A stretch of DNA of 5,528 bases from SAR202 cluster bacterium (GTDB lineage: Bacteria; Chloroflexota; Dehalococcoidia; UBA3495). The translations under genes and the position numbers were made by a program. Under the pieces are notes generated by a model that saw only the letters and a list, made by a program, of their open reading frames with translations, ran no database searches and was not told the DNA's origin. Of the stretch, positions 1 through 5,528 are shown one piece after another (positions within the stretch are counted from its first letter, which is position 1; each line of letters opens with the position of its first letter). The DNA lies in assembly GCA_009392075.1 (NCBI GenBank), contig VFHG01000046.1, forward strand, positions 1-5,528, written 5' to 3'.

Positions 1-17
1 GAGGGTTTGGATTATGC

Positions 18-440
18 CTAGGGCGCCGACCGGCCACGGCTGACGTTCTCGGTGATGAACTCGGTCATGGATGACGTAAAGCTGCCTACTGGAAAAACGC
101 CTTGCACGCCCATCTTTTCCAGCAACTCAACCTCGTCTTCAGGGATGGTGCCGCCCACCATCAGGAGCAGGTCGTCGCTGATCCCCCGGTCTTCAAGGGC
201 TTTGGTCAAACGGGGAATGAGGCGCATGTGGGCGCCGGAGAGGATACTGATGCCCACCACGTCGACGTCTTCTTGCATTGCGGTTTGGGCCACCTGGTCG
301 GGGGTAACCCGCATGCCCATGTAGATCACCTCCATGCCGGCGTCTCGCATGGCCCTGGCGATCACCTTGATGCCCCGGTCATGCCCGTCCAACCCCAACT
401 TGGCCAGGATGACTTTGATGTTCGCCGGCTGGGCAGCCAC
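18..440 (-). CDS. hcmB: B12-binding small subunit of acyl-CoA mutase (2-hydroxyisobutyryl-CoA mutase type)
   Basis: This 140-residue protein is a stand-alone cobalamin-binding domain that carries adenosylcobalamin for the large subunit encoded just upstream. The base-off/His-on motif DxHxxG is clear (Asp18, His20, Gly23 within LGLDGHDRG); His20 is the predicted lower cobalt ligand. SxL (Ser65-Leu67) and the GG pair (Gly96-Gly97) complete the Rossmann-like B12 fold. The length matches separate small subunits of split mutases and is much shorter than fused mutases of about 700 residues. The start is GTG at 440, 2 nt after the large-subunit stop TAG (443-445); the next Met, residue 31, would remove the B12 motif. 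A weak AGGGG (451-455) lies inside the end of the upstream gene, so translational coupling is likely. The fold and B12 role are near certain. The hcmB symbol rests on the active site of the partner, because this domain alone does not show substrate specificity. Confidence 0.9.
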   Translation of the reverse strand: MAAQPANIKVILAKLGLDGHDRGIKVIARAMRDAGMEVIYMGMRVTPDQVAQTAMQEDVDVVGISILSGAHMRLIPRLTKALEDRGISDDLLLMVGGTIPEDEVELLEKMGVQGVFPVGSFTSSMTEFITENVSRGRSAP

Positions 441-442
441 CG

Positions 443-2065
443 CTAAAAGACCCCTGGGTCCACGTACTCGCCGTAGACCTCACGCATGGTGTCCAGAATC
501 TCGCCCTCGGTGGCCAGGGCTCCCACTGCCTCAAGGACACCGGGCATCAGGTTTTTGTCGTCTTTGGCGGCCTGTTTTAGAGAAGACAGGGCCTTCTTCA
601 CATCGGCTGAACTGCGCCCGCTGCGGGTCTCGGCGAGCCGTCCCTTCTGCCACTCCTCTTCTTCCGGGTCGAACTGGAACAGTTCCAGTTTCTGGGCGCC
701 CTCTGACTGGTACTGGTTCAGCCCAACCACCACCTGCTCGCCGCTCTCGATGCGGAGTTGGTATTCGTAGGCCGACCGGGCGATCTCCAGTTCGATGTAG
801 CCAGTGTCAATGGCCCGGAGCATGCCCTGTTTCATGGGATAGGCGCCGCCGCCCATGGCTTCGATCTTTGAGATGTATTCCCAGGCGGCTTCTTCGATCC
901 GATCGGTCATGCTTTCAACGAAGTAAGACCCGGCCAGCGGGTCGACCGTGTTGGCCACTCCTGACTCGTGGGCCAGGATCAACTGGGTGGCCAATGACAT
1001 TCGCATGGCCTCTTCAGAAGGAATGTCGAAGGCCTCATCGAAGCCGCTAACGTGCAGCGACTGGGTGCCTCCGAGCACTGCCGCTAACGCCTGCAAGGTG
1101 CCCCGGGCGATGTTGTTCTGCGGGTCTTGCCGCATCAGCGTCGAACCAAGAGTTTGGGTGTGGAACCGCAGCCGCATGGACTCGGGCTGCTGGGCCTTGT
1201 AGCGGTCCTTCATTATTCGGGCCCACATGCGCCGGGCGGCCCGGTACTTGGCCACCTCTTCGAATACGTCGTTGTGGCAGCCGAAGAAAAACGACAGGCG
1301 GGGAGCGAAACTGTCCACCGGCAGTCCCCGCTCCAAGGCCGACTCCACATAGGCCATGCCCTGAGCGATAGTGAAGGCCAGCTCCTGGACGGCGTCCGAG
1401 CCACTTTCCCGGATGTGATATCCGGAGATGGAGATGGTGTACCAGTTGGGCACGTGATTGGTGCAGAACTCCACGATGTCGGTGGTCAGCTTCAGCGAGG
1501 GACGAGGCCCCAAGGCGAAGGTCTTCTGGCCATGGAACTCTTTTAGAGAGTCGTTCTGGACCGTTCCCCGTAGCGATTTCCAATCTACGCCTCGCTTCTC
1601 GGAGACGGACAAGAACATGCCCATCAACACGATCGCCGGGTGGTTGATGGTCAGGGACACGCTGACCTTGTCTAGCGGTATATCCAGGAACAAGTCGTCC
1701 ATGTCGCGGACGGAGTCGATGGCCACGCCCAGACGGCCGACCTCGCCCTCGGCCAGCTCGTGGTCAGAGTCGTAGCCCGTCAGGGTCGGGTGGTCGAAGT
1801 CGGTGCTGATGCCGTTCTGGCCGTGATCCAACAGGAACCGGTATCGCTCATTGGTTGCCTGGGCGGTGCCGAAGCCAGCTATCTGACGCCTGGTCCACAG
1901 CCGCCCCGAGTACATGTTGGGATAGGGGCCGCGAGTGAAGGGAAACTCCCCCGGCTGACCCAAGTCCCTCGCAAAGTCGTTGTTAGCCAGGTCGTCCGGT
2001 GTATAGACCGGCTTCACTTCCAAGCCCGAGAGGCTGCGTTTGGGTTGTTGTTGGTTGTCGGCCAT
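443..2065 (-). CDS. hcmA: B12-dependent acyl-CoA mutase large subunit, 2-hydroxyisobutyryl-CoA mutase type
   Basis: This 540-residue TIM-barrel catalytic subunit of the methylmalonyl-CoA mutase superfamily lacks the C-terminal B12 domain, which the next gene supplies. Family landmarks are FPFTRGPYP (41-49), LRGTVQNDSLKEF (165-177), SISGYHIRE (212-220), FAPRLSFFF (253-261), RLRFHTQT (298-305) and LGGTQSLH (331-338). Aligned by hand to Propionibacterium methylmalonyl-CoA mutase, Tyr89 is Ile62, Ala116 is Asp89 and Arg207 is Gln180, while Gln197, Tyr243 and His244 are kept (Gln170, Tyr216, His217). Ile plus Asp at the first two positions is the published signature of HcmA (Ile90/Asp117), and loss of the carboxylate-binding Arg argues against methylmalonyl-CoA. 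The expected reaction is 2-hydroxyisobutyryl-CoA to 3-hydroxybutyryl-CoA in the cytoplasm. The C-terminal ending, PGVF, also resembles HcmA as I remember it. The ATG start has no good Shine-Dalgarno, but it lies 20 nt after the upstream stop, which suggests coupling. Mutase class is certain; substrate is probable. Confidence 0.85.
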   Translation of the reverse strand: MADNQQQPKRSLSGLEVKPVYTPDDLANNDFARDLGQPGEFPFTRGPYPNMYSGRLWTRRQIAGFGTAQATNERYRFLLDHGQNGISTDFDHPTLTGYDSDHELAEGEVGRLGVAIDSVRDMDDLFLDIPLDKVSVSLTINHPAIVLMGMFLSVSEKRGVDWKSLRGTVQNDSLKEFHGQKTFALGPRPSLKLTTDIVEFCTNHVPNWYTISISGYHIRESGSDAVQELAFTIAQGMAYVESALERGLPVDSFAPRLSFFFGCHNDVFEEVAKYRAARRMWARIMKDRYKAQQPESMRLRFHTQTLGSTLMRQDPQNNIARGTLQALAAVLGGTQSLHVSGFDEAFDIPSEEAMRMSLATQLILAHESGVANTVDPLAGSYFVESMTDRIEEAAWEYISKIEAMGGGAYPMKQGMLRAIDTGYIELEIARSAYEYQLRIESGEQVVVGLNQYQSEGAQKLELFQFDPEEEEWQKGRLAETRSGRSSADVKKALSSLKQAAKDDKNLMPGVLEAVGALATEGEILDTMREVYGEYVDPGVF

Positions 2066-2085
2066 TAGTCTATATTCTTGGCTGC

Positions 2086-2964
2086 TTACCCGATCCGGAC
2101 GTACTTATCGACGCTCTTTTCAGAGGTCAAGGCCAGGTACAGGTCGCCATGGGCGTCGACCCAAGATCCGTGGGCCGAGCGCGAAGGAAATCTCTCGAGG
2201 ACCTTGCCGTCGCCGTCCAACACGCTCATCTGGGGCGGTGCGGTCTCGGTCGGGCGTTCTGACGTGTAGAAGATGCCCTCGCTGTCCTGGGAGATATCCA
2301 ATGGCCGTTGCATATCGGTCCACATGGTGATGTATTCGCCCTCTGGAGAGAACACCTGGACGCGGCTGTTCTCGCGGTCGCAGAGGTAGACCTGGCCGTT
2401 GGCGCCGACGATCAGGCTGTGGGGTAGATGGAACTGATTGGGGCCGCCCTTGCCTGGTTCGCCCCAGGAAGAGATCAGGTCGCCGGCGGCGGAGAACCGG
2501 TGCACACGGGCATTCCGGTAGCCGTCGGAGATATAAAGCTCTCCATTGGGAGCGGGGACCATCTCGGTGACGTAGTTAAACGGACCAGCGGAACGAGGGC
2601 AGACATCGCCCGCCTTCTCGCAGCCGGTATCCGAATACTCGCCCTTGGTGCCGATGGAAAGCAGGGGTTTTCCGTCCAAGGTGCACTTCATGGCTATGGA
2701 GCCTTCCCGGTCGGTGAGATAGGCGATGTCGTCCTTGATGAAGATGCCGTGGGGGTCGTCGAACATGCCCTCGCCCCACGAGCTGAGGAAATTGCCGTCC
2801 CGGTCGAAAACCAAGACCGGCGGGCTCTTGCGCTGGAAGACGTAGACCCGGTCTTGGGAGTCGGAGGCGACTGCACTGCAGGTGCCGAATTCTTGCCCCG
2901 AGGGCAGTTTCGCCCAATCGGGGATGTATTCATAGGTGTATTTGCCGCTACCTACCGTGGCCAT
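2086..2964 (-). CDS. Cytoplasmic PAL-like/NHL six-bladed beta-propeller protein
   Basis: This 292-residue protein resembles the catalytic core of peptidyl-alpha-hydroxyglycine alpha-amidating lyase (PAL), which cleaves an N-acyl hemiaminal to an amide and glyoxylate. Repeated NHL-type strands are visible (RVYVF..VLVFDRDGNF, ELYISDGYRNARVHRF, QVYLCDRENSRVQVF, DLYLAL). By hand alignment to rat PAL, the three zinc histidines are kept (His72 in DPHG, His182 in LPHS, His265 in SAHG), as are Arg45, Tyr149 (in DGYRN) and Arg197 (in DREN). The Ca-binding Asp787 is replaced by Gly266. All four cysteines of the two PAL disulfides appear to be lost (Asn130, Arg150, Tyr193, Val204). No signal peptide or membrane segment is seen, so it is probably cytosolic. 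An AGGAG (2975-2979) lies 10 nt before the ATG. It is the first gene of the apparent operon with the mutase. Bacterial PAL-like proteins without a monooxygenase partner have no settled role, so the substrate is unknown; a non-catalytic propeller remains possible. Confidence 0.8.
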   Translation of the reverse strand: MATVGSGKYTYEYIPDWAKLPSGQEFGTCSAVASDSQDRVYVFQRKSPPVLVFDRDGNFLSSWGEGMFDDPHGIFIKDDIAYLTDREGSIAMKCTLDGKPLLSIGTKGEYSDTGCEKAGDVCPRSAGPFNYVTEMVPAPNGELYISDGYRNARVHRFSAAGDLISSWGEPGKGGPNQFHLPHSLIVGANGQVYLCDRENSRVQVFSPEGEYITMWTDMQRPLDISQDSEGIFYTSERPTETAPPQMSVLDGDGKVLERFPSRSAHGSWVDAHGDLYLALTSEKSVDKYVRIG

Positions 2965-3143
2965 GATGAGTTCACTCCTGCCAACGTTTTCTTGATTTAG
3001 CGACGCCGGACATGTGTAATGCCACGCCTGGCAATCGCCCCAATACTAACACATGGGCAAGGGGCATCCGATGTTAACCAACCTTGTCGTTGTGCCCTAA
3101 GTCTGAGAGTAATATTCCGAGTCAGGCAGGATAAGGAATCGAT
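2965..3143. promoter_or_regulatory. Divergent intergenic region with small inverted repeats
   Basis: This 179-nt gap separates the propeller-mutase operon (minus) from the dehydrogenase remnant (plus), so both promoters would have to lie here. Visible elements are AGGAG on the minus strand (2975-2979) for the propeller gene, AAGGA on the plus strand (3133-3137) 6 nt before the ATG of the remnant, and a plus-strand TAATAT (3110-3115) that could be a -10 box but has no well-spaced -35. Two inverted repeats occur: CATGTGT/ACACATG (3011-3017 and 3049-3055) and, inside it, TGCCA-CGCC-TGGCA (3020-3033). They are possible operators, but they are short and could be chance. No convincing minus-strand sigma-70 promoter was found. 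Confidence 0.35.
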
Positions 3144-3707
3144 ATGAATTTCAATGGAGTTAAAACCACGGCAGTGGTCGGAGCTGGGAATATCGGCCAC
3201 GGGATCGCCCTCACGTTGGGCTTGGCCGGTTACCAGGTACGTCTTAATTCCACCAACGATACGAGCCTCCAAAAGGGTATGGATTTCGTCAAGGCAGACC
3301 TGGATAGATTGGTGGGGTTGGATATGACGAAGCCTGACTTCGCCCAGGCAGCCTTGGCCAATATTTCCACCACCACGTCCTTGGAAGGAGCGTCACGAGA
3401 CTGAGATATGGTGATTGAAGCGGTTTACGAGAACGTTGAATTGAAGCAACAGATCTTCCAAGACCTAGACGCCTTCTGTCCGGAACGGACGATACTGGCA
3501 AGCAGCACTTCAATGATAATTTCAAGCCGTTTCGCCGGGGTGACCCAACGCCCGACCGGGTACTAGTGACCACTACACAGGACCGGCTTATGTGTCCCCG
3601 TTGGTCGAGATCGTCTGCACCGAACAGACCTCCGACGAGACGGTGGACATCATGTTTCAGGTCCTCAAAAAATCCGGGAAAAGACCGGATATGTTGGGTT
3701 CGAAAGC
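3144..3707 (+). pseudogene. Decayed 3-hydroxyacyl-CoA dehydrogenase, NAD-binding domain remnant
   Basis: The reading frame starts at a good ATG (AAGGA 6 nt upstream) and encodes a Rossmann domain with GAGNIG at residues 13-18. A TGA at 3402-3404 interrupts it, but homology continues in the same frame as DMVIEAVYENVELKQ and then ILASSTS, both typical of 3-hydroxyacyl-CoA dehydrogenases. A further TAG-TGA pair occurs at 3564-3569. Restoring one C in the run at 3551-3553 and one C at 3570-3571 regenerates RPDRVLVTHYTGPAYVSPLVEIV and the following SDETV...SGKRP, a convincing continuation. Another indel near 3688 is likely. Recognisable homology ends at about 3695, where the convergent amidohydrolase begins, so the C-terminal dimerisation/substrate domain (roughly 100 or more residues) is missing. 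The acidic residue normally ending strand 2 of the NAD site seems to be Ser (RLNSTND). The active enzyme would have oxidised a 3-hydroxyacyl-CoA. The neighbouring genes are intact, so real decay is more likely than poor sequence. Confidence 0.88.
3667..3690 (-). terminator. Probable intrinsic terminator of the amidohydrolase gene
   Basis: Read on the minus strand, a perfect 6-bp inverted repeat (ATCCGG / CCGGAT, arms 3690-3685 and 3677-3672, loop of 7 nt) runs directly into a T tract (3671-3667). It begins 17 nt past the TAA stop of the amidohydrolase (3708-3710). Position and layout fit Rho-independent termination. The stem is short with four G-C pairs, so it may be weak. It lies wholly inside the remnant of the convergent dehydrogenase gene. 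Confidence 0.55.
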
Positions 3708-5249
3708 TTACACCCGGCTATTAAACCCGTAGTGGGGCGTGATTTCCGACTTGCCCCAGTCCTTGTAGAACTCTTCTACAAAAGGCGTCAATCCCTGGGC
3801 CAGTTTCTTGGCCTCAATGGCCCGGCCCTCCATAGGCCGGGCGAACTGTTCTTTGATCTCCCGCAGCACTGCCTCTTTATCCATCTTGATAAAAGTGCCG
3901 TTTTTCACTACTACCTCACCTTGGATCATGACCATGTCGATGTGTGACGCTTTGCCCCGGTACAGAAGCATGTCCACCACGTCTATGCCTGCGTCAGAAT
4001 AAGGATCGGTCAAGGCGTCCAGGTCCAGCAGAACTAGGTCTGCGAAACGGCCCGGTTCCAAGACGCCGATCTTGTCTTGGAGTCCAGTTGGCCGGGCTGC
4101 ATTGGCGGTGGCCAGGCGTAGTGCTTGGTGTGAGTTCAATGCCGGCATGTCCATCCTGGGTTGCCGGTGCAGCTTGGCGGCCAACCTCATCTCTTGGATC
4201 ATGTCGTCGTCGTCGTTGAGGGCGGTGCTGTCGGTGCCTAGGGCAACGTTCACACCCTTGTCCAGCATGGCGTTCACCGGTGCGATGCCGTTCTTCAGGC
4301 GCAGGTTTGAGCTGGGATTATGGCATACCGTGGCGCCGGTCTGGGCCAGGATGTCGATGTCCTGGTCGGTCAGCCAGACTGAATGGGCGCAGGACACTTC
4401 CGGCCCCAGGAAGCTCAGAGTATTCAGGTGCTCGACCGGGGTGTGACCCCAGGTCCGGAGGCCGTACTCCTTCTGGTAGAGGCTTTCTACTAAGTGGATA
4501 TGAATCGCTGCGCCGGTCCGTGTGGCCTCATCCTTGGTCCGCAGCAAGAACTCATCTGAAACCCACTGTACGTTGCTGGGACTGAGCAGCACCGTCACTC
4601 TGGAATCGGAATCGTTCAAATATTTTTGGTGCAGGCCTTGAAAAACCGAGAAATACTCTTCTTCAGATAGGTTAACAGCGGCTAAGAACTGCCGCAGTGA
4701 TCGGGTTAAGTCTCCGGGCAGGCCAGAGATGAACTGCTCGTCGTCCTGGTAGACGACGCGGTTGCGCTCTCGGAAGTAAACCGAAAAAGCGGTCCGCATC
4801 CCGGCGTCGGCGAACCCACGCAACACCTCCGATACATCGTCGGCCAGGCCCGTTGCCGGGGTCTGGGCGTGGTTGTACATGGTGGTGGTAGTGCCGGATT
4901 CGATCATCTGGATGGACGTGAACAAGGTCATCAGGTAATGGTCGTAGGGACGGCGGCCCCATCCGGCCAGTATCCACGTCTCTAAACAATCGTCGATGCA
5001 ACCATTCTGGAAGGTGCTCACACCCCGGCCGTGGTGGTGGGCGTTCACCAGACCTGGCATGACCACATAGCCAGGCCCTCCCAGCTCCTCGTCGGCCTGA
5101 TGGGCGGCTTTGATCTCGTCGTAATCGCCAACCGCCTCGATGACCCCGTCCCGCTGGAACACTGCTCCATCGGTGATTACCCGGCTGGACTGACCGTCAA
5201 CTGCCGCCTCGCAGATGACATACTTGCCACGGATTATCGAGGTACTCAT
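3708..5249 (-). CDS. Amidohydrolase family protein, TRZ/ATZ / SAH-deaminase-like
   Basis: From the preferred start this is a 513-residue metal-dependent hydrolase of the amidohydrolase superfamily. Its landmarks follow the subgroup that contains methylthioadenosine/S-adenosylhomocysteine deaminase and s-triazine hydrolases: HxH in GLVNAHHHG (His71/His73), HIHLVES (His252 metal ligand, Glu255 catalytic), AHSVWLT (His289), CHNPSSNLRLKNG (309-321) and GTDS (Asp340). ATANAARPTGL with GVLEPGRFADLVLLD then leads into the usual small beta-domain. All expected metal and catalytic residues are present, so it should hydrolyse a C-N or C-Cl bond on an amino-substituted ring; the substrate cannot be read. 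It is longer than typical SAH deaminases (about 430-450 residues) because of a middle insertion and a C-terminal tail ending YGFNSRV. The start at 5249 has GAAGG 5 nt upstream; an in-frame ATG at 5264 would add five residues but lacks a ribosome site. It is monocistronic by promoter and terminator. Confidence 0.9.
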   Translation of the reverse strand: MSTSIIRGKYVICEAAVDGQSSRVITDGAVFQRDGVIEAVGDYDEIKAAHQADEELGGPGYVVMPGLVNAHHHGRGVSTFQNGCIDDCLETWILAGWGRRPYDHYLMTLFTSIQMIESGTTTTMYNHAQTPATGLADDVSEVLRGFADAGMRTAFSVYFRERNRVVYQDDEQFISGLPGDLTRSLRQFLAAVNLSEEEYFSVFQGLHQKYLNDSDSRVTVLLSPSNVQWVSDEFLLRTKDEATRTGAAIHIHLVESLYQKEYGLRTWGHTPVEHLNTLSFLGPEVSCAHSVWLTDQDIDILAQTGATVCHNPSSNLRLKNGIAPVNAMLDKGVNVALGTDSTALNDDDDMIQEMRLAAKLHRQPRMDMPALNSHQALRLATANAARPTGLQDKIGVLEPGRFADLVLLDLDALTDPYSDAGIDVVDMLLYRGKASHIDMVMIQGEVVVKNGTFIKMDKEAVLREIKEQFARPMEGRAIEAKKLAQGLTPFVEEFYKDWGKSEITPHYGFNSRV

Positions 5250-5254
5250 GCTTG

Positions 5255-5259
5255 CCTTC
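5255..5259 (-). promoter_or_regulatory. Ribosome binding site choosing the 5249 start
   Basis: On the minus strand GAAGG sits 5 nt before the ATG at 5249-5247. The alternative ATG at 5264-5262 has only TTGGG directly against it, with no proper spacing. The protein then begins MSTSIIRGKY, which fits the usual short beta-strand start of this family. Confidence 0.55.
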
Positions 5260-5265
5260 ACCATC

Positions 5266-5292
5266 CCAATTAACCAGCTACCGCTGAATTGG
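5266..5292 (-). promoter_or_regulatory. Bulged inverted repeat at the predicted transcript start of the amidohydrolase
   Basis: CCAATT (5266-5271) pairs with AATTGG (5287-5292), and inside them CAGC (5275-5278) pairs with GCTG (5283-5286) around a 4-nt loop. The result is a 10-bp stem with one 3-nt bulge. It begins at about +1 of the transcript predicted from the promoter at 5297-5325. It could be a repressor operator or a 5'-leader hairpin; the sequence does not decide between them. Confidence 0.45.
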
Positions 5293-5296
5293 CTGG

Positions 5297-5325
5297 ACTA
5301 TATGGGCCGCCATCTGGGCTGTCAA
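5297..5325 (-). promoter_or_regulatory. Near-consensus sigma-70 promoter for the amidohydrolase
   Basis: On the minus strand a perfect -35 box TTGACA (5325-5320) is followed by a 17-nt spacer and the -10 box TATAGT (5302-5297), which matches five of six consensus bases. Transcription should start near A5290, giving a leader of about 40 nt before the ATG at 5249. Confidence 0.75.
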
Positions 5326-5349
5326 GAAAGACGCGATTCAGGCGCGGCG

Positions 5350-5378
5350 TTGTGTTGGCCGGTGCCGTCGATTAAACT
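5350..5378 (+). promoter_or_regulatory. Possible promoter for the SDR gene
   Basis: TTGTGT (5350-5355) and TAAACT (5373-5378) are separated by 17 nt, with three and four matches to the -35 and -10 consensus. The start point would be near 5385, about 35 nt before the SDR start codon. The match is weak; position and spacing are the main support. Confidence 0.3.
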
Positions 5379-5420
5379 GGCGGGACGCTCAGATGAATCA
5401 AGTAAAGGATGGAGGCACTC

Positions 5421-5528
5421 ATGCCTGATCTAGACGGAAAGGTAGCCTTGATCACCGGCGCTGGCGGCATGCGCGGCGTGGGCCGGGCCACGGTCATGAA
5501 GTTAGCCGGACTAGGCGCAGACATCGCC
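5421..5528 (+). CDS. SDR family oxidoreductase, N-terminus only (cut by window edge)
   Basis: The first 36 codons, in frame to the last base of the window, encode MPDLDGKVALITGAGG and on to GLGADIA. This is the first beta-strand and the NAD(P)-binding turn of a short-chain dehydrogenase/reductase. The glycine motif is a longer variant, TGAGGMRGVGRA (residues 12-23), with two more residues between the first and second glycines than the classical TGxxxGxG; such spacing occurs in a subset of SDRs. A strong GGAGG (5411-5415) lies 5 nt before the ATG. It is divergent from the amidohydrolase, with 171 nt between the two start codons. SDRs reduce or oxidise alcohol/carbonyl groups; the catalytic Ser-Tyr-Lys and substrate region lie outside the window, so the substrate is unknown. 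Confidence 0.85.
   Translation, partial: MPDLDGKVALITGAGGMRGVGRATVMKLAGLGADIA

Follow-up and report, generated by a model that had tools for sequence, protein, structure and literature searches.

A probable 2-hydroxyisobutyryl-CoA mutase encoded by genes named methylmalonyl-CoA mutase in a SAR202 bacterium

The mutase HCM and the ligase HCL are known enzymes that, according to the available text of one report (PMC7176365; see also PMC11599936), have been detected in few microorganisms. The characterised HcmAB, represented by the enzymes of Aquincola tertiaricarbonis (4r3u) and Methylibium petroleiphilum PM1, consists of separate subunits and has an Ile/Asp/Gln site at residues 90, 117 and 208 of the large subunit HcmA. 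In the description of the HcmA structure from 2015, Asp117 is said to bind the substrate hydroxyl and to set the (S)-stereospecificity, and Ile90 reportedly shapes the pocket. In RcmA of Kyrpidia tusciae, Val replaces Asp117, the position at which the protein described below has Asp. The RcmAB pair itself is given in the available part of PMC7176365 as an (R)-preferring 2-hydroxyisobutyryl-CoA mutase, sharing the reaction type proposed here, and an I90V mutant of HcmA is listed in the available part of PMC12025749. The SAR202 group is abundant in the dark ocean, and the accessible sections of PMC5395668 contain the prediction that it oxidises recalcitrant organic matter. In those sections and in the ones of a second SAR202 paper (PMC7506110), methylmalonyl-CoA mutase (MCM) alone is named, and the accessible portion of PMC6544822 mentions the 2-hydroxyisobutyryl-type mutase for sulfate reducers only. 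A search for SAR202 together with 2-hydroxyisobutyr- found no report within the literature searched, which omits most subscription papers.

We analysed a stretch of 5,528 nucleotides from a SAR202 cluster bacterium (contig VFHG01000046.1), hereafter the window, of which the features are listed in Table 1. Two bases separate the end of the large-subunit gene from the small-subunit gene that follows it, and the codon coordinates of the three active-site residues were computed from the large-subunit reading frame.

Table 1. Features of the window and their positions
Feature	Position	Strand	Remark
Mutase large subunit	443-2065	minus	intact ORF, 540 aa; TIGR00641 and PF01642 matches
Small B12-binding subunit, HcmB-like	18-440	minus	140 aa; DGHDRG cobalamin motif at residue 18
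NHL-repeat protein	2086-2964	minus	ends 20 bases upstream of large-subunit gene
Codon of Ile62	1880-1882	minus	HcmA Ile90, MCM Tyr89
Codon of Asp89	1799-1801	minus	HcmA Asp117, MCM Ala116
Codon of Gln180	1526-1528	minus	HcmA Gln208, MCM Arg207
3-Hydroxyacyl-CoA dehydrogenase remnant, broken	about 3096-3696	plus	
Amidohydrolase-family protein, 518 aa	3708-5264	minus	82% identity to L014 neighbour
Start of a reading frame	5421	plus	

The best solved relative of the large subunit is HcmA (4r3u_A), with 525 bits over residues 10-540 as compared with 440 bits for human MCM. After phmmer alignment, Ile62, Asp89 and Gln180 were found to align with the Ile, Asp and Gln of 4r3u_A, the HcmA numbering being checked on HcmA of Methylibium (99.6% identical to the Aquincola 4r3u large subunit), and human MCM has Tyr, Ala and Arg at the three positions. 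Tyr216-His217 is retained. The alignments thus confirm the residue assignments of the first-pass annotation, made from the letters of the window, for the three positions as well as for the Tyr-His pair. This annotation had also offered the 27-residue distance between Ile and Asp, equal to that in HcmA, as a mark of HCM; the argument was rejected, because Tyr89 and Ala116 of MCM are likewise 27 residues apart and the spacing is uninformative. Together with the division into a large and a B12-binding subunit, the window protein has the Ile/Asp/Gln set of HCM; the Tyr89 and the carboxylate-binding Arg207 of MCM are replaced by Ile62 and Gln180.

Hereafter we denote the site types by the residues at these positions (I/D/Q, Y/A/R and F/A/Q). 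Among the best 120 of 8000 scored database proteins, the I/D/Q site and the Tyr-His pair were kept in 120/120, so that the site is not due to chance, and His178-Gly179, which replaces Met-Ala of HcmA in front of the Gln, was present in the same 120/120; the functional names given to these closest proteins are methylmalonyl-CoA mutase or its family. A total of 145 aligned sequences included 48 I/D/Q, 69 Y/A/R and 26 F/A/Q, in addition to one unread residue and a single F/A/R row, the chain of PDB 5req. This chain, which we take to be the Y89F mutant of Propionibacterium shermanii MCM, served as the P. shermanii row and has Phe at residue 89. At 32 pocket positions in P. shermanii numbering, the window protein agrees with HcmA at 26 and with the P. 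shermanii row at 21. The differences from HcmA are Asn50, Leu112, Gly179, Tyr209, Ser258 and Ser340; His178, at a position outside the 32, also differs. With MCM of human and P. shermanii the protein has in common, besides these 21 positions, the Tyr-His pair and, by homology, the B12 chemistry.

An HCL-type ligase gene next to the mutase is known from the genomes of relatives, its place being outside the window, which ends first. A scan of genome contigs retained 80 of 136 relatives, of which 14 loci (L001-L014, from records titled SAR202, Dehalococcoidia or Chloroflexi, except L011, titled merely as a bacterium) are I/D/Q and 66 are not. In L014, from the SAR202 MAG OSU_TB47, the DNA is 97.3% identical to positions 1-2986 of the window and the mutase protein 99% identical, and the gene following the small subunit encodes a 465-aa ligase, of which the best solved match is HCL (6hdw, 521 bits) and the next-best solved family is phenylacetate-CoA ligases (222 bits). 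Compared with ligases encoded on plasmids, the identity is 57.8% for Natrinema zhouii, 56.5% for Halomarina sp. PSR21, 50.0% for Methylibium, 48.4% for Xanthobacter and 47.7% for Agrobacterium deltaense, and then drops to 40.7%. A mutase match lies close to the ligase in 5/5 of these plasmid records; it was read as I/D/Q in three (Natrinema, Methylibium and Xanthobacter), and the I/D/Q protein P0140 of Halomarina, encoded on a contig equal in length to the PSR21 record, is apparently the mutase beside the PSR21 ligase. In Methylibium and Xanthobacter the I/D/Q mutase and the HCL-like ligase share one gene group.

An HCL-like ORF follows the small subunit at the first locus of 18/20 I/D/Q genomes (L001-L014 and L095-L100), each genome being counted once and ligases other than that of L014 being compared only with the L014 and Methylibium ligases. 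In genome G272 the short first locus lacks it, but a wider region shows the HCL-like ORF behind the small-subunit gene, and in G401 (L011) it is located on another contig (82,140 bases), 170 bases from the edge. By the same search, in which the I/D/Q loci were positive, no HCL-like ORF was detected in 91 control loci with other active sites (E 1e-5; 68 Y/A/R, 22 F/A/Q and 1 with an unread residue), of which 66 came from genome contigs (six of these contigs shorter than 6 kb), 2 from plasmids and 23 from the class sample described below (flanks about 1.5 kb).

The SAR202-type order, large-small-HCL, differs from that of Methylibium, which is small-HCL-meaB-large. In 21 loci of the SAR202 type, seven of them short, neither a meaH-like gene (query Methylibium MeaH) was found beside the mutase nor a 2-hydroxyacyl-CoA lyase-like ORF; each of 8 genomes searched encodes a single MeaB above the family cut-off, located outside the mutase loci, and lyase-like TPP proteins are encoded elsewhere in the genomes, with the best identity of 46% in G007 and 39% in G401. 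The gap between large and small genes is about 260-630 bases in L004, L007, L008 and L010, and in G272 the two genes are separated by an open frame of 603 aa (L148, 9863-11671, minus strand), for which the Pfam search gave only a weak helix-turn-helix match.

On the upstream side, the NHL-repeat gene is present in 12/14 of the loci L001-L014. The 3-hydroxyacyl-CoA dehydrogenase remnant corresponds to residues 5-205 of a 336-aa intact relative in L003, the remainder being absent; the match falls into two pieces (69% and 76%) that are read in different frames, the first interrupted by a stop. L003 and L010 carry the gene intact, L001 has it in two frames and the window in broken form, and at the place tested, immediately before the NHL gene, it was not found in seven other loci (L004-L008, L013 and L014); since its state and presence vary among loci, it is not a fixed part of the operon. 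The amidohydrolase has no evident part in a mutase pathway. DNA identity to L014 falls from 97.3% before position 2986 to 76.6% at 3754-5527, with an unmatched stretch between, which may reflect an exchange of the operon segment among SAR202 strains.

The identity of the window protein is 48.1% to HcmA, 54.4% to the Natrinema mutase and 42.9% to human MCM. Several F/A/Q and Y/A/R proteins reach 50-55% (51.9-54.7% for L018, L102, L015 and L038), and the F/A/Q mutase L101, at 58%, stands above HcmA. For a tree guarded against convergence through the motif columns, we selected 61 rows from the 145 and masked the motif windows 58-66, 84-95, 174-186 and 210-221 (query numbering), leaving 492 columns; the rows held no Kyrpidia RcmA, PCM or ECM sequences. 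Three clades were recovered in the masked tree, SAR202 I/D/Q (100/99), haloarchaeal I/D/Q (100/99) and the HcmA rows (100/100). SAR202 and the haloarchaea grouped as sister clades in both trees, with 77/72 after masking and 99/99 with all columns. After masking, a weakly supported branch (68/23) set all I/D/Q rows apart from the others, and HcmA joined them with 90/78 with all columns. A position outside the HCM clade, which the first-pass annotation had named as evidence against its reading, was accordingly not obtained, but the support for the joint I/D/Q clade is modest. Constraining SAR202 with the Y/A/R rows in the masked alignment cost 35 log units and was only marginally rejected (p-AU 0.055), a cost partly due to the constraint also forcing the Y/A/R rows into one clade, which they do not form in the free tree; placing SAR202 with HcmA without the haloarchaea was not rejected (p 0.48). 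That the I/D/Q site arose once would be the best-fitting account of these sequences. Since the identity to HcmA is only 48%, an F/A/Q mutase stands at 58% and the grouping with haloarchaea is firmer, the SAR202 branch is, on these comparisons, a new, deeply separated and so far little noticed lineage within a known kind of enzyme.

In both trees the I/D/Q clade is placed among F/A/Q rows, as would be expected if the window protein were an ICM-like isobutyryl-CoA mutase. The IcmA pair is Phe80 and Gln198. Gln180 and Lys181 are indeed shared with the F/A/Q rows compared at the pocket, and L101 is the F/A/Q enzyme of 58% identity noted above; however, the F/A/Q rows have Phe and Ala where the window protein has Ile62 and Asp89, the Asp being additional to the IcmA pair, and HCL was found in 0/22 of the F/A/Q control loci. 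We consider an isobutyryl-CoA mutase very unlikely.

The association of I/D/Q mutase and HCL was examined in a sample of 393 genomes from the same class, with thresholds of E 1e-100 for the mutase superfamily and E 1e-90 for HCL, an identity line of 60% and at most three mutase candidates scored per genome. A superfamily mutase is present in 277/393 genomes, and one at least 60% identical to the window protein in 7/393, all 7 being I/D/Q. HCL was detected in 8/393, including all 7; in the eighth, G144, it is located 486 bases from the contig end, with the expected mutase side cut off. The naive hypergeometric chance of this 7-within-8 overlap, 3e-14, is an indication only, because the sampled genomes are related. 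The weaker matches in the sample, read residue by residue at 23 loci (L101-L123), were F/A/Q or Y/A/R. In addition, five I/D/Q genomes, matched by record title, carry a second mutase locus of the canonical Y/A/R type (I/D/Q and Y/A/R loci L002/L047, L005/L041, L007/L045, L008/L038 and L009/L046), so that propionate metabolism there would not need the I/D/Q enzyme.

These paralogues bear on the annotated function, a true MCM with odd but neutral active-site changes. The names of database relatives, the TIGR00641 and PF01642 matches and an identity above 50% to some Y/A/R enzymes speak for this reading; the replacement of both the carboxylate-binding Arg and the Tyr, the separate canonical MCM in five genomes and the HCL neighbour in relatives speak against it, as does the score of 578 bits against the MCM equivalog cut-off of 876, though the window protein lacks the fused C-terminal domain, its B12 domain being a separate subunit. 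We regard a true MCM as extremely improbable. Judged from sequence comparison, the window genes most likely encode a B12 enzyme different from the methylmalonyl-CoA mutase by which databases name them.

Taking together the active-site residues, the best solved relative (525 against 440 bits), the HCL neighbour, the co-occurrence and the separate MCM, we conclude that the window pair is quite likely a 2-hydroxyisobutyryl-CoA mutase paired with an HCL-type ligase. The same lines of evidence support the first-pass proposal of a hydroxyacyl-CoA mutase mislabelled by routine annotation. In the proposed scheme, the ligase encoded downstream in relatives would activate a tertiary 2-hydroxy acid in its free form, 2-hydroxyisobutyrate being the simplest candidate, the mutase would convert 2-hydroxyisobutyryl-CoA to 3-hydroxybutyryl-CoA via an adenosyl radical, and the product would then enter beta-oxidation. 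Ile62 would give space where MCM has Tyr, and Asp89 would bind the hydroxyl group and should, the Asp being conserved, select the (S)-3-hydroxy isomer. With Gln180 in place of the carboxylate-binding Arg, methylmalonyl-CoA should be a poor substrate. The presence of a free-acid ligase suggests that the reaction runs in the catabolic direction. The residues, the neighbours and the co-occurrence are observed, whereas we infer substrate, stereochemistry and direction from the characterised HcmAB. As to the origin of the acid, the tert-butyl compounds put forward in the first-pass annotation are speculative, and we find it likelier that tertiary hydroxy acids have a natural source.

An acyl-CoA dehydrogenase gene follows HCL in 9/14 of the loci L001-L014, without an obvious place in the 2-hydroxyisobutyrate scheme. 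The compound used in nature may be a tertiary 2-hydroxy acid larger than 2-hydroxyisobutyrate. An HCM-type enzyme might act mainly on another tertiary or quaternary acyl-CoA, such as 2-hydroxy-2-methylbutyryl-CoA, pivalyl-CoA or a tertiary 2-hydroxyacyl-CoA of greater length, and accept 2-hydroxyisobutyryl-CoA as a secondary substrate, a reading that overlaps with the main one and to which we give a rather low probability. It is favoured by the lineage-specific changes on the pocket side (His178-Gly179, in all of the 120 closest proteins listed, and Ser340), by the depth and separateness of the SAR202 branch, by the 50% identity between the L014 and Methylibium ligases and by the dehydrogenase gene, which 2-hydroxyisobutyrate alone leaves unexplained; against it, the three main specificity residues are those of HcmA, and an Asp is expected for a hydroxylated substrate.

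A related I/D/Q cluster outside the SAR202 type is found on the plasmid of Natrinema zhouii (L082), of which the mutase shares a DHPTL motif with the window protein. In one row at positions 2605-9067 this plasmid carries 2-hydroxyacyl-CoA lyase, HCL-like ligase, I/D/Q mutase, B12 subunit and MeaB, the best solved matches being 7pt1 for the lyase (426 bits) and 6hdw for the ligase (446 bits); from these matches it apparently holds a complete archaeal gene set for 2-hydroxyisobutyrate. The lyase and meaB distinguish this cluster from the SAR202-type loci, where none was found in the 21 noted above. The mutase-ligase gene group of Methylibium PM1 also includes a TPP enzyme (L081, 10493-12253) that matches the Natrinema lyase with 421 bits. 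The haloarchaeal I/D/Q cluster is not the concern of PMC11599936 in its available text. In P0152 and P0153, two I/D/Q proteins of the haloarchaeal type, the catalytic His is replaced by Gln (SGYQ), and P0152 in addition carries Gly instead of Arg283; their chemistry may be altered. We tentatively suggest, as an idea we hold doubtful, that the hydroxyacyl-CoA mutases of SAR202 and the haloarchaea form an ancient subclass apart from the others, equipped with a ligase of its own, within which the SAR202 branch would be tuned by His178-Gly179 and Ser340 to tertiary 2-hydroxy acids larger than 2-hydroxyisobutyrate, derived from branched recalcitrant dissolved organic matter.

The pair of ligase and mutase provides a concrete, testable enzyme step for the oxidation of recalcitrant matter by SAR202, and part of the "methylmalonyl-CoA mutase" counts in marine metagenomes probably represents a different reaction. 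The natural source of 2-hydroxyisobutyrate is raised as unidentified in the available part of PMC7176365, and the SAR202 pair bears on this question. With the haloarchaeal clusters, the trait would reach into the Archaea as well. If the proposal of an ancient subclass is true, SAR202 would possess a marine B12-dependent route that opens tertiary-carbon compounds beyond the reach of ordinary beta-oxidation.
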